Source: Picochlorum sp. 'celeri' (taxonomy: Eukaryota > Chlorophyta > Trebouxiophyceae). From it: 64,000 nucleotides of DNA. Positions 1 to 64,000 of the stretch are shown in pieces; the stretch's first letter is position 1, and the number at the start of each line of letters is the position of its first letter. The translations under genes were made by a program, and so were the position numbers. The notes under the pieces are model-generated. The model saw only the letters and a list, made by a program, of their open reading frames with translations, searched no databases and was not told where the DNA came from. The DNA lies in the NCBI GenBank assembly GCA_010909725.1, contig JAACMV010000027.1:868001-932000 (forward strand). The letters are read 5' to 3'.

Positions 1-117
1 CACGAATTAGAAAAACAGAGAAAACCAACAACTCGCAGCCCTCTCCAGTTGAAATATATACCATACTAATCATTCATAGCAAATCGAGTAATATCATGCA
101 CAATCCTTGACGAGAGC

Positions 118-702
118 ATGAATATAGCCCGGCGTCGCAGCGCAAAGGACCTGTCCACCACCTTGCTCTCTTGGCTCGAGAGCGCTGCTCCCGTCCAAGC
201 CACAGCAACACAGCAGCAGAGCCGATCGTGGGTCACACAAGCTCTTTCAAGTAGGCAGTATCATGGGTCAGCAGCAGGAAGTGGCACAGTAGAGGCTGCC
301 ATGGCCAGCAAATTATTTCGTGTAGGTTACAGCATGCATGAACAATCTCTACACGAGCTCAGGACTGGATGCGACAGCAGAATGATTGCATCATCCGCTC
401 ATGTGCATCAAGGAAAAGACCAGTCTCGCGGCGAAGACCAGACAACCATGCCAGGATCAACAGAACATCCTCCAGAGCAACCACCTGGTGTGCTCACCAC
501 CATCACAGCCATGGGTGCCGGGGCAGGCGGTGCCGTTCTTGTGGCAGCCATTGGCGTATGGGCAGTCTTCCAGATGGCATTCTGGGTCGCAGGCGAAGCT
601 GGTCGCAGCATCAAAACGACTGATGCATCTGTCGCTGTGGTAGGTGAACATGCAACAACAACAACAAGTGAAGATTCTCCAATCCAATCCACACGAGCCT
701 AG
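118..702 (+). CDS. Putative membrane protein, unknown function
   Basis: I do not recognise this 194-residue protein. The N-terminus (MNIARRRSAK, then a stretch free of acidic residues until about residue 20 and SRQYHGSAAG near residue 46) looks like an organelle targeting sequence. A single hydrophobic helix of about 25 residues lies near residues 130-155 (GAGGAVLVAAIGVWAVFQMA), followed by a Ser/Thr/Glu-rich tail. The start is the first ATG of the frame. A TGTAA motif about 50 bases behind the stop codon could serve as its polyadenylation signal and sits just in front of the VDAC start. Codon-like composition and the clean 3' end favour a real gene, but an upstream exon outside the window cannot be excluded. 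Confidence 0.5.
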   Translation: MNIARRRSAKDLSTTLLSWLESAAPVQATATQQQSRSWVTQALSSRQYHGSAAGSGTVEAAMASKLFRVGYSMHEQSLHELRTGCDSRMIASSAHVHQGKDQSRGEDQTTMPGSTEHPPEQPPGVLTTITAMGAGAGGAVLVAAIGVWAVFQMAFWVAGEAGRSIKTTDASVAVVGEHATTTTSEDSPIQSTRA

Positions 703-762
703 CAGCCCGATCTATTTAAAAATCAATTTTACTCTATTATAAAATCATATCTGTAATCGATC

Positions 763-1801
763 ATGGCACCAGCACCATTCTTTGGAGATCTCGGGAAAAC
801 GGCACGAGGTACGTGACGGTCTCTGCCATACCATACCGGTTTCGGATATAGGCATGCGTGTGATATTACGGATACAAATTTACAGTATCTGATGGGGTTT
901 GGGTTTGGTATCATGTCCTGTCGGTGGTTCGTCCCATCATCAACAACGCCGTGCCCGTTGGTTGTCGACTGTTGTCACGAATCCACTCGTGTTTTGTACA
1001 GATGTGTTATATGGAGGACGTGAGGGTGTTTATCAGTACTCGAACGTGGTATCGTTGAGTACCAAGACTGCAGATGGCATGGATTTTGTTCTCAAGGGAG
1101 TCCAGAAGGAGGATGCTTTCGTGCCAGAGGTGAAGGCGACCTATGATAATCCTCATTTCAAGTTGGTGACATCTCTTGCTCAGGCAAGCGGAAAGGTGGG
1201 GTTGGCATTGACCGGAAAGAAGGTGGTGCCTGGGTTGAATGTGACATTGTCTGGATCTCTTCCAGATGTTGGGTCTGGCAAGCTTGGCCTGGAGTATGTG
1301 GTTCCACATGTTTCGTTGAAGGCTGGATCAACCTTGTCTGCGACTCCGTTGATGGATGTGGCCGTGACGTCGAACGTGGACGTCAAGGGAAGAGACTTGG
1401 TTGTGGGTGGACAGGGATCCTATGATGCTGCCAAGGGGCTGGTGTCCTCCTGGAAGGTAGGATTTGGATATGCTGCTCTCGATTACCAGGTGGCGGCAAC
1501 TTTCAGTGACAAGAAGGATGTTTCTGCGCTGATTGCTCATTCCGTGACCCCAGATGTGACTGTTGGAGCAGAGATTGTGAGGAACTTGGACTCTGCTGAA
1601 ACCTCCATGGCTGCTGGGGTGGCCCGCAGATTGCCCTCTGGCGCTCTCCAAAAGGTCAAGGTTCAGCACACAGGTATTGTGTCTGTGCTTCACGAGCAGA
1701 CTCTGGAAGGAAAGAGCAAGCTGGCGCTTTCTGGACAGTTTGATGCCAAGGATTTGAGCAAGGCACCAAAGTATGGTGTCAGCGTAGACTTCAAGTACTA
1801 G
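763..1801 (+). CDS. VDAC: Voltage-dependent anion channel (mitochondrial porin)
   Basis: Beta-barrel porin of the mitochondrial outer membrane that passes ATP, ADP and small anions. Two exons, 763-808 and 1002-1801, join to 281 residues, the usual VDAC length. The join restores the family's N-terminal helix, MAPAPFFGDLGKTARDVLYG; the exon 1 part lies upstream of the long open frame and is found only by splicing. The intron (809-1001, GTACGT...TACAG, phase 1) is, at 193 bases, the longest assigned in the window. The rest is an alternating polar/hydrophobic beta pattern with glycine-rich strands, ending VSVDFKY as in other VDACs. A TGTAA motif follows 75 bases after the stop codon. Confidence 0.93.
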
Positions 1802-2166
1802 GCGTGGTTTCATAGTGCGAAGAGCTAGTACGAGTCGTATGAATTGACGAGACATGTTTTGTTTGTTTGAGGATGTGTAAGTTCTCATAGATGTACACGT
1901 ATCGATTGATCAATTCTTGAAAAGGATGATCATCAAAGGGTTCATTTACGGAATCGAACTCTCTTCTTTTGCCCGGCGTCCCATCCTTTCCAGCGCATTG
2001 TATTTGGCTTGTAAAACTACGACCGTAGTGGCTGTATATACCCACGATAGGAACGTAGGAGCCAGAATTTAGGAAGAATCGGCTGAGACGGATCATGTGC
2101 ATAGACTGCTGGGTCAATGGAGAGGCTGTACATACGAGTTTTTGATAGATTATTTCATAGAAGTTT
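1802..2166. other. Intergenic VDAC-CHD1 spacer
   Basis: Holds the VDAC 3' untranslated region with a TGTAA signal at 1876-1880 and the CHD1 promoter and leader. I see no coding exon or RNA gene here. Confidence 0.6.
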
Positions 2167-5100
2167 ATGGAGATGATGATGGGGGAAGGTGAGTCAGAGG
2201 AGAGAAGGGAGCACGAACAGGGCCCTGGTCAACAGAGCGGTGTCGGTGGCCCTGTGGGTAGTTATGCGTACGATGATGATGGCGATGTGAACGATCAGCA
2301 GAATGGAGTGAGGACAAAGCTCAAGCTTAAAGTGCTCAACAGCGCTGGACAGGTGTCCTCGTCTGCCCCAGAGGAGGAGCAGGAGCAAATATACGAAGTG
2401 AATACAGATGATGAAGAGGAGGCTTTGCGACAGGCAGAGCTGGCAAAGAGGAGGAAATTGATTGCTCCTGTGTTGCTGAGTGAGGAAGACTTGGCTGCAA
2501 TGGATGATGAGGTGGAGATGGTGATCACTCATAGGGAGGCACCGAACGCTCATGCGTTTGAGGGGGAGTACAACAAAATACCTCTGACAGGACCAGAAGC
2601 TTGGAAGTTTTGGCAGTTTTATGTTAAATGGGCAAGGTGCTCGCATATTCATAATTCATGGGACACGTACCAGACGCTGTCTATGCTTGGAGGGTTCAAA
2701 AGGGTTTTGAATTATTGCAAAAGGGTTGATGCATTGGCAGCAAAGAGGGCACACATGACTGTTGAAGAGTTGGAGGAGGTTGATTGGCGTCAATCTATGG
2801 AGGAGGAGATTGTGCAACAGTATAAACAAGTAGAAAGGGTATTTGGGGAGCGTTTGCATGCAGCATCTCAACGTGCTGAGCATGGATATCACACAACAGA
2901 GGGAGGTGAGGAAAATGTTGAGCAGTACCTCGTGAAATGGAGTGGTCTTCCGTATGCGGACGCGACATGGGAATCTGCAAAGGATCTGATTGATGCGGGA
3001 GCTCAAGATAAAATTGACGAATATAGAAAGAGAGAGCAAAAGGCGCTGCAGCCTCGGCAGAGTGTGGATATGGCACGCAAGACATTCTTATCGAGTGGAC
3101 ACCGAGCCCTTACAGAGCAGCCGGGATACCTTACGTGTGGTACGTTGAGGGATTATCAATTGAGCGGATTGAATTGGATGGTGTATAATTGGTCGAGAGG
3201 TGTGAATGGGATCTTGGCGGATGAAATGGGATTGGGTAAGACAATTCAGTGTGCTAGTTTTGTGGGGTATGTGTCAGAGGTTCAGATGATTGGACCGCCA
3301 GTATTGGTGGTCGTACCTCTTTCTACAGTTCCAAACTGGTCAAAAGAATTCTCAAAATGGATTCCAGGAGTGAACACGCTCGTGTATGTTGGAAACGGGT
3401 CTTCCAGAGAGGTGATTCGACATTTCGAGTTTCCAACAAAAGCATCTGTTCCAGGGCGGCAAGTTAAGTTTGATGCGTTGATCACAACGTTTGAGATGGT
3501 TTTAAAAGATTCAGAGACGCTGAAGAATATTAGATGGAGCGCATTGATTGTTGATGAAGCGCATCGGTTGAAGAATAGCGAATCAGCATTGTACAGAGAG
3601 TTGAGTCAGTGGACATTCAAGTCAAAGTTGCTGGTGACTGGTACTCCGCTGCAGAATAATATCAGGGAGCTTTGGGCTTTGTTGAACTTCTTACATCCCG
3701 GAAAGTTTCCTTCTTGTGATACGTTCGAGCAGACGTATGATTTGAAGGATCCAAACAGTGTGGAGAAGCTTCACGGGGTTCTCAGGCCACACTTGTTGCG
3801 TCGAGTCATCAAGGACGTAGAAAAAAGTCTTCCTCCAAAGAGAGAGAGAATTCTGCGAGTACCAATGACGCCTTTGCAGAAGCAGTACTATAAATGGATA
3901 CTGACGCGGAATTTTGCTCAGTTGAACAAGGTATGTTTGTTTGTTTGTTTGTTTGGAAATGCTTGGATGTCATGCTTTCATTGAATATTTCCTTGCTGCA
4001 GAACGCCAAGGGGTCACAAATAAAGCTACTCAATATTATTGTTGACCTAAAAAAATGCTGCAATCATCCGTTTTTATTCGACACGGCACGTGAAACATAT
4101 CAGGCAACCACAGGGAATGCTGAAGATATCATCACAAACTTGGTGGTGACCTCTGGGAAAATGGTGTTGCTCGACAAACTTCTCGGCAGACTGAAAGAGA
4201 CAGGACACAGAGTCCTGATATTTTCTCAGATGGTCAAAGTTCTCGATATAATCAGCGAATACATGAACAGGCGGGGCTACAGACATCAGAGGCTCGATGG
4301 CTCAACACCATCAAACAAAAGACATCAGGCAATGGAGCGATTCAATGCGCCCGACTCTCAGGATTTTGCATTTTTGCTATCAACACGGGCTGGAGGTCTA
4401 GGCATCAATCTTGCCACAGCAGATACAGTGCTTCTTTTTGATTCAGACTGGAATCCACAGAATGACCTCCAGGCCATGGCAAGGGCTCACAGAATCGGTC
4501 AAAAGGATGCCGTGAATATTTATCGACTTGTCACAGGTGGATCTGTGGAAGAAGATATTTTAGAACGAGCAAAGAGTAAGATGGTCTTGGATCATCTTGT
4601 GATCCAAAAGATGGATACCTCCGGGCGGACTGTGTTGGGTAACAGCTCTGACTCTGGGGCTGCAGCAGCAGGGGCAAAGATGTTCAAAAAGGATGAGTTA
4701 GCAGCTATATTGAAATTTGGTGCCGAAGATTTGTTCAAAACGGAGAGTGAGGAGGCAGGCAAACAGACTGATGGCACGTCCATGACTGATGAGGACCTGG
4801 ATGCCATTCTAGCAAGGGCAGAGGAAATTGAGCATGCCACAGAGGGATCAGGTCAAGGAGCTGCCTCAGACCTACTGTCGTCATTCAAAGTTGCTACATT
4901 TAAGAGCGAGGAAGATGATGCAGCATTCTGGGATCGGTTGATCCCAGAGAACATGCTCCCCAAACAGGAGGAAGAGGTTCACCAGGATCCAGGTATCAGG
5001 GCTGCAAGGCTCAAGACCATGGAAATGGCCTCAAACAAGCCATCTGAAGGCCTTAAAATCAAACTTGATTCTTCTAAAAAGAAGAAGAGCACGAGCAAAG

Positions 5101-6279
5101 GCATGCCGGGCCCCCCTATTGCTGGTGCAGAATTGCGAATCGACAGATGGCCACAAGCAGTTGACTCTGAAGGCAGATTGGTGGCTGATGAATCTGCACC
5201 TAGGCCGCAGAACTTTCCGCACACACTGAGCAAGAAAGATGCTCTTCAGTTCATTAAATGTTTCAAAAAATATCCCCATGCGTTCAAGTTGAGAGAATTA
5301 GCAAATGATGTCGGGGGTGCACTTACTGTGCTTGACCTAGCGCCATTACAGGCTTTATGGTATGGATTGCTCAGAGGGTGCGAGAAAGCTGTGGAATCGT
5401 TCCACGCAAGACTTGGACCATTGGCGTTTGAGAAAACAGTAGGTTCAGGCCCTCGTGCTAGGCCACCTGAGGCACATTTGGATTTCTTTGGTGTGGATGT
5501 CAAGGCCAGGGACATTTTGGCATTAGCAAGACAGATGAGAGTTCTGGATGAAAAGATCAGTGCAATTGCCAATGAGCAAGGCCTTGGTGAAGATGCCAAA
5601 AAGCGTATCAAATTCACACTGCTCCCTGGCGAGGTTCCTGCTGTCACAGCTTGGATGAGAGGTTGTGGATGGACCATTGAAGATGACTCTGATCTCCTCA
5701 TTGGAGCATACCGCTACGGGGTAGGAGAATGGGCCAGGTACGTCAAAAATCCACGATTACCAATTTGTATTGATTTCATAACATAGGTGATGCTGCAGAA
5801 TATACAATGATCCATCTTTGAGTATTGCTGACAAAATTTCACCAGCTGTTTTCCCGGATGCTGCACCTTCGGCCCTTCCAAAAGCTTCCCATTTGGAGAC
5901 GAGGGTGTATGGCATTTTAAGGCACTTGGAAAAGTCGACAAGACCTCAAAAACGTAAAAGACAAGACCAACCAGTGCCTGTGAAGGAGGAGAGATCCGAT
6001 GAGAGTTTTGGAAAAGAGTTGGGTGACACAACAATGGTTCTCGTTCGAAAACTAAGGACCATCCAGCGCAAAGGCTCACAAATGGGCACATCTACAGTGG
6101 TCAACAAAACACGAAAATACATGGAATCTATTGGTGAGCGAATAGATGAGATTTGTGAGGATGACGCAGCAAAGCTACCCTATTGGCAGTTTGTCAGCAG
6201 ATTTACAGAGAACTCCATGAGCGGGGAAAAATTGAAGCAGGTGTATCAGAAATTGCTCCGAGAAAAAGAGCATTCGTAG
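2167..6279 (+). CDS. CHD1: CHD1-type chromodomain helicase (chromatin remodeller)
   Basis: ATP-dependent nucleosome-spacing remodeller of transcribed chromatin. Exons 2167-3930, 4002-5737 and 5799-6279 give 1326 residues. In order: an acidic N-terminus; tandem chromodomains (about residues 112-187 and 215-290, the second with EQYLVKWSGLPYADATWE); the SNF2 ATPase with Walker A DEMGLGKT and Walker B DEAHRLKN; the C-terminal helicase lobe with AGGLGINLATADTV and ARAHRIGQ; and a SANT/SLIDE DNA-binding part that is completed only by the second splice (GEWARIYNDPSLS). Intron 1 (71 bases) carries a TTTG tandem repeat, and intron 2 is 61 bases. Four ATGs crowd the first 13 bases, so the exact start is uncertain by up to four residues. 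It converges on the EME1-like gene with 30 bases between stop codons. Confidence 0.95.
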
Positions 6280-6309
6280 TTACCTTATTCAATAATTTAC
6301 AATTTTTAT

Positions 6310-7713
6310 TTATTGCGAATCAGTCAATTGCGTATTTGGGTCTTCAGATGAGAAAAGGTTGACAATCTGCTTTGCCGCTTTTGGCCCAACCCTCCGGCCA
6401 TTCGATCCCACCATATTTTCCAATTCCTTTTCTTTTTGTATTCTGCTTGTTCGAGGATCATCTAGCATTTCAAAAATGCCTTTGAAGCTTGTGTATTCCT
6501 CAACCAACGCATGCGCTGAGACTGGTCCAATAGAGGGCAAAGCACACAGCGCTCTAATGGGGTACAACATGTCATCTCTAGTCAAGGGCCTCGAGACCAA
6601 CAACGTTTCTAAATTCGTCGATCCATTCCTACGTTTTGACTTTCCTTGTAGATACTTTGCTCCAGATCCGACATCAATATGTCGCATCGCTATTGCACGA
6701 GTTATCGCAAGAACATGATTGGATGCCTCCTCAAGACTGCTAGCATCAAACACGTCAACATCCGCACGCTCCACCAACAGCGAGGTCATATAATTTTCCA
6801 CAGACGATGCTATAAATCTAGGCGCCTGTGACAAGGAATTTTGGCTCATCGCTTCCCTATGATCCTCTGCCTCTCGTTGTCGCATGCTTTGTTCCAAACG
6901 GTGCACGAGAATATGGACACGGTGCCCTTGTGGCACACCATTCAACATGGCATCCATCCATCCATTTCCAATCTTCTCAATCATGTCTTTACCTTCCAAG
7001 CAAATCATGGCAAAAGGCTCCTCGCTCTCCAGCATACCTCCGTTGTCACCATCTGGTTCAATCCTATTCCACGCAAGCATGGGATGATTACCATACTGCT
7101 CTATGGAAGCCACCTTGTACGAAATGCGCTCATGCTCTGCCTTTTCTGCAGTTTTCTGAAATGCCTGCCCTATCGCCAGTCCAAGGGGCTGACTCATCAA
7201 TTCTGGGGTCATAACAACTTGGATGAATTTCAAAACATACTTTTCACTCAAAACCTGCCTCTGCAGTTTCTTCACCTCTTGAAGCTTGGCTCTTTCCTGT
7301 TTCTTTTCCTCTGCAAGTTTGGCTCGCTCAAGCTTTCTTTCCTCTGCAGCGCGAGATTTCTCAGTCTTCTTTTCCCTTGGCGTGTCCTTCTCAGATGCCA
7401 GAGACCCTCCCTCATGCTCTGCAACCACCCCAACCTCTTCCTCCTCCTCCTCCTCCTGCTGCTGCCTTCCACCTGCCACCAACCCCCGGCGCATCTCCTT
7501 CCCCAAATTCACCAAATGCCGCATAGATTTAGCCCTCGCTGCCAACTGATCACGCAATCTACTGGCCCGAGCATCTACATCCTCCTCAACCGTACCACCA
7601 CCCTTGGTGGTATCAGGGCTCACCAAATTCATCACATCTTCCTCCTCCTCCTTATTGTCGTCATCAGACAAGGATGTCAGATCAACAATTTTCTTGTCAC
7701 TCATCTCCACCAT
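6310..7713 (-). CDS. EME1: EME1-like crossover junction endonuclease subunit
   Basis: Likely non-catalytic partner of MUS81, the structure-selective nuclease that resolves recombination and fork intermediates. A 467-residue single-exon product: an acidic start (VDLTSLSDDDNKEEEEDV), a long Lys/Glu-rich coiled coil (EERKLERAKLAEEKKQERAK), an ERCC4-like nuclease fold without a clear GDXnERKX3D motif, as in EME proteins, and a C-terminal helix-hairpin-helix pair (LCALPSIGPVSAHALVEEY and RRVGPKAAKQIVNLF). The start is ATG 7713; the frame runs open further upstream but only to a TTG. A second ATG three codons later is equally possible. The identification rests on domain order and the coiled coil plus HhH, so EME1 is a probable rather than a certain call. 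Confidence 0.75.
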   Translation of the reverse strand: MVEMSDKKIVDLTSLSDDDNKEEEEDVMNLVSPDTTKGGGTVEEDVDARASRLRDQLAARAKSMRHLVNLGKEMRRGLVAGGRQQQEEEEEEEVGVVAEHEGGSLASEKDTPREKKTEKSRAAEERKLERAKLAEEKKQERAKLQEVKKLQRQVLSEKYVLKFIQVVMTPELMSQPLGLAIGQAFQKTAEKAEHERISYKVASIEQYGNHPMLAWNRIEPDGDNGGMLESEEPFAMICLEGKDMIEKIGNGWMDAMLNGVPQGHRVHILVHRLEQSMRQREAEDHREAMSQNSLSQAPRFIASSVENYMTSLLVERADVDVFDASSLEEASNHVLAITRAIAMRHIDVGSGAKYLQGKSKRRNGSTNLETLLVSRPLTRDDMLYPIRALCALPSIGPVSAHALVEEYTSFKGIFEMLDDPRTSRIQKEKELENMVGSNGRRVGPKAAKQIVNLFSSEDPNTQLTDSQ

Positions 7714-8010
7714 CCAATCGGGCTGAAAAAGCAATGTCGTTGCGCAGATTCAAATTCGAAGCACGGCGACTACACCGCCATACTGACGTATGTATACCCC
7801 TGTGTTGAGATGTTTTTCATATGAATGCGAAAACAACACTCAAACTGATGTATGGGGGGGAGGATACGAAAGGAGTACAAAAACAGAACTGATTCCCAAT
7901 TTAAGACATTCGATACGCACATGGTGCTTTTGAAAAAAACTTCACCCTAAACCCACCAAGATTGGGTTTAAAAAAGAGAGAAAACGCATGCTGCCAATGC
8001 CCATGGTATA

Positions 8011-8830
8011 ATGCAAAGGAGTATATCAAATTATATAGGAAAAAGGGCGTTCTCATCTGCACGGGAGCGTGGGTCTCACTGGTTGGATAGGTTTGAAAAG
8101 GTACAGCATGCTCTGGAGGACATGACACGGACGTGGTGGATCAAGGGCCTTGTTGAGTCTCGATGTAAGACTCGACCAGAGCTGGCTGGTCATTCTGCGT
8201 TGATTCGAAGGAAACTTGAAGAGGAATACCAAACATACATGCGAACCCATAGTGAGGAGTATGCTGATGGAGATTCTCGTAGCAGGCTGCATGTATCGGT
8301 GGCAAGCCTCATCCTTGCGACGCATTCTTGTTTGACACCTTTTATTAGGAATGAGCAAGAGGTTGTAGATATCATACGGGAGCATGGTGGTGGGAAGACG
8401 ACACCAGTATTAGAGTATGTACAACTTTTCTTTTTCTTGCAGCATTCTGCTGTACGGATTATTATGAAATCAAGTGTGTGTGTTCATGTACAGGTTTTTG
8501 CTCAAAATGACGTCTATATTGCATCGAGATGCGTATAAAACCCTGCAGGGCAGACTGAGAGGCCTTCAATCAGACTATGGAGCTGGCTTTCAGACAACCT
8601 TGGCATGTGATCCAAACATCTCCACTCTGAAAGTACACGACTGTTTGTACGATAGAATTCTCACGAAAGAAAATAAGAGAAACTTGCTCTCATGCTGTTG
8701 CTGCAGCCAAGATAAATTGTGGTTATTGCACACCACATCAGGGTCCCTGTGCCATGCCGAGCTGCTGAGTTCCAAAGCTGAGGGGGACGATGAATGCACT
8801 TTTTTTGTGAGACAACGCCCCATCCACTAG
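8011..8830 (+). CDS. ATC-hydrolase-like small protein
   Basis: Exons 8011-8414 and 8494-8830 (phase 2, GTATGT...TACAG) give 246 residues. The first exon has a basic, organelle-targeting-like start (MQRSISNYIGKRAFSSARER). The C-terminal half has the pattern of the L-2-amino-thiazoline-4-carboxylic acid hydrolase fold family: a conserved Cys-Leu-Tyr (VHDCLYDRI), then a CCCCSQDKLWLL block and a final GDDECTFFV strand. Family members with this pattern occur in plants and algae with unknown substrates. The splice is supported because the nearer AG (at the poly-pyrimidine TTCTTGCAG) runs into a stop codon. Function in this alga is unknown. Its stop codon lies 11 bases from that of COX16. Confidence 0.6.
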
Positions 8831-8841
8831 TATACCAACTA

Positions 8842-9154
8842 TCAGCGAGATATTGGTTTGTTCTTGTATTCGTTTTCTACATGATGTTTCCGTATCCTTT
8901 CTGCTTCCTCTTGTAAATTGAATTTCTTGGCCCTCTGCTTTTGGACAGGAGCTCTGTCATCAACATGGGTACGTTGCGCCTCCTGCACATGTAAACAATT
9001 CAACATTCTGACCAGAATGAGCATATTGGTAACAAAGACTACATGCCTGTGCATCAATCCTATTCTTGACAAACTGGGACAAGGCAAACCAGCCACCCAC
9101 TGTGAGAAGCACCAAAGGAAGACCTTGGTTTAAAAACTTGGACTGCAATGCCAT
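8842..9154 (-). CDS. COX16: COX16, cytochrome c oxidase assembly factor
   Basis: Small inner-membrane protein that helps insert copper-loaded COX2 into complex IV. Exons 9154-9047 and 8982-8842 give 82 residues. The N-terminus has the family's single membrane span (GLPLVLLTVGGWFALSQFV) followed by RIDAQ and a charged tail ending KHHVENEYKNKPISR. Without splicing, each part is an unconvincing short frame; joined, they read through in frame. The intron is unusual: it begins GCATGT, a GC-AG intron, and ends GTGCAG. No GT donor nearby keeps the frame. The protein is shorter than animal COX16 (about 106 residues) but the core is complete. Confidence 0.8.
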
Positions 9155-9399
9155 CGTTTGTATCCCCTTTCCTTCAAGAATTCATGTATGTGATACCAGT
9201 GCCATAGTATATATCATAGTATAATGCGCATACGATGGAGACACCAAGGCATTCATGACGTTGAGTGGGCACTTCCCTGCAGGGATGATTCTTATTACGG
9301 AGAGCCTCCTTGCTTCTGGGGCCATATGCTCATCATTTGCATTCCAATTCACAGATTGAATAGTATATGGATCGTTGATACCGTGTGTGTGTTGTTACA

Positions 9400-11071
9400 A
9401 TGCTGGATATCAACCTGTTCCGCACAGGTACGACTTGCTCGGCGGCTCCAAAATCACCATCTCTTTGAATATTGCGAGACTATTTGTCCTGATACCCTCA
9501 ATATATCAACCTATTGTCATGTATGAATGCAGACAAGGGTGGAAACCCGGACATTGTGCGAAAATCTCAACGTGAACGATTTGCTCAGGTGGATCAGGTG
9601 GACAAAGTGCTCGATCTCGATGGAAAGTGGCGAGAAGGTGCGTATTTTCTTCATCATATTCCACATGTACTATAGCATTGACGATGTGGCGTGTATGTGC
9701 AGCGAGGGGGAACCTGGACACCCTGAACATGGACTTCAATGCCCTGACACAAGAGATCAAAAAGCTTCGCATGGTGCGTGTTCTTCTTTGATGGGTGGTA
9801 TCACAGCTCCTTCTTGACCAACCACATGCTTTTGGATTATCATGCAGGCAAAGGAGGATGCTTCTGAGTTGATTGAGAAGAGCAAGGCTATGAAGGTGAC
9901 GATTAAAGAGGCAGAGGCCAAGCTTGCAGAATTGGAGGAGGAGCGCGATGCAGCCATTGCTCCGATTGGAAATCTTGTACACAGCTCTGTGCCAATCAGC
10001 GATGATGAGGCAAATAATGTCATAGTCAGAGAGATTGGGGAGCTGAGAATGCCAAAAGAACTTGCAGATGGATCAAAGGAGAAATTGTACAACCATGTGG
10101 ACTTGGTGCAGCTGTTGGGGATTGCTGAATTGGAGAGAGGGACTGCTGTGGCTGGGAGCAGAGGGTATTACTTGAAGAATGAAGGTGTCCTGTTGAACCA
10201 AGCATTGATCAACTATGGTATCCAGTTTGCTGCCAGCAGGGGCTTTGCTCCGGTCCAAACTCCATTTTTTATGCAAAAGCCAGTCATGGCGCAATGCGCA
10301 CAGTTGAGCCAGTTTGATGAGGAGCTGTACAAGGTGACTGGGGAGGGAGACGAAAAGTACTTGATTGCTACTGCTGAGCAGACCCTGTGTGCTCTCCACA
10401 GAGGTGAATGGTTTGAAAAGACAGAACTGCCCATCAAATACATTGGCTATAGCACATGCTTCCGTAAAGAAGCTGGATCTCATGGTCGAGATACATTGGG
10501 AATCTTCAGAGTACACCAGTTTGAAAAGGTGGAACAATTTGCCATTGTATCTCCTCATGATGATGACAGTTGGAAGATGCTGGATGAGATGATTGGAAAT
10601 TCAGAAGACTTTTACCAATCGCTAGGAGTGCCATATAGAGTGGTGAATATCGTTTCGGGAGAGCTGAACAATGCCGCTGCCAAAAAGTATGATTTGGAGG
10701 CATGGTTCCCAGCATCGGCAACATACAGGGAGCTGGTCTCTTGCTCCAACTGCACAGACTACCAGGCTCGCCGCCTCGAAATTCGCTTGCGCTCCGTGAA
10801 AACACCGGGAGTGGAAGCCAAAAAGGAATACGTGCACATGTTGAATTCCACCCTCTCTGCCACAGAGCGCACCCTGTGTTGCCTTTTGGAAAACTGGCAG
10901 GAAGAGGGTGGCGTGAGGGTTCCACCCGCCCTTCGCCCCTTCATGATGGGAGTGGAATTCATTCCATTCAGGAAGCAGTTTGATAAGAAGGGCAAGCTCG
11001 TAGACATTCCAAACGCCTGCAAAGGAATATCTCCTGCGTCCACAGCAGCTGAGAGTATGAGTGTCGCATGA
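9400..11071 (+). CDS. SARS: Seryl-tRNA synthetase, cytosolic
   Basis: Class II aminoacyl-tRNA synthetase that charges tRNA-Ser and tRNA-Sec with serine. Four exons, 9400-9427, 9533-9637, 9703-9773 and 9848-11071, give 475 residues. The first three tiny exons encode the N-terminal tRNA-binding arm, starting [19 protein letters not shown], the archaeal/eukaryotic cytosolic form. Exon 4 holds the end of the coiled coil and the catalytic core: motif 2 region ([19 protein letters not shown]), the strand with [11 protein letters not shown], and motif 3 ([20 protein letters not shown]). Introns are 105, 65 and 74 bases with GTACGA or GTGCGT donors and TGCAG acceptors. COX16 is divergent over 245 bases. 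Confidence 0.96.
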
Positions 11072-11149
11072 TGAACAATACGTGTTACAGATACCTGATA
11101 AACAAACACATGAGAAAATATACACAAATATACAAAAATGGTACCGCAA

Positions 11150-11562
11150 TCATGCTCGATTTCTGAGCTCATGAATGCGCTTTTTATCTGAAAATTTGAG
11201 AGCCATGGCAATCAGGTGATCACCTTCAGACTCTTCCAGGTCTGCCATCATTTCCACCCAACTCTGCACGTTTTCCAGTTCCTCTGCCTCATCAGGAGAT
11301 ATGGCCATCTGCAGTATCATCAAGCATCACATATGAATCACTCCCACCCTAATCTACGACACTGTCGTAGATTTGATCGATGTTCACACGAAGTAGCAAG
11401 ATCACGTACATCGTCGTATTCCTGAGCGAATGGATCATCAGGTAAAGGAATATTAACGGGGTATGAGGCGTATCCACCAATGGTGGTTTTTTCTCCGGAC
11501 CCGTGTCGTGTTGACATCCACGTCGATGGTTGAAACTCTGCTGCCTTTGGATTCAATGGCAT
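11150..11562 (-). CDS. PAM2-motif protein (CID/ERD15-like)
   Basis: Exons 11562-11410 and 11308-11150 give 103 residues. The start contains LNPKAAEFQPS, a textbook PAM2 motif, which binds the MLLE domain of poly(A)-binding protein. The short acidic remainder (DPFAQEYDDMAISPDEAEEL, then VQSWVEMMADLEE and a basic end) resembles the plant CID/ERD15 group of PABP-interacting proteins. A role in mRNA translation or turnover is inferred from the motif only. The 101-base intron (GTACGT...TGCAG, phase 0) separates the PAM2 part from the acidic helix. The second exon is absent from simple ORF calling because it lacks an in-frame start of its own with enough length. Confidence 0.7.
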
Positions 11563-11694
11563 TGTTGATAGTTATATTTTAAAAATGAGTCTTTTGCTTG
11601 TAATCGAATTCGCGTATCATTAAGAATGGAGACGTTGGACGACCAAGTGGACAGAATGTAGGTCAAGGGTCTCGTCATTGCAATTGGGCGCCAC

Positions 11695-14600
11695 CTACGT
11701 CTTTTGCTTCTTCTTCTTCTTCTTCTTGTTTGATGACCCGTTGGCCTTCTTGGTGGTATCATCATGATCGGATCTCTTCTTCTTGTTCTTCTTCTTCGTA
11801 GCAGGCGTATCATCGGCATTCTGTGGTACTTTGACGCTGATGAGGCCACCAGAGGTGAGTTGGGCACCTGCAGCTGCTTGGGCGACTTCCTCTGCGGATC
11901 CTTTGATGGCGTACTGCTCAAGGTTGCCTAGTTCTTTCTCATACTGTTTCATTTGCTCATTGACTTCGGCAGCACCCTGTTCCAAGTCTTCATCGAGGTC
12001 GACAGCATAGGGTTTTAGGGATGCTGTTGTGGCCTTGAGGTCCTTGCGAGCGGGAAGTTTCCTGGCAATCTGGGCTTCCTTTCCAGCTTCTAGGTGGGAG
12101 TGAAGCTTGCGCACTGATTTAGAGAATAATGCAAGTACCTGTGTGACTGGAAGGCCGAGATCCTGGGCGACGTCATCCACTGATTTGCATTGTAAACCCA
12201 GGGTGAGGAGAATTGCTGCCTGACTGTAGGAGAGAGTCGCTGGAATATGCCTCGAGAAATATGCCCGTGCTAATGATGGCATAAGATCTAGAATAAGGTG
12301 GTGATCGACTAGATTTGATGAATATGCCTGCAGTCTCTTCATGTCGTATGGCGACAATGGTTGCCCATCAGGGCGGAGCACGTGCTTTGTTGCCTCAACC
12401 TTTGATTCTTCGTCTGCATCTGGGTACCGTATGGTAGGGTCTAAGATGGTGAGTGATAATGCTGCGCTAAAGTTTCTAAAGTTTCCTGCCAAGAGGGACT
12501 GGAAGCGGAGCCTGAAATCTGCGACAAAAGGGTCTAGCCAAGTGTCTGATGTCAAGTCATCTGACCGCAGCGCTTGCAACATCAACACTGTATGTTCTCC
12601 TGTCACTTCGCTGGGTGTCTGACGCAAATACAGAGGAAGATATCCGTTTTTCTTCCAGAAATTGTACAACTCCTGGGTCAGACCAAATGAGGTTCCAATG
12701 TAATGAAGAGATTCTGGGCTGCGATGGGGCAGATCTGTGAGAAGCGGGGGCAAATTTGACCGAGGTCCCAGCTCCTCTGAAAGCAGCGTCTGTGTATCAT
12801 TATGTGAAGATGTATGATATGCCGCACTGGTCTTGACAGGAGCTCCATCTTCATCTTCATCTTCACTGAGCATGGCAATGTCACCTTCAAAATACCTTTT
12901 CAGCAATGCCACTGCTCTAGAACCATACCCGGCTCTTGGAATCTCTGGATGTACTGCAATTCTGACAATTCGAGCTCCAGAAAGCCCTGGAAATTCCGAA
13001 TCTTGGAATTGCTGGCCAACAGTCCATGGAATCAGGTCTCCCTGTGGCAGCTGTCCTGCTGCCAAGCTTGCTTTGGCAGTCTTCTTGGAAACAGTTCCTT
13101 CGAGAGCAATCTGTACAACTGCAAGAATGTCTGGCAGCGATGATGTAGACTCGTCCACTGGACCGAGAAGAACGTAGAGCTGATGTGCAGGAGCATCTGC
13201 CAAGAGCAAGAGGTCATTTGGTGTGTTTCTGTAGTGAGATGATACATACAGCGACATGACTCGCTGTAAAAATGATTCAGACGCAGCATGACCGCTGAAG
13301 AGGGTATCTCGTTCGACATAGTACAGGTCACACTCCTCTGGGTGTGGCAGCCTGCTAGGGACTGGTGGAACAAAATCTGCTGCATCCAAGCAGAGGAGCT
13401 TATTCAGCCACGATTCGATCGCATCACCGGGAGCATATCTGATAGGTTCCTGAAGAACAATTTCCCTGAATGTTCTTCCACCGGCAGAAGTATCTTTGGA
13501 GCCATCTTTGTCCTTTGAGCTGTCCAGCTTGGCACCCTGCGATCGCAATTGCTGGATCAATTTGAGACTCAAAGATCTTCCTGTGCCTTCATAGCCATTG
13601 ACTGTCGAACATAAAAATATCAAATACGGACCCAGCATTTGCTTTACTATTGGAAGCGGGATAGCCGCAGCCTCGTCGATCACAAGCAGCTCAGCCTGTG
13701 CCAACTTTGCGTAATGCTGGGGCTGGATGTACTGGACGGTCTGTCGATGCGTTCGATACACATTGACCCGTACAATTGCTTTTCCAAACGCTGGATTTGT
13801 ACTCTCCACAAGATCATAATCTAAATGCTCTTTATACTCTAAATCGTCCAACCCTTTGAATATGAATTCAAACAGTGTTTTGAGGTTCTCTGGAGATGGA
13901 GCAGTCACAAAAATATTCGAGTACCCCAAACCAATGGCCCCAGCGATTGCAAGGCCGAGTGCCGCCGACTTTCCTCGCCCTCTTGCGGCTGTGAGAGCCA
14001 CAGTGCTTCGCAGCGTCTTCTCTGATGCAGCGTCCAGGAAAGATACAACAGCTTTTCCTTGATCTAATGATTTGCAGCGCGACACTAGAGCTCCTGCTGG
14101 CTGAACATCTTCTAAACTTTCCTGCAACTCTTTTAATTCTGCAGATGCAGCCATTCCTTCTGTTTCAATCGCAAGCGAGCCATCTGGGTTTGTTGGAACA
14201 GGCTTGATGGACCGAATGTGCGAACTCGTAGGGAGAACATTCAGTTCATCATCCATCAAGATGCACGATGAGCATTTTGACAGAGATAACACCAATCGCT
14301 CATTGAACCTTGGAACTACCTGCTGATGCGATTCTGTCCTCAACCGAGCGTGAACATCCATGGTCAACGAGTACAGCTGCGTCAGAGAATCCAGCGACGA
14401 CAGCAGAAACACAACAATACCGCCACCTTCCACCGTCTCCACAGTCCTTGCCAGCAAATTAGGAGTAAGTGCTTCAAAGTCTTGTAAGACGAGCATTCCA
14501 TATGTATTACCAAGAATCTTGTGAGTCTCAGAGTAGTAACAATAGCGAATGTCGGTTGATGCCACAAAAAGAGAAAATGGGTCCTCCTTTTCTGGGTCCA

Positions 14601-14918
14601 GCAGACCTCGCTGGGCCATTTTCTGAATTTGCTTCATCCTCTTCTTACGATGGGAACTCAAATACAGGTCATTCTTGTAACACCAAAGAACAGAAGGACG
14701 AGATTTGACCACAGTTTTTGAGAGCATGTAATGCAAGTTCACAACCTGCGTAAAAACCGCCCATCCACATCATTAAAACAGCCCATCATTCCCAGATAAC
14801 GCATAATACATACCTGATCTCGTCCCTTATCCCCCACAATGACGAAAAGTGAACGATGGCGTAATTTTACCCCATTTTCTACCAATGTTCGAATTCGAGA
14901 ATCCACCTTTTTCCTCAT
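11695..14918 (-). CDS. NAT10: NAT10/KRE33 RNA cytidine acetyltransferase
   Basis: Nucleolar enzyme that makes N4-acetylcytidine in 18S rRNA and, with THUMPD1-type adaptors, in tRNA; needed for small-subunit maturation. Exon 1 (14918-14814) encodes MRKKVDSRIRTLVENGVKLR, the conserved N-terminus; exon 2 (14745-11695) carries the rest, 1051 residues in all. Visible parts: the DUF1726 domain, the helicase-like domain with Walker A GRGKSAALGLAIAGAIG and the downstream DEAAAIPLP, the GNAT domain with GYGSRAVALL, the tRNA-binding C-terminal domain, and a Lys-rich tail (repeated KKKKK) typical of nucleolar proteins. The intron is 68 bases, GTATGT...CGCAG, phase 0. The long frame alone appears to start at a GTG, which splicing shows is internal. 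Confidence 0.96.
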
Positions 14919-15081
14919 GTTCTATATATAACCAAGTTTTTTGAAATGCTATGAATGGCTCTGATCCAGATACTTCAAGATGACAGCAGCAATCGCATGC
15001 TTCAGATGTGCATGCTGTGTTTGCTCAAGATACCGTTGAAATGAATGAATGGTATTTTCCCGTCTTACAATAAATAATAAT

Positions 15082-16434
15082 TTATTCAAACTGTTTCTTT
15101 GTGGTGAAAACAGAGCGCTTCTCCTGATCTGAGGTGCATCCAGCAGTCACTGGAACATAGTCTCCCTTGTCAATTGATTTTTCAATATCAACTCTCAACT
15201 GCTCAATCTCCGAGTGCCCGTTCTTCTTATGAGCAACAAATCTGTCCGCTGCTTTTGTTCTATGATGAGGAACATGGATAGAGAATGCATATGGATGGAC
15301 TCTGAACCCAAAATCGAGCCCAACAAGCTGATTGATGTATGCAATCTTGTTTCCACCGTATCCAACAAACCTTTCATCTGCATATGGAGCCAATTTCCGC
15401 GACAGCAACACGAACGGTTCGTATTTCGGCTCGTAATCGATCTTGTACATGACTGGCTTGGTCAAACGGGCCCACCGCGACGTGTTCGTGGGGCCATGGC
15501 CCCAGGGGGCGTCATGAGCATTAAAGTAATCCACTGCGCCAGCCTGCCAGCTTTTCACGACCGCCGTTTTGCCATCCAGAACTAAATTTCTGGCATAATT
15601 CTGTCCAAGGATGGGCTCGACATGTCTATTTGTGAGTTCAAAGGCAGGAACAACGAGAGCTTTTTTATTGTTTGCAATGCTGAGCATCTGGTCAAACACC
15701 TGAGGGTCTTTGTATCCCGGCTGTGGCAGCCCGAGCAGAGGCGTTGCTACGAAATCGACATCCAGCAAAAGAACCAACTCTGTTCTTGCCAAGTCCATGG
15801 CTCTATTTCGGAGAGCGTTGATGGGGTAAGGAGTCGTCTTCTCATCCTTGATGTACTGTCCCACAAGTTCAATGTGCAGCTTGCAGGATCCCTGACGTTC
15901 CATATTAGAATGGAAGCTCGAGATACCTCGAGTGATCTCTCCTAAAGAGCTCGAACTTTCATACACAACAGGCTTGGAGTCCCTCTGTTTAGATCGTACC
16001 AGCGGCACATACACCTCGGCAACCAGAGGATCTGCCCATGTCATGCACTGGTTTTCAAGCATTGTCAATCTGTCAACCGACAGATGGGTCAATAACGTCA
16101 CGGATTCTCTTTCTATCGCATCTTTTTCACTCGCCCATTCATGAATGAACTCTAACGAAGGAACAGAGTCCTTTCCCTCAGCTGGAGCTCTGCACGGCTT
16201 CTCCAGAGCCTCTTCATTGTATGCCTGTAAACTGCCATCCCGAGAATATCCGAGCAACATACGCTGCTCCCCAGTCTCCGACGAAGTAGAATGAACTGAC
16301 GCCACAACCGTCAGTGCCACATTTGACCCATCAATCGCCATCCACAGGAACGGCGACACCAGAATCAGACCAAGCATCACCAGAACTGAAAGCCGGTACA
16401 TTGAGATTCCCATCTGATCCGCCTTCTTCTCCAT
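15082..16434 (-). CDS. LARGE-like glycosyltransferase (GT49 family), copy 1
   Basis: Type II Golgi membrane protein of 450 residues: a short cytosolic end, a signal anchor at about residues 13-34 (RLSVLVMLGLILVSPFLWM), a stem, and a GT49 catalytic domain. The nucleotide-sugar site is the DxD motif in ELVLLLDVDFVATP (DVD at 225-227), preceded by the conserved PINALRNRAMDLA. The domain ends with FVGYGGNKIAYINQLVGLDF and VHPYAFSIHVPHHRT, the usual LARGE/B4GAT1-type finish. It probably adds a sugar to secreted or surface glycans; donor and acceptor cannot be told from sequence. A paralogue with the same motif series lies at 40985-42554. A TGTAA motif lies just behind the stop codon. No intron. 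Confidence 0.85.
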   Translation of the reverse strand: MEKKADQMGISMYRLSVLVMLGLILVSPFLWMAIDGSNVALTVVASVHSTSSETGEQRMLLGYSRDGSLQAYNEEALEKPCRAPAEGKDSVPSLEFIHEWASEKDAIERESVTLLTHLSVDRLTMLENQCMTWADPLVAEVYVPLVRSKQRDSKPVVYESSSSLGEITRGISSFHSNMERQGSCKLHIELVGQYIKDEKTTPYPINALRNRAMDLARTELVLLLDVDFVATPLLGLPQPGYKDPQVFDQMLSIANNKKALVVPAFELTNRHVEPILGQNYARNLVLDGKTAVVKSWQAGAVDYFNAHDAPWGHGPTNTSRWARLTKPVMYKIDYEPKYEPFVLLSRKLAPYADERFVGYGGNKIAYINQLVGLDFGFRVHPYAFSIHVPHHRTKAADRFVAHKKNGHSEIEQLRVDIEKSIDKGDYVPVTAGCTSDQEKRSVFTTKKQFE

Positions 16435-17124
16435 TATATCAATAAATACCTATTCTTTACTGTAAAAAGAGTATTTCTGTACTGTATCTGGTAGTTTAAC
16501 AGCATTCGTCGCTGTTCAGATCTTGTTCGAATGGCTCTGACTTGAATGTGACATGTGCCGCCAGATACACGCCTGATACACCAGAAAAACTCAAATTTAT
16601 AATCCTCTGATAAAATGTGTAAAATATATTATTATACTGCCGCTCTGAAAAATGGCTGTTCATACAATGTTCCAGCTACAGCATTGACTGTCATTGCTGG
16701 AGCAGATACCACTTTCCCCTGGGATGAAGGCGCCACTTTTTAAAGTTTTATTAAGGACCAACGTCGACAGTCGCGTGACCAAGGTGGCTTTGTTTTCGCC
16801 AGGACGAGTGTGAATCCATTTCAAATGAAAAGTTGAGACGAAAAGCGATCACTGAGATCGATCTCGACAGGTGTGTTAGGAAACAAGTTGTGATTGCTCC
16901 TCATGTTATGAATTCGTTGAGACCTGGACAATATCTCTCGTTCTTCATCGTCTTTGTTTTTTAAGAACTTATTTGTAAATCCAGGTAACATACTTGTATA
17001 CTCTACTCTAGGCAGGGGCGTATTGTCCTTCTCGGGACCGGAATTCGCTGTCGGAACGGAGATACGTCACCTGTGGCCTAGGCCAGGCATCACATTTAAT
17101 AAATACTGAATTAGATCATCTGTG
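16435..17124. promoter_or_regulatory. Divergent intergenic region, GT49 copy 1 / CDPK
   Basis: Shared upstream region of two divergent genes. AT-rich at 16590-16640. A perfect 12-base palindrome GAGATCGATCTC lies at 16854-16865. I found no coding exon or RNA gene. A 5' untranslated intron of the kinase gene is possible but not demonstrable. Confidence 0.4.
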
Positions 17125-19170
17125 ATGGTAGTAATTGCTGGGTTGCATCATCGAGGGCATTCGTGCTCGCTGGTGAGCGAGTACATGCCACGTGCGCACC
17201 AGCAGTTGAGCAAAACCAAGGGCGCTTGGAGGAGCCGGGGAGGATGTCGATCTGGTAGACGTGTGGCTGTGGATCAGAGGACGTGCATTGTATATTGCTT
17301 ACATGCGGATTATAGTGCCAAGGCTGGGGATTCTGATGTGCTCCAAAAGCCTCTAAAGTGTGAGTTGTCACCATCAGAGGTACGGAATGTGTTTGGATTT
17401 GGGAGGAACATCAGGGATAAATATACTCTTGAGGAGGTTCTCGGAGCAGGAAGTTTTGGTGTAGTACGTAGATGTACGGAAAAGGTGACGGGGAAGATGT
17501 ACGCAGTAAAGTCAATACCAAAAATGCCAAAGAATCACAAGTGCACCCCAAGGTATTTGCTCAAACTTCAGACAGAGGTGGATGCGATGGGTCAAATTGG
17601 GTCTTCGCTGGATGCGGTGTATTTGAAAGATGTGTTTGAAGATGATGCTGCGTTGCATTTGGTAATGGAATTGTGCGAGGGGGGGTCTGTATTGGACAGG
17701 CTGAAGACGGGAGAGTATAGTGAACGCCAGGTGGCCCATATCATGCGATCGGTGCTGCGGTTTCTTAGCCAGTGCCATTCAAAAGGAATTGTATATAGAG
17801 ATGTGAAGCCAGAGAACTTCATGTTGTTGCATAAAAGCCGGCAGGAGGAGGAAAGGAAGAAGAGAAGGAAGAGCAAGAATGTTGGCCCAGGAAGAAAGTT
17901 GTGGAAAAGTTTTTCTCATGCTATTGGCATGCAAGATGATGAGTCCGATGGAAGTAGCCAGGACGAGGGTGATGATGTGTTGCAGAATAAATACACGCGT
18001 AGCACAGTACAGGATGAGTACAGCATGGACCATGAACTGATGGTGAAGGCAACTGATTTTGGGTTGTCCATTCGCCATCGTGGAGATGAGCCTCCTTTGA
18101 AATCCAGGAGTGGAACACCTGCATACATGGCGCCAGAAGTCATTCGTCAGTCGTATACTGAGAAGGCTGACATCTGGTCTGCTGGAATCATGATGTATCA
18201 GTTATTGACCGGAAAGTTTCCATTCTGGGAGAATGTGAGAGACTGCACTCTGCAGCAGGTTTGGAAGTCCATCCTGACGGAGCGAATTGATTATGACGCT
18301 GCAGAATTATCCCATTTATCAAGGAATGCACGTGATTTGCTGCGTAAAATGCTGCATAGAGATCCAACGAGACGTATTTCTGCCAATGAGGCTCTGAAAC
18401 ATCCTTGGTTGGCAGAGAAGGAGGCAGCTCCTGCACTCCCCTTGAGGTCCTCCGTAGTGCAACGATTGCAACGATTCGCCACGTATGGCAAGTTGAAACA
18501 GCTTGTTCTTCGGATCATTGCAGACGATCTCCATGAAGACACCATAGCCACGATGACAGGAGACGTCATGGTGGATGCCGGAGCGACTGAGGGTTCTGTC
18601 GTCTTGTTACAGACATTGTCTGGCCTTTTTGACGAGTTGGACGTGGATGCTTCGGGATCTGTGTCAATGGACGAACTAGTTTTAGGCCTGGAGCGCCTTG
18701 GATACGATGTAGAGAGCGAAGAATTAGAGCAGTTGATGGATAAAGTTGATTCGAACAAGGATGGCTCCCTCCAACTTCCAGAATTTGTTGCTGGCATGAT
18801 TGACTGGCCGGCTCTGCAAGAAGACGCGCGATGGAACGTTTGGGTAGATAGAGCTTTTGATAGATTGGATAGGAACGGAGACGGGTATATTGCATTAGAT
18901 TCCTTGGAGGAGCTTATGGGTGGGACAATGGACCCCCTCTTCTCCAGCGAGGAATCAGAGAGGGCTGTTGAAGCACGGACCATGTTGAGAGAGGCAGATA
19001 CAAACGGCGATGGAAAAGTCTCTCGCGAAGAATTCGCAGACTTGCTCACAGCCGGGCCTAACCCAGATATTCTGTCACACTATGACTCGAGGCTTCGCGG
19101 CTTCCCTACCGATTTAACCTCTGTGGACGCCGAACTGTTTCCAGAGGAAGATGACTGGAGAATGGGATGA
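17125..19170 (+). CDS. CDPK: Calcium-dependent protein kinase (CDPK)
   Basis: Calcium-activated Ser/Thr kinase, 681 residues, no intron. A 95-residue N-terminal region precedes the kinase: Gly loop LGAGSFGVV (about 107), catalytic Lys in YAVKSI (about 129), catalytic loop VYRDVKPEN (about 224), DFG (about 311), GTPAYMAPE. Four EF-hands follow the junction: DELDVDASGSVSMDEL, MDKVDSNKDGSLQLPEF, FDRLDRNGDGYIALDSL and READTNGDGKVSREEF. Odd points: a roughly 65-residue charged insert (about 239-304, rich in Lys then Asp/Glu/Ser) between the catalytic loop and DFG, and HRD replaced by YRD. The start is ATG 17125; MVV excludes N-myristoylation. It converges on the D27-like gene, with 31 bases between stop codons. 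Confidence 0.93.
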   Translation: MVVIAGLHHRGHSCSLVSEYMPRAHQQLSKTKGAWRSRGGCRSGRRVAVDQRTCIVYCLHADYSAKAGDSDVLQKPLKCELSPSEVRNVFGFGRNIRDKYTLEEVLGAGSFGVVRRCTEKVTGKMYAVKSIPKMPKNHKCTPRYLLKLQTEVDAMGQIGSSLDAVYLKDVFEDDAALHLVMELCEGGSVLDRLKTGEYSERQVAHIMRSVLRFLSQCHSKGIVYRDVKPENFMLLHKSRQEEERKKRRKSKNVGPGRKLWKSFSHAIGMQDDESDGSSQDEGDDVLQNKYTRSTVQDEYSMDHELMVKATDFGLSIRHRGDEPPLKSRSGTPAYMAPEVIRQSYTEKADIWSAGIMMYQLLTGKFPFWENVRDCTLQQVWKSILTERIDYDAAELSHLSRNARDLLRKMLHRDPTRRISANEALKHPWLAEKEAAPALPLRSSVVQRLQRFATYGKLKQLVLRIIADDLHEDTIATMTGDVMVDAGATEGSVVLLQTLSGLFDELDVDASGSVSMDELVLGLERLGYDVESEELEQLMDKVDSNKDGSLQLPEFVAGMIDWPALQEDARWNVWVDRAFDRLDRNGDGYIALDSLEELMGGTMDPLFSSEESERAVEARTMLREADTNGDGKVSREEFADLLTAGPNPDILSHYDSRLRGFPTDLTSVDAELFPEEDDWRMG

Positions 19171-19201
19171 GTGTTCGTTCATTACAATACGTTTATATAA
19201 T

Positions 19202-20044
19202 TTAGTTCTGTGACCTATCGGTGTCAATCTTTGGACACACTCGCTTTGAATCAGATCCAATATTGCAGGCAGAGAAGCAGGGCTGATTGTACACGGGGTC
19301 CTCTTCTACCGGAGGAGGCGCCTGCCCAAAAATCATCTCACACTCGAGCGTCTCAAAGTCTGGGTTCATCGTCAACGGCAAACCGAATTTCTCTAAAAAG
19401 AATTTTTGGGTGGGCAATTTGCACATGTTGGTACACATCCCCACACACCCAGAATTCTCCAAATACCTGCACTTTTTAATCTTCACGCCACTCCTCCAAA
19501 CCTGCTTCTCGCCCTGAAACTCTATCTCAGCATCCTGGACCTCAGACGGCCCCACAAGCCATTTAAAACCCAATGTTGTTATCCATGCATTTATCTCTGC
19601 ATTTCTCTTGTTCAAAGGAAACCATTTCTTGAACCTCTCAGGGGATTGTGGAGGCAGCAAAGAATCCAAAATTCCAGCGACAAGCTCTTGAACTTGTGCC
19701 GTATTTCTTCCCTTCATAATCTCCCGAGACAGCTCCACATACCCTTCATACGTGCCATCATACGGCAAGCCCCCCAGCTGCTTGGATGTGACCTTTGAAA
19801 AGTACCCAATCATAAACTTGCTCAGAATATCACTGTCATCATACACCTCCTTCGTGGCAAATGGATCTGCCACCTCTTGATGCTCCGATGATGCCGAAAA
19901 CACCACGTGAGGGGCACCAAATCGCGTACGATGCCACCCAGATGGACCACACGTCCACACTTTGGCTACATGTCGCCCTTGCGCCGTGCCAGTCCGCACT
20001 GTAGTAGTCTTCGCCGACACCTTGGAGGCCCTCAAAACCGTCAT
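19202..20044 (-). CDS. D27-like beta-carotene isomerase (DUF4033), plastid
   Basis: Iron-containing carotenoid cis-trans isomerase family; the plant D27 enzyme makes 9-cis-beta-carotene for strigolactone synthesis, while algal members probably serve carotenoid isomer balance. The start MTVLRASKVSAKTTTVRTG is a likely chloroplast transit peptide. The conserved C-terminal block is intact: CRYLENSGCVGMCTNMCK, LPTQKFFLEKFGLPLTM, then NPDFETLECEMIFGQAPP. 280 residues, single exon, with ATG 20044 chosen because the frame upstream offers only a GTG. A TGTAA motif lies behind the stop codon. CYP97C at 39 kb also acts on carotenoids. The exact substrate is unknown. Confidence 0.85.
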   Translation of the reverse strand: MTVLRASKVSAKTTTVRTGTAQGRHVAKVWTCGPSGWHRTRFGAPHVVFSASSEHQEVADPFATKEVYDDSDILSKFMIGYFSKVTSKQLGGLPYDGTYEGYVELSREIMKGRNTAQVQELVAGILDSLLPPQSPERFKKWFPLNKRNAEINAWITTLGFKWLVGPSEVQDAEIEFQGEKQVWRSGVKIKKCRYLENSGCVGMCTNMCKLPTQKFFLEKFGLPLTMNPDFETLECEMIFGQAPPPVEEDPVYNQPCFSACNIGSDSKRVCPKIDTDRSQN

Positions 20045-20486
20045 TTCTTTTTCTCGTCTCCTCACTGGCCCGATACAACCTCAAAATCCCTTACCTGAGA
20101 GGTAGTCTGTGTTCGTCCTTGTGGTCCACACGACACGTCCTTCCCTGCTAGTTGACCTCAATCCCCGCGCCTATGAGTCTCTCTGGATATTAATTTACAC
20201 GTCGATAAAGTAAACAATATATTTTACTCTCTGCTTCTCCTGTGTGGAGGCTAGACTCTTTGAAATTGCGATATGTTCTATATACGGAATCTTTGGGGTT
20301 GGTCCCATGCATTTGGGCATCGAGCACATCTATCACCCATTGCATTGGATACCTAAATTAACATTAACAAATAAATTCACGTGTGTAATCAAAATCGCTG
20401 CAGACTCCAGCCTGTTGGTTCGCACGACACCTGCGAGTGCTACAGAGAGACTCACCGTCACGCATAGAGCAGCTGGTCGGGGGAGA
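20045..20486. promoter_or_regulatory. Divergent intergenic region, D27-like / DUF1279 protein
   Basis: About 440 bases. AT-rich blocks lie near 20190-20235 and 20350-20385, suitable for promoters of the two divergent genes. The downstream frame is open from 20244, but only from a GTG; an ATG at 20307 in the same frame would add 60 residues to the DUF1279 protein. No RNA gene seen. Confidence 0.4.
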
Positions 20487-21038
20487 ATGACCAAAATTAT
20501 TGTTGAGAGAGTGCAATGTGGGACATTGCGAAGTGCGAATGAGCGATACTGTGGTACAAGTGGTCGAAGTGCATGTTGTAGGCATGTGCTCCTTCCTCGT
20601 TCCAGAACCTTGCAGGGGCTGGTGGTAGGAAAGGCGACAAATAATGAGACTGGAAAGGACGATAGTGAAGAGACGACGCTCAAATATGGATTAGAGGCTG
20701 GGTTGTGGAAAGTTTTTACGTCACCGACAAGTGGCTCGGAAGGCAAGTCGAGGGGTGAGCAGGCCAAGGATTTGCTCAAGAGATATGGAAGTGCCTATCT
20801 TGTCACATCCATATCCTTTGCCATCGTATCGTTTGCCACCTGTTATGCTTTGGTGAATGCTGGCGTGGATGTGGCAGCAATTTTGTCCAAGGTCGGGTTG
20901 CAGGTGTCTGATACCAGCGAAAAGGTTGGGACATTTGCCATTGCATATGCTGCACACAAGGCCCTGTCTCCCGTTAGATTTCCACCCACTGTTGCTCTGA
21001 CACCTGTGGTAGCCAAATGGCTGGGCAAGACTGAATAG
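20487..21038 (+). CDS. DUF1279 (FAM210-like) organelle membrane protein
   Basis: 183 residues from ATG 20487. The first 50 residues are basic and Ser/Cys/Arg-rich (MTKIIVERVQCGTLRSANER) and look like an organelle transit peptide; the DUF1279 domain follows: EQAKDLLKRYGSAYLVTSIS, a hydrophobic helix, then KVGTFAIAYAAHKALSPVRF and PPTVALTPVVAKWLG. Animal FAM210A/B are mitochondrial; plant members are in plastids, so the destination here is open. Function in algae is unknown. The stop codon is followed by TATGTAATG, a candidate polyadenylation signal. An in-frame ATG at 20307 is an alternative start. Confidence 0.75.
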   Translation: MTKIIVERVQCGTLRSANERYCGTSGRSACCRHVLLPRSRTLQGLVVGKATNNETGKDDSEETTLKYGLEAGLWKVFTSPTSGSEGKSRGEQAKDLLKRYGSAYLVTSISFAIVSFATCYALVNAGVDVAAILSKVGLQVSDTSEKVGTFAIAYAAHKALSPVRFPPTVALTPVVAKWLGKTE

Positions 21039-21110
21039 ATTTTTGAATATGTAATGATGCGTTTGATTGTACTCTTGGATGTACATGTGGCAGTGATCCC
21101 ATGAAGGCAT

Positions 21111-21129
21111 CTATATATACTATATATAG
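21111..21129. repeat. AT-rich palindrome upstream of ankyrin-RING gene
   Basis: CTATATATACTATATATAG is a perfect 9-base inverted repeat around one central base, 70-90 bases behind the DUF1279 stop codon and about 170 bases before the next ATG. It could be a 3'-end hairpin or a TATA-like promoter element. Confidence 0.5.
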
Positions 21130-21297
21130 CTATGATAGCTGCATCGTACAGTGTCCTATTCGTCGTACAGACGATTCTTGCGTCTTGTGATGGGAGGATG
21201 CGTCATATCGCGCCGAAATTTTACATCGTAATTTTTAATTGAAAAAGTGAGAGACTTCGATTCAGATTCTGTATGAGTGTGTCGTGACGACGTGCAC

Positions 21298-22398
21298 ATG
21301 GCTCAAACGCGCCCAGCCTTTCAGGTCGGAGATACAGTCCTGTATGGAACGCGCGAGGCTGCCATAGTAAACATTGATGTGACATACCTGCCACCATCGT
21401 ACACGGTGCAATTTGAGGATGGAAGAGTGCGTGACACTGTCGAAGATAGGCTTGTGTCGTTGGAAAACTCTCTTGCTGCTCATGTGGCGAACGATGCTTT
21501 GAATCATGATTCATCGACATTCCATCAGCCTTCCAAGATTAGTATGAGCTCTGCTGAATTGATATATGCTGCAAGCGATGGATGTTTGGACAGTGTGCAA
21601 ACCCTCATCAACGATCAAGGTGCTGATGTCCATGCTCGAGATTCTGACGGAAGGACATCGCTGTTGTGGGCTGCTCTCAGGGGTCACACTAGAACTGTCG
21701 ATCTCTTGATGCGCCATGGTGCTGAAATAGTTGATCATGATTGTTGGGGAAAGACTCCGTTGGCCTATGCCTCCAGGAATGGTCACACTGAGACGCTCAA
21801 TGCTCTTATTGCTAGGCATGGAGCAGACGTCGATCTCCCCGATTTGGATCTTATGACTCCGTTAATGCACGCCGCAGAGAAAGGATGTACAGATACGGTG
21901 ATTTCTTTGATCACGAAACATCGAGCAAATGTGCAGGCCGTTGATGGCAATGGTTTGACACCATTGGTGTATGCTGCTGCAAGTGGATCCAGGGAGACTC
22001 TGGACGCCTTGATCTCCACCTGTGATGATATCCATGCGCGAGACTACTTCGCCAACAGATCTTCGACGATTGCGAGAGAGAGTGGCTTTGTAATGATAAC
22101 AGAGGACCAAAGCTCTCAAGAGGAGGGCGCCTCGGATCAGTTTTCTCGGGAGAATGAGGTAGACCAGGCGCCAACTCTCTCGGATGATTCATCTGACCAG
22201 GATGAAGAAGGGGTGGAAGGAAACCAGTGCAGGATCTGTTTCACAAACAAGCAAAAGATTCTTTTCATACCTTGTGGTCATGGGACATGCCATACATGCT
22301 ACAAAGAGCTTTCAAGAAGGTATGTGTTGCTGGATCGGCCCACTGAGTGCCATGCGTGTCGAGAGCAGGTCAGGAACACACAGCGCATGTTCCTTTGA
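21298..22398 (+). CDS. Ankyrin-repeat RING-finger protein, probable E3 ubiquitin ligase
   Basis: 366 residues, no intron. Three parts: an N-terminal SH3/Tudor-like module (FQVGDTVLYGTREAAIVNID to YTVQFEDGRVRDTVEDRLVS), about five ankyrin repeats (for example DSDGRTSLLWAALRGHTRTV and DLDLMTPLMHAAEKGCTDTV) at about residues 85-245, an acidic linker (about 260-320), and a C-terminal RING: CRICFTNKQKILFIPCGHGT, then CHTC and ECHACREQV. The RING most resembles the C3HC4 inhibitor-of-apoptosis/MGRN style. Target unknown; ankyrins probably bind the substrate. ATG 21298 is used because the upstream in-frame extension starts only with GTG. A TGTAT rather than TGTAA follows the stop codon. Confidence 0.8.
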   Translation: MAQTRPAFQVGDTVLYGTREAAIVNIDVTYLPPSYTVQFEDGRVRDTVEDRLVSLENSLAAHVANDALNHDSSTFHQPSKISMSSAELIYAASDGCLDSVQTLINDQGADVHARDSDGRTSLLWAALRGHTRTVDLLMRHGAEIVDHDCWGKTPLAYASRNGHTETLNALIARHGADVDLPDLDLMTPLMHAAEKGCTDTVISLITKHRANVQAVDGNGLTPLVYAAASGSRETLDALISTCDDIHARDYFANRSSTIARESGFVMITEDQSSQEEGASDQFSRENEVDQAPTLSDDSSDQDEEGVEGNQCRICFTNKQKILFIPCGHGTCHTCYKELSRRYVLLDRPTECHACREQVRNTQRMFL

Positions 22399-22458
22399 TT
22401 TCTGTGTTCAGTTGTATGTATATGGTTGACTCTAACAAAGTTTAAATAAATTCTTAGT

Positions 22459-24672
22459 TTATTGATTCTGATTCTGCTGCTGCCCCTGCACTGGAGGGGC
22501 TTGCTGTGCTCGAGGCACCATGTATTGCTGCTGCCCTCCTGGGAGGATGGCAACTCCTTGCTGAATGGCTCCTTGAGCTGGAACTCCGGTCACTCCCTGA
22601 GCAGGACCGGGATTTCCCGCGTACATGTTCATGCCTGGTGCTACGACAGTCCCCATCTGGGGCCTCGCATTCACCTGCATGGAAGCCATGGCTGTTCCTG
22701 ACGAAATCTGACTGGGCGCCAAGCCCTGCCTCTGGGCCATGGCTGCTTTGTGGGACTGCGTCAGTCTTACCAAGTAGGCTCTCTTCTTTTCTTCGAGTGC
22801 CTTTCTCATCTCATCCGTCAATTCACTGCCATTCGGAAGCTTGTTTGCGTTCAGAATATTTGTCAGTTGTTGAATGTTCATGGCAACAGTTCCGCCCCCT
22901 GGCCTGGCCATTCCCTGACCAGGGGCCGACATTTGCTGCCCAGTTGGTGGTCCACCGATTTGACCATTACTTCCATCTGGCCCACCTTGCTGTGGTGGTT
23001 GGTTCGGATTGTACGGTGCCTGTATTTGCCGTGCTTGCTGGGCATACGTATTCATCACGTGAGCAGACAATTCTAAAGGAGTCAGGTGTCTTCCCCCTGT
23101 TTGCTGCATGATGCCATTCACAACACTCTTGTGCGACGTGTGTGGCTCCTGTCGTTGTGTGCGAATCGATTCGCAACGCTTTTCTTCCGCAAGTCGCCTG
23201 TTTCTGGCACTGGCTCCTACTTGTGCCAATGCTTCTAAAAAGCGTACCAGCGATTCGTTCCGTACTGGAAGGGAGTTGAGCAATAATTCCCTTGCCTGCT
23301 GCTTTGCTAACCTGCTTGTCAATAAATCGTATGCTTTCTCGTCTGTCAGGCTCTGACCTTCCAGTATAATTAACTGGCGGAATCTATGGCGGCATTGTTG
23401 TGGTGGTCTATGAATACCTTGCAGAGATAAACTTCTCGACAAGACCTCTGACACCAGAGTCCAATTCACGCCAAACTCATGAACTATGGCCAATAGTAAA
23501 TCATCTTCATTTCTACTCCAAGACAAAATGCCTGGCTGTCCTTGCACTCTTCCACCTTGAGCATAATGGTCTTGACGCTGCCTGAAGTTCCTATTGCGGT
23601 CATTGAGAGGTCTTCTGTTTCGTCCTGCGGCCCTCCTTCCATAACGACCTGTCTCTGCGGAGTAGTTGGGATCTGTATCTCCATCTCTATATGCTTTCGC
23701 TCTTCTTCTGTCAGCGTAGCCATCCAGTTTACGATCATCATATTCGTCCGCAGCATACCCTGTCCTTCTCTTCTTGTACCTCCTAGGCGGACCGAGGAGT
23801 CCATCGTCCATGAGATCAAGATCAAGCGATTGCACGATTTCAAATGCATCAATAGCATTGGCGGCAGCCTGCTGCTCAGCAATGGCCAACTGATGACTTG
23901 CAAGAGCTGCCTCATACTCGAGGCGATACGATCGGAACTGGGCTTCCTCTTGGATGAGCCTCTGCTTTTCCAATTCATACAAATGATGTTCCATCTTTTC
24001 AGTGGTTGCATCATCCCATGGTAGGGTAAGCTTCACATTGTTCTCGGCAAAATCGACGACTGTGTCGGGCTTTTCCCCAATCTCTTTGGCCTGCTTTTTC
24101 AGCAATGCAACCCCTTCCTCAATCTCCGCCAAGGCAGGATCTTCCTCTGCATTCAAGCCCAGCAATACGGCTGGTTTAGGAAGATTTGTAGCCTTGACTG
24201 ACCTCCTTCCTGTTGCCTGGCCGGCCGCTTTTGCAGCCTCGAGCTTCAATTGCTTGATTTCATCACTAAACTGCCGGCAATCCTCTGGAGGCTGTTTCAA
24301 TCCAAAATCCCCTTGCATCTTTCCAATCTCCACGGCGATAGCAAACGCAACCGATTGTTTCCAAAGTCGCTCTTGTGCAACATCGACCGCCAACCATTTC
24401 ATCTCCCCCAACATATGTGACCAGTGGGACAGTGGCCTCTCAGGCTCGAGACATGGGGGCTTGAAGGCCTGAGCAATGAGTGCCCTCCTCGAGGCAATTT
24501 CCTCTCCTTGCTCCAGAATAGCATCTTCTTCCTTTCTGACTTTACTCATATCTCCATCTTCTTTCGCCATCTCGACATCCTTGGCCACCCCATTGGACTT
24601 TTTGTTGGCCTCCTTCTCAGATGCCCCACCCTGCTGCTGCTGCTGCTGCTGTTCGTTCTTCGCCTTCGCCAT
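22459..24672 (-). CDS. EAF1: EAF1/VID21-like NuA4 scaffold (HSA-SANT protein)
   Basis: 737 residues, single exon. An HSA domain (SHMLGEMKWLAVDVAQERLW, then KQSVAFAIAVEIGK) recruits actin-related proteins; further on a Myb/SANT domain reads WSRNEDDLLLAIVHEFGVNW then PPQQCRHRFRQLI. The C-terminal third is Gln/Pro/Gly-rich and disordered. The order HSA then SANT without an SNF2 ATPase is that of EAF1/VID21, the platform subunit of the NuA4 histone acetyltransferase, as in plant EAF1A/B. An N-terminal run of seven glutamines is coded by a CAG/CTG tract near 24640. ATG 24672 is used; the longer frame begins at TTG. Converges with the ankyrin-RING gene with 60 bases between. Confidence 0.82.
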   Translation of the reverse strand: MAKAKNEQQQQQQQGGASEKEANKKSNGVAKDVEMAKEDGDMSKVRKEEDAILEQGEEIASRRALIAQAFKPPCLEPERPLSHWSHMLGEMKWLAVDVAQERLWKQSVAFAIAVEIGKMQGDFGLKQPPEDCRQFSDEIKQLKLEAAKAAGQATGRRSVKATNLPKPAVLLGLNAEEDPALAEIEEGVALLKKQAKEIGEKPDTVVDFAENNVKLTLPWDDATTEKMEHHLYELEKQRLIQEEAQFRSYRLEYEAALASHQLAIAEQQAAANAIDAFEIVQSLDLDLMDDGLLGPPRRYKKRRTGYAADEYDDRKLDGYADRRRAKAYRDGDTDPNYSAETGRYGRRAAGRNRRPLNDRNRNFRQRQDHYAQGGRVQGQPGILSWSRNEDDLLLAIVHEFGVNWTLVSEVLSRSLSLQGIHRPPQQCRHRFRQLIILEGQSLTDEKAYDLLTSRLAKQQARELLLNSLPVRNESLVRFLEALAQVGASARNRRLAEEKRCESIRTQRQEPHTSHKSVVNGIMQQTGGRHLTPLELSAHVMNTYAQQARQIQAPYNPNQPPQQGGPDGSNGQIGGPPTGQQMSAPGQGMARPGGGTVAMNIQQLTNILNANKLPNGSELTDEMRKALEEKKRAYLVRLTQSHKAAMAQRQGLAPSQISSGTAMASMQVNARPQMGTVVAPGMNMYAGNPGPAQGVTGVPAQGAIQQGVAILPGGQQQYMVPRAQQAPPVQGQQQNQNQ

Positions 24673-25686
24673 ATTCAGAGCCCGCAAACACCTCCAAGGC
24701 AAAACGAAGACAACTAGTGCTCAGACCCCGTGGCAGCAGCACGATACGCGATTGCACCTCCTCCTCCTCACCGAACGGCTCTCGAACACTCAAGGGTTAT
24801 CAAACTATGAAAACACACTACAAAAAGGTCCACATTGCTCCCACCACGATGATCAGATCAAGCGTATCGGTACCTTATTAGATCAAAACCCTGCATAGAA
24901 AGTCGAGAAAGCGGTAATGCATGATAAAAGAGCTGCCCGTGGGCATACAACAGGGAAACCCTCCCTTCCAAACCAGCACGAGCGCCCGCCTCCACCGTCC
25001 GTTTTCAACGCAAAAGCAGACAGTCGGCCGACTTTCAAACTTCTCGGGACATATCCCTCATATTCCAATTCCATTCGATTCAATAAATTATTATACACAT
25101 ATTGCAGCCGTATCGGCCCCTTCCATCCACTCTAGGCAACGCCATAGAGGTTTGAAAAGTCACATTCTACTTGTGGACAGGGAAATTGTGTGAACCACGC
25201 ACCTCGACTATCCTCTCTCCACGCCCGTTAGACAGCGCAGTACTGCTCCAAAACACTTTCCAATATTTTTGGGATCAAATAATCTGTCTTCTCTGTAGTA
25301 AACTAGCCTTCTGGCACGAAAAAACGCCCTCTCCGTACACAGACGTTCCGATGGACTCCATATCCCATCAGAGGCCTCCTTTGATCGAAGTATCATGCCA
25401 CGCATTCTGGTTGTTAACCGGACCCTGCATGGCTACAGAGAGTGCATGGCACTGGTGTCGATAAGGCATCTTGAGACCGCGTCGTATCGGTCGATGATAC
25501 TGACGCCTGCAGATCTGCCCATCCAAAGATTCCCTCTCTGGCAAAGAGCGCGAGGCCCTTGCATTACAAGGGTCATGACCCTTGATCTACTTGTGGCATG
25601 GCCTTCGACACTCGCCCAACATCTCCATGACTGTATGGCGTTCCCTATGCACTCCAATCTGATATTTGTAAATAGATTTGTGACGG
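24673..25686. promoter_or_regulatory. Divergent intergenic region, EAF1-like / OGDH
   Basis: The largest gap, about 1 kb. Several short frames occur on the plus strand but none has family similarity or a convincing splice context. It probably contains the two promoters and possibly a 5' untranslated exon of the OGDH gene. A TGTAA at about 25671 lies just in front of the OGDH ATG without an obvious gene behind it. Confidence 0.35.
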
Positions 25687-28600
25687 ATGAGACGATCTTT
25701 GAAAGAGACGCTCGTGTTCCTAGGGAAGCAATATGGCTCCAAGGAGCGGACGGTTCTGAAAGGTTTTGTGGATGCCAAGGCGGGAATCTGTTCCAAACCG
25801 AAATCGGAATTCTCCAATGTAGGTCCTAATGGGGTTTGGGATGGGGATTTGCGTGGGTTTCTCCGCAGGGGCCTCCGCGGGGATGCGGGTCAAGGGAGGC
25901 ATCAGAGAACGTTCGTGTCGTATTCTCGGAGTTTTCCGAGTAGAGCTATTAGCAGATCTGAAAGATATTGGAGACACGGGAAAGAACGATATTCGATACA
26001 GGAGTGTGCTCGTTGCGGGATTGCAACCTCGCCAATTGCTGAGCAGCAGGAGAAGCCTGCTCCGGTGCCCATGCGGAAGATGAAGGATTCTTTTCTGGAT
26101 GGAACCTCTTCTTCGTATTTAGAAGAGTTGGAGGAAAAATATAGAGAGGATCCCTCGAGTATTGATACGACCTGGGCGTCATTTTTCAAATCAATGGACA
26201 TGGGTGTATCACCAGAGGCAGTGGCAGAGTCATATGACGCGTGGGAGAAGGGTGATATCACATCGCCTTTGGCGCACGCTGCTATATCAAATCAGACTAT
26301 TCAAGAAAGTCAGCGTTTGCTGTTGATGGTGAGGGCGTATCAGATTGTGGGGCACACGGCAGCAAACTTGGATCCTCTAGGGCTGTCAAAGCAGATGGAG
26401 CGGCCAGAGTTGGACCCTGCCTTCTATGGATTCACAGAGGCGGATTTGGACAGAGAATTTTTCATAGGAATTTGGAATCAGGAAGGGTTCTTGAACGAAG
26501 AGAGGCCTGTGAGGACTCTGCGGGAGATTCTGACAAGGCTTCGAGAGACCTATTGTGGGGAAATTGGGTATGAATACATGCATATTCCAGACAGAGACCA
26601 GTGCAACTGGATTCGAGCGAGAATTGAGACGCCAGAGCCTCCGACTTTTACGAAGGAGAAGAAACTGAATATCCTGGATAGGTTGACATGGAGTGAGCGA
26701 TTCGAGTCATTTCTGAACAACAAGTATTCAGCTGCAAAGCGGTTTGGTTTGGAAGGGTGCGAGTCTCTGGTTCCTGGTATGAAGGCGCTGATCGATCGAG
26801 CAGCTGAGCTGGGCACAGAATCTGTAGTAATTGGCATGCCCCACAGAGGAAGGCTGAACATCCTGGCAAACGTGATGAGGAAACCAATGGAACAGGTGTT
26901 TTCAGAGTTTGCTGGTAAATCTCCCACCTCTTCAAAATCAGACTCCTATATGGGGTCAGGTGATGTGAAGTATCATCTTGGAACATCGTTTGATAGGCCC
27001 ACAACATCTGGAAAGATGATTCATCTGTCTCTTTTGGCCAATCCATCTCACCTTGAGGCGGTCAATACAGTGTGTCTGGGAAAAGTAAGGGCAAAGCAGC
27101 ATTATAGTGACGATATGAGTCGAGTGAAGCACATGCCAATTCTAATGCATGGAGATGGCGCATTTGCCGGACAGGGTATTGTGTATGAAACCTTGGATAT
27201 GAGTGGCTTGCCCGACTACACGGTGGGAGGAACTGTTCACTTGGTGGTGAATAATCAAGTTGCTTTCACAACGGACCCAAAGAAATCCAGATCATCTCCA
27301 TACTGCACAGATGTGGCGAAAGCACTCAATGCGCCCGTGTTCCATGTGAATGGTGATGATGTTGAGGCAGTGGTAAGAGTATGTGAATTGGCAGCAGAGT
27401 GGAGGAACACATTCCACTCGGATGTTGTGATCGATCTCATTGGATACAGAAGATATGGTCATAACGAAATTGATGAGCCAATGTTTACTCAGCCATTGAT
27501 GTACCAGGTCATTCGTGGTCACAAAAATCCACAACAGTTGTACAGTGAGAAGCTGTTGGGAGAAGGCAGTGTGTCAAAGGAACAGATCAGGTCTATTGGG
27601 GACAGGGTCCAGAAAGAATTGCATGATAAGTTCAATTTGGCGAAGACGTATAAGCCGCATCTCTCGGAATGGTTGAGTTCCGTGTGGAAAGGATTCATGT
27701 CTCCTTCGCAGACCTCTAGAATTCGAAATACAGGTGTCCCAATTGACTTGCTCAAGGAAGTTGGTAATGCGGTTACGGAAGTTCCCAAGGGCTTCACCCC
27801 CCACAGACAAATCGGTAAGATTTATGAAGCGAGGAGAAAGATGATTCTCGAAGGTGAACCAGTGGACTGGGCGACTGCTGAAGCTCTTGCTTTTGGAACA
27901 CTTCTTTGTGAAGGCAATCATGTGCGACTGTCTGGGCAGGATGTAGAAAGAGGTACATTTAGTCACCGACATGCCGTCATCCATGATCAAAAGACAGGAG
28001 AAAAATACACTCCACTGCAACACGTTTTTGAGGATCAAGACAAGCGCCAATTCACAGTGAGCAACTCATCCTTGTCAGAGTATGGAGTTCTTGGCTTTGA
28101 GCTTGGGTATGCATTGGAAAATCCTAATAGCCTGGTGATGTGGGAAGCACAATTCGGAGATTTTGCCAATGGAGCGCAAATCATATTTGATCAGTTCATG
28201 TCATCGGGAGAGGCAAAATGGCTCAGACAGAACGGCCTCACTGTGTTGTTGCCGCATGGATATGATGGACAAGGCCCAGAGCATTCTTCTGCCCGCATCG
28301 AAAGGTTCCTTCAGATGGTCGATGAAGATCCTTACGAGCTTCCACAAATTGATGAAAAGCAATGGTTCACCGGAGGCCACCTTGGCTCTCAAATTCAGAA
28401 AATCAACTGGCAGGTGGTGAATGCAACAACACCAGCAAATTATTTCCATGTTCTCCGCAGGCAAATCCACCGCCAATTCAGAAAGCCATTGATTGTTTTC
28501 ACTCCAAAGAATCTCTTAAGACTTCCGGAAGCTCGATCTCCCCTGACAGAGTTCGATGATGAAGCAGATGATATTTTCATCAAGGGTGCACGTTTCAAGA

Positions 28601-29037
28601 GGGTCATCATGGACGAGGGGGAGACAGACCGCAGTCCGACGCCTCCTCCAAACCCCTCCAAAAAACGCCTGGTCATGTGCTCTGGTAAAGTGTACTACGA
28701 ATTGGCATCAGAGAGAAAGAAGAGAGGTCTAGAAGAGGATGTCGCTATCATTAGAATTGAGCAGCTGGCTCCATTCCCATTTGATTTGGTCATGCGAGAA
28801 ATCAGAAGATATCCAAATGCAGAAATCGTCTGGGCCCAAGAAGAGCCCAAAAATATGGGAGCGTACCTCCATGTTCAACCAAGAATTCAGCGGTGCATGG
28901 AAGCAGAGCGAGAGAATGTTCCAGCCCGAATCACCTACGCCGGACGACCCACCATGGCAGCCACTGCCACAGGCTTTGGCCAGGTCCATGCGGTAGAACA
29001 AGCAGCACTCATCGATGATGCGTTGACGTGCTCTTAA
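25687..29037 (+). CDS. OGDH: 2-oxoglutarate dehydrogenase E1 component, mitochondrial
   Basis: Thiamine diphosphate-dependent E1 of the TCA-cycle complex: decarboxylates 2-oxoglutarate and passes the succinyl group to lipoyl-E2. 1116 residues, no intron. After a basic N-terminal presequence comes the E2-binding helix region (KDSFLDGTSSSYLEELEEKY), then the catalytic core with MPHRGRLNILANVMRKP, the ThDP-binding stretch HGDGAFAGQGIVYETLDMSG and LVVNNQVAFTTDP, and GYRRYGHNEIDEP. The transketolase-like C-terminal half has SEYGVLGFELGYALENPN and ends NAEIVWAQEEPKNMGAYLHV. The domain start near residue 130 is secure; the first 90 residues are less so, because another frame and possible splice sites exist in 25830-26080. 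Confidence 0.95.
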   Translation: MRRSLKETLVFLGKQYGSKERTVLKGFVDAKAGICSKPKSEFSNVGPNGVWDGDLRGFLRRGLRGDAGQGRHQRTFVSYSRSFPSRAISRSERYWRHGKERYSIQECARCGIATSPIAEQQEKPAPVPMRKMKDSFLDGTSSSYLEELEEKYREDPSSIDTTWASFFKSMDMGVSPEAVAESYDAWEKGDITSPLAHAAISNQTIQESQRLLLMVRAYQIVGHTAANLDPLGLSKQMERPELDPAFYGFTEADLDREFFIGIWNQEGFLNEERPVRTLREILTRLRETYCGEIGYEYMHIPDRDQCNWIRARIETPEPPTFTKEKKLNILDRLTWSERFESFLNNKYSAAKRFGLEGCESLVPGMKALIDRAAELGTESVVIGMPHRGRLNILANVMRKPMEQVFSEFAGKSPTSSKSDSYMGSGDVKYHLGTSFDRPTTSGKMIHLSLLANPSHLEAVNTVCLGKVRAKQHYSDDMSRVKHMPILMHGDGAFAGQGIVYETLDMSGLPDYTVGGTVHLVVNNQVAFTTDPKKSRSSPYCTDVAKALNAPVFHVNGDDVEAVVRVCELAAEWRNTFHSDVVIDLIGYRRYGHNEIDEPMFTQPLMYQVIRGHKNPQQLYSEKLLGEGSVSKEQIRSIGDRVQKELHDKFNLAKTYKPHLSEWLSSVWKGFMSPSQTSRIRNTGVPIDLLKEVGNAVTEVPKGFTPHRQIGKIYEARRKMILEGEPVDWATAEALAFGTLLCEGNHVRLSGQDVERGTFSHRHAVIHDQKTGEKYTPLQHVFEDQDKRQFTVSNSSLSEYGVLGFELGYALENPNSLVMWEAQFGDFANGAQIIFDQFMSSGEAKWLRQNGLTVLLPHGYDGQGPEHSSARIERFLQMVDEDPYELPQIDEKQWFTGGHLGSQIQKINWQVVNATTPANYFHVLRRQIHRQFRKPLIVFTPKNLLRLPEARSPLTEFDDEADDIFIKGARFKRVIMDEGETDRSPTPPPNPSKKRLVMCSGKVYYELASERKKRGLEEDVAIIRIEQLAPFPFDLVMREIRRYPNAEIVWAQEEPKNMGAYLHVQPRIQRCMEAERENVPARITYAGRPTMAATATGFGQVHAVEQAALIDDALTCS

Positions 29038-29176
29038 ATACATATTTTGTGTCTTAAAATCTAAAAAAAATCGAATAATCAAGGCAAAGGAAGAGTACGA
29101 GACCTTCTGCGTATTCCAACTGAATCGTCGCACTGGGTCGAGTTGTGGTGGACCTTGTGTGCATAGAAACAGGAGT

Positions 29177-30217
29177 ATGGAGAATCAAAATACCAATGAT
29201 GAAGGAATACTTCATAACAGAAGTGAGAATAGGGCTGAGAACAGCCGAGTAACGGAAAGTCGTCCCAGCGCTTTTGGTGGGTCCAGTGAGGTGCGTCCAT
29301 GGTTGATATGAGATGGGTTTCAGTTCCATTGTATTTATTTTATGCATATAATTGCAGAATGAGGACATAGCACTGGCGAAAATATTGCAAGAGCAGGAGA
29401 GGGCCTTTTTGTCACTGTCTGGAGGGACAAGGTACGTGTCCATGGCTGTTGGGTGAACGCAGGTACAGATACTTGACTGATCCCTGTGTTGTTCTTGACA
29501 TACAGGACCATGGAGAATGTTCCGCCTTTCGCTGTGGGCCAAGGGATGGGGAGTTACTCTGGTGAACAAGAACAGGTCGACCCAGAGAGTATGACTGATG
29601 AGCAGCTCGCGTGGAAGCTGATGCAAGAGGAAGAACAGGCATTACAACAACGAATGATGGCAATGGCGGGTCTAGGTGCGTTGCATGTGTCTCTGTGAAA
29701 GATGAGGGCGTGGTGGTGAAAGATATGCTCATGTTTTGTGTGTGTGTGTGTGTGTGTGCAGTGCCTGGGACATCCAGGGAGGGAGCGGGAGTGGAGGATG
29801 CTGAGCATCCAGCCCTATATGTTGACGAGGAGGAGGAGGAGGAGGAAGCTGCAATTGATCCAGATGATTTGACGTACGAGGAACTCACAGTGCTTGGTGA
29901 AGTTGCTGGAACTGTTGCTGCAGGTTTGACAGAGAAACAGTTGAATGCGCTGAATCGAACCCAGTACAAAGAATTCACGCGTGAAAATAATCATAGCGAT
30001 CCGTACGTTGAAAGTATGTAGCGTTCACCGCGCGTGGTGACTAACAATAATGGTGTGGTGTTGCAGTTGTGTGGTGTGCCAGCTTGAGTTTGAGGCTGAG
30101 GACAGTGTCGTTGTGCTCCCATGTAAGCATGTGTATCATCCAGAGTGCATCATAGAGTGGTTGAAACAGAAAAAAAAGTGTCCCCATTGTGGACAGGAGA
30201 TGGCATCAGCATCCTGA
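29177..30217 (+). CDS. RING-H2 E3 ubiquitin ligase, BIG BROTHER-like
   Basis: Five exons: 29177-29290, 29358-29431, 29506-29675, 29762-30002, 30067-30217; 249 residues. Frames agree at all four junctions. The middle contains a MIU/UIM-like repeat of acidic helices (IALAKILQEQERAF and DEQLAWKLMQEEEQALQQR), then IDPDDLTYEELTVLGEVAGT, the signature of the BIG BROTHER/RNF126-like plant group, and a C-terminal RING-H2: CVVCQLEFEAEDSVVVLPCK, HVYHPEC, CPHCGQ. Substrate unknown. It is the most intron-rich gene here (67, 74, 86 and 64 bases; donors GTGCGT, GTACGT, GTGCGT, GTACGT). Intron 3 ends in a TG-dinucleotide repeat directly before its acceptor. Confidence 0.88.
29737..29758. repeat. (TG)11 microsatellite in intron
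   Basis: Eleven TG units immediately before the CAG acceptor of intron 3 of the RING-H2 gene, taking the place of the usual polypyrimidine tract. Length variation here could affect splicing. Confidence 0.9.
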
Positions 30218-30271
30218 AAAAATTACACCTCTATATTTTTTTGAGCGGAAATTTGGTAATCAATCAATCAA

Positions 30272-30949
30272 TCAAGAAGATTCTTCTGCAGCTGCCTTGG
30301 CAGCCTCGTGAGCTTTTCTAGTCCATTTTGGCTTTTGTGGAACCTCCACAGCCTTTCCTCCTGCAGCTTCAATCTTTGATCGGGCACTCTCTGAGAAGGC
30401 AGCAGCATGAACAGTCACTGGTCCAGTCAACTCTCCAGTTCCCAAAATCTTCAGAGGAAGTTTATCTTGCCTTCCGGACAGATTCAAAATCTTCTTCTCC
30501 TTGAGCAATTCTAAAGACACCTCTCCCCCCTCGCCAGCAAATTTATTCAAATCTCGCACATTGATTGTCACAAAATCTGGAAGCCCGTGGCCCATTCCTC
30601 CTGCAATTCCTTTAAGCTTTGGAAGCTTTCTGTACAATGGAGTCTGACCTCCCTCGAAACCTGGGCGAATACCAGATCCGGAACGAGACTTCTGCCCACG
30701 CATTCCAAATCCTGCACTACCCCCCTGACCAGCTCCATACCCACGTCCCTTTCTGGTCTTCTTACGGCGGGATCCATCCTGTGGAGAAAGGTTATTCAAT
30801 CTCAAACGCTCGGAAGAAGCCGTATCCTGAGCTGTGCATTGAACTACAGAGAGCCTTCCTGGCTGCTGAGACCTCACCTTGGCAGAGCACACGAGTCTCT
30901 GCCCGCCAAGTGCAGTCTTTGCGCCGTGTACAGAAACGACAGCTTTCAT
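30272..30949 (-). CDS. RPL15: Plastid ribosomal protein bL15c
   Basis: Large-subunit protein of the plastid 70S ribosome. 225 residues with a chloroplast transit peptide ([20 protein letters not shown]) and then the bL15 signature: [20 protein letters not shown], the glycine-rich [40 protein letters not shown]. The middle keeps ITVRDLNKF-type residues ([20 protein letters not shown]). ATG 30949 is chosen; the frame continues to a GTG upstream. No intron. It converges on the RING-H2 gene. Confidence 0.93.
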
Positions 30950-31617
30950 GGTACTAGATCTGCACACACATGTATGGCAATGTCAGTTGATTCCGCATTC
31001 CGCCACCACAACGCTCGCGCCTGCGAGGTAGTCTACCACACACCACACAGGACGGTAGGCGATCCCCCCCTCTCCTCCTTCGAAATACCCTTTGAATCAC
31101 AGTGTCAAAGAAGATCTTTTCTACTCCCATAAAGAAAGAGCCTCCTCAATGAACACTCGTCAGGGCCTCGTCCAGCCGCATGGCCGTCGGGTCTCCTATC
31201 CAACCATGTCCACCGCCCATTTACCGATCCAATCCACCAAATCACCCACATTTTAGACGCATATTCATGATATCCAAACACATTCATATCACCATTCAAG
31301 AGGGAAAAGCGTCGAAATGCTTCCGCGAATCGACAGGCTGTGCGACTATCCTCGCACCCCAGCCGTGATTGTTAGACATGCGTACCTTTAGTGTAATAAT
31401 TATGAAATATAGTGGCCCAAATTGGCCTGAAACGCTCACTATGATCTGCTCTCCCACTGGAGTGAGGTCTTGGTGTCTCGATGAAGATGTCTCCCGTCAA
31501 ACACCTTTCTGAATGGGAGGATATCCATGTGACGTGTCGTATCTTTTCTTCTTCTTCTTTTTGGTCGCTGCCGAGAGAGAGAAACCGCCACATGTATTGT
31601 GCGTAATATCCATCACA
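30950..31617. promoter_or_regulatory. Divergent intergenic region, bL15c / type II NADH dehydrogenase
   Basis: About 670 bases between two organelle-protein genes. The reading frame of the dehydrogenase is open back to an ATG at 31513, but the intervening residues are a low-complexity Phe run. No further gene or RNA recognised. Confidence 0.4.
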
Positions 31618-33267
31618 ATGACAGTTTTATCACAAAGAATTCAAACGAATCGTGGGTTTCGTACAACCCACAGTCGACGCTCCTTTGTTTGCAGAGCTCA
31701 AGCACCAAAGGACAAGGCACCAGTTGCATTTGAACTCAGAAGAAACAGCACATGGTCTGCAATTCTTGCGGACAAGATGATTGACGCCGTCGACGACATT
31801 GGAACTCATGTTCGTAGAATCATAAGGAACAATATGGGTGGACAAGTTGAACGATTTGGAGCAAAGCCTGTGATTTGTGTTCTGGGAACTGGATGGGGTG
31901 CGCACTCTCTCGTCAAAGTCGTTGATACTGATCACTTTGACGTCGCGGTTGTATCACCATCCAATGCTTTCTTGTTCACCCCGATGTTGCCTTCGACAGC
32001 TACTGGTACCGTAGAGTTTCGCAGCCTGTTGGAGCCCATCAGGGCTGCCAACGAGTATGTCCAGTATTTTGAGGCTGAATGCCAGTCCATTGACGTCACA
32101 GGGAAAAAGGTGACGTGCAAATCCGCGGTAGCTGATGGAAGAGGAAATATGCCAGTCTTTCACATTAGCTATGACATTCTTGTGGTTGCTGTTGGCGAGA
32201 AACCTGCATCGTTTGGAGTGCCAGGAGTTGAAGAATACGCATTCTTTCTGAAGACTGTTCGTGATGCTGCAAACTTACGAAAGAGGATACAAGAGGTTTT
32301 TGAGCTAGCGTCTCTTCCCGGTGTGCCAGAGGAAGAGATAAAGAGGCTGATGACAATGTTGATTGTGGGAGCAGGGCCAACGGGAGTGGAGTTTGCTGGG
32401 ACCCTGAGTGATTTTGTCAAACAAGATTTGAGGAAAAAGTATCCTCGACTGGCAAAGTACGTGAAAGTTGTTCTGTTACAGTCAGGGGATGCTATTTTGA
32501 CACAATTCGATACAAAGCTCGCCCAGATTGCCATGAAAAACCTTGAAAAGATTGGTGTTGATGTGCGGACGGGACAAAGGGTGACCAAAATTGATGACAG
32601 GCAGATTACCCTGGCGAATAATGACACCATGGAGTATGGAATCTGTGTGTGGTCTGCTGGAAATTCAGTGAACCCCCTTGTCTCTGACATGATTCGGCAG
32701 ATTCCTCAGCAAATGGAATTGAACAACGACAAGCCTCGGAAACTTCATGTTGATCCTTTCCTTCGTGTCATTGGCACGCGAGATGTCATTGCTCTGGGAG
32801 ATTGCTCCTTCATGGAAGGAAATCCTCTACCACCCACCGCCCAAGTAGCTGCCCAGCAGGGAGCGTATGTATCTCATGTAGTAAATCGTCGGTACAATGT
32901 CGGCACAGGCGGCCTCGACATGCTGCCACCTTGGAAACCAGCCTCCAGCCTCTCATTAGCTGATAGAGTTTTCAGCACTGTCACTGATTCTGTGACAGAA
33001 TCAGTTGATGAAGGTGGCGCACCCAAAGCAGTCTTAAAGAAACCCTTTGAGTTTTTGAGTTTAGGCATTCTGGCATCGATTGGCGATGACAAGGCAATTG
33101 CTCAAGTTGAAGCATTTGACTCCAGTCTGGATGTGTGGGGCAGTCCTGCATTTCTTCTATGGAAGAGTGTGTACATCACCAAGCAAGTAAGTATCAGGAA
33201 TCGAGTGCTCATCCTGTTCGACTGGTTGAAAACGCAAGTCTTTGGTCGAGATTTGAGTCAATTTTGA
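31618..33267 (+). CDS. NDA: Type II (alternative) NAD(P)H dehydrogenase
   Basis: Single-subunit, rotenone-insensitive flavoprotein that passes electrons from NAD(P)H to quinone without pumping protons; in green algae such enzymes act in the mitochondrial inner membrane or in chlororespiration. 549 residues, no intron. The start MTVLSQRIQTNRGFRTTHSR is a typical targeting sequence. FAD site: VICVLGTGWGAHSLVKVVDT; second dinucleotide site: MLIVGAGPTGVEFAGTLSDF; quinone-side motif around ALGDCSFMEGNPLPPTAQVA; C-terminal membrane-anchoring end WKSVYITKQVSIRNRVLILF. No EF-hand insert, hence NDA- rather than NDB-like. An ATG 35 codons upstream (31513) is an alternative start. Confidence 0.93.
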   Translation: MTVLSQRIQTNRGFRTTHSRRSFVCRAQAPKDKAPVAFELRRNSTWSAILADKMIDAVDDIGTHVRRIIRNNMGGQVERFGAKPVICVLGTGWGAHSLVKVVDTDHFDVAVVSPSNAFLFTPMLPSTATGTVEFRSLLEPIRAANEYVQYFEAECQSIDVTGKKVTCKSAVADGRGNMPVFHISYDILVVAVGEKPASFGVPGVEEYAFFLKTVRDAANLRKRIQEVFELASLPGVPEEEIKRLMTMLIVGAGPTGVEFAGTLSDFVKQDLRKKYPRLAKYVKVVLLQSGDAILTQFDTKLAQIAMKNLEKIGVDVRTGQRVTKIDDRQITLANNDTMEYGICVWSAGNSVNPLVSDMIRQIPQQMELNNDKPRKLHVDPFLRVIGTRDVIALGDCSFMEGNPLPPTAQVAAQQGAYVSHVVNRRYNVGTGGLDMLPPWKPASSLSLADRVFSTVTDSVTESVDEGGAPKAVLKKPFEFLSLGILASIGDDKAIAQVEAFDSSLDVWGSPAFLLWKSVYITKQVSIRNRVLILFDWLKTQVFGRDLSQF

Positions 33268-33589
33268 GGTGGAGACTAGTGCCCATCGGCACCCAGCCTG
33301 CAAGAAGCAAGGCCAAGGGACATTGATGTACTATCAATATTTTAATAAAGAAACTTTTAAAAGACGTTGTCATTCGTATCCATTGTCACTGGATTTGAAC
33401 AAAGACTGACACCCAACGACAACGGATTTGTGGACACTTGAACTTTGAGCCACAGGGTGTCCAAAGGCGCAGTGGGCTGCATTTAAACAGATAGTATCGC
33501 ATGTGTACAACATAGTTGATTAAAGGATCCAGAAACCCGATATTGTTTGGAAAGGGATCGAAACCTAAGGGTGTCCTCAGCAGTTTGTG

Positions 33590-34675
33590 ATGGGGAACCG
33601 CACGAGTCGACAGAGACAAGATAACGATACTAATCAGCAGCAAAATGGTAATGGGTTGCCTCAGAATTCGCACTATGCGCGATATCCACCCTCGAACACG
33701 GCTGGTCGGGTACCCCCACCTCCAGCGTCATATGGCCACAGTGGTCAATACTACAATATGCCGTACGGAAGTGGTGGGCGTCATCCAGTGACTACAAGTG
33801 CTGGACAGGGCAGGAGGCAAGGGACGTCGCAGAGCCAGGAAGCACAGCCTCCTCCTCAGTCTTTGACCCAGACTGCTACAATCCGCAATGCTGTGAATCT
33901 GAAGAAGTCATCATTGACGGTTGTTCCGTCGGAGGCAGACCCAAACTTTTTGACCATTGGGTTTGAGTTTGATGCTTCTGAGCCATGCTGTGTCATGACC
34001 TTTTGTGGAGTGAAGGAGGATGTAGCCAATGGCAGCAAGTTGGTGCACCTCCCACAGGTGTACAAAGATGCCAATCGCGTGTTTGCGTCGTGTGTAGAGT
34101 ATGAGAAAGGAATGCAGCAAAAGTTTCCCAAAGATGATATGTCGCTGTTCCTGGCAACGCAGCATGGGATTGACCTGAGCCAGGTGTGGCTGGATGAGTT
34201 GCTCAGCCTTGGCCAACAGGGCAGTGAAGGATTCCCTGTGGTGGTCAGATTGGCGACTGTGACAGAAAAAGGGAAAAAAGAAGGATTCACGCTGAATGAT
34301 ATTGTCCCTGGTGAGCCTTTGCAGCCATGGATCCAAGGGCAGACGACATTTGCGATGATTGATAAACAAGACTCGGGCGAATGGACCGTGTCAGTGGTGA
34401 AGCAAAAGCTTTGGGTGGACGGGGTGTCCTATGTCCTCCAAGAAATCTACGGGCTAGAGAATGCCGTGTCTCCTGTAGAAAATAGCTCGACGGAAGAGCA
34501 CCTGTGCGTCATTTGCCTGAGCAACAGAAGGGACACCACCGCATTACCCTGTCGGCACATGTGCATGTGTCACGAGTGTGCTGATGCACTACGAAGGCAA
34601 AGTAGTGTGTGCCCCATTTGTCGAAACAAGGTCGATTCTTTGCTCCGAATCAAGTTGAACCATAGAAATGAATGA
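33590..34675 (+). CDS. MGRN1/LOG2-like RING E3 ubiquitin ligase
   Basis: 361 residues, no intron. The start is MGNRTSRQRQDN, with Gly-2 and Ser-6, a classical N-myristoylation signal that decides for ATG 33590 over the GTG just upstream. A Pro/Tyr/Gly-rich disordered region is followed by the DAR2/MGRN domain (about residues 95-285) and a C-terminal RING: CVICLSNRRDTTALPCRHMC, MCHEC, CPICRNKVDSLLRI. Plant LOG2 and animal MGRN1 are membrane-associated ligases of this build. Target unknown. TGTAA follows the stop codon by about 10 bases. Confidence 0.88.
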   Translation: MGNRTSRQRQDNDTNQQQNGNGLPQNSHYARYPPSNTAGRVPPPPASYGHSGQYYNMPYGSGGRHPVTTSAGQGRRQGTSQSQEAQPPPQSLTQTATIRNAVNLKKSSLTVVPSEADPNFLTIGFEFDASEPCCVMTFCGVKEDVANGSKLVHLPQVYKDANRVFASCVEYEKGMQQKFPKDDMSLFLATQHGIDLSQVWLDELLSLGQQGSEGFPVVVRLATVTEKGKKEGFTLNDIVPGEPLQPWIQGQTTFAMIDKQDSGEWTVSVVKQKLWVDGVSYVLQEIYGLENAVSPVENSSTEEHLCVICLSNRRDTTALPCRHMCMCHECADALRRQSSVCPICRNKVDSLLRIKLNHRNE

Positions 34676-35272
34676 TAGATATCGTGTAAGGAATAGAATC
34701 GTTGTTGTTGTTGACTTCTTCACAGCCAGGAAGGTGACTGACTGCCTCGAGCAGGACGATTTCTAGGAGAATCAAACCACGTGGAAGCTTGGGCCGTTGA
34801 CTCGCAGAGTCGTGATGACGATGGAAACTCGGACGACGATTGTAGCGATTGAAATCGTATCGTCACGACGAACCCATCAATTAAATATTTTGATAGAATA
34901 TTTTAGGTGGATACTCACCGCTGAAACGCTGAATTCAGGCACGTCGTACTTGTAGGAGCCTCGGGGACATACCAGAGAGTGGCGAGTGGTCGTGAATGTT
35001 GTTGGCACCATTCAGGACAGTCTGCCATATCTGATCCGTGGCATCTCTGTATAGAATAGGACTGTAGAGATAGATTGAACGAGACGAGGAGTATCGGGCT
35101 TGGAAGGTTGAATCCCCCCAGCCACTCTGAACGTCTCGTGAATTGTATTCCATCGCATTTCTCATCCCATCGCTTGATAGTGTGAATCAATCTTGTCGTG
35201 CACGACGTTACAGTATATATATAGATCACGTACTGGATACTCGGTACTGTGTCTACATATTGAATCCACAAC
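34676..35272. other. Intergenic region with imperfect inverted repeat
   Basis: About 600 bases between two same-strand genes. Contains an imperfect 13-base inverted repeat, 34810-34822 against 34859-34871 (11 of 13 pair), around a GACGA-rich centre. The rest is unremarkable; no coding exon or known RNA seen. Confidence 0.4.
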
Positions 35273-35977
35273 ATGTCGAATCATAGCATTGTTGACCAAA
35301 TTCAGGGGGCTGGCATGGACTGGCATGGTGTTGTGCATCCATCCGAGTTCAACAACGATAAAATAATGGCGTCATATCCGAATGATGGAAGGGATGAACC
35401 TATGGTTACTGTGAATGTGAGCACCAAAACCCCTCAAAAGAAGTTCGAGAACAAGAGGCAAAAGGTTGGGTTCAAGTACTTCTCAGCAAGGGCACTCAGT
35501 TTTGAGGAAGAAGACACTGAATGCCTCGAGCGAAGCAAGGCTGATGCAAAGTCGAAAATACGCATTGAAAATGCAGCCCGATTCGACAGCGTTCTGCGTT
35601 CGCAGCTTGTCATGTGGACAGAAAAGCTACTTCAGCTGCAACCAAAAGTCCACATGAGCCCCCACATTATGGAATGTGGGCTCTGTCTATTCAAACAGCT
35701 CAGAAAGAAGCAATTGAAGTCGTGGTCCCAAGGGAAATTGCCTGATTCTTATATCAGCAATAGGGACCTGATGATACACGACCTCGTGGCCTGCTGGTGG
35801 ATTGCCATGAAGCATTGCTCTGTGAGAACAGCCGTACCCAACCGAACCCTGTTGAGTCGAGCCACAGATTCCAAATCCCTGCTGCTGTCGGATTGTGAGC
35901 TTTCTGCCCTAATTGCAATGGACTGGAATGTGAACCACATACTGGAACGACATGGTCTTGTCACATGCTCTGAGTAA
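35273..35977 (+). CDS. Divergent cyclin-like protein
   Basis: 234 residues, no intron. No family is obvious, but residues about 125-225 follow the pattern of a cyclin box: a helix with GLCLFKQLRKKQLKSW, then HDLVACWWIAMKHCSVRTAV, LLSRATDSKSLLLSDCELSA and LIAMDWNVNHILERHGLV, reproducing the A-C-L-x-I-A-x-K ... E-x-x-x-L-x-x-x-D-W-x-(I/V) spacing of cyclin N-domains. The N-terminal third is polar and basic. If it is a cyclin the partner kinase and cell-cycle phase are unknown. It could equally be another cyclin-fold protein. Confidence 0.45.
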   Translation: MSNHSIVDQIQGAGMDWHGVVHPSEFNNDKIMASYPNDGRDEPMVTVNVSTKTPQKKFENKRQKVGFKYFSARALSFEEEDTECLERSKADAKSKIRIENAARFDSVLRSQLVMWTEKLLQLQPKVHMSPHIMECGLCLFKQLRKKQLKSWSQGKLPDSYISNRDLMIHDLVACWWIAMKHCSVRTAVPNRTLLSRATDSKSLLLSDCELSALIAMDWNVNHILERHGLVTCSE

Positions 35978-36116
35978 GAGGCAACGCGTTGAAGCTACAA
36001 CAAATGTTGTGTACTTGTTGATCAGTTTTTTTTAATGGTTTGGATTGCCATCTATCTTTTTGTACGAGTGGCACATATATGATTCATTTCATTCATTATT
36101 GTAATAATAATACATT

Positions 36117-36881
36117 TTACTGATACACGGGCAAATCTCTGGGCCTGTATGATGATTTTGGAGCAGATGCTGTCTTTGAGATATCCACCTGTCGATTATG
36201 GTGTCCATCCACAGACGTGCTGAGATACTCCTTCACCATATCAACAAAATACCGGTGCCATCGAGTATCCGCCGTCAGCTCTGGGTGAAATGATGTCGCC
36301 ATGAGATTCTTGCTTCGAACAGCAATGATGACAGACTCGTGACCGGATTGGAGCAACTCCTCCTTGGTCAGCACGTATTTTGCAAGCACCTCCACCCCCT
36401 CTCCGACCTCAGTGATTGCCGGCGCTCGAATGAATACGGCGCGAAAAGTCTCTTCATCTTTACTCAATTCCTGACCTTCCTTCTTCAAACAGTCCGGAGT
36501 AGGCAGCTGTGATTCAAAACTGTTTATCTGCGCCCCAAAGAAATTCCTGTGCACCAGGCAGTCAATCCCACCAATGAGGGCCTGGCCCCCTTCCTTCATC
36601 CCTGTCGCTCGATCCGCCAAGAAAATGAGACCAGCACAGGTCCCCCACACAGGCTTGCCTTCTCTTTCGAACGCTCGCAACGCTGGCAGCAACCCCCACT
36701 TCTCAGCCACAAGGGCCATAGTAGTACTCTCCCCCCCAGGAATCACCAAACCATCCACCATCTTCAACTGCTCTTCAGTGCGGACTTCTGTCGCAACTAC
36801 ATTCTCAATTTTATTCAATAAAAACATATGCTCTCTGAAAGAGCCCTGGAGGGCCAACACTCCAACGCGAATCTGCTGCAT
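36117..36881 (-). CDS. PDX2: Pyridoxal 5'-phosphate synthase glutaminase subunit
   Basis: Class I glutamine amidotransferase that releases ammonia from glutamine for PDX1, the lyase that assembles vitamin B6. 254 residues, no intron. The triad is visible: nucleophile Cys in PVWGTCAGLIFLAD, His and Glu in SFHPELTADTRWH. GLVIPGGESTTMALVA near residue 45 and GVLALQGSFREHM at the start are PdxT hallmarks. A 25-residue polar tail extends beyond the bacterial length. Cytosolic by lack of a targeting sequence. It converges on the cyclin-like gene. Confidence 0.96.
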   Translation of the reverse strand: MQQIRVGVLALQGSFREHMFLLNKIENVVATEVRTEEQLKMVDGLVIPGGESTTMALVAEKWGLLPALRAFEREGKPVWGTCAGLIFLADRATGMKEGGQALIGGIDCLVHRNFFGAQINSFESQLPTPDCLKKEGQELSKDEETFRAVFIRAPAITEVGEGVEVLAKYVLTKEELLQSGHESVIIAVRSKNLMATSFHPELTADTRWHRYFVDMVKEYLSTSVDGHHNRQVDISKTASAPKSSYRPRDLPVYQ

Positions 36882-37068
36882 GGTTCAAACTCCAACACAG
36901 ATACGCCCCCACACTGAACCAACTGATTCAGAAATAATTTTCTATAGGTACTCGTGAGAAATATCAGTCATCAAACACTGGAGATGATCCAAGACACCAT
37001 ACATGCCGCTGCCTGCATGACAACAAGGACACCTCGGTCAACCACACACATGGACCGGAATACCATGG

Positions 37069-37604
37069 TTAGTCAGCCTTGGCAGCAGCAGAAAGGATTC
37101 TTCCTCTGTTGTTGAAGGATATGAAATCCCTAAACTCTGGGTACTCTCCTGTCACTCTGCAACAAACACATACATTCAGACATAATGCCGCATGGTGATG
37201 GATACAACGATGAGCAAATCACGCACGGAGGTGCCTTGGAGATGACGATTGGTTTGAGTGGGCCCTGGGCAACCAAGCCCCCTGCCAAGGTGATGAGCGT
37301 TGCCAACACCAGTAAGATGCCCGTGGACGGAGCCCCAGACCCAGACAATATCCATGAGCTACCCATGCCATTGCCTTGCCTACTCAACTCCCCACTGGAA
37401 GTTTCACCTGTGGCACGGTGAGATACTCGCATACTTTCTCCATCTGCATTGCCCAAATTTTCACTCAAGTCAGATCTATATACTGCATACACCTCATGAC
37501 AAATACGCACACGTCATGGTCTGATATCCTGTGTAAAAGAAAATGCTGAAACCCAGCAAGAGAAGCAGTTTTCCTGCCGCACCTCTGCTGTGCGGGTTTG
37601 CCAT
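37069..37604 (-). CDS. EMC5: ER membrane protein complex subunit 5 (EMC5/MMGT)
   Basis: Subunit of the EMC, the insertase for tail-anchored and multipass proteins in the ER. Found only by splicing: exons 37604-37511, 37443-37227 and 37156-37069 give 132 residues, almost exactly the human length (131). Features in order: a first membrane helix (GKLLLLLGFSIFFYTGYQTM), a cytosolic loop with ESMRVSHRATGE (compare YMRLTEKEDE in animals), a second helix (STGILLVLATLITLAGGLVA) and the family's C-terminal FRDFISFNNRGRIL. Both introns (67 and 70 bases) have GTGCGT donors and TGCAG acceptors, and all phases agree. The identity is inferred from membrane topology, length and the NxRGR ending. Confidence 0.78.
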
Positions 37605-38272
37605 GGATCAATCGGTGTTCGGGCCTGAGAGACAGGTGTACTTGCTAAATCCACAAAGGTGATTCCCTGCAACCGGATATTTCCATCAGGTCAACGCAAG
37701 TGACTAGTAGATGTGAGAGGTAAACAAAGCTCACAGCCTCGCGACGAAACTCGGCGAGCAACCAAAGAATAAAAAGAAGAAGAATGAAATGAAATGTTTG
37801 GACAAAATTGCGTGCACCACTCCGCGCGTTCACCAAGACTTGGTGCCATTTGGATGCAGGATAGGGTTATCATAATAACGATATATAATCCAGTGAGGCG
37901 CATTCCTGACTAGACGACGCCTGAACCGAACCTATTGTGTCCCAGCATGGATGCTCAATGGCGAACACGCACCTGTATATACTGGTAATCCAACCGCAAT
38001 GCTTTTAATTAATATCTTTTGTTTTACATTAATCAATTAATGCAGCTGAAGTGCCACTTATGGTACGATCAACCCCCTTGTTACTGACATCCTCATATGA
38101 GGATGCTGATCAGGAAGAGCCATATGGCCATGGTCAATTCATGAATTGGTCAAAAGCCTCATGAAAAAAAGCCAATGTACTTTAGGATGACATGAGCTGC
38201 ATGTTTGTTTACTTTACAAAGAAGACTAATAATAATTGATTGCTATCATCATCACAAGGATGCTCAGCCTTT
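37605..38272. other. Intergenic region with 18-base palindrome
   Basis: Between EMC5 (leaving leftward) and the 3' end of the OPA3-like gene. A short minus-strand frame at 37645-37836 encodes a hydrophobic run but has no family similarity. 37990-38045 is AT-rich (ATTAAT repeats). A perfect palindrome is at 38088-38105. No RNA gene seen. Confidence 0.4.
38088..38105. repeat. Perfect 18-base palindrome
   Basis: CATCCTCATATGAGGATG equals its own reverse complement. It lies about 170 bases beyond the OPA3-like stop codon. Possible protein-binding site or 3'-end hairpin; function unknown. Confidence 0.8.
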
Positions 38273-38794
38273 TCATCCCTGAACAAAGGATAAAGGCCAG
38301 GGCCATCTAGATCGTTTTGCATTCGTTGCCTCCAGTGCTAAAACTCGCTCTTCTATTCGCTCCAAAATCCGCCGCATCTGGTATTGCTCCTGAGCTATTC
38401 GTAGGTCCATTTCCTCATGCCGTCGATGCAGCATGGCATTATGTTCCTTCTCTTCATTTGCCTTCTTCTTCTTTTCCTTGTCCTCTTCATCCTTCCTCTG
38501 CATCTCCAACACCAATAGTATGAGCGCTGTGCCGTAGACAAATGACTCTGATGCTACTTTTGAGGCAAGCTGGATTGATTTCTCCTCACTCATATCCCCC
38601 ACAAATACCCTTCCTGTCTTTCCCTGTGCCCCTCGATCGATGCTGACCTCCAGAGTGTGTATCCATTGGGCTATATTGATCACTTTGCTCCGCAGCTTGG
38701 GATGCCCCATGACGTACTTCTCAAACCTAGAGGCCAGGGGTTTACTCACAGTCTTCAACGTCAAGGTGAACACCTTGAAGATCAAGGCCACCAT
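38273..38794 (-). CDS. OPA3: OPA3-like mitochondrial protein
   Basis: 173 residues, no intron. Typical OPA3 layout: a hydrophobic amphipathic N-terminus (MVALIFKVFTLTLKTVSKPL), then RFEKYVMGHPKLRSKVINIA, the segment ASESFVYGTALILLVLEMQR and a long Lys/Glu coiled-coil end (KDEEDKEKKKKANEEKEHNA). Animal OPA3 affects mitochondrial morphology and lipid metabolism; the algal role is unstudied. ATG 38794 is used; the frame upstream is open but without a better start. CYP97C begins divergently 235 bases away. Confidence 0.87.
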   Translation of the reverse strand: MVALIFKVFTLTLKTVSKPLASRFEKYVMGHPKLRSKVINIAQWIHTLEVSIDRGAQGKTGRVFVGDMSEEKSIQLASKVASESFVYGTALILLVLEMQRKDEEDKEKKKKANEEKEHNAMLHRRHEEMDLRIAQEQYQMRRILERIEERVLALEATNAKRSRWPWPLSFVQG

Positions 38795-39029
38795 GGCGTC
38801 GTGATCAGAGAGACGATAATAGAGCAATTATTCTGCATTTTACGGACCCATCGTGGATCATGACGGGGTCATGCGGATTTTTATACATGCGGTCTAAGGA
38901 ATTGAGAACAAAGGAAATTGAGACAAGAGCGTCACGTCTCAAGATTCCCAAGCAAGCAATCCCATACAAGGTATTCAGAGGGCCTTTCTCACAGACAAAT
39001 ACAATTTAAACGTTATAAATTTAGTAATC

Positions 39030-40812
39030 ATGGTAGCTATATCACGTACATTGTCTTTGAGCTCGTCCAGTTGTGTCAGAGACATGAACAGGACAGGACA
39101 ATACCACCCGCGCAGATGCTGCATTCGTGTTCCGATGGGCGCATGTGGAAATAGACACCGCACGATGAGGAGCGTGAGGGCCATTCAGGACGATGAGGTA
39201 CGTGTTTGAGTCCATGAACATTGGTGTACAGGTTGTGCAGGTGATGATGCATCATGTGTCCATGCAGAAGGTGGATCTGGATCAGCCGATTGATACAGGA
39301 AAACTGATTGATGCTGAAGGAGCTGGTACGAGTTTCACGAGCCCTGGGTGGCTGACCCAGCTGGGCAGATTGTGGGGAGGAAAATCAGATGTTCCAGTGG
39401 CGGATGCCAAGCCTGAGGACATTCAGGATTTGTTGGGCGGCGCATTGTTCAAGGCTCTCTTCAAATGGATGGTGGAGACTGGTCCGGTGTATCTGTTGCC
39501 GACGGGACCCGTGTCGTCGTTTCTGGTCATCTCTGAACCGCAAGCTGCCAAGCATGTGTTGAGGGGCTCTGACAACCCACAGAGGCCTGTGTACGTCAAG
39601 GGGCTCGTTGCGGAGGTGTCTGAATTCTTGTTCGGACAAGGATTTGCAATTAATGGAGGAGAGACGTGGAGGATACGGAGACGGGCGGTTGGACCGTCGC
39701 TGCATCGAGGATATCTGGAGGTTATGATTGAAAGGGTCTTTGATGCAAGTGCGCACCAGCTGGTCGATGAACTGGATAAGCAGTTGGCGAAGAACCCGAA
39801 AGCGGCAATAGATATGGAAGCTTGCTTTTCTCAGTTGACCCTCGACGTGATTGGCAAGGCCGTGTTCAATTATGATTTCAACTCTTTGACGACCAACTCA
39901 CCCCTTATCCAGGCGGTGTATACCAGCCTGAAGGAGACAGAGCAGAGAGCGACGGACGTACTACCGATATGGAAAATTCCATTCATGCGATATATCATTC
40001 CAAGGCAAAGAAAAGCCATGGAAGCGGTTGACCTTATCAGGCAAACAACAGAAGAACTCATTGCTACCTGCAAGGCCATGGTTGAGGCTGAGGAAGAGGC
40101 AGCAGCATTCGATCCCGACAATTATGTCAACGAGAGTGATCCATCCGTGCTCAGGTTTTTGATTGCATCTCGTGAAGAAGTCTCCTCCGTCCAATTGCGG
40201 GACGATTTGCTGTCCATGCTGGTGGCAGGACACGAGACCACTGGTTCTGTGTTGACCTGGACTCTCTATTTGCTGGTCACCAATCCCGAATGCATGAAGA
40301 AGGCGCAGGAAGAAATAGATAGAGTATTGGGCCAAGATGATGGGCCCATGACACTGGCAAAATACCAAGAACTAAAATATACCATGCGTTGCATCAACGA
40401 GAGCATGAGGCTGTACCCTCACCCACCAGTTCTTCTCCGCCGTGCTCTCGTAGAGGACTCCCTGCCAGGAGGATACACCGTGCCCGCTGGCCAGGATGTC
40501 ATGATTAGTGTGTACAACATCCATCACTCGCCGGATGTGTGGGAAGACCCAGAGGCTTTCAAGCCTGAACGATTTGACATTGATGGCCCTATTCCAAACG
40601 AGCAAAATACAGACTTCAAGTACATTCCATTCAGTGGAGGGCCTCGCAAATGCGTTGGAGACCAATTTGCACTGATGGAAGGTGTCGTGGCCTTGGCTGT
40701 GCTGCTCAAAAACTTTACATTTGCCCTCAAGGAAGATCATGAGATTGGCATGACCACCGGAGCCACGATCCATACATCCAACGGACTCTATATGTACGCA
40801 CAAAGGCGCTGA
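39030..40812 (+). CDS. CYP97C: Cytochrome P450 CYP97C-type carotene hydroxylase, plastid
   Basis: Chloroplast P450 that hydroxylates the epsilon ring of alpha-carotene on the route to lutein. Exons 39030-39197 and 39268-40812 give 570 residues. Exon 1 supplies a clear transit peptide ([18 protein letters not shown]...); the long frame alone starts in the intron. P450 landmarks: I-helix [13 protein letters not shown]-helix ESMRLYPHP, heme loop [12 protein letters not shown]. Assignment to CYP97C rather than CYP97A/B rests on near-identical stretches such as [18 protein letters not shown] and [20 protein letters not shown]. The 70-base intron has a GTACGT donor; a 34-base alternative acceptor also keeps frame but is shorter than any other intron here. 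TGTAA follows the stop codon by about 20 bases. Confidence 0.93.
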
Positions 40813-40984
40813 GATAATCCCCAATTTATGATTGTAAATAAAAAGAATGAATCTTTAATCCCATTCGAAGCAATAGATCGCATAGAGCACATGGCGTGGA
40901 TCGCATCGAGGTGGTTGTGAGTGTTCTCAGGGACACAGTCTGAGCATTTCATGCTGCAAGTAGAATTATTGATCAATATTTATA

Positions 40985-42554
40985 ATGCAACTATCTCCAA
41001 AGTCAAGTAGGAAAACTAGCACCCTTGGCCGAGCGACATTGCTGTTTCTGGGAGCGATTGGGACCGTGTTGGTACGCACACTAGTTCGGACAGGGCAACA
41101 TTCTCGCATTTCTCCTGATCTATATATGTTGATGTAGATATACCTCTTTCTGGCGGATTCTCAGCCGGAAGTGGGAGATGTGGAACGAGAAGATAGGAAA
41201 ATTCTAGGCGTCGTGAAACTGCCCAACTTTCTTGGCAACCATGCTCTCCTCACTGGGAGTGTGACGGATACGATTGACGAGGAAGACCCGCAGCAGAGTT
41301 TGGCGGCATTGCTAGCAGAGAGAGATAATACTCCACCGCCTCCGCCAGACGAGAAGGAATTCAAAGAGGATCCACTGGCAGGCAACCTGACGGACCGTTT
41401 CCATGGTGCATGCAAGAGCCAATATCCCCCAACAGTACCAAATCTGCTCGTGAGACAGATATGGAAGAGTCAGAAAATGCGGCGCTACACAGATATTTCA
41501 CTCGTGACTCATCTTTCAATAGACATGTTGCATAAACTCGAGTTTCAGTGCCAATTCTGGAGCAGTAGAATTGCTGCTGCGGTGTATGTCAAGCTGCCAT
41601 ACGAAGAAAACCCCTTGGGAAACGCATACACGGCTGAAGTGAACAAGACTCTATCAGATGCCGAAGAAGAGGTTGGTGCGTTCTTTAGGAAAATTCACGA
41701 CATGGAGGATGTGTGCACCCTTGACATTCTCCTGGCGTATGAAGATTATAATGCTGGGGACATTTACCTGGGGCTGTACCCCATCAATTCTCTCAGAAAC
41801 CGCGCCCTGCAACTTGCTGATGCAGAAAATGTATTGGTGGTAGATGTCGATGTCGTTCCAAATGTGGATTTATCGCACGACTTGCATGTCATGTCTCTGT
41901 ATGAGACACTGAATAGGGTGACTGCAAACAGGCAAATGATTGTGCTCCCAGCTCTCACGGTGACAGGCTCGGATGACGATCTGACCACATCTAGGTGGGT
42001 CAATCGATCGCTGGAGGGCGTAGATAGGATCCAAGTAATGCACGAAAAAGGAAAGATCAAGCCGTTCGAGACGATTCGTAATCCAATAGGGCAGATTGAC
42101 ACCAACTTTAGCAGATGGATTGGCAGCACAGAGCCGTACAGGTTGATGGATATCCAGCTGGGTTATGAACCCTTCTACCTCGCGAAAAAGGCGTCTTTGC
42201 CTTGGTATGATGGTACGTTCATTTCTATTTACATGTGTGCATGCTACTGTTGATGATCATGTGTATGGTGCTCTCCCTGCAGAGAGATTCAGGGGCCTCA
42301 AGCTCAACAAGGTGGTGCACACGTGGCATGCCCACAAGACTGGCTTCATATTCGTTGTCACTCCTCGTGCGTACGTCATGCATGTACCTCACCCCAAAGG
42401 CCGCACATGGCTCGAGACGCGTAGGCGTGGCCATTATAAAAAGATGATGAGAATGTTCAACCAAACCTTTGGGGAAATTGAGGAAGACTTGTACAGTCCC
42501 AGCACCCTTTTCCAGTGCTCTACACGGCGAGGAAATAAGTGGACATGGTATTAA
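40985..42554 (+). CDS. LARGE-like glycosyltransferase (GT49 family), copy 2
   Basis: Type II membrane protein, exons 40985-41071, 41138-42212 and 42283-42554, 477 residues. Exon 1 plus the start of exon 2 encode the signal anchor (RATLLFLGAIGTVLIYLFLA), so the first splice divides the membrane helix. The DxD site is in VLVVDVDVVPNVD (about 265-267), after YPINSLRNRALQLADAENV. The last exon restores WYDERFRGLKLNKVVHTWHA and the terminal VMHVPHPKGRTW block. It parallels copy 1 at 15-16 kb motif by motif but differs in stem and C-terminus, so the duplication is old. Sugar donor unknown. TGTAA overlaps the stop-codon region; TFIIA-gamma converges with 8 bases between stop codons. Confidence 0.86.
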
Positions 42555-42562
42555 TGTAATTA

Positions 42563-42916
42563 TTATTGTCTCGCCACACGCAATAATTTGGCGTCCACCA
42601 CTGTCAATTTCACCTCCCCATCCACGTCTTCCTCGTTCTCGTCCTTTTTCGGAATGCTTTGGCTCACAGCAGAACGCAGTTTTGCATTTGAAAGCACAAA
42701 TGTCCAAATGTTATCAATATACCTGTACAAATCGAGTTTCCCGATGATTGTCCCCTTGGCACTCGTGTCCTTTTCTAACGCCTCCATCATCGTTTGGTCG
42801 TACGCCTCCAATACTTTCTGTGCTAAATCTCCACCAATCTTCCCCTCCGTCACCAATACGTCTAATGCTTCGACGAGGGCATCGCCCAGCTTTCCTCCCC
42901 TGTAGATGGCGGACAT
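42563..42916 (-). CDS. TOA2: Transcription initiation factor IIA gamma subunit
   Basis: Small TFIIA subunit (GTF2A2/TOA2) that stabilises TBP on promoters. 117 residues, no intron, the family's normal size. The N-terminal four-helix part (LGDALVEALDVLVTEGKIGG and LAQKVLEAYDQTMMEALEKD) is followed by the beta-barrel part: GTIIGKLDLYRYIDNIWTFV, then a short acidic loop and KLTVVDAKLLRVA. All family blocks are present. Confidence 0.93.
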   Translation of the reverse strand: MSAIYRGGKLGDALVEALDVLVTEGKIGGDLAQKVLEAYDQTMMEALEKDTSAKGTIIGKLDLYRYIDNIWTFVLSNAKLRSAVSQSIPKKDENEEDVDGEVKLTVVDAKLLRVARQ

Positions 42917-42979
42917 TGTCGTTCCTTCAAGAGCTACGAATTTCGGTCATTCTTTTCGAATTTGTTATTATTTTAGTCA

Positions 42980-43672
42980 TTAGTGACCTGGGAGAGATGT
43001 TTCCCTTAGTCTTTCCAAACTCCATAGCGTCGAATTCAATCTTGTTTCGACCAGTTCCACAGACTCTGAGCATCTCAGAGAGGAATCCGAATACAGCACA
43101 TAGGTGCTGTGAATATGTATTCGCGTTTTGGGCATCACAAAGATGCCTTCAGTCACAGTCTCGACCTGTTGGAGAGACTCCAATGTCTCAATACCCTTGG
43201 TGACTTGACCAAAAATTGTATATTGCATGTTCAAGTGTGGCGCCGGACCAAGAAGAATACTGAATGATGATCCTCCACTGTTTGGATCATCATGCCTTGC
43301 CAAGGACAATATGCCTACTCTGTCATGCTTGACATCCTCGTGTACTTCCAAAGGAACAGTCTTGGATGCCCATTTCTGCTGTAGCTCGTCCATGGGTGCT
43401 TGTCGACCATTCTGGACATCAGCAATCTGCGCAACAAAACCCTTGTCGACCCTGAAGAAATGATTTGTGTTGTAGCATCCCAACTCAAACAGTGCAAGAA
43501 TGAGCTCAACAGTGCGTGGGGCAATCGTAGGATAAAATGCGAGGTGAATATCACCAAAATCAGTTTGCAACACTGCTCTCTCTCTGCTCAGTTCTCTCTG
43601 TTGCCGAGCATCGACTCCATCGTGGCTGGCCAAAACCATGGCAGCAATGATGAGTAAAAATATTCTCCGCAT
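42980..43672 (-). CDS. Secretory-pathway cyclophilin-type peptidyl-prolyl isomerase
   Basis: 230 residues with a cleavable signal peptide (MRRIFLLIIAAMVLASHDGV). The cyclophilin fold follows: LQTDFGDIHLAFYPTIAPRT, NTNHFFRVDKGFVAQI, SLARHDDPNSGGSSFSILLG, YTIFGQVTKGIETLESLQ. The active-site segment keeps the Phe-Phe-Arg of the catalytic strand. A 45-residue C-terminal tail follows. It most resembles plant CYP23, an ER/secreted member with low or unknown activity. No intron. Confidence 0.88.
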   Translation of the reverse strand: MRRIFLLIIAAMVLASHDGVDARQQRELSRERAVLQTDFGDIHLAFYPTIAPRTVELILALFELGCYNTNHFFRVDKGFVAQIADVQNGRQAPMDELQQKWASKTVPLEVHEDVKHDRVGILSLARHDDPNSGGSSFSILLGPAPHLNMQYTIFGQVTKGIETLESLQQVETVTEGIFVMPKTRIHIHSTYVLYSDSSLRCSESVELVETRLNSTLWSLERLRETSLPGH

Positions 43673-43822
43673 TTATATCGTTTTTTTTTTAATAAGAAGA
43701 AGAGAATATGGGGCATCTCAGTCTCGACAGGTTTTTTTGAGGAATTTTGGGCGCCCCCCTCGGGGTCTCCACCCGAAGTATTCGACAGGAAATTCCCGAT
43801 TGGGCAATCGTGATGCTGAAGA

Positions 43823-43925
43823 CACTGGTCCTCTTTGAGGGCGCAGGTTCGAACCCTGTCATGACCATGCCGAGATACTCTCTCTGAGGTCATGTGGTGG
43901 AGTGGTCTAACACGCCAGTTTTAAG
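43823..43925 (+). tRNA. Permuted tRNA-Leu(UAA): 3' half precedes 5' half
   Basis: The two halves of one type II tRNA lie in reversed order. Upstream 3' half, 43823-43867: C38, anticodon-stem strand ACTGG, long variable arm (CCTC-TTT-GAGG), T arm GCAGG-TTCGAAC-CCTGT, acceptor strand CATGACC, discriminator A. Then 20 bases, then the 5' half, 43888-43925: acceptor GGTCATG, D arm GTG-GAGTGGTCTAA-CAC, stem CCAGT, loop TTTAAG with anticodon TAA (43922-43924). All stems match: seven acceptor pairs, five anticodon pairs, three D pairs and five T pairs (one G-U). Joined, the halves give an 83-base tRNA-Leu without CCA. Permuted tRNA genes of this order are known in the red alga Cyanidioschyzon and in prasinophytes. 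The B box therefore precedes the A box. Confidence 0.92.
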
Positions 43926-43953
43926 TGCTGATCGATACGAATGAATTCTGTTA

Positions 43954-43964
43954 TTTTTTTTTTT
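43954..43964 (+). terminator. Poly-T run, probable RNA polymerase III terminator
   Basis: Eleven consecutive T residues about 30 bases behind the 5' half of the permuted tRNA, in the position expected for termination of a transcript that covers leader, 3' half, spacer, 5' half and trailer. The same stretch, read on the other strand, follows the TIP41 stop codon. Confidence 0.7.
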
Positions 43965-43977
43965 ACAAGTTATTTTC

Positions 43978-44913
43978 TCATCCGACGAAGAGCTTCTCCA
44001 TCGCGTAGTGTTGCACTCCTGACGGGGCAAGAGCTTGGAGCATCTGTGCTGCTTCATCTGCATTGCAATAGCCCACCCCCGAGGTAGCCTCCTGCCATCG
44101 CACCTCGCGCAAGACAGTCTCACCATGTCCAAAATTGCAGAAATATCGCGCGTCACGTATTCGAACAAGCTGCCCATCTATCCTCAGGAAGAATCTCAGC
44201 AAGACAAACCAGCACTCTGGCATTACTCGTATTTTGACACTCGCCTCTGACACCCCCATGTCGTCCAACTCGGACACGTACAGCGGGAATGAATCAAATA
44301 CTAGAATTGGAGCACGTCGATCCATCAACAAAGCCTTGTCCATCTGCTCCTGCGTCTCTCGAGGGACATCCCACCCCTCACAGCTCCCCACATAGGAGGT
44401 GGTGTATGTCCAATCATACACCACTCGTGTCGCCTCTGCTGCATCCTTCTTCCTCTCCTGCTGCCACTTTTCGGATATATTCAACTGTATAGGCTCGTTA
44501 CCGTCAGAAATCCATTGCTGCAACGCATCTGCTGCGCTGAACCTGATGGTGTTCCCACTGGGCCTGTGCTCCAGCACCAGGACATTCTCCGAATAGACCT
44601 GCTCGGGCAGATTCCGAATGGTAGGCCCCTGATCGCCTTCTCCTTGCCCTTGAGAAGAATACAGCGCCTCCTCCAGGCGTTCTCTCTCTTCCTGGGATGC
44701 TATACGAGACCCATGAGTCAAGCGAATGGACCAGTCGCGAATGTGAACAGCAGTCGTCGCGGCTGATGATGAAGGCTGTTCAAAGAGGACAGAGCCCCCG
44801 CATCTTTTCAGCTCTGCACCACACGAGTGAGCTCAAGAGAGGATCTGGGAAACCCACACGAATACATAGAACCCACCTGGCACGTCCACAATGGTCTGTT
44901 TCGGATATTCCAT
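43978..44913 (-). CDS. TIP41: TIP41-like PP2A regulator
   Basis: Binds and inhibits PP2A-type phosphatase catalytic subunits, linking TOR signalling to their activity. Exons 44913-44877 (only 37 bases, MEYPKQTIVDVP) and 44813-43978 give 290 residues. The domain runs IRDWSIRLTHGSRIAS, PEQVYSENVLVLEHRPSGNT, YDWTYTTSYVG and, near the end, MPECWFVLLRFFLRIDG. The long frame has no ATG and hits a stop codon upstream, which forces the splice; the 63-base intron has a GTGGGT donor. A TGTAA is directly behind the stop codon. The neighbouring phosphatase gene is divergent. Confidence 0.9.
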
Positions 44914-45118
44914 TGATGATCACCCACTCTTTCTACAACAAAAATTCCTTGAAAAGAGAAATGGTGAATTTTTTTTTAATAGACCAAGCCAAGTGATTTC
45001 AATTACAGAATTGCCTGGCTGGTCACCGGAAGGAAGTAGACGAAGAAAGAGGAAAAAAGCCCTCACGCGCCCACCGGTGTACAGACAGATATAACAAAGG
45101 GAAAACAGCTCTCAGGAT

Positions 45119-46336
45119 ATGGCATCAAAGGTACCCAAGGATCAGAAGCCAGATATGCCCACGACAGCAGAGACGCAGGAGGACGGAGAGCAACGGGTCT
45201 CTTTGTTGCCTGAAGGGAATCAGGTGGACTTGGATCACCCGGAAACATCAGACAATGCTACTGAATCAGTGAATGCCCATGGGCCACGGCCTAGGTATAG
45301 CACGTACGTGGACCTTGCCAAGTTGAAGAGGAGGGTATCATACATGGATAATGAGCAGCACAGTGTCAATATGAGGGATGTGGGCCGTCCTGAGGCCTCT
45401 CACAATCACCTGAGAGCCGAGATTCTTTTCAGATCGTCGCAGGTCATCAGCAGCACGGACATGAAGAACCATGGCATCAGGACGGTGTTGGATCTCCGTG
45501 TTCCACCCGCTGCCTGCAAAGCATCTGCCCAGAATCAGATGCAGCGTTTGAACAGGTGGTTGACAAGGATGGTCGTCCTCATCCGCCGACTTGTGCTGCG
45601 AAAGAAGAAAAAATTGTTGAGGCGAACCATGACTGTGCTGGTGGATGAAGACACCTTGGAAGAGTATCCAAAGTGCATCAGGTGCACCAACAACAGCATG
45701 GCCAAGTACGGGGTGGCTCCGGTGGACGTGTACCACGTGGACCTGCTCCCTAGTTGGGTAGAGTACTGGATCTTTTATGAATTACCAATGTATATCAAAG
45801 CCAAGGTGGTGTGGATGAAGATTAAAGGGGAGGAACCAGACAATATGGTGGCAGCAGCTGTTGCTGACCCAGAAGTTCTGGGGTTTGTCAGGCTGTATAA
45901 GATCATCCTGAAAGGCAGCAGGAAGAGGATTGTGCGCGCCTTGAGACTTTTCTTGGATAAAGATGCAAATAGGACGTGTTTCCCAGCAATCGTGCACTGT
46001 ATTCATGGCAAGGACAGGACTGGGCTGTTCATCATGCTAATCTATCTGTTGTGTGGTGTCCCAAGAGAAGACATCATTAAAGATTACGCCCTCAGCGAAG
46101 TGCTCTTGAAAGAAGGCCGCCAGAACCATCAACTACGATCAATGCCAGAGTCTCTGACGACAGATGCCATCATGGCGTCGGCAGAGAACGTGATGGAGGC
46201 CACCCTAGACTTTCTCGAGCAGGAATATGGTTCCTCCACCACCTCCGGAGTCGAGGGGTATTTGATGGCTGGTGGCATGAGGGAGGAAGAAATACAGTCT
46301 CTGCGGTGTATTTTCCTCTGTCCCGATTTCAGATAA
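45119..46336 (+). CDS. Y_phosphatase3-type tyrosine/lipid phosphatase
   Basis: 405 residues, no intron. A cysteine-based phosphatase of the bacterial PtpB/Y_phosphatase3 kind: active-site P-loop VHCIHGKDRTG (Cys about 297, Arg about 303), with the family's earlier NHLRAEILFRSSQVISST and GIRTVLDLRVP near residues 95-125. Between them and the P-loop lies an unusually long insert with a very basic patch (RRLVLRKKKKLLRRTM) that could bind membranes or phosphoinositides. An acidic, Gln-rich N-terminus of about 75 residues shows no targeting signal. Substrate unknown. The next gene starts only 33 bases after the stop codon. Confidence 0.82.
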   Translation: MASKVPKDQKPDMPTTAETQEDGEQRVSLLPEGNQVDLDHPETSDNATESVNAHGPRPRYSTYVDLAKLKRRVSYMDNEQHSVNMRDVGRPEASHNHLRAEILFRSSQVISSTDMKNHGIRTVLDLRVPPAACKASAQNQMQRLNRWLTRMVVLIRRLVLRKKKKLLRRTMTVLVDEDTLEEYPKCIRCTNNSMAKYGVAPVDVYHVDLLPSWVEYWIFYELPMYIKAKVVWMKIKGEEPDNMVAAAVADPEVLGFVRLYKIILKGSRKRIVRALRLFLDKDANRTCFPAIVHCIHGKDRTGLFIMLIYLLCGVPREDIIKDYALSEVLLKEGRQNHQLRSMPESLTTDAIMASAENVMEATLDFLEQEYGSSTTSGVEGYLMAGGMREEEIQSLRCIFLCPDFR

Positions 46337-46369
46337 TTTTTTTCAGCTATTCAATTGTAATACGGTGCA

Positions 46370-47860
46370 ATGCAGAAATCGCGGGTGGTTGTGTATGCTC
46401 CGGCCATTCGAACGCTGGAGCAGTGGGACACGGACGACGTGGTGTCTCTGGTGGGGTGTTCAGGATCAGAACAAGAAATTTATGTAGTTGGAGTGGTCAG
46501 GGACGCAGGACTGGTCGAGAGCGTCCTAGTGCCCGGTCTGCAGACGGTGGGGAGCGTGGAGAAGAAGAATGGCACAGACCTTGTCTTTTCTTTGGACGCG
46601 TGCGGACAGTACGCGATGGAGGATGTCGTGCTCGTGGAAGAAAACCCTTTAGAGACACATATGAAGGCATTGCATGTTTCAGCTCAATTGCCTGTGAGTT
46701 CAAATAGCAGTCACAATGTGGATGATTTTCTGGACTCGCTTGACGGTATTGTCCTGTCGGACACCGGTATGGTATTGTCCCACACGAAGGATAACCGCCA
46801 CCTTGCCCCATCTCTGGGTATTGATGTTTCACAGGGTCAGGTGAATTGGACGACGTTTTGCATGAATGTTATGTGTTTCCTCCCCTCCACAGGTTCTGAT
46901 GGAAAAGGGAGTGTTGCCAGTGCCCTCAGGCGCCAGGTGGCAAGCATGAGGAGCATGTTCGAAAGCAATAGATACGGTCCATCCTATCATTTTGAAGCTT
47001 TTCATTTCTGGCCGGAGCGATTAGGCTTCCCCGTGTGCATGGTGTACCCTGTCAAAGAAGGCACCGTGGATGATGATGGTGAGCAGTCCATTGCCCATAG
47101 ACGAGCTGTCCAGCATGCGCTGGGGCTAGGAGATGAGCGACCCTTTTTGCGGATAGCCAATTCTATTCCATCGATGCAAGGAGAGTCAGTCTCGGGAAAG
47201 AAAATCGGTCGACTGAGATGCGTTGACCAAGGTCTTGAACGGAAGGCCACTGGCACCCTGCACAAGATACAAGGGGCCTACGAGTACTACCACTACATGC
47301 AGGACAACATCGACGATTCTGGATGGGGATGCGCGTATAGGTCTCTACAGACAATCAGCTCCTGGCTAAAACTGCAGGGATATACTGCCAGGGATCCCCC
47401 ATCGCACGAAGAAATTCAAAAAACACTAGTTGCGTTGGGTGACAAGCAGGCAGGCTTCGTTGGCAGCAAAAATTGGATAGGCGCGATAGAGCTAGGATAC
47501 GTACTGGACTCGCTATACCAGGTCCAATGCAAGATTATCACTGTGTCGGACGGGGCAGAGATGGCAAGTGTTGCAAGGCAGATTGGTCAGCACTTTGACA
47601 CCCAGGGAACCCCAATCATGATTGGAGGGGGTGTCCTCGCATACACCTTATTGGGCATTGATTACGATGAAGCCACAGGAGACTGTGCATTCCTTATCCT
47701 GGACCCTCATTACACCGGCTCGGATGACCTAACCAAGATTCACAAGGGGAAATGGGTCGCTTGGAAGTCAGTTGGTGACAAGGCAGCAGCAGGGGGCGAT
47801 CTCTTCGTGTCTGGTGCATTCTACAATCTGCTCTGTCCCCAGCGACCACATATCATATAG
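46370..47860 (+). CDS. UFSP2: UFM1-specific cysteine protease (UFSP2-like)
   Basis: Peptidase family C78: matures UFM1 and removes it from targets such as ribosomal protein uL24 at the ER. 496 residues, no intron. Catalytic Cys in IDDSGWGCAYRSLQTISSWL (about 325), Asp-Pro-His in FLILDPHYTGSDDL (about 446-448), with GTPIMIGGGVLAYTLLGIDY between. The N-terminal half is the UFSP2 non-catalytic domain. Its presence implies a UFM1 pathway in this alga. TGTAA lies just behind the stop codon. Confidence 0.92.
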   Translation: MQKSRVVVYAPAIRTLEQWDTDDVVSLVGCSGSEQEIYVVGVVRDAGLVESVLVPGLQTVGSVEKKNGTDLVFSLDACGQYAMEDVVLVEENPLETHMKALHVSAQLPVSSNSSHNVDDFLDSLDGIVLSDTGMVLSHTKDNRHLAPSLGIDVSQGQVNWTTFCMNVMCFLPSTGSDGKGSVASALRRQVASMRSMFESNRYGPSYHFEAFHFWPERLGFPVCMVYPVKEGTVDDDGEQSIAHRRAVQHALGLGDERPFLRIANSIPSMQGESVSGKKIGRLRCVDQGLERKATGTLHKIQGAYEYYHYMQDNIDDSGWGCAYRSLQTISSWLKLQGYTARDPPSHEEIQKTLVALGDKQAGFVGSKNWIGAIELGYVLDSLYQVQCKIITVSDGAEMASVARQIGQHFDTQGTPIMIGGGVLAYTLLGIDYDEATGDCAFLILDPHYTGSDDLTKIHKGKWVAWKSVGDKAAAGGDLFVSGAFYNLLCPQRPHII

Positions 47861-47914
47861 AATATTTATATTTTGTAACGGTGTATTGTTGATAGTGTGC
47901 CATGTTCTGACGCC

Positions 47915-49245
47915 ATGGTTACAATTCGAGTTCGATCGAGGTACGCCAACGAAACACACCCCCATGGTATCCTACGATGATTCTAATGCACAATATTCGT
48001 TCAATGAATTTCAGGGATGGCCTGGAGAGGGTCAAAGTGCCAGAAGGAGCGACGGTGAAAGATTTGAAGCAGCACATTGCCTCTGATCTCGGAGTTCCTG
48101 AGGATGCGATGACGCTTTCTCAGAATCCTAAATTATTAACGACACGAGATGATGTTGGTTTCTGTCCTGAGTCGTTCGGAGACATGTCCGATGACACTGC
48201 CGAGTTGGAAAGCTTGGGGATCAGTCATGGAGACATTGTTCACTTGTTCTATGATTTTGATAGAAAAGTCGAGGGTGTTCGCCTCCCTGAGTTTATGAAG
48301 CGCAGTTTTGGAGCTCATATGACTATCGAGGAGATGGTTGCCAAGCAGACTAGAATAGAAAGGCAAGAGAAGGCAGTGTGCTCATCAGCCTCGTTTGACA
48401 TGCATGCAGCCAACATGTTTCAGACCTACATTCAATCGGCGATTGCCTTTTCTATAAAACGAGGGGGTATTCTCTATGGAGAAGTGGATGATGAGAAGAA
48501 CGTCTTGATCCATGCGATCTACGAACCACCTCAGCAGGGCTCGCAGGATGGCCTCTCTCTGGAAAGGAACACGCCGCAGGAAGAGATGGCGGACAGGATT
48601 GCGGAAGTGTGGGGTTGGAAAAAGGTTGGGTGGATATTTTCGCAAAGCACCAAAGAGCGTGATTACATTTTCAGCGCGGAGGAAGTGCTGCAAATGGCAG
48701 CCATCCAGGACGAGATGGGTGAATGTGCGGTGACTGGAGTTGTGGCGCTGCTGGAGCCAGAAGAAGACGGCGACGTGCCAGAAATCCATTTTGAAGCCTT
48801 TCAAGTGTCCGAGCAATGCGTTCGATTGTACAAGGAAGGCTGGTTCTCGGAAGGTGGGACATCGACATTAAAGGTGACAAACCCAAAGGATACTAGGGAT
48901 GCCACGCCTGTCATTGTTGGAGGGAAAGATACGAGCGAGGTTGATGTAGATTATTTCCTAGTCCCTGTGAGTATTAAGGATCACGAAAGCATTGTGATGA
49001 ATTCTTTTGCAATAGAGAATAGGTTGCTGGCCCAGGGCCCAGCAGAATTGAAGGCGCACTTGGACAAGTATTCTGCGAGGCCATTCTCCGAGCGATTGAA
49101 AGATTTTCACCTCATGCTGTTTTTAGCTGAGAAGGCTGGATTCAGCCCAGAGGACGTGGACGCCATCACAGCAGCTGTCATGCAGGGAGACCCCATCCCC
49201 GATGGTTATCAGATGATCATTCAAGGCCTTGCCGGGTCTCTTTGA
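47915..49245 (+). CDS. NPL4: NPL4, ubiquitin-binding cofactor of CDC48/p97
   Basis: With UFD1 it delivers ubiquitinated proteins to the CDC48 unfoldase (ERAD, chromatin extraction). Exons 47915-47940 and 48015-49245 give 418 residues, the plant-type length without the C-terminal zinc finger of animals. Exon 1 encodes only MVTIRVRSR, restoring the start of the ubiquitin-like domain (MVTIRVRSRDGLERVKVPEG). The inactive MPN-type core follows: FQTYIQSAIAFSIKRGGILY, then VLIHAIYEPPQQG and VGWIFSQSTKERDYIFSAEE. The 74-base intron has a GTACGC donor and TTCAG acceptor, phase 2. The UFSP2 neighbour is also an ER ubiquitin-like pathway gene, probably by chance. Confidence 0.94.
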
Positions 49246-49304
49246 GGGGCGCTCAACAAATTACCTAATAGAAGTAAATAAAATTGTACAAAAATGAAAT
49301 ATTC

Positions 49305-52300
49305 TCATGCACTGGAGTGCAAACTACTTTTAGTTTCCTCGACCAATGATTTGAATGCACCTCCCTGCTGTGCCAAAAGCGCATCAGGTGTGTCAAACTC
49401 TGCCACATGTCCAGCATCCAGAACGAGTACCCGGTCACTACCAATGATGGTATGCAATCGATGCGCTATTGTGAGGACGGTACTGTCCTTGAAAGCAGTG
49501 GCAATAGTGGACTGGATGATCGCGTCCGTTGAGGTGTCAATACTCGATGTTGCTTCATCCAATATCAAAATTTTGCTGGACCTCAGCAATGCTCTAGCCA
49601 TGCACAACAGCTGCCTCTGGCCTCCACTGAGATTTCCTCCCGATTCGGCGATTGGTGCGTCCAATCCACCATCTAGCTCTCGAACTAAATTTGCAAGACC
49701 TGCCTGGGACAGTGCTTCCCATAGTTCGTCATCATGCTCTGCGTTGTTAAAAGGGTCAATGTTGCTCCTCACGCTTCCACTGAACACGATTGGATCCTGA
49801 GGTACCAAAGATAGGCGTGAGCGAAGATCCCGGAGACCGATGGCTCCCACATCAATGGAATCAATGATGACCCTGCCCGACCAAGGCTCCACAATCCTGT
49901 AGAGAGCCATCATCAATGTTGACTTGCCACATCCAGTGCGACCTGCGATTCCAATCTTCTCCCCTGACTTGACAGAAAAAGATATTCCATGCAATACTGG
50001 GTCCAGCTCCGGCCGGTACCGGACAACCAGGTTTTCCACCTGTATCTCTCCCCGTGTAGGCCATTCTGGGAGAGGACGATTGGTTGGTACAATGGCAGGG
50101 GCCTCTGTTTTCTCGTCGTCGTATTCCATTAATCGCTCGACAGAATTCATATTAACTTCGAGTTCTGTCGTCTGACGAACCATCCAGCTCATCAGGCCGG
50201 TCAGGTTGAGGGCACTGGTGAGGGCAAGCCCTGCCAATCCAGCTGATGTGGGCATGATGCCAGACACAAAGACTGCAGAGCATAACACGACGAAGGTTCC
50301 CAAGAGTTCTAATCGGACAGACAGCCATCTATTAACGCATTGAGTAGGCCAGAAGCACCGGTTGGACTCGTTCAGCAAAACCTTATTCTTGGATTCAAAG
50401 TTGCCCTGGGCCCTGAACGCCCTCACCACTGTCAGGCCCTGGACTGTTTCTGAAAAGTGCGAGAATATCGGTGACATCGCCAAAGAATCCAGCCGTTTCA
50501 ATTCTCGTGATGTTGCAATGTATCTCTTTTGAATAGATGCATAAGCAAACGCAATTGGCACGAACGCCAATGCTATGGTTGGGCTTACCGCAACAACAAC
50601 AATGAGGGACCACAAGACACTCACAGTGCAGTTCAAAAAGGATGATACAGAAGCTTGCAGCGAGGTATCAACCGCTTCCACGTCCTTTGTAAACCTATTA
50701 AGTAATCTTCCAGTCGGCTGCGAGTCAAAGAAAGACATGGGAAGGCGAAGAACTGTAGCCAAAAGTGAGTTCTGCAAGGTCCCAGCTGCCAACAGAGATC
50801 CAAGGACAAGGACCACCGCCCTGACCACCTGGACTCCCAAAGACACAAAGCCGAGCAAAAAGTACACTTTCATATAATACAAAGAATCGCTTTGCGCAAG
50901 CTTGCGTTCCTCAGACGCTGTCGACCATACCGACAGCCACCAACTCTGTGCGGACTGAAGTCCTCTCTCAGTCATCGCCAGGAACAATACAGTTGAGGGA
51001 ATGATTAGCATTGGCCCCCATGCCAAGAAATATTTCATGTATACCTTTCTATTTACTTGTCCTACCGCTCTGTCCTCTGCTTTGGTAAGTTTCTTGCGGC
51101 TTAGTGACACATCCGCATCTGTTGCTGCTCCTTTGCCTTTGGCCTCTGACCCGCCATTCTTCGCGCTCGCCTTCTCCAGAGAAAGCGGGGCATCGCCATT
51201 AGATCCTTCACTAGAGGATGCGATTGAAGAGCTAGGTTGATCACCATCCTTGGTAGTGCCATCCTGACTAGAACCATCACCTGCATCAATGGAGGAGGTT
51301 GACGATGATGAGGGCAAGGATTCCATCTCAAATTGGTGGAAGTCAATGCCCCTGTCCACGAGGGATTCATACGTTCCAGACTCTATGATTTTACCGCCTT
51401 TTACTACGATCACAACGTCGGCTGCGGGAAGGTATTGCAGCTGGTGGGTCACCAATATTCTGGTTCTTGTCTTCAACAAACCAAGCAGGCACTCGTTGAG
51501 TAACTGTCTCCCTACATGTGCATCGACAGCTGATAAAGGATCATCCAACAGATATACGTCGGACATTCCGTAGCAAGCTCGGGCAAGTGCCACTCTATGA
51601 CGCTGACCACCAGATAAGTTGACGCCTTTTTCTCCAATCTCTGTTTCATCACCTGCAGGCAACATTGCTAGATCCTTTACCAGAGCACATGCCCTGATCA
51701 CCTCGTTGTACTTTTCTTCGTCGTATTCACGATCCAATAGAATATTTTCTTTCAAAGATGCATTTTGTATCCATGGATCTTGCTGTGTATAGGCCACTGA
51801 GCCTCTGACAGTCACCTTCCCAGAGCGAGCGAGCATCTCACCCAATATAGCTGCCAACAAACTCGTTTTGCCCGACCCTACTTCCCCGACAACAATAGCA
51901 AACTGTCCCTGTCCTACAGATAAATTTATATCATGTAGCAGGGTATCATGCCCCATCATCCACGAGAAGGAACCCTTTGCAATTGACACTGCAGGGGCCC
52001 CGGCTGCTTGCTCTTCTGCTTGGGCCATCTCATCCGACTCCATGAATGCCTGTATCCTATCCAAAGCCACCTTTCCATTAACGATATTCATCAACTGCGT
52101 GGGGAACATCATGACTGGAAACCTCAACAAGTTGAACAGAGATAATGCTGGAAAAGCCACAGCTGCTGTGAGTTCATACCCCATCATGGTGTAGGTATAG
52201 AAGGCTGCCATGCTAATCACAATTGGGCCTCCAAGCCATAATATATTGTTCCACAAACCCACAAGTGCAGCAGTTCTAATCGCCCCAAGCTCTTTCCTCC

Positions 52301-53428
52301 TTAGCTCTTGAATCCTCTCACAGTATGCCTCCTCCCAGGCATACAACTTGATCGCTTTGATGCCTATGATCACCTCGCTAGCGAGTTTCACGCGAGCATC
52401 GGTCAATTTCACGACTCGCTTCCGGATTCGTGCCAAAGCCCGCGCCACTATCGTCGACAACGGGATGATTGTCACTGTCACTGCGAGCCCAACAAACGCA
52501 GGCCAGAAATGTATGATTCTGATCAGCAATCCCATCACCGTGAGAATTTGAAAGGGCCCGGACCATATCATATGCAAATACTGGGGCAATTTCCACAATT
52601 TTGCCGCATCATTTGATTGTAAATTGACAATGGAGCCTACTCCAAGATCCGACACTTTCCCAGATGCAAGCCTCAGACTCTTTTCATACAGCGAGTTGAC
52701 CAACCCTGTCTTCAAATGCAGACATATTCGAAATAAAATGTGAAAGTACTTGTTCACTGCAAGTGTCTGTACTATATTTGCCACAGTCAAAGCCAGAGCA
52801 AACACTATTCCAAGCCACCGGGATCCGTCTCCCTGAATGTGCTTCAGCAGCACCTCCAAAATAAAAGGCCCCAAGAACATGATGCAATCGTGGAAGAACT
52901 TGATCAAGCCGGCAATGATGAACATCTTTCTATGCGCCTTCCACATGGCCCACCCAATCCTTCCCTCGGGAGCCTCGATGCTATCAGCAGTGGAGATGAG
53001 CTGTTTCCTAAAGGAGTCGGACACTCTAAATGCATCGTCCTGATGCGCAATGTCCCACAAATCATGCTGCTCCAGAGCCTTCTGCCTACCAAGCTTCAAG
53101 AGACCACCCACCCACGCAAAAAATAACCCAGACATAGTACCAGCCTCTTCTTCAGGACACCAACGATGCTGATAGGACGACACATCCTCCCCTACCCCCT
53201 CCTCCTCCTCAGTGGGGAGAGGACGAAAGCTCTGAGTCCTTTTGCCGAATACACGACCCAGCCCATCACCAAAAAATCTGCACACGGCCAATAGTACAAT
53301 GTTTATGAACAAACAATGCAAACAGAACGGGTATCAAACACCCCGTACCTCCAAAACCCACTCGAACTCGAGTCGCCCAGAATTCGACGACCAGAACTGC
53401 CAGTCTCTTCCACCTCAAAGGAGTCCAT
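49305..53428 (-). CDS. ABCC: ABCC-type (MRP) ATP-binding cassette transporter
   Basis: Full transporter of conjugated organic anions, likely in the vacuolar or plasma membrane. Exons 53428-53349 and 53277-49305 give 1350 residues. Order: a cytosolic start (MDSFEVEETGSSGRRILG), TMD1, NBD1 (Walker A GEVGSGKTSLLAAILG, signature LSGGQRHRVALARA, Walker B DVYLLDDPLSAVD), a linker rich in Ser, Lys and Gly, TMD2, NBD2 (GRTGCGKSTLMMALYRI, LSGGQRQLLCMARALL, ILILDEATSSID). No TMD0, so a short MRP4/5-like form. As in the family, NBD1 has Asp (LLDDP) where NBD2 has the catalytic Glu, so probably one active ATPase site. The 71-base intron has a GTACGG donor; the long frame alone would start at TTG. Confidence 0.95.
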
Positions 53429-53719
53429 CGGTGCTATATTTCACTAGTTACACACAAATGCGTCTGCATTCATGCTAGATTCTCAGCTTTAACAGGACGT
53501 CGCTTTGAAAGTATTTTCAGCCAGAGAGGGTAGCATACGCTCTTGACTAGCACAGCATTCATCAACAACTACTACTATAATTATTATTTTACATGTAATG
53601 CAATACACAGCATCAGATTGAGTCATGCAGCGAAATCACCAATTCTGGTGCCATCAAGCTTGCTTAAGCAAGCAGGAGATGATGATGTCCTCCATTCATG
53701 GAGCATGCATGCTGATTGA
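53429..53719. other. Intergenic region with palindromes, ABCC 5' / CHLG 3'
   Basis: Promoter side of the ABCC gene and 3' flank of chlorophyll synthase. Contains ATTATTATTTT tracts with a TGTAA on the minus strand near 53595, and three inverted repeats: 53637-53650, 53658-53673 and 53702-53713. Confidence 0.5.
53658..53673. repeat. Perfect 16-base palindrome
   Basis: GCTTGCTTAAGCAAGC, self-complementary over its whole length, 46 bases beyond the chlorophyll synthase stop codon. May fold into a 3' untranslated hairpin. Confidence 0.8.
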
Positions 53720-55025
53720 TTACAAAGCACTATTGACATGATGGCCAATGGCCAATCCAGTCGTTAATAAACCAAAGACAAGGAATGGTTGGGCTGATGC
53801 CTGATACTTGACGTCATTTGCAATTGGGTCTGGAATAAAGTACTTGACCTGAGCAATGATTTGGGGAATGATCAGTCCGGTCAGTACGGCGGCGTATATC
53901 GGCTCATCCAAACCAAATGCCAGGTACGCAGCAATGCCCAACTGCGTGATATCAATGGAAGCCACACAGATCCATTTGGCAGTTTCCACTCCAAAAGCGA
54001 CTGGGAGGGACTGAAGTCCCATCTGACGATCTCCCTCTATAGATTTAAAATCATTCACAATAGCAATGCCGAGTCCTGCAATTGAGTAAAGCATTGTCAG
54101 GATGACAACATCCAATGTGACTGTTCCAAAGAGTGCCTGCCCAGCAAGCCATGGCAAGGTGATGTAGGAGGAGCCAAGGGCGTAATTTCCAATCCATCCG
54201 CTCTGCTTCAATTTCAATGGCGGTGCGGAGTAAATATACGATATTCCAGACCCAAGAAGAGCGAGCCAAAAGAGTGTGGGTGTCTCATGCCCGACCAGAG
54301 TATCCAACAGGTATGCCACACCCAATCCTCCAGCAAGGAGCCCCAAAATCTGACCCACGACCTCATTCTCTGAAATCTTGCCGGATGGAATGGGGCGATA
54401 TGGCTCGTTGATGGCATCGATTTCCTTATCGTACCAATCATTAATGGTTTGCGTGAATCCAGTGAGCAGAGGACCTGACATGACCATGCACAGAGCTGAC
54501 AAACCCACATCCCTTGGGGTCCATTCAAAGTTTCCAGAGGCGGCAGCTCCACAGAGAACACCCCAAATCAACGGAATCCATGTGACTGGTTTCATCAGCT
54601 GAATTCGGATTTTCAACACATCAGTCTCCTCATCAGCACCCTTCATTCCCAACAACTGAGCATTACCCTTGACCCCAAGAAAAACCTCTTGCTCCTTTCC
54701 AGACTTTTGCTTCTGAGCATTCGAGACTACATTTCTCTGTGAAATTCCTATAAAAAAAGAACAGAGGTCCGCGTTAGTCCGTCCGTCCACCCTCGCCCAG
54801 ATATCAAGCAAGGAAGGAAGGAACAAAAGATCAGATTGTATTCAGAGCACACCCATCCCTATACCCACCCAGGCTAACCAAACTGTACATGCAGTACACC
54901 ACAATAGCATAAAACGCACTATTTTTGTATGATTTGGTCGCAAACAACGATGCAGGTGTTCTAGAGGCTGCAGTGCCACGTGAAAGTGCGCACCCAGTGA
55001 ACGCGGATGTGGCCTTGGTGAGCAT
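53720..55025 (-). CDS. CHLG: Chlorophyll synthase, plastid
   Basis: Prenyltransferase of the UbiA family that adds phytyl or geranylgeranyl diphosphate to chlorophyllide a, the last step of chlorophyll synthesis, in the thylakoid membrane. Exons 55025-54920 and 54747-53720 give 377 residues. Exon 1 is a transit peptide (MLTKATSAFTGCALSRGTAA). Motif 1: NDWYDKEIDAINEPYRPIP; motif 2: NDFKSIEGDRQMGLQSLP; about eight membrane helices; ending KYQASAQPFLVFGLLTTGLA. The donor GTGCGT gives a 172-base intron; a second, in-phase donor (GTGGGT, about 50 bases downstream) would add a hydrophobic segment and is less likely. TRM112 is divergent across a hairpin-rich gap. Confidence 0.96.
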
Positions 55026-55519
55026 CTTGTACGATAAAACGTTCGATGAGGACAATACTATGAAATACTAAAGAATTTTTGGCCTATGTATCGCAATGAC
55101 AAGGCCTCAAATCCTGCAAAAAAAAGTGGCGCCTTATCCAGATATTTCCTCTCTAATGAGAACAGTATTAGAGAGGAAGCTCTTTCTCACTGCATGGACC
55201 ATGATACACGCATGTATCCCCTCTCTTGACGTACGAGCATCTATTCGTGTTCTCATGTTCTCAGCCATACATCTTCACCATATATGTATGGTGATTGATG
55301 ATAATGCAATAGTCTGGCAATAATAATGGCCATGCGCATGGACAATGAACTATTGGCCACACACACTCTACCTCTGATGGTCCCCATGAAGAAAAAACAT
55401 ATAAAAATTATTGATATATATCACAGGGATACCACCAAGCAAAGAACGAGTGAGATTCGGGCGTTACAAAACTGCATGCTCCATTGCAATTGCAAGGTGT
55501 AGACATAGCCTAGCATACC
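55026..55519. promoter_or_regulatory. Hairpin-rich divergent region, CHLG / TRM112
   Basis: About 490 bases containing four consecutive perfect inverted repeats: 55146-55157 with 55167-55178 (12-base arms, 9-base loop), 55203-55218 (6-base arms), 55276-55293 (7-base arms) and the palindrome CCATGCGCATGG at 55330-55341. No coding exon. An AT-rich stretch at 55385-55430 near TRM112 may be its promoter. Confidence 0.5.
55146..55178. repeat. 12-base inverted repeat with 9-base loop
   Basis: TTCCTCTCTAAT and ATTAGAGAGGAA are exact reverse complements separated by GAGAACAGT; a further T-G wobble could extend the stem. The strongest potential hairpin seen outside the tRNA. Confidence 0.8.
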
Positions 55520-55888
55520 ATGAAGCTGTTGACCCATAATATGCTTCAATGTCATATTAAGAATGTAAAGAATGGATATCCATTCAAAATTGAGGCAGAG
55601 AAGATAGAGACTCGAGAGGTAGACTACGACCCCGACTTTCTTCGACATATTTTCCCTCGGCTCCAGTGGCAGGCACTGAAAGAAGCAGCTGATACTCTAG
55701 GAGAGACAGATTTGCCGACAGAGGTTACAGAGGAGATGCTTGAGGATGATGAATTCCTTCAAAAGTTCCATCACGCCCTGCTCGAAGTGTATGTCGAGGA
55801 GGGAGCTTTGATATGCCCAGAAACTGGAAGGAGATTTGAGATCCACGACGGAATTCCTAATTTATTGCTTCTAGAGGATGAAACATAG
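55520..55888 (+). CDS. TRM112: TRM112, methyltransferase activator
   Basis: Small obligate partner of several SAM-dependent methyltransferases (tRNA TRM9/TRM11, rRNA BUD23, release-factor MTQ2). 122 residues, no intron. Near plant consensus throughout: MKLLTHNMLQCHIKNVKNGY, VDYDPDFLRHIFPRLQW, EFLQKFHHALLEVYVEEGAL, ICPETGRRFEIHDGIPNLLL. Only one of the four zinc ligands seen in yeast is retained, as in plant proteins. TGTAA lies behind the stop codon. Confidence 0.95.
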   Translation: MKLLTHNMLQCHIKNVKNGYPFKIEAEKIETREVDYDPDFLRHIFPRLQWQALKEAADTLGETDLPTEVTEEMLEDDEFLQKFHHALLEVYVEEGALICPETGRRFEIHDGIPNLLLLEDET

Positions 55889-55930
55889 TGATTTATTGAT
55901 GTAACAGTAGTTACAAGTAAATTTTATGCC

Positions 55931-56479
55931 ATGTCTCAGAAGGGCGAGGAGACGAATACATCTGACCAGCATGTCGGCAAGCTTCCGCCAAGTTTGACGA
56001 CACGCATTTTTGATTCGATCCGATCATTCATTCCGGAGAGATTTCACGGTCCTTTCCGAGAGCATGAGCGGGGCCTGTTATTATTAGAGCGACGGATCCA
56101 GCGAGAATTTTTGAATGACTATCGAAAGCAGGCAAGGGTTCTGGAGCCAATCATCCGAGAACGAGGGGTAGCAATTGGGAAGGCTATTCGATCTAGTTTT
56201 GTGAGTGGAAAAAGTGTGACTGTGACGTACGATGATGCCAAAAATAGTGGGCCACCTTTTGGTGTGTCAGAGTCCACTGCCGAGCTACTCAAGACTGTAG
56301 AACCGCTGCTGTCTCCAATCATGGATCCGTTCTTGGATGGCGTCAAGCAACCTATAAACGAGAAGTTGAAGGAGGTGGAGAAGGACATTCGACGGGCATT
56401 TGTAGTCGGCGCAGGGGTTTCTTTCATCACCGGGTATGTCATAGCTAGGCTGACACATAGAAGGAGGAACGATGCGTGA
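55931..56479 (+). CDS. Unknown tail-anchored protein
   Basis: 182 residues, no intron, not recognised. It starts 40 bases after the TRM112 stop codon. Mostly helical and charged (FREHERGLLLLERRIQREFL, QARVLEPIIRERGVAIGKAI), with a Pro-rich kink near LSPIMDPFLDGVKQP, and one hydrophobic helix near the end (FVVGAGVSFITGYVIARLTH) followed by RRRNDA. A single C-terminal span with a short basic tail is the layout of a tail-anchored protein of mitochondria or the plastid envelope. It converges with GCVT. Codon use and full-length frame support a real gene. Confidence 0.7.
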   Translation: MSQKGEETNTSDQHVGKLPPSLTTRIFDSIRSFIPERFHGPFREHERGLLLLERRIQREFLNDYRKQARVLEPIIRERGVAIGKAIRSSFVSGKSVTVTYDDAKNSGPPFGVSESTAELLKTVEPLLSPIMDPFLDGVKQPINEKLKEVEKDIRRAFVVGAGVSFITGYVIARLTHRRRNDA

Positions 56480-56524
56480 TAACGTCAATTCATTTACATG
56501 CGTGTGTCATTCATCAAATATGAT

Positions 56525-57859
56525 TTAGGATGGTTTATGGTAGTGCACAGGGACGAATGGCATTTTCGTCACCACGGCATCAGAGGCTTTTCCTCGGACA
56601 ACCACCTTGAGCTCAGTGCCTGCCTTGGCAAAAGGCTTGTCAACATATCCCATGGCGATATTCTTCTTGAGGCATGGTGAGAAGGCACCAGATGTAATCT
56701 CTCCTACTTTCTGGCCCTCGGGAGTGATGACGTCGGAGTGCTGCCTCGCTGGGGCTCCCTTGCAGACAAATCCAACACGGCGCTGCTTGACACCATCAGC
56801 AAGCTGCTTCTTGATCACGTCTCCGCCCAAAAAGTCACACGCGTCCCTTCGAGATTTGGCAATAGTCCAAGTCAAACCAGCTTCAACTGGTGTAATATCT
56901 TCGTTCAGATCATTGCCATACAGGCACAGACCCGCCTCCAGGCGAAGAGAATCTCTTGGCCCGAGGCCAGCCAGGCGGACACGGGAGTCACTCGTCAGAG
57001 CCTTTGCGAGCGCGACGGCGTCAGCGTTTGGGATGGATAACTCGAATCCATCTTCTCCCGTGTACCCAGTACGAGTCACGAAGCACGGCGACCCCGCAAT
57101 GTCAATCTTGGTGAACATGCCAAAGTATAACTTGGACAGGTCTTCCTTGACATGCTGCTGCAGCACCTCGGCTGCCTCAGGACCCTGAAGAGCCAGCAAA
57201 GACCTATCATCGTGCACTTCCATTGTAACATCTCCACCTTTGGCAGTGAATGCTTGCAAATGCTTGTTCAAATGGGCCAAATCCTTCTCTCTGCACCCAG
57301 CGTTCACAACCAAATACACCTCATTCCCATTCACCTTTGTGACCACGGTGTCATCAATGATTCCACCCTTCTCATTGGTGAACACCGAGAGCGTACCAGT
57401 GCCATCAGCAAGAGCGTTGATGTCTCCGACCACGAGTCCCTCCAAGAACTTGATCGCGTCCTTGCCCTTGAGAGTCAGTCCACACATGTGGGACACGTCG
57501 AACAACGATGCGTGCGTTCTGCAATGATTCGTCGCCTCCATGATACTATCTTTGTACTGAATAGGCATCGACCATCCAGCAAAGGGCACCATTTTGCCTG
57601 CATACATCGGTGATAACAGACTCGGTCAGAAAAGACTGAATATCAGACAAAGACAAATGACACCGAACCCACCTCCATTCTCCACGTGGAAGTCGTACAA
57701 GGGAGTTTTCAACAAATCAGCGTCGTTGGCAAACGATCTGGCCGATATCGCAAAGGGTGCTGCCACTTGTGCACTGCTGCTGGTTGTGGTAGTGTTCACT
57801 CCCTGGAGTTCCAGAGCTCTGGCAGCCCTGGCGACCAATGTACGAGCAGATTGGCGCAT
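56525..57859 (-). CDS. GCVT: Glycine cleavage system T protein, mitochondrial
   Basis: Aminomethyltransferase that moves the methylene group from the H-protein to tetrahydrofolate; central to photorespiration. Exons 57859-57673 and 57597-56525 give 419 residues. Exon 1 is a mitochondrial presequence ([20 protein letters not shown]) ending in LYDFHVENG; splicing restores [20 protein letters not shown]. Further marks: [17 protein letters not shown], the folate-binding Asp region [20 protein letters not shown] and [20 protein letters not shown]. The intron is 75 bases, GTGGGT donor. TGTAA lies behind the stop codon. PAM68 is divergent. Confidence 0.96.
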
Positions 57860-58108
57860 CCTGACCAAAAATGTGATACGATAAAGTTGATCAAATAAAT
57901 TATTGTGGACATGACTCATCTGAGTGGTAGTAGTACTTCTCCAACCACTCACCGATCGCGATCTCTAAAGATCTCTTATTTGCCTCATCAGGATTGCATC
58001 CATCTTGCCTCAAGCCAAGGATTGTCTCCCAGAATGTATGTAACAAATCCATTGATCCTTCGATGTATGTAAAGACTCTTGATGCACTGATTATTTGAAG
58101 ATATCATC

Positions 58109-58717
58109 ATGCTTTGGTCGTCTTTGAATGCTTCGACTGGATTATTAGCAACACGTGGGCTCGCACGTCCCACCTCTGGAAGAGTTTTTAGGCATGAGAC
58201 CGTGTGTCGCAGTGGATTTGGAAGTGAGAATGAGAAACGATCTAGTAGAAGTGCGAAGAAAAAGGGAAGGCGGAAAGCCCCCAAAGGACCCAGTCCAAAG
58301 GAGCAACTGAAACGACTGCAGGAAGATGAGAAGAAATTCAGGGAGGAGATGGAGAGAAAGTATGCAACCTCTGTGAGTGACGCACCAGAGGAGGACGATT
58401 CGGATGCGGTCGTTCCAGAGCAGATCACGGATAGAATGCTGAGACGTATACTCCTGTTCAGTGGTGGTCCACTCCTTCTGGGGATGCTGTTGTTCCCTCT
58501 TTTCTATTACATTAAAAAGGTCCAAGGGATAGATCTTCCTGTGTGGGCAGTGTACATTGTTCAGACTGGAGTTTTCGGGGGAGCTTTGGTGGGTATCTCG
58601 TACGGCATCGTCTCTGCTTCATTTGATCCCACGAGAGAGGGGTCGCTGCTCGGGTGGAATGAATTCCAGGCAAATTTGCCTCAAGTATTGGATTCGTTCA
58701 GGAGAAAAAAGAATTGA
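58109..58717 (+). CDS. PAM68: PAM68-like photosystem II assembly factor, plastid
   Basis: Thylakoid membrane protein that supports early photosystem II assembly and CP47 insertion. 202 residues, no intron: transit peptide (MLWSSLNASTGLLATRGLAR), a Lys/Glu-rich soluble part (KAPKGPSPKEQLKRLQEDEK), PEQITDRMLRRILLFSGGP, two membrane helices (about 113-135 and 143-168) and the conserved end SASFDPTREGSLLGWNEFQA. This last block is diagnostic for the PAM68 family, shared with cyanobacterial Sll0933. Confidence 0.92.
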   Translation: MLWSSLNASTGLLATRGLARPTSGRVFRHETVCRSGFGSENEKRSSRSAKKKGRRKAPKGPSPKEQLKRLQEDEKKFREEMERKYATSVSDAPEEDDSDAVVPEQITDRMLRRILLFSGGPLLLGMLLFPLFYYIKKVQGIDLPVWAVYIVQTGVFGGALVGISYGIVSASFDPTREGSLLGWNEFQANLPQVLDSFRRKKN

Positions 58718-58752
58718 TCTGAATATAATTTATAACATTAACGAAATAATGA

Positions 58753-60768
58753 CTATGATATCCAGACATCTTTCTGCAATCGCTTGGAAGCTACCAAGGA
58801 TTTCACATACTCTTCTGCAGCTTCCATGCCTTTGCCCTGATGGGATTCAATCACAGAAAGGAGAGCTGATTCCACTGCCTTTGACATGTATTCCCCATCT
58901 CCGCAAATGTAAAAATGTCCTCCTTTTTCAAGAGTCCTCCAAACGAGCTCGCCGTGCTCTCTCAGCCTGTGCTGCACGTATACTTTTTCATCCTGCTCTC
59001 TCGAAAAGGCTGTGATGAGGGACAACTTGCCAGATTCCTGCCACTGGGTCAATTCATCACCATACAAAAAATCCTGATCCCTTCTTCGACTTCCAAAGAA
59101 TAGTATATTTTCACCACATGTCGCATTGGATTGGATCCTCTGTTGTAAGAATGCTCTGAATGGGGCGACACCTGTACCTGGTCCCACCATGATAATTGGT
59201 GTCAAATCGTCATCTGGCAGTCTGAAGTCTGGATTTTCGTAAATATAGACAGGAACTTTTGTTCCTTCCGATACCCTCTGATCCAAATACGTCGAGCACA
59301 CGCCGATCCGAGATTTATCAAGTTGCTCATACTCGACTACGGCAACGGTCAGAGTGACACTGCTTGGACTGGCGAGAGGAGAGCTCGAAATCGAATACAA
59401 GCGAGGAGCCAATTGCCTCAATTTCTTGATCAAGACACTAGGATCTGTAAGTTTCGAGTTTTCATTCGCACGAAAATCTTGTAGGATGTCGATCACGTGT
59501 CGCTCTCCCAGGTATTTCGCTCTGGTAGCCGGGTCAGCAACCCTTGCATCCGACCCATCCTCCACCAATATGTCCAGAATATCCGGTTTGGGTGCTTTAA
59601 TGTCATAACAAATAGTCAATAAATCCTTCAATGATGCTGATTCGCCTTTTGACCTCGCCCCTTGGAGTTTATAATGCCAGCTAGGCATGGCCATGCTCTG
59701 ATCCGCATCCCATCCCATGAACTGGATGATTTCTTGAACGGCCTTCTCATCATTCCGTGGCCACACCCCCAAAGAGTCTCCTACGCAATATTGAAGACCA
59801 GAGTCTCCCAAATCTATGTCGACGCGGATGGTGTTCTTGTCATCTTGCCCCCTGATGGAACACAGGCTTGTCACGTTTGTGATTTCTGCAAGGTATGGTT
59901 TGGACTTCGAGTACGTCACGTCCCCTTGAGTGTCCACGGATGCCTTTGTAAAGTTCATGCTCTCTTGTGATTCGGCAAGTGATTTCAGTTCCATCCCCGC
60001 AAGTGCAGAAACCACACTGTTAATCCATCCGTCAATGGCAATCCAGTCCTCTTTATTGACATCCACCCTGGATACCACCCTGGTTGCCCCCAAGCTCTCC
60101 AGACGAGCATCAATGTCCTTTCCACACTGCGCGAAGTGAGTGTACGAGGTATCACCGAGCGCACAAACACTGAACCTCATGTTTGAGATGGCTCCAGCAT
60201 CTGGCCCGTGTAACCAAGAACAAAAAGGTCTTGAATCTGTGGGCGGAACGCCTTCTCCCTGCGTTGAACAGGCAACAAATAGAGCTTGAAAATTGTTTAG
60301 ATCCATGCCCTGTGGGTAATCGTCCATGCTCATCAACAGAGGCCAGTATTCCCCAGTGCCCTTGAGCGTGTCACACAGCTTCTCGCACACTTCCCGGGAT
60401 AGACCAAACTCCGTTCCGTACAGCACCCCCACAGGCTTGAGATGAGACGGAGGTGCAACCTCATCATCAGACGTCTCATGAGAACTAAACTTTTCCGTCA
60501 CGCTCTGCGGATCAGGAACCTTTAGATAGGACTCAAAGTCTGTTGGAGCAGGCCTCTTCCCCGCGACCCTCTTGGCAGCAGCCAGACTGGGATTCTCGGT
60601 GGGAACTTTCAAATACGATTCAAAATCCACCGGAGGACCCTTTTTCTCCGCGGGCTTTCTCAGCCATCTGTAGGTGCAGTACGCAGAAACAACCCCTGCG
60701 CCGCTCAACAGCCACAGAATGCTGCGCCGATCATCCAGATCAACTCCCATAAAAGTATTCATTCCCAT
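58753..60768 (-). CDS. Membrane-anchored NADPH diflavin reductase (CPR-like)
   Basis: NADPH-to-FAD-to-FMN electron donor resembling NADPH-cytochrome P450 reductase. 671 residues, no intron: N-terminal anchor (SILWLLSGAGVVSAYCTYRW), a linker, an FMN flavodoxin domain (VGVLYGTEFGLSREVCEKLC; ALGDTSYTHFAQCGKDID), the FAD domain with PRLYSISSSPLASPSSVTLT, and NADPH domain (IIMVGPGTGVAPFRAFLQQR; FYICGDGEYMSKAVESALL), ending DVWIS, whose Trp matches the aromatic that stacks on FAD. The linker carries DFESYLKVP twice, 36 residues apart. Domain order also fits CysJ- and NDOR-type flavoproteins; the membrane anchor favours CPR. It converges on PAM68. Confidence 0.85.
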   Translation of the reverse strand: MGMNTFMGVDLDDRRSILWLLSGAGVVSAYCTYRWLRKPAEKKGPPVDFESYLKVPTENPSLAAAKRVAGKRPAPTDFESYLKVPDPQSVTEKFSSHETSDDEVAPPSHLKPVGVLYGTEFGLSREVCEKLCDTLKGTGEYWPLLMSMDDYPQGMDLNNFQALFVACSTQGEGVPPTDSRPFCSWLHGPDAGAISNMRFSVCALGDTSYTHFAQCGKDIDARLESLGATRVVSRVDVNKEDWIAIDGWINSVVSALAGMELKSLAESQESMNFTKASVDTQGDVTYSKSKPYLAEITNVTSLCSIRGQDDKNTIRVDIDLGDSGLQYCVGDSLGVWPRNDEKAVQEIIQFMGWDADQSMAMPSWHYKLQGARSKGESASLKDLLTICYDIKAPKPDILDILVEDGSDARVADPATRAKYLGERHVIDILQDFRANENSKLTDPSVLIKKLRQLAPRLYSISSSPLASPSSVTLTVAVVEYEQLDKSRIGVCSTYLDQRVSEGTKVPVYIYENPDFRLPDDDLTPIIMVGPGTGVAPFRAFLQQRIQSNATCGENILFFGSRRRDQDFLYGDELTQWQESGKLSLITAFSREQDEKVYVQHRLREHGELVWRTLEKGGHFYICGDGEYMSKAVESALLSVIESHQGKGMEAAEEYVKSLVASKRLQKDVWIS

Positions 60769-60902
60769 AGTATCTTCAATTCTAGCAATTGTGCACTTCT
60801 GTCATGAGTAGATTCCTTCAGGACGAGTGTCGAAGCATTTTTTGCTTGCTCACAATAGACGCTCGATCAATGTGTGTATGTTTAAATTAAAATTATGTAT
60901 TC

Positions 60903-61853
60903 CTAGGCGAGCAAGCAAAGGGTCAAGTACAGTCCCAATAGACTAAATTCTCCCACGACCGTGCCAGGAGAGCTCATCCCAAAGATGGGCAATACATCCA
61001 CCCTCAGCCAACTTTCCAGCATGGCACCCGACAGTGTCCCTACGATCAAGCCAATTGTCGCTAAAATTACAGACTTCTGAAGAGTGCTTCGCTTCTTCTC
61101 TCGCTGAAAATATATCGCAGCAGCAAGCCCGATTGCAATTTGAAGGCTTGGAATATCGCCCGAGGCGGACCCCTGAGCCCCCATGGCCATTCCTTGGGCG
61201 ACAGACCACACGCCAAGAGTTGCAAATATGCCTGATATGATCAAAAGATCCTCCTGTCTATCCAGCAACGTGACGGTGATGAGCCCGTCAGGCACCTTTG
61301 GAATGTTCACCTTCTCCTGCAGCTTGTTGGCAAAACCTGTGCTCTTTGCCTTAGGCTTGACGTCCGCAAATCGGACGCTCGTGCTAACATTCAAATCCCC
61401 GGATAGACGTGCTTTGAGCTGGGAGCTAAATATGACATCGTATGCTATTTCAACCACCATGGCCCTCTCCTGGTCACCTTGGCACTCCTCCAACAGCTTC
61501 CCCTTCCTCTCCAGAACATCGTCATAGCTTGCGTTCGTTGACAGACCAAATACGCCATATGCTTCTTCTAAGCTCATTCCCTGTTCCACAGAGGGAGGGC
61601 CCGAACCACCCTGAGAGTCGTTCCCTCCCTCGTCTCCCTTGGAGGAGGACCGCACAACCGTAGAGAACCCATCGGCGAACCCATGACCATGGGTCTTGTT
61701 TGAATACTTTGGACTATAAAGTACATTGCAATGCATCCTAGGTAACATTCCTGTCGCACTTCGCGAGATACCCACTGGCTGGTGAACGACAAGTGGTGGT
61801 ACTCCTAGCACCGGCGTATGGTGCAGGTGCTTGGTAGATAATATCCCCGTCAT
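60903..61853 (-). CDS. CPP1: CPP1, chaperone-like protein of POR1, plastid
   Basis: J-like membrane protein that protects light-dependent protochlorophyllide oxidoreductase. 316 residues, no intron: transit peptide, a low-complexity acidic/Gly-rich spacer, a degenerate J domain (MSLEEAYGVFGLSTNASYDD, VVEIAYDVIFSSQLKARLSG) lacking HPD, then three or four membrane helices (LIISGIFATLGVWSVAQGMA; LQIAIGLAAAIYF; SVILATIGLIVGTLSGAMLE; FSLLGLYLTLCLLA). Together with CHLG it ties two late chlorophyll steps to this 10 kb. Divergent from the DAP3 gene over 210 bases. Confidence 0.9.
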   Translation of the reverse strand: MTGILSTKHLHHTPVLGVPPLVVHQPVGISRSATGMLPRMHCNVLYSPKYSNKTHGHGFADGFSTVVRSSSKGDEGGNDSQGGSGPPSVEQGMSLEEAYGVFGLSTNASYDDVLERKGKLLEECQGDQERAMVVEIAYDVIFSSQLKARLSGDLNVSTSVRFADVKPKAKSTGFANKLQEKVNIPKVPDGLITVTLLDRQEDLLIISGIFATLGVWSVAQGMAMGAQGSASGDIPSLQIAIGLAAAIYFQREKKRSTLQKSVILATIGLIVGTLSGAMLESWLRVDVLPIFGMSSPGTVVGEFSLLGLYLTLCLLA

Positions 61854-62063
61854 CGTAATATTCGTTCAAATTTTACACGGTGTGCTGCGACAGAGGACAA
61901 ACGTTCAGATTTGATATCCAGTCTCTCTCACGGATCGATAAGACTCCCATCAGACGGAGGGCACGACCGGCCCTGCCTTTGGAGGCAATTGCAATGTGCA
62001 ATGAATGGATGGCTACGCTTGATATCACAATACACATGCTATATATCAAAATTCATCATCAGG

Positions 62064-63458
62064 ATGGCTCATTTGCGAGGTAGCCTGAGGTATAGTCGAA
62101 CAGTAGGCCTCCTGGTCGAGTATGGAAAACTGCCAACTCAGGTGTCAGGAGTCGATGGCATTTTGTCGTCTGTGTACACAAATAATCCGTTAAGAGAATA
62201 TGTTTCAAAAGATTTTGGGAAGAGGGCATGGTCATCTGCATCCTGGGATCCTTCGGTGTCGGGAGAAGGGCGGTATGAGCGCATGTCAGATGTACCACCG
62301 GAAGGGATAGTGACTGTGAGGGATCCCATTACATTCAAGGACAATTGGCACGCTGGAATGAGTTTAAAAGAGGCTGTGGAGTCGAGGAACAAAGAAGACA
62401 CGTTTGGTCTGTACGTTGACCTGCCGAAGAGGGCAGGGAACGTGGTGGCAGAGGCCACCGCCTCCTTTTACCATCATCCCGAGTTGACGAGGGCTAATAT
62501 TCGACAGTTCGACTATGGATGCAAAGGAGCAATGCAAGAATTCAATGCAACGGGTCAGCATATGTGTATGTACAGGCCATGCCTGGATGATCTGTATAGT
62601 GCTGCTCTAGATGAAGGAAACAAAGGGTCACGGGTTGACATTGTGCTAGATGGCTGGAAGGGCTCGGGCAAGACCGTCGCACTGTATTCCTTGGCTGCAT
62701 TGGCTCGTGAGAAAGGATGGGTGGTTATGTTTGTCCCTTCTGCATCTTTGCTGGTGCAGGGTGGAATGTTCAAGAGAAAGGACGAGGATGAGGCGGTGTG
62801 GTACACGCCGCAGGCTGCCCATCACATCCTCCGAGCAGTCTTTGAGCCCCATGCCGAATCTTTGGAGAAATTATCTGCTTTGGATGGGAAGAGATCTCTG
62901 GGTGACGTTTGTCGGCATGGACTGGAGACAAAGGATGACTTTGAAAGGGTTGATGCTGCCATAGAGGTGATGCGCGGGCTGCTCAGGGCAGATGGGGAAC
63001 ATGGCATTCGCACCCTCGTCATCGTGGACGAATACAATTATTTATATCATAGAACAGAATATCATGAAACTATGCATCAGTTCCATCGGAGGCGGATCGA
63101 ACCTCGTGAACTGAAACTTGCCTCTGCATTCATGCTCAGTGAGCAGGACAGGGAAGCAGGCATCCTTGCCACTGCATGCACACATGGTGGCCCAATATCT
63201 CCTCGTGTGCATATTCCAATCCACTCAGAATCTCGTATTATTAGAGTTCCCCGGTTCTCGTTGGAAGAAGTATCGAATATGTGCTCCATGATGGTATCAA
63301 AGAAGCTTGTGCCAGAACTTCCCCCTGATGACTCCCTCCGGAGGGCATTGGCACTGACAAACGGAAACGGAAAAGAGATTCGTGAGGGTCGCACTACATT
63401 ATTTCAGAAGGATTGCGGCATGGCACTAAGCTTTGGAAGAAAAAATACATCTAAATAA
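62064..63458 (+). CDS. DAP3: Mitochondrial ribosomal protein mS29 (DAP3)
   Basis: GTP-binding small-subunit protein of the mitoribosome. 464 residues, no intron. ATG 62064 opens a mitochondrial presequence (MAHLRGSLRYSRTVGLLVEY); the frame continues upstream only to a TTG. The P-loop is DGWKGSGKTVALYSLAALAR, with VMFVPSASLLVQGG after it and the Walker B-like TLVIVDEYNYLYHRTEY. The C-terminal lid region includes RIIRVPRFSLEEVSNMCSMM. The stop codon is only five bases from that of the histone deacetylase gene on the other strand. Confidence 0.92.
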   Translation: MAHLRGSLRYSRTVGLLVEYGKLPTQVSGVDGILSSVYTNNPLREYVSKDFGKRAWSSASWDPSVSGEGRYERMSDVPPEGIVTVRDPITFKDNWHAGMSLKEAVESRNKEDTFGLYVDLPKRAGNVVAEATASFYHHPELTRANIRQFDYGCKGAMQEFNATGQHMCMYRPCLDDLYSAALDEGNKGSRVDIVLDGWKGSGKTVALYSLAALAREKGWVVMFVPSASLLVQGGMFKRKDEDEAVWYTPQAAHHILRAVFEPHAESLEKLSALDGKRSLGDVCRHGLETKDDFERVDAAIEVMRGLLRADGEHGIRTLVIVDEYNYLYHRTEYHETMHQFHRRRIEPRELKLASAFMLSEQDREAGILATACTHGGPISPRVHIPIHSESRIIRVPRFSLEEVSNMCSMMVSKKLVPELPPDDSLRRALALTNGNGKEIREGRTTLFQKDCGMALSFGRKNTSK

Positions 63459-63463
63459 CATTT

Positions 63464-64000
63464 TTAATTCGGTGATTTCCACATCTGCTGAGGAGGTCTG
63501 CTGACACCCATCACGACTTCATGGCCATCTTCAACGGATGGTAACGCCATTGTCGCATCTGGGGTATCAGGTGGGCGCTCATGAAATGCTACACTTGGCG
63601 AATGTTGCACATATGACAAGTGGTGCATCACCTTTTCCAAGATCTTGCTCCTGTAGGCCTCATCGTTCTGATCCTTTACAGAAGGGTCACAAACGACCTC
63701 GCTATTATACTCTGGTGCGAAATACTCGTAGTAATCACTGAGAGGAGTATCATTAATATCATCCCCAACTGACACTCCTGTCTCAAATGCCCAGCATCGC
63801 GCAACATTCTTTATTGTGTATCCTCCTCCACCCAGCAACAACAAGGGCACACTGAATTGCTTCATATGCTCGATACACGATGCGTGTCCCTTTGAAGACA
63901 GGTTGAACTTTCCCAGACGGTCATGCGCCAAGGAATCAGCGCCGGCTTGAAACACCACCACTTCTGGTTGATACACCTGCATGATTCTGTTCACTATTGG
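63464..64000 (-). CDS. HDAC: Class I histone deacetylase (HDAC1/RPD3-like), 5' part missing
   Basis: C-terminal 178 codons of a zinc-dependent histone deacetylase; the rest lies beyond the right edge of the window. Visible: PIVNRIMQVYQPEVVVFQAG, ADSL (a zinc ligand region), GHASCIEHMKQFSVPLLLLG and GGGGYTIKNVARCWAFETG, the loop with the active-site tyrosine. The end (SRPPQQMWKSPN) is short, without the long Lys-rich tail of animal HDAC1. The frame is open to the last base. Confidence 0.93.
   Translation of the reverse strand, partial: PIVNRIMQVYQPEVVVFQAGADSLAHDRLGKFNLSSKGHASCIEHMKQFSVPLLLLGGGGYTIKNVARCWAFETGVSVGDDINDTPLSDYYEYFAPEYNSEVVCDPSVKDQNDEAYRSKILEKVMHHLSYVQHSPSVAFHERPPDTPDATMALPSVEDGHEVVMGVSRPPQQMWKSPN

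Follow-up and report, generated by a model that had tools for sequence, protein, structure and literature searches.

Positions 43823..43925 of the window (the whole 64,000-nucleotide stretch of Picochlorum sp. 'celeri' DNA that was analysed) are best read as a circularly permuted tRNA-Leu(UAA) gene of the 37/38 type, a reading that an earlier note on this DNA had proposed and that the evidence supports at the DNA level. The permuted gene is real in the DNA and very probably functional. We have little doubt that it would prove a working, single-locus nuclear gene for this tRNA, in a genome with at least 16 permuted tRNA loci in all. Given this layout, the permuted tRNAs probably need to be circularised and recut before the alga can use them. 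Permuted tRNA genes are a known kind; of greater interest is that a single genome contains at least 16 permuted loci.

Structure of the Permuted tRNA-Leu(UAA) Gene

The gene sits in the gap between a cyclophilin gene and a gene for a TIP41-like protein, and its 3′ half precedes its 5′ half on one strand, which is the arrangement of a type II permuted gene (Table 1). When the halves are joined in swapped order they give an 83-base cloverleaf with 7/7 acceptor and 5/5 anticodon-stem pairs, and it is in swapped order only that the cloverleaf is complete. The coordinates, the half order and the length of the spacer set out in the earlier note were right to the base when the sequence was read, and the long variable arm, the discriminator A and the anticodon TAA are as it described them. 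ARAGORN, run on a doubled segment, bore out the pairs that it had counted in the acceptor and anticodon stems and returned a tRNA-Leu(taa) of 83 bases, with the flanks taken as an intron at 37/38. The T and D arms, which it had also called complete, are both present, but the D stem is limited to three pairs, with G-A at 13-22, and the T stem includes one G-U pair. After joining of 37 to 38, the signature letters of a eukaryotic tRNA are in place (U8, R15:Y48, G18G19, U33 and TTC at 54-56), read here as T8, G15 with C48, GG, T33 and TTC. The CCA end is not encoded, and A73 is followed by TGC.

Table 1. Features at and around the permuted tRNA-Leu(UAA) gene (positions in the window), followed by the permuted tRNA loci of one haplotype
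Feature	Position	Strand	Details
Cyclophilin-type peptidyl-prolyl isomerase gene (neighbour)	42980..43672	-	Pfam PF00160, E 9.3e-32
GGAAATTC, candidate external promoter element	43788..43795	+	Upstream element common to ordinary and permuted tRNA genes
Leader strand of the 4-pair central helix, bulge-helix motif	43817..43820	+	TGAA; pairs with 32-35 (43920-43923)
3′ half of tRNA-Leu(UAA), positions 38-73	43823..43867	+	Sequence reading, ARAGORN on doubled segment
3′-half anticodon-stem strand	43824-43828	+	ACTGG, positions 39-43; position 38 is C
Variable arm	43829-43842	+	14 bases, CCTC-TTT-GAGG; stem CCTC/GAGG
T arm	43843-43859	+	GCAGG-TTCGAAC-CCTGT; B box 43846-43856
3′ acceptor strand	43860-43866	+	CATGACC; discriminator A (A73) at 43867
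Intervening spacer	43868..43887	+	20 bases; one allelic difference, at 43882
5′ half of tRNA-Leu(UAA), positions 1-37	43888..43925	+	Sequence reading, ARAGORN on doubled segment
5′ acceptor strand	43888-43894	+	GGTCATG; then U8 (T8) at 43895
A box	from 43895	+	Inside 5′ half; D arm with 3 pairs and GG
5′-half anticodon-stem strand	43915-43919	+	CCAGT; loop TTTAAG; anticodon TAA at 43922-43924
Run of 11 T, likely RNA polymerase III terminator	43954..43964	+	Starts 29 bases past position 37
TIP41-like protein gene (neighbour)	43978..44721	-	Pfam PF04176, E 1.9e-47
Permuted Leu loci			Leu(UAA), the present gene; Leu(AAG), L056; Leu(CAG), L123
Permuted Ser loci			Ser(AGA), L067; Ser(GCU), L131
Permuted Gly locus			Gly(GCC), L076
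Permuted Ala loci			Ala(UGC), L081; Ala(CGC), L122; Ala(AGC), L168
Permuted Arg loci			Arg(UCU), L092; Arg(UCG) twice, L191 and L192
Permuted Cys locus			Cys(GCA), L121
Permuted Met locus			Met(CAU), L174, taken as elongator
Permuted Thr loci			Thr(CGU), L179; Thr(AGU), L180

The analysed genome comprises 27,412,692 bases in 30 contigs, most of them in pairs, and the available text of Becker et al. (2020; PMC7225527) describes a phased Picochlorum celeri assembly of 27.43 Mbp, divided into two sets with 15 scaffolds each. Both haplotypes carry the permuted tRNA-Leu(UAA) gene, the second allele lying on contig C15. Over 981 aligned bases the alleles differ twice, in the spacer and at 43952 in the trailer, and at none of the tRNA letters; with only two differing sites, therefore, the identity of the alleles fits constraint but does not prove it. 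The window also encodes a P450, a carotene epsilon hydroxylase by its matches, whose nearest named relatives are those of Micractinium, Chlorella and Trebouxia at 70-75% identity and which matches metagenome proteins at up to 96% identity.

Detection of the Gene and Search for an Ordinary Counterpart

The rotated-model check suggested in the earlier note was run with a covariance model (R1) that excludes the candidate; it is based on 14 ordinary tRNAs from this genome and was rotated at 37/38 in silico. On the 64-kb window R1 gives a single match, at the candidate (35.6 bits, E 6.4e-10), and on 34 control loci with ordinary tRNAs it scores at most 25.8 bits. When ARAGORN is run on doubled 160-base segments, it reports three matches in the 64 kb, all overlapping this place and named Pro, Leu(taa) and Glu depending on the cut point of the segment, and ten dinucleotide shuffles of the window yield one such match in total. 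No ordinary tRNA was found by ARAGORN or Rfam on either strand of the window, and one exact pattern for relatives of the gene had 0 matches in viral contigs. The fold energy is not unusual (z -0.47 and -0.83) and is not counted as support because these z-scores are unremarkable. Both minimum-energy folds contain the acceptor helix and neither has the anticodon or D stem in the expected register; the fold of 149 bases is without the T arm.

The Rfam tRNA search of the genome returned 34 matches, none of which could be read as Leu(UAA). A 181-base DNA query matches the two alleles of the permuted gene only, and a pattern for the Leu(UAA) 5′ half that is indifferent to half order finds only the candidate and its allele in 27.4 Mb, while a short-D-loop variant of this pattern has 0 matches in the genome. 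The gene for Leu(CAA) is ordinary and has an intron (L029/L030), with an anticodon that was read by eye; ARAGORN calls these loci Arg and Gly. Among the ordinary genes met later, the Rfam search had missed Arg(ACG) at L120, Ser(UGA) at L055 and those of L170 and L171, and since it overlooks some genes the lack of an ordinary Leu(UAA) gene is likely rather than proven. The complete ordinary gene elsewhere that the earlier note had named, together with a missing joined transcript, as speaking against its own reading was sought among the Rfam candidates, by one DNA search and with two patterns, a non-exhaustive set in which none was found. UUA codons are in use, at 6 of the 2277 codons of six open reading frames in the window.

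Other Permuted tRNA Loci of the Genome

One haplotype holds at least 16 permuted tRNA loci with 15 anticodons and spacers of 11-128 bases, together with about 22 ordinary loci that were found, both counts being lower bounds from a search that covered some B-box forms and the 37/38 type only. The places of the B-box patterns that were used are the first 100 of 333, all 88, all 99 and the first places of 166, with flanks for part of them. Flanks were scanned with R1 and a purpose-made finder at 80 loci, three sets of 20, part of another set and 15 small loci. The count of 16 leaves out allelic rows and L135, an Ala(AGC) locus of the other haplotype; L135 and the anticodons of several ordinary genes with introns were read by eye, and ARAGORN names differ or are missing for L025, L029, L030, L033, L055, L120 and L198.

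The permuted loci score between 27.4 bits (Ser(AGA)) and 61.6 bits with R1, and because the lowest score lies near the 25.8 bits of ordinary loci, the stems and the junction were read locus by locus. For Met(CAU) and Thr(CGU) the variable region was set to 5 bases by hand, since the finder scored long ones no worse, and R1, whose own variable region is short, gives them 61.6 and 49.4 bits. The permuted Met(CAU) is taken as the elongator because L014 resembles the initiator Met in its signature. Over 15 loci, with one of the two near-identical Arg(UCG) loci also left out, acceptor pairs number 105/105 and anticodon-stem pairs 75/75, with two to five pair types per column, and halves exchanged between genes give 61.3 and 42.5, respectively; these figures are to be read in the light of the use of acceptor and anticodon-stem pairing in selecting the loci.

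Alleles were fetched for 12 of the 15 other permuted loci, and all of them are permuted too. Besides three Ala pairs, ten other allele pairs were compared, and in nine of these no tRNA letter differs. The three Ala allele pairs (L081/L184, L122/L185, and L168 in L201 with L135 in L202) are strongly divergent in leader, spacer, 5′ half and trailer, and the Ala(AGC) pair is located in a segment that is inverted between the haplotypes.

Several further places were considered as permuted loci and set aside. L084, L126, L090 and L058 had weak model scores and were rejected on reading. At L120 (Arg(ACG); allele L198) and at L055 (Ser(UGA)) we read an ordinary, intron-containing gene. L126 (C14:4638) and L084 (C4:1105093) are near-identical and lie near contig ends, each with a B-box-like GGTTCGAGCCC and a T-arm-like hairpin and no full tRNA. 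The GGTTCGAGCCC letters also occur near other contig ends among the B-box pattern places.

The permuted Arg genes have features of their own. The spacer of the Arg(UCG) loci on C8 (L191:203-330 and L192; alleles L189 and L190) measures 128 bases, or 130 in one allele, and that of L191 folds far better than its shuffles (z -4.69, 0/200), while neither L191 nor L192 has an Rfam match. At the permuted Arg(UCU) locus (L092:74-224, minus strand), the Rfam family YrlA (Y RNA-like) scores 33.1 bits where its gathering score is 69. YrlA is a bacterial RNA with a tRNA-like part, and the score at L092 may have arisen because both have the order T arm, acceptor, D arm.

Junction Motif and Splicing Machinery

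As we read the bulge-helix motif of a 37/38 junction, the leader bases -3 to -6 are the expected partners of bases 32-35. At the candidate all 4/4 central pairs of this helix form, one of them G-U, and the junction can take up an hBH motif. Over the 15 loci, 49 of 60 such pairs form, and the helix played no part in selecting the loci. When leaders are reassigned between genes the mean is 35.0 pairs (sd 2.99, maximum 47), and 0 of 20000 reassignments reach 49; six other registers that were tried give 20-29 of the 60 pairs. Two of the 15 loci fit the register poorly, namely Ser(GCU) with 1/4 and Cys(GCA) with 2/4 pairs.

Genes resembling Sen34 (C7/C24) and Sen2 (C10/C16, with further copies) are present in the genome. 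The Sen2-like segment is placed at C10:613187, C16:614070, C21:81237 and C25:30222, and at 1564 on each of C9, C12 and C26. The extra copies on C9, C12, C21, C25 and C26 have the same score, three of them at the same coordinate, and may be the outcome of either amplification or an assembly effect.

Transcription Signals

The upstream element GGAAATTC or near forms of it are also found upstream of L003, L007, L009, L011, L013, L014 and L017. Its core, AAATTC, lies 5-65 bases upstream of 9/17 permuted rows, among which L135 and both Arg(UCG) loci are included, and of 7/15 ordinary genes, these being the ones of about 22 with flanks from the Rfam search. About half of the tRNA genes examined are without the core, and its background is 235 of 12788 sixty-base stretches of the window. 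An upstream element common to permuted and ordinary genes could explain transcription despite the swapped A and B boxes, and from its placement we infer a candidate promoter role for the AAATTC-type element. A protein of the B-block TFIIIC kind is present in the genome.

Downstream, all 16 permuted loci have a run of four or more T that starts within 36 bases past position 37, and no such run is found in the spacer of the candidate or of the other permuted loci. The candidate is the sole permuted locus with TTTT inside its halves (43919-43922, in the anticodon arm of the 5′ half), and this stretch could stop RNA polymerase III early.

Proposed Processing and Alternative Explanations

A route to the mature tRNA can be proposed in which RNA polymerase III would make one linear precursor composed of leader, 3′ half, spacer, 5′ half and trailer. 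The Sen splicing endonuclease would then cut after position 37 and before position 38, and a ligase would circularise the RNA by joining the ends at 37 and 38. RNase P and tRNase Z would excise the spacer at the acceptor end, and CCA would be added afterwards. A circular intermediate is described in algae in the available text of a 2014 review (Soma, 2014; PMC3978253).

The same half order would also be left behind by a tandem duplication, if two adjacent ordinary tRNA-Leu genes had decayed and left, as a functionless remnant, only the 3′ half of the upstream copy followed by the 5′ half of the downstream copy, and such an event is a conceivable origin of permuted genes. We judge a remnant to be highly improbable. 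The outer halves that it calls for are untraceable, given that the scores for a 5′ half in the 400 bases upstream and a 3′ half in the 400 bases downstream are reached by 483/500 and 327/500 shuffles, respectively. The tRNA letters are intact and the same in both haplotypes, and two 5′-half patterns found no other gene for the anticodon UAA. At least 15 other loci, furthermore, have the same anatomy, with a junction helix above chance.

A permuted gene is also to be preferred to a split tRNA of the Nanoarchaeum kind, in which each half has its own transcript and the two are joined in trans, a case less probable still than the remnant even though the junction motif would suit trans-splicing equally. 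The halves are not at separate loci: they lie 20 bases apart on one strand, with a spacer that is free of T runs of four or more. The same order of halves recurs at 16 loci with spacers of 11-128 bases, all without such a run, and for the known algal permuted genes processing starts from a single linear precursor, as the review text available describes (Soma, 2014; PMC3978253). The possibility that tRNA-like pieces came together by chance draws on the unremarkable fold z-scores and on the one doubled-segment match in ten shuffled windows, but it is refuted at the DNA level by the E of 6.4e-10 from an independent model, the identity between haplotypes and the signature letters, and we give it negligible weight.

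Comparison With Known Permuted tRNA Genes

The 2014 review counts 34 permuted tRNA genes in seven organisms, with at most 11 per genome and a longest spacer of 74 bases, and the part of it available calls the significance and development of these genes unclear (Soma, 2014; PMC3978253). The Arg(UCG) spacer reported here, at 128 bases, exceeds the longest of its table. One close likeness is to the type II (37/38) genes of the prasinophytes Ostreococcus and Micromonas, which have the same half order, junction and hBH motif. O. lucimarinus and M. pusilla also have a permuted tRNA-Leu(UAA), with spacers of 25 and 20 bp compared with 20 here. However, the prasinophytes belong to another class than the trebouxiophyte studied here, and have 3-6 permuted genes per species in the review table, compared with at least 16 loci in this genome (Soma, 2014; PMC3978253).

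According to the same source, C. merolae resembles the present alga in having many permuted genes in a small genome, Leu(UAA) among them, with an upstream element and a downstream T run. Its junctions fall at 20/21, 37/38, 50/51 or 59/60, whereas those found here are at 37/38, the sole type sought, and the portion of the review available states that homologues of TFC1 and TFC3 were not identified in it, whereas a B-block TFIIIC protein is present here. The genes of Thermofilum pendens likewise have swapped halves and a BHB-type motif at the junction, but they are archaeal, have the junction at 59/60 and encode CCA (Soma, 2014; PMC3978253).

The taxonomic hint that the earlier note drew from the permutation was useful but incomplete, as trebouxiophyte green algae were missing from the groups that it listed. 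Permuted tRNA genes were reported in 2025 for the trebouxiophyte Auxenochlorella, and the available text on strain UTEX 250-A, also a trebouxiophyte with a streamlined diploid genome, describes a tRNAscan-SE set that was incomplete and permuted genes that were then detected (PMC12633428 / PMC12636532). For Picochlorum, no report of a permuted tRNA was found in the open-access papers searched, one of which has the term permuted tRNA in its list of references alone. The SENEW3 genome paper used tRNAscan-SE and the word permuted is absent from its main text, and tRNA goes unmentioned in the main text of the P. celeri paper.

Implications for tRNA Supply in Picochlorum

The permuted set covers Leu, Ser, Ala, Arg, Thr, Gly, Cys and Met. 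Fourteen of its 15 anticodons are absent from the ordinary loci found, the one shared being CAU, which is that of the apparent initiator Met. Permutation may even be a main way in which this alga stores its tRNA genes (at least 16 of the about 38 loci found), a tentative proposition to which we give slightly less than an even chance. If it were true, a large share of the tRNA supply would pass through circular RNA. Because the A and B boxes are out of their usual order, transcription would lean on the upstream AAATTC element, and certain spacers, such as the strongly folded 128 bases of Arg(UCG), could once excised be RNA products themselves. The findings suggest that standard tRNA annotation misses a large part of the tRNA genes in this genus. 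With its fast growth and at least 16 permuted loci, this green alga would offer a living system in which to study the splicing route, the promoter logic and the origin of permuted tRNA genes.
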